The translations under genes were made by a program, and so were the position numbers. Below the pieces are notes generated by a model, which ran no database searches, was not told the origin of the DNA, and worked only from the letters and a program-made list of their open reading frames with translations. From positions 1 to 5,433 of the forward strand of contig JACMLA010000459.1 in NCBI GenBank assembly GCA_014379815.1: 5,433 nucleotides of DNA, read 5' to 3'. Positions 1 to 5,433 of the stretch are shown piece after piece (the first letter of the stretch is position 1; each line of letters starts with the position of its first letter). The stretch comes from Bryobacteraceae bacterium (GTDB taxonomy: Bacteria; Acidobacteriota; Terriglobia; Bryobacterales; Bryobacteraceae).

Positions 1-2
1 AG

Positions 3-1073
3 GTCGCACCCGAAAGGATACTTCCGCATATTGATGGACCCTTACGCCGGTGTCTTCAAACCGTCTTCAGCAATAATCCCATAGCTGTTTGGGGTTCGCG
101 TGACGGTCCGCAGAACAGAGCAAAGTTTGATCGAATGCAGCCCGGGGATGAGGTGCTGATTGTTGAGGGTCCAATGGTAAAACTTCTCGGCCGAGTCGCC
201 GCAAAAACGGTAAGCGCCGATCTGTCCCGAGAACTTTGGCAGAACCTTCACGGTGGAGCGACTGCGGGATGGGATTTAATCTATTTCATAGCGAACCCAG
301 TAGAGATCGATGTGCCATTCTCAGTGGTTTGCGAACTCGTGGGCTATGAGCTCGACTATCAACTTCATGGATTCACCGCGGTGGCCAAAGAGAGGCTCGA
401 AACATTTTACTCAATATACGACGATCTCTATTCGATTTTGTTAGCGAAGAAAGAGGGCCTTGCGGTCCAGCAACTGCCTGCCGCTGTCCAGGAGGAGCCT
501 CCGTCACAGATGAATATCGTTGGCGATGAACCCGTCGACGACGATACGCCGGATAAGCCCAAAGAACTATCGGAGCACTTGTGGATGCAATGGACCCTGT
601 TGCGCATGGGACGTCAGGCAGGACAAAAGGTCTGGGCTCCGAGAAGTGACCAATCTCGAATTACCGCCGCACACAAATTTGAGGACTTCGAACCGACGTT
701 CGCCAGTGGCTTGGACACCCAGGTGAAATATGTCGAAAATATAGACGTTGTTTGGAAGGAGGAATTCCGGATTGACGCGGCCTTCGAGGTCGAGAACAGC
801 ACTTCAATCTACTCCGGCCTGCTGCGCTTTGCCGATCTCACTATGGTGGCGCCCAACACCCACTATCCGCTCTTCATCGTCGCTCCAGAAGATCGACGAA
901 ATCGTGTGCGAGAGCAACTGGCACGCCCATCCTTTAAGCACCTCAAAATCGCCGAGAAAGTCCGCTTCCTTTCCTACGACAGAGTTAAGGAGATCGACAA
1001 CTTTTTCGGACCTGAAGCGAAGGGCATTTCCGTCAAGGTTTTCTCGGACAAAGCCGAGAACCTCTCCGACTAG
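3..1073 (+). CDS. PUA/EVE-like + PD-(D/E)XK nuclease-like protein (5'-partial)
   Basis: The reading frame is open from the left edge to TAG at 1071-1073, giving 356 visible residues. An ATG at 135 is probably internal: the 44 codons before it (with AVWGSRDGPQNRAKFDR) read as conserved protein running into QPGDEVLIVEG. Visible residues about 25-130 look like a PUA/EVE-type fold, with a 'W..R..N...F..M..GD' opening and later 'GWDLIYFI' and 'PFSVVCELVGY'. In related restriction proteins such domains bind modified DNA bases. An acidic, Pro-rich linker (about 155-190) follows. The C-terminal part resembles a PD-(D/E)XK nuclease: helix 'SEHLWMQWTLLRMG', then 'ENIDVVW' (Asp about 248), then 'AAFEVENSTSIYSGLLRFADL' (E262 and E264, so ExE rather than ExK). 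A modification-dependent restriction role is inferred. It could instead be a DNA-binding regulator if the ExE site is inactive. The gene converges on the minus-strand operon, 49 nt apart. Its start and promoter are outside the window. Confidence 0.72.
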   Translation, partial: VAPERILPHIDGPLRRCLQTVFSNNPIAVWGSRDGPQNRAKFDRMQPGDEVLIVEGPMVKLLGRVAAKTVSADLSRELWQNLHGGATAGWDLIYFIANPVEIDVPFSVVCELVGYELDYQLHGFTAVAKERLETFYSIYDDLYSILLAKKEGLAVQQLPAAVQEEPPSQMNIVGDEPVDDDTPDKPKELSEHLWMQWTLLRMGRQAGQKVWAPRSDQSRITAAHKFEDFEPTFASGLDTQVKYVENIDVVWKEEFRIDAAFEVENSTSIYSGLLRFADLTMVAPNTHYPLFIVAPEDRRNRVREQLARPSFKHLKIAEKVRFLSYDRVKEIDNFFGPEAKGISVKVFSDKAENLSD

Positions 1074-1095
1074 TGTAGGGGCAGCGAGCTAGTCG
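1037..1095. terminator. Two tandem hairpins at the convergent gene junction (possible weak bidirectional terminator)
   Basis: Two perfect inverted repeats sit end to end. Hairpin A has arms TTCTCGG (1041-1047) and CCGAGAA (1054-1060) with a 6-nt loop, and can be extended by GG (1037-1038) pairing with CC (1061-1062) past a 2-nt bulge. Hairpin B has arms CGACTAG (1067-1073) and CTAGTCG (1089-1095) with a 15-nt loop, and its left arm contains the stop codon of the plus-strand gene. Both lie where transcripts from the two convergent genes would end. Neither is followed by a T-run on either strand, so intrinsic termination would be weak. Hairpin A lies wholly in coding sequence and may be chance. 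Confidence 0.3.
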
Positions 1096-1122
1096 ATCTG
1101 AAACCCGAGCATCAGACCTATT

Positions 1123-1692
1123 CTAGATCAGGTTTATCACAGTATCGGCAGGCAACGCATCGCTTAATTTCAGGCCGGGATCCTGTATAAAGGCTGGCCG
1201 TTGAAGATTGGTTATGGGGCCTTCGCGAAAATAGAGGTCGAAGGAAACTTGTCGAACCACCTTGGCGAGGAGTTCGAACGGATGTTGGTCTTCGGTCATC
1301 ATCCCGGCCCAGAATGGCATATAGCAGAGGTTCCACGTTGCCGTATAGGCTTTCGCGTCAGAGGCATACCCCCAAATGTGTCGCACTCCATAGCCGGACG
1401 CCCTAAAGAAGAATCCGCTGGCTTCCCGCCATGTAGCTTGGGCTTTGTGGTTCGAATCCAAAATAAGCGAAACGCCGTCTACTTCCACTGTCTCACCGAA
1501 ACCTTTCCCCGGATAAAGGGCACGGCTGCTCCGCGCATGATTAGGATACCTGCATTCAGCTTTAACTTTTTCTGGTGATAGGAAAAAAGAAGCGCTGATC
1601 GCGGCGCGAAGCAGTTCAGTCTCGCCCCCAAACTGCTTAGCCATTTGAGCAATGGCATTTGGCGCGGGATGAGGCCCTTTCAAGAATTTCAT
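1123..1692 (-). CDS. Hypothetical protein, possible HNH-like nuclease
   Basis: 189 residues, the last visible gene of the minus-strand series. Its ATG (1692-1690) overlaps the helicase TGA in an ATGA, with no good Shine-Dalgarno sequence, so translation is probably coupled to the helicase. I do not recognise a named family. Residues 79-89 (DSNHKAQATWR) are followed by 'VRHIWGYASDAKAYTATWNLCYMP' split around H105 and N121, then 'TEDQHP' with H137. The order His-Ile-Trp, a short polar turn, Asn-Leu and a hydrophobic Pro stretch recalls the 'CHIWP...NLVLLP' pattern of some HNH (beta-beta-alpha-Me) nuclease-like proteins. H105 and N121 would then be the catalytic base and the structural Asn. The 16-residue gap to H137 is longer than in classical HNH proteins, so the third position is uncertain. 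No signal peptide or membrane segment is visible. Being fixed to a helicase gene suggests a role in the same complex or pathway, perhaps as the cutting subunit (inference). Confidence 0.65.
   Translation of the reverse strand: MKFLKGPHPAPNAIAQMAKQFGGETELLRAAISASFFLSPEKVKAECRYPNHARSSRALYPGKGFGETVEVDGVSLILDSNHKAQATWREASGFFFRASGYGVRHIWGYASDAKAYTATWNLCYMPFWAGMMTEDQHPFELLAKVVRQVSFDLYFREGPITNLQRPAFIQDPGLKLSDALPADTVINLI
1689..1692 (-). promoter_or_regulatory. ATGA stop/start overlap coupling helicase and HNH-like genes
   Basis: The helicase ends ...CTT AAG ATA TGA and the downstream gene starts ATG AAA TTC, sharing four bases. The 20 nt before the start hold no strong Shine-Dalgarno sequence, so ribosomes probably reinitiate after the helicase stop. 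This keeps the two products in a linked ratio and supports a shared function. Confidence 0.75.
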
Positions 1693-3761
1693 ATCTTAAG
1701 ATCGTCCAAGAACTCCGAGACCGGGCTGGTGCCCGTGATGAGCAGATGATCGCGGGCCCTCGTGCAGGCGACATAAAGCAGGTGTCGCTCCGTATCGTAG
1801 ACTTCCTGCAGATCAGAATCCTCGCCGACAGTCGCGATGCGCTCCTGCAAGGGGATGACCTCATCGTCACACGCCATGACCGCCACGGCCCGGAATTCTA
1901 AGCCTTTGGCCAGGTGCATGGTGCTGATTGAGACGTGGCCACTGGCAGTCGCGACATGCTCATCGAGAACTTTGAAAGACAGAGCCGCTTCTTTAACCGC
2001 AGCTCTTGCTCGGTCCAGTTGTGCCGGGGAGCGGACAAATACCCCGATCTCATGCGGCACGACTCCGGCCTTGGTCTGCCCTGATATCCAGTCAGACACC
2101 GCTTTGATCTCATCCCCTTGGTTTGGCAGAATCTGGAGGACCGGAGGCGGCCCATTGAACACAGAGACCGTGTCGTTACGAATGGTGCTGTTGTCATCCA
2201 CGTCGGTCACTTCCGGTCCGAGCAACCGATCTGCCTGTTGGCGAATCTGGTGGGAGGTCCGGTAGTTGACCCGCAACGTGGTGGAACGCCCCCGGGTATC
2301 TACCCCGAGGACCTTCCATGAAAACGGCTGTTGGAAGATACGCTGCCCCAAATCACCGGTGAAAAAGAGCGCGTTGGGGCGATTCCCGCCCAACGCTGCG
2401 AGGAAACGCAGATGGGCGATGCTGATGTCCTGCGCCTCATCCACAACCGCATGTTCAAAGGGCGTGTTTCTGGCCTTGAGAATAGCTGCGGCCAGGGCGG
2501 TGAACATGCCGGCTTCAGTAGTTAGGCCGAGCTCTTTCAATGCGGAGCGGGCTCGCTCGAAAACAGTCCATAACACCGCGCGTTGCGCCTCCGGGTGCCG
2601 GGTCTTCCGCCCGAGCCGGGCCACTTCCCGATAGGCTTCCTTACTTTCAACCTGCCAGGCATCCACCACTTGCTCCCATTCCGTGAGCAGGAAATGCAGG
2701 CTGAATTTGTGCCCGCTGATGCCGGCAGATGCCTCCCGCATGATATCGCGCAGCTGCTCCGGAGATACAATCGTCACCGGCCCGATATGGGCCTTGGAGA
2801 GCCTGAGTCCGATGGCCCTGATTGAGTGGACATCAATTCGATCTGCCAGGCGTGGCTCGTTGCCCAGCAGCCGCCTTAACTTTGTCTGCAATGCACTCGC
2901 CAGCGTATCCGAGAATGTCGCCAGCAAAACGCGCGCGTCGGGTTGTGTACGAGCCAGATGGACGGCGCGGTGCAAAGCCACGATGGTCTTGCCCGTGCCC
3001 GCAGAACCGGAAACCCGCGCCGGACCGGTGTAATCGCGTTCGACCAGCTCTCTTTGCTCGGGATGCAAAAAGACAGTCCATTTTTCCCACGGAAATTCGA
3101 GAGCCCGTTCCAATTCCTCGACATTGGCCATCACCCGGAACCGACGCTGTGCGTCTGGATGCTCGAAAGGATCGGCCGCTGTCGCCACAGGCGCAGCCAC
3201 CCGGGGCTTGCCCCCAGTCGCCAGTTCCAGGAGCGCTTCGGCCGCCTCGGCGGGCAGCCTTTCTGCCAGCGCCAGCAGGCTCTCGCTGGTCGCCTGCCGC
3301 ACATCTTTGATCCATTCCACTGGCACGCCGTAGCTGAGCAACTCGTCGTCGCTGGCGTCGGTAAACAGGGCCGGCTTCGGTGCGGACGGCACCTCATTCT
3401 GCACATATACCGGCACCAGAATCTCCTTCACCGTTTCACGGATCTCCACCAATTGCGCAGCACCCGTCTTGGGGTGGGTCTCCAGTTTCCGGCGTTCGGC
3501 CCAGTCGTAAGCCTTATCGTGGTGGTCAACGTAGCAAAGCAGCAAACTACCTGCCGTCTTATGGATGATCAGACGTATGTCCCGGCCCACCCGCACGGAC
3601 CAAAAGTTCTTGTCCTTCGAGTTGTCGATCTTGTGCTGCTGCATGCCGGGGTTGACCGGATTCATCTGCAGATCGAAGGCCGTCATTTTGGCCGCCTTTT
3701 GCTCATCACCTGTCAACCTCGCGAGGCTGTCCGTGAAGGTATCGGCGATACGAAAATCCAT
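1689..3761 (-). CDS. RelE/ParE-like domain fused to UvrD/PcrA-type SF1 helicase
   Basis: 690 residues from ATG 3761. A TTG 14 codons upstream (3803) extends the frame but overlaps the previous gene, and conserved-looking protein begins at MDFRIADTF, so I prefer the ATG. Residues 1-100 resemble a RelE/ParE toxin-like fold ('FTDSLARL', 'FWSVRVGRDIRLIIHK', 'LLLCYVDHHDKAYDWAERR'). A linker of about 120 residues, partly Ala/Glu-rich, follows. The helicase core has all expected motifs in order: Q-motif Gln about 236; Walker A GSAGTGKT (252-259); Ia 'LLATFSDTLA'; II DEAQD (441-445); III 'TGDLGQRIF'; IV 'LRVNYRTS' (Arg about 500); V 'ISTMHLAKGLEF'; VI 'LLYVACTRAR' with the Arg finger. It should be an active ATP-driven 3'-5' DNA translocase/helicase in the cytoplasm. 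No C-terminal RecB-type nuclease domain is present. RelE-UvrD fusions recur in bacteria. The N-terminal domain may be a binding module rather than an mRNA-cutting toxin. It lies 32 nt after the DAC-like gene and overlaps the next gene by 4 nt. Confidence 0.92.
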   Translation of the reverse strand: MDFRIADTFTDSLARLTGDEQKAAKMTAFDLQMNPVNPGMQQHKIDNSKDKNFWSVRVGRDIRLIIHKTAGSLLLCYVDHHDKAYDWAERRKLETHPKTGAAQLVEIRETVKEILVPVYVQNEVPSAPKPALFTDASDDELLSYGVPVEWIKDVRQATSESLLALAERLPAEAAEALLELATGGKPRVAAPVATAADPFEHPDAQRRFRVMANVEELERALEFPWEKWTVFLHPEQRELVERDYTGPARVSGSAGTGKTIVALHRAVHLARTQPDARVLLATFSDTLASALQTKLRRLLGNEPRLADRIDVHSIRAIGLRLSKAHIGPVTIVSPEQLRDIMREASAGISGHKFSLHFLLTEWEQVVDAWQVESKEAYREVARLGRKTRHPEAQRAVLWTVFERARSALKELGLTTEAGMFTALAAAILKARNTPFEHAVVDEAQDISIAHLRFLAALGGNRPNALFFTGDLGQRIFQQPFSWKVLGVDTRGRSTTLRVNYRTSHQIRQQADRLLGPEVTDVDDNSTIRNDTVSVFNGPPPVLQILPNQGDEIKAVSDWISGQTKAGVVPHEIGVFVRSPAQLDRARAAVKEAALSFKVLDEHVATASGHVSISTMHLAKGLEFRAVAVMACDDEVIPLQERIATVGEDSDLQEVYDTERHLLYVACTRARDHLLITGTSPVSEFLDDLKI

Positions 3762-3793
3762 GATATGTTGTCGCCTAGAAGAGCAGGAACTGG

Positions 3794-5047
3794 TTACGCG
3801 CAAACTTCGAACGCTATCTCGGGATGACTTTTGGGCCCTCGATCTGTAAATGCAGTAATTCCTCCATCGGAAGAAATTTTCACAGCCAATCCTAGACGAG
3901 ACAAAGCTTTTGCTGCCGCACGTCGCCCACCTCCATCACTGCCACCAGGAACTTTCACGATCGCACCAGCAGCTAATACCAGTCCATCGTGGTTTAATAC
4001 GATGGCTCCATCTAAGGCAGCCAGCTCCTCTCGAATAGGCCGAGGAATTTCATCGAATGGGCGACCTATAAGATGCGCCAACAACGTCGATTTGTTTGAG
4101 TTGCCCAAAGACAACAAGTCGTCGTCGCTCAAATAAGTGCGGTGTTTCCCGCTACGGCTACGCTTTGCCACAGCTATACACCCGCCGGTTCTCGAGAACG
4201 AGATATCGAGGCAACTAGCGTAGACGGCCTGCATCAATGCTCTTGTCTTAGAAGACCAGGTCATTCGGGCGATCATCGCCGAATGCGCAAAATGAGACCA
4301 CTTGCCGCGCCTATAAGCGAATTGAAGTTTAGAACCCCTAAACACGAGGATTTCTCCATGGCGATTTAAGGTAAATACTACACGTCCGCCGCTCGACCAA
4401 TCTGCGATTGGAAGATATCTGCGCGGGGTCTGCCAGTGGTCTTTCGTAATTTCGCCCAACGCCAAGTGCTCAACAACATGCCCCGATGGCGATAGCACTA
4501 GAAGAGTATCCAAGCCGTTGCTCAGAACCTTTGCGAAATCTTGATCAATAATTTGCTCTAAATGCAGGTTGGAAATTCGCGATGCTTGGGGTGATGGGTC
4601 CACCCCGATAGCGACTGAGATACGTTGGCCCTCATAGGTCTCCGAAGCCCATTTTCTCAGCATCGTGAGGATTGTCGGCAACAGGTCATCGCCCACTGTT
4701 CTATGCTGCACAGACCAAGCCACTGCATCCTGAGAACATTTATCCACCAAGTAGTGAAAAAAGGGTTCACCAGAAGCTCCGAGTTTCTCGCGAAATGCGC
4801 GAACGAATTGCGTCGCGATTTTCACGTCGTCGCTTTCGAAAGGATGGGTAGTTCTTAGTAAGCGAAAACAATTGGGCCACTTCGGATCTGGCCAGATGAG
4901 AAGGCTATTGGCTCCCTCAAGTAGAACGATATTCTTAGATGGATCCGAAATTTGAGATAGCTGCAGCTCTGAACCGGCAAACATCGGGACCATATTGCTC
5001 GACAGTATCTCGAAATACTGTGCCGCAGAAAGTGCCGCGCCTTTCAT
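3794..5047 (-). CDS. DAC (DisA_N-like) nucleotide-cyclase/sensor protein with long N-terminal domain
   Basis: 417 residues from ATG 5047. A TTG at 5065 would overlap the upstream gene; the ATG lies 1 nt after that gene's TAA and fits translational coupling. The C-terminal part (about 280-417) matches the diadenylate cyclase fold in motif order and spacing: 'GGCIAVAKR' (like the opening strand of DAC domains), 'LDGAIVLNHDGLVLAAG' with DGA at 346-348, 'GGGRRAAAKALSRLG' at 372-386, and 'LAVKISSDGGITAF' with the Ser motif near 392. Active cyclases make c-di-AMP from two ATP, using DGA, (T)RHR and a Ser-Glu motif. Here TRHR reads GGRR, so Thr, the first Arg and His are lost. Catalysis may be changed or absent, leaving a nucleotide sensor. 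Residues 1-280 are mixed alpha/beta with no membrane segment and are probably a sensor or partner domain; DAC domains with varied N-terminal sensors are known from nucleotide-signalling conflict systems. An ordinary DisA is unlikely because its DAC domain is N-terminal and is followed by HhH DNA-binding regions. Confidence 0.8.
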   Translation of the reverse strand: MKGAALSAAQYFEILSSNMVPMFAGSELQLSQISDPSKNIVLLEGANSLLIWPDPKWPNCFRLLRTTHPFESDDVKIATQFVRAFREKLGASGEPFFHYLVDKCSQDAVAWSVQHRTVGDDLLPTILTMLRKWASETYEGQRISVAIGVDPSPQASRISNLHLEQIIDQDFAKVLSNGLDTLLVLSPSGHVVEHLALGEITKDHWQTPRRYLPIADWSSGGRVVFTLNRHGEILVFRGSKLQFAYRRGKWSHFAHSAMIARMTWSSKTRALMQAVYASCLDISFSRTGGCIAVAKRSRSGKHRTYLSDDDLLSLGNSNKSTLLAHLIGRPFDEIPRPIREELAALDGAIVLNHDGLVLAAGAIVKVPGGSDGGGRRAAAKALSRLGLAVKISSDGGITAFTDRGPKSHPEIAFEVCA

Positions 5048-5051
5048 GTTA
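5045..5051 (-). promoter_or_regulatory. Near-abutting stop and start (TAA-C-ATG) before the DAC-like gene
   Basis: The upstream frame ends in TAA (5051-5049) and, after one base, the ATG of the DAC-like gene follows (5047-5045). The nearest purine-rich stretch, GGGAAAAA, ends about 9 nt before the ATG, with its GGGA core about 12 nt before it, so it is only a weak ribosome site. This decides for the ATG over the upstream TTG at 5065 and points to coupled translation within one operon. Confidence 0.6.
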
Positions 5052-5433
5052 ACTGTTTTTCCCAATCAGCAACCAGCGGCGGCCGCCAACTTGCTCAGCG
5101 AAGTTACTCAGCATCCAATCGCTGTGCCGATATTCCTTCGATCTCGGTCGATACACCCAGTACTCGTACGAATTGCGGCCTATGCATCGCATTCTCAAAA
5201 TCGCTGGGCGCGGAAATCCGGCACCACCAATTTCTATGGTGAAGTTGTGGTGATGCTTCACGACTTTACGCTGTTCGGGCTCAGACTGGTCCTGGCTATT
5301 TAGAAGCCTGAGAGTTGGCCGAGATGATGCATTTCCACGCACACCAAAAAATTGCTCCCACACGTCTATTGGAGGTTGAACTTGCGTCGCTCGACCAGCC
5401 CCTTGCTCATTAGTTAAATCCATCAAGAGTTCG
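5049..5433 (-). CDS. Unrecognised protein, C-terminal part or small complete protein
   Basis: The frame is open from the right edge to TAA at 5051-5049, with 127 visible residues. A TTG (5426) and an ATG (5423) lie at the very edge. Neither has a visible ribosome site in the few bases left, so this may be a complete 124-residue protein or the C-terminal domain of a larger one; I lean to the latter. The visible part starts polar and low in structure ('NEQGAGRATQVQPPIDVWEQFF'), then turns into what looks like a small beta-rich domain: 'HHNFTIEIGGAGFPRPAILRM', 'GRNSYEYWVYRP', 'YRHSDWMLSNF' and 'GGRRWLLIG'. The many aromatic and basic residues would suit nucleic-acid binding, as in C-terminal domains of some PLD-type restriction proteins, but I cannot assign a family. 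It is the first visible member of the operon, 1 nt before the DAC-like gene. Confidence 0.6.
   Translation of the reverse strand, partial: ELLMDLTNEQGAGRATQVQPPIDVWEQFFGVRGNASSRPTLRLLNSQDQSEPEQRKVVKHHHNFTIEIGGAGFPRPAILRMRCIGRNSYEYWVYRPRSKEYRHSDWMLSNFAEQVGGRRWLLIGKNS

What the first reader, a model, noticed from the sequence alone, without database searches (positions are those of the whole stretch)
3794..5047. DAC-like domain with an altered RHR motif in a helicase operon
Seen: DGA, then a Gly/Arg-rich loop, then an S-S-D-G-G strand, in the order and spacing of diadenylate cyclases (about 29 residues from DGA to the RHR position and about 17 to the Ser motif). Known: DisA, CdaA and related cyclases use (T)RHR to hold ATP. 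Here the loop reads GGGRRAAA, so only the last Arg is kept. Inference: the domain either makes a different product, uses a different nucleotide, or senses one. Its C-terminal position after about 280 residues of unknown sequence also differs from DisA and CdaA. This is the best candidate in the window for an undescribed signalling step.
Basis: partly seen in the sequence, partly recalled or inferred. Interest (0 to 1): 0.78.

Follow-up and report, generated by a model that had tools for sequence, protein, structure and literature searches.

The report
Divergent cyclase beside a DNA reader
This gene encodes an unusual relative of the enzymes that make the alarm molecule c-di-AMP; it follows directly after a gene for a small protein shaped like the DNA-reading part of restriction enzymes, and several of its relatives lie among anti-phage genes, so it may be a DNA-triggered signalling step in bacterial defence.

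Summary

New findings: (1) the gene 1 nt upstream encodes a protein with the fold of B3 DNA-recognition domains of restriction enzymes; 16 of its 54 homologue clusters share their longest contig length with a DAC homologue. (2) The two nearest genomic relatives lie in type III restriction-modification clusters; four others lie beside type I R-M, BREX, CBASS or DRT genes. A DAC in a CBASS-like system is already shown to be needed for defence (PMC13092281).

Best reading: a divergent, probably active DAC-type cyclase, a signalling accessory of DNA-targeting defence. Product, trigger and effector are untested.

The parts
3794..5047 (-). DAC-like protein, 417 aa (GxR-K-SxDG clade); a TTG extension to 5065 is possible
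   Evidence: ORF; 113 database hits, the window's own protein among them; AF2 model pLDDT 95.3
3797..4258 (-). C-terminal DAC-fold domain, residues 264-417
4004..4012 (-). DGA motif, residues 346-348
   Evidence: D346 in 229 of 230 distinct sequences with a letter there
3911..3934 (-). GGGRRAAA, residues 372-379, at the (T)RHR position; R375 = first Arg of RHR
   Evidence: hhalign register; R375 227 of 228 distinct sequences
3863..3880 (-). K-I-S-S-D-G, residues 390-395: near-invariant Lys plus Ser/Asp
   Evidence: K390 225 of 227, S392 227 of 227, D394 226 of 227; Lys there in 0 of 62 parsed ordinary DACs
4259..5047 (-). N-terminal region, residues 1-263, putative sensor; residues 1-96 weakly GAF-like
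5049..5432 (-). Small partner, B3-like DNA-recognition fold; frame runs off the window edge, ATG at 5423; stop 1 nt before the DAC ATG
1689..3761 (-). UvrD-type helicase (ATG 3761; TTG 3803), N-terminal part at best weakly RelE/HigB-like; ends in an ATGA overlap with the next gene
   Evidence: PF00580 8.6e-17, PF13361 9.6e-16, PF05015 only 0.11; relative in L001; junction
1123..1692 (-). 189-aa protein without family match, last gene of the presumed minus-strand operon
   Evidence: no Pfam, NCBIfam or PADLOC match

Best explanation
The ORF is a divergent DAC-fold protein of a broad clade in which (T)RHR has become G-G-R-x-A, with a new, nearly invariant Lys two residues before the Ser of the third motif. 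It most likely still condenses ATP into a cyclic dinucleotide (c-di-AMP or a close relative): D346 and G347 position ATP and the attacking hydroxyl, R375, S392 and probably K390 hold the phosphates, and two protomers meet head to head as in other DACs. In the window's own clade it is probably co-transcribed with a stand-alone B3-like DNA-recognition protein and lies in or next to type III R-M clusters. The proposed mechanism is that the B3 protein, or the R-M machinery, reports foreign or unmodified DNA, the N-terminal region of the DAC protein receives that signal, and the nucleotide product alters a defence effector. Shown by computation: fold, motif conservation, gene pairing, defence neighbours at some loci. 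Inferred: catalysis, product, the DNA trigger, the effector.
For: DAC fold. Catalytic positions conserved among 233 distinct sequences, gaps left out: D346 229/230, R375 227/228, K390 225/227, S392 227/227, D394 226/227 (alignment made). 11 of 12 genomes that carry the clade or its distant branch also carry a match over the Pfam DAC cut-off elsewhere, in G002 only a partial one, so it is not the housekeeping copy. Partner: 16 of 54 small-protein clusters have the same longest-contig length as a DAC homologue, 14 of the 24 on contigs of 2.5 kb or more; the stop-to-ATG gap is 1 nt in the window and in L001, with a short overlap in L002; the partner has a B3 fold. Context: type III Mod in L001 and L002, plus GajA/GajB-like genes in L001; hsdM-DAC-hsdM-hsdS-hsdR in L053; PglZ-BrxL-DAC in L067; type II CBASS genes in L008; DRT UG9 genes in L004. 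[quoted passage not shown] 15 of 30 DAC homologues lie with CBASS (PMC13092281, section 7 read).
Against: No activity is known to me for any member of this clade. Whether the DS-2 DAC belongs to it was not tested. Defence genes were confirmed at 6 of the 15 loci whose neighbours were scanned with family models or seen in annotation, and some of those scans (L053, L067) were chosen because the genes looked like defence genes by eye, so that share is biased upward; I listed ORFs at 38 loci. Several relatives sit in apparently ordinary chromosomal places (five beside what reads as rpoB), so the family as a whole is not a dedicated defence family. The window ends at the partner gene, so the R-M genes themselves are not seen here; in L001 the Res-like gene rests on one Pfam match (4.5e-6) and had no PADLOC match at 1e-10. 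No nucleotide-gated effector was recognised. The Thr and second Arg of TRHR are lost.
Confidence: 0.58

Rival explanations
1. A non-catalytic nucleotide sensor: the DAC fold binds ATP or a cyclic dinucleotide and controls the neighbouring helicase or R-M enzyme, but makes no product.
For: The TRHR Thr and second Arg are gone; the Thr contacts phosphate in SaDacA (T207, PMC6368335, passages read). The genomes searched mostly have another DAC (11 of 12).
Against: The DGA Asp, first Arg and Ser stay nearly invariant over 233 distinct sequences, which a pure binding role would not obviously require; catalytic mutants of a defence DAC abolish defence.
Confidence: 0.23
2. An active DAC with housekeeping or DNA-damage signalling that merely hitch-hikes on genomic islands; the defence neighbours are incidental.
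For: Rare and patchy: 6 of 246, 12 of 395, 3 of 339, 1 of 288, 6 of 296 sampled genomes, each count including the genome used as centre because it had a hit (the first at a laxer E-value); mobile-element neighbours in several loci; five copies beside rpoB by eye.
Against: In L053 it overlaps hsdM by 13 nt and ends 8 nt before the second hsdM; in L067 it starts 21 nt after BrxL; in the window's clade it is paired with a B3 protein.
Confidence: 0.17
3. A decayed DAC copy that has lost its motif by drift.
For: Sub-threshold Pfam score.
Against: None of 228 distinct homologues with letters there keeps RHR, and the altered motif is itself conserved; the frame is open.
Confidence: 0.02

Closest known systems
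DisA / CdaA / CdaS diadenylate cyclases (Pfam DAC, PF02457)
   Same: Fold, DGA, first Arg of RHR, Ser motif in order and spacing; five homologues are named 'DisA with diadenylate cyclase activity' by JGI and one 'diadenylate cyclase' at NCBI
   Different: TRHR replaced by GGR[T/R/L/K]A, extra Lys390, about 263-residue N-terminal region without a Pfam family, sub-threshold Pfam score
DS-2, CBASS plus DAC defence system (DefensePredictor, PMC13092281)
   Same: A DAC encoded with a phospholipase and a cGAS-like enzyme; the plasmid relative L008 has such neighbours plus E1-E2 and JAB
   Different: No CD-NTase or phospholipase was found in the window; it has a B3-like protein and a helicase. Homology of the DS-2 DAC to this clade is untested
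B3 DNA-recognition domains of restriction enzymes (BfiI, EcoRII, UbaLAI, LlaJI.R1)
   Different: Here it is a free-standing protein of about 125 aa, not joined to a nuclease, and next to a cyclase gene
Type III R-M and Gabija (GajA/GajB)
   Same: Nearest relatives L001 and L002 lie beside type III Mod genes and Res-like genes; L001 also has GajA- and GajB-like genes
   Different: A cyclase and a B3 protein are not part of these systems as I know them (recalled)

Membership tests
Diadenylate cyclase (DisA/CdaA/CdaS type) | DAC fold | tested here: met
Diadenylate cyclase (DisA/CdaA/CdaS type) | DGA motif | tested here: met
   residues 346-348; D346 in 229 of 230 distinct sequences
Diadenylate cyclase (DisA/CdaA/CdaS type) | (T)RHR motif | tested here: not met
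   GGRRA; only the first Arg is kept; RHR at this place in none. Of 62 parsed ordinary DACs 50 have RHR, 9 RH+L/A/W, 2 RSR, 1 is a spurious frame
Diadenylate cyclase (DisA/CdaA/CdaS type) | Score over the Pfam cut-off | tested here: not met
   15.1 bits against 27
Diadenylate cyclase (DisA/CdaA/CdaS type) | Makes c-di-AMP from ATP | not testable with these tools
   needs an enzyme assay
B3 DNA-recognition domain (partner, 5049-5423) | B3-like fold | tested here: met
B3 DNA-recognition domain (partner, 5049-5423) | Binds DNA at a specific site | not testable with these tools
   needs a binding assay
CBASS | CD-NTase with its effector in the same operon | tested here: not met
   No such match among the window's five proteins scanned; present beside the relative L008
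Type III restriction-modification | Mod and Res genes | tested here: inconclusive
   No match within the 5433 bases, but the window ends at the partner gene that follows Mod in L001 and L002
Gabija | GajA plus GajB | tested here: not met
   The helicase matches GajB models (best 1.1e-23) but a NERD+UvrD model better (8e-29), and no GajA match was found

The most novel reading that the evidence does not exclude
A DNA-sequence alarm: a free-standing B3 protein reads unmodified or foreign DNA at the site class of a type III R-M system and switches on a rebuilt DAC (G-x-R plus Lys instead of RHR), which emits a cyclic dinucleotide, possibly not c-di-AMP, as a second line of defence behind restriction. 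It would be a DAC-based counterpart of cGAS.
Probability: 0.22. Interest if true: 0.88.

Novelty: new variant of a known kind. Interest (0 to 1): 0.62.

Why it matters
DACs are known mainly as makers of a housekeeping and osmotic signal; one has now been shown to matter in a CBASS-like defence system (PMC13092281). This clade is large (113 and 371 hits in two capped searches, overlap not removed) and most of the named entries listed are called hypothetical. A rebuilt active site, neighbours from five kinds of defence system at six loci and, in one branch, a dedicated DNA-recognition partner would extend cyclic-nucleotide defence to restriction-modification and give a simple two-gene system in which the trigger (a DNA site) and the product can both be tested directly.

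Tried and rejected
Rejected: decay. Rejected: 'the last Arg is the one kept'. Rejected as proof of a new product: loss of RHR alone, since 9 of 62 parsed ordinary DACs also lack the last Arg (of 71 rows 9 could not be parsed, and one parsed row, HRVS in L109, is a spurious frame; L026 and L027 are near-copies; the pattern required the first Arg, so it says nothing about that Arg).

Led nowhere: no relative confirmed in IMG/VR by the DAC or partner alignment (pattern-limited scans); no structural relative among viral proteins at E<=0.001; sequence searches against PDB chains gave no DAC hit, neither the single protein (none) nor the profile (9 hits at E 0.94-1.9 that I take as chance); E. coli DNA search with the CBASS-linked plasmid gene, no match, so the E. 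coli DS-2 DAC could not be compared; plasmid searches gave the same three records each time and phage searches the same one. The idea that K390 stands in for the lost Arg could not be checked on coordinates, which the tools do not hand out.

Literature: Galperin 2023, 'All DACs in a row', cited in PMC13092281 for the CBASS link, is not held; I could not check whether it lists this clade. Searches for diadenylate cyclase with DACNV, CBASS or restriction-modification, and c-di-AMP with antiphage defense showed no paper on a B3 partner or an R-M-embedded DAC, judged from titles and abstract starts in the listings (one search listed 15 of 527, 15 of 268).

Full report

The motif. The profile comparison and the intermediate GSRTKAA branch both give G373=G, G374=T, R375=first R, R376=H, A377=last R. 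The alignment has 234 rows, 233 distinct (the window plus the proteins listed, the window's own occurring twice). Without the duplicate and leaving gaps out, R375 is Arg in 227 of 228, D346 is kept in 229 of 230, S392 in 227 of 227, D394 in 226 of 227, and K390 is Lys in 225 of 227. With the duplicate, position 376 is T 92, R 76, L 40, K 10 and never His, and position 377 is Ala in 214 of 229; no row has RHR at the motif, though six have the letters RHR elsewhere. In 62 parsed ordinary DACs the K390 position is never Lys. That Lys may replace the lost Arg, which is inference. The same control shows RHL, RHA or RHW in 9 of 62 ordinary DACs, so losing the last Arg is not in itself a mark of a new product. 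In SaDacA the Thr before RHR contacts the phosphates and the DGA Asp and Gly the ribose (PMC6368335, passages read); the head-to-head dimer requirement is from PMC8573169 (passages read).

The surroundings. On the minus strand the window reads B3 partner, DAC, UvrD helicase, 189-aa protein, with an ATGA overlap between the last two; a convergent ORF at 3-1073 matches a PADLOC type II restriction enzyme model at 2e-10. The two genome loci in the window's branch (tree of 53 rows, clade of 13 at 100/97, in which L001 and L002 each appear a second time as P0039 and P0044) are L001 (Phycisphaerae) and L002 (Opitutaceae). L001 reads Res-like (Pfam RE_endonuc 4.5e-6; no PADLOC match at 1e-10), Bro-N, type III Mod, B3 partner, DAC, HATPase, GajA-like, GajB-like, and a relative of the window's helicase. 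L002 reads Res pieces, Mod pieces, B3 partner, DAC, the first two split over several frames. More distant members: inside a type I R-M operon, hsdM-DAC-hsdM-hsdS-hsdR, overlapping the first hsdM by 13 nt and ending 8 nt before the second (L053); 21 nt after BrxL, which follows PglZ, of BREX (L067); near phospholipase, CD-NTase, E1-E2 and JAB genes of type II CBASS on an Agrobacterium vitis plasmid, on the opposite strand (L008); beside a UG9-type defence reverse transcriptase, its PolA partner and an integrase (L004).

How general. I listed ORFs around 38 loci (L001-L010, L052-L070, L078-L083, L087-L089; in L063, L080 and L082 the DAC frame was not among the ORFs chosen). Some neighbours were scanned with family models at 13 of them (L001-L005, L008, L052, L053, L058, L060, L064, L065, L067; at several only one or two genes), and L009 and L010 were seen in annotation: 6 of these 15 had genes of defence systems. 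L053 and L067 were scanned because their genes looked like defence genes by eye, so no rate is claimed. The other 23 were judged by eye from ORF starts only. Five loci (L007, L054-L057) sit beside a long ORF that I read as RpoB from memory. The family is rare: 6 of 246 genomes in the phylum of G001 (E<=1e-10), 12 of 395, 3 of 339, 1 of 288, 6 of 296 and 1 of 2 in five other phyla (E<=1e-20), and 4 of 298 in the class of G001; each count includes the centre genome, chosen because it had a hit, and some are distant-branch hits. Of 12 genomes with a hit, 11 have another match over the Pfam DAC cut-off, in G002 only a partial one, so this is an extra copy.

Prior work. DefensePredictor (PMC13092281; section 7 read; further passages) reports DS-2, a phospholipase, a cGAS and a DAC; [quoted passage not shown] It cites Galperin 2023 for the CBASS link; that paper is not held. 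So a DAC in defence is known; what I did not find in the searches named under Tried and rejected is the B3 partner, the R-M, BREX and DRT settings, or this altered motif.

Judgement. The fold is near certain (0.97). Catalysis is likely (about 0.7) from the conserved Asp, Arg and Ser. A role in defence for the window's branch is likely (about 0.7). That the B3 protein is the trigger is a hypothesis (about 0.3). Because RHR and the Pfam cut-off were tested and not met, I do not file it as a DisA/CdaA-type DAC; I call it a DAC-fold clade that probably works like a DAC.

Noticed in passing
window 3-1073 (+): Convergent ORF open at the window edge; its C-terminal part matches a PADLOC type II restriction enzyme model (PDLC03534, E 2.2e-10), no Pfam match.
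   Followed up: partly
window 1689-3803 (-): UvrD helicase with an N-terminal extension that resembles RelE/HigB only weakly (PF05015 E 0.11); a relative ends the L001 cluster.
   Followed up: partly
L009 9938-11101: Paracoccus albus plasmid relative (52% identical to the Agrobacterium one) ends within the DAC domain just before an IS3 family transposase gene; described only.
   Followed up: no
L004 6744-12501: DAC beside an integrase and a UG9-type defence reverse transcriptase with its PolA partner.
   Followed up: partly
L007, L054-L057: A branch of the family of about 446 aa keeps one chromosomal place beside what reads by eye as rpoB and a sensor-like gene, suggesting a vertical, non-island role.
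   Followed up: no
L064, L065: Members with longer N-terminal parts (611-616 aa frames) from a genome in the phylum of the Cyanobium locus; L064 lies beside an encapsulin gene (PF04454).
   Followed up: no
L011 5322-6530 (MT837587.1): A short unverified phage record from human faeces carries a 25%-identical relative by tblastn; the ORF lister found no whole frame there.
   Followed up: no
L022, L023, L026-L030, L102, L145, L148: Ordinary DACs over the Pfam cut-off with RHA, RHL or RHW instead of RHR: the last Arg of RHR varies in nature.
   Followed up: partly
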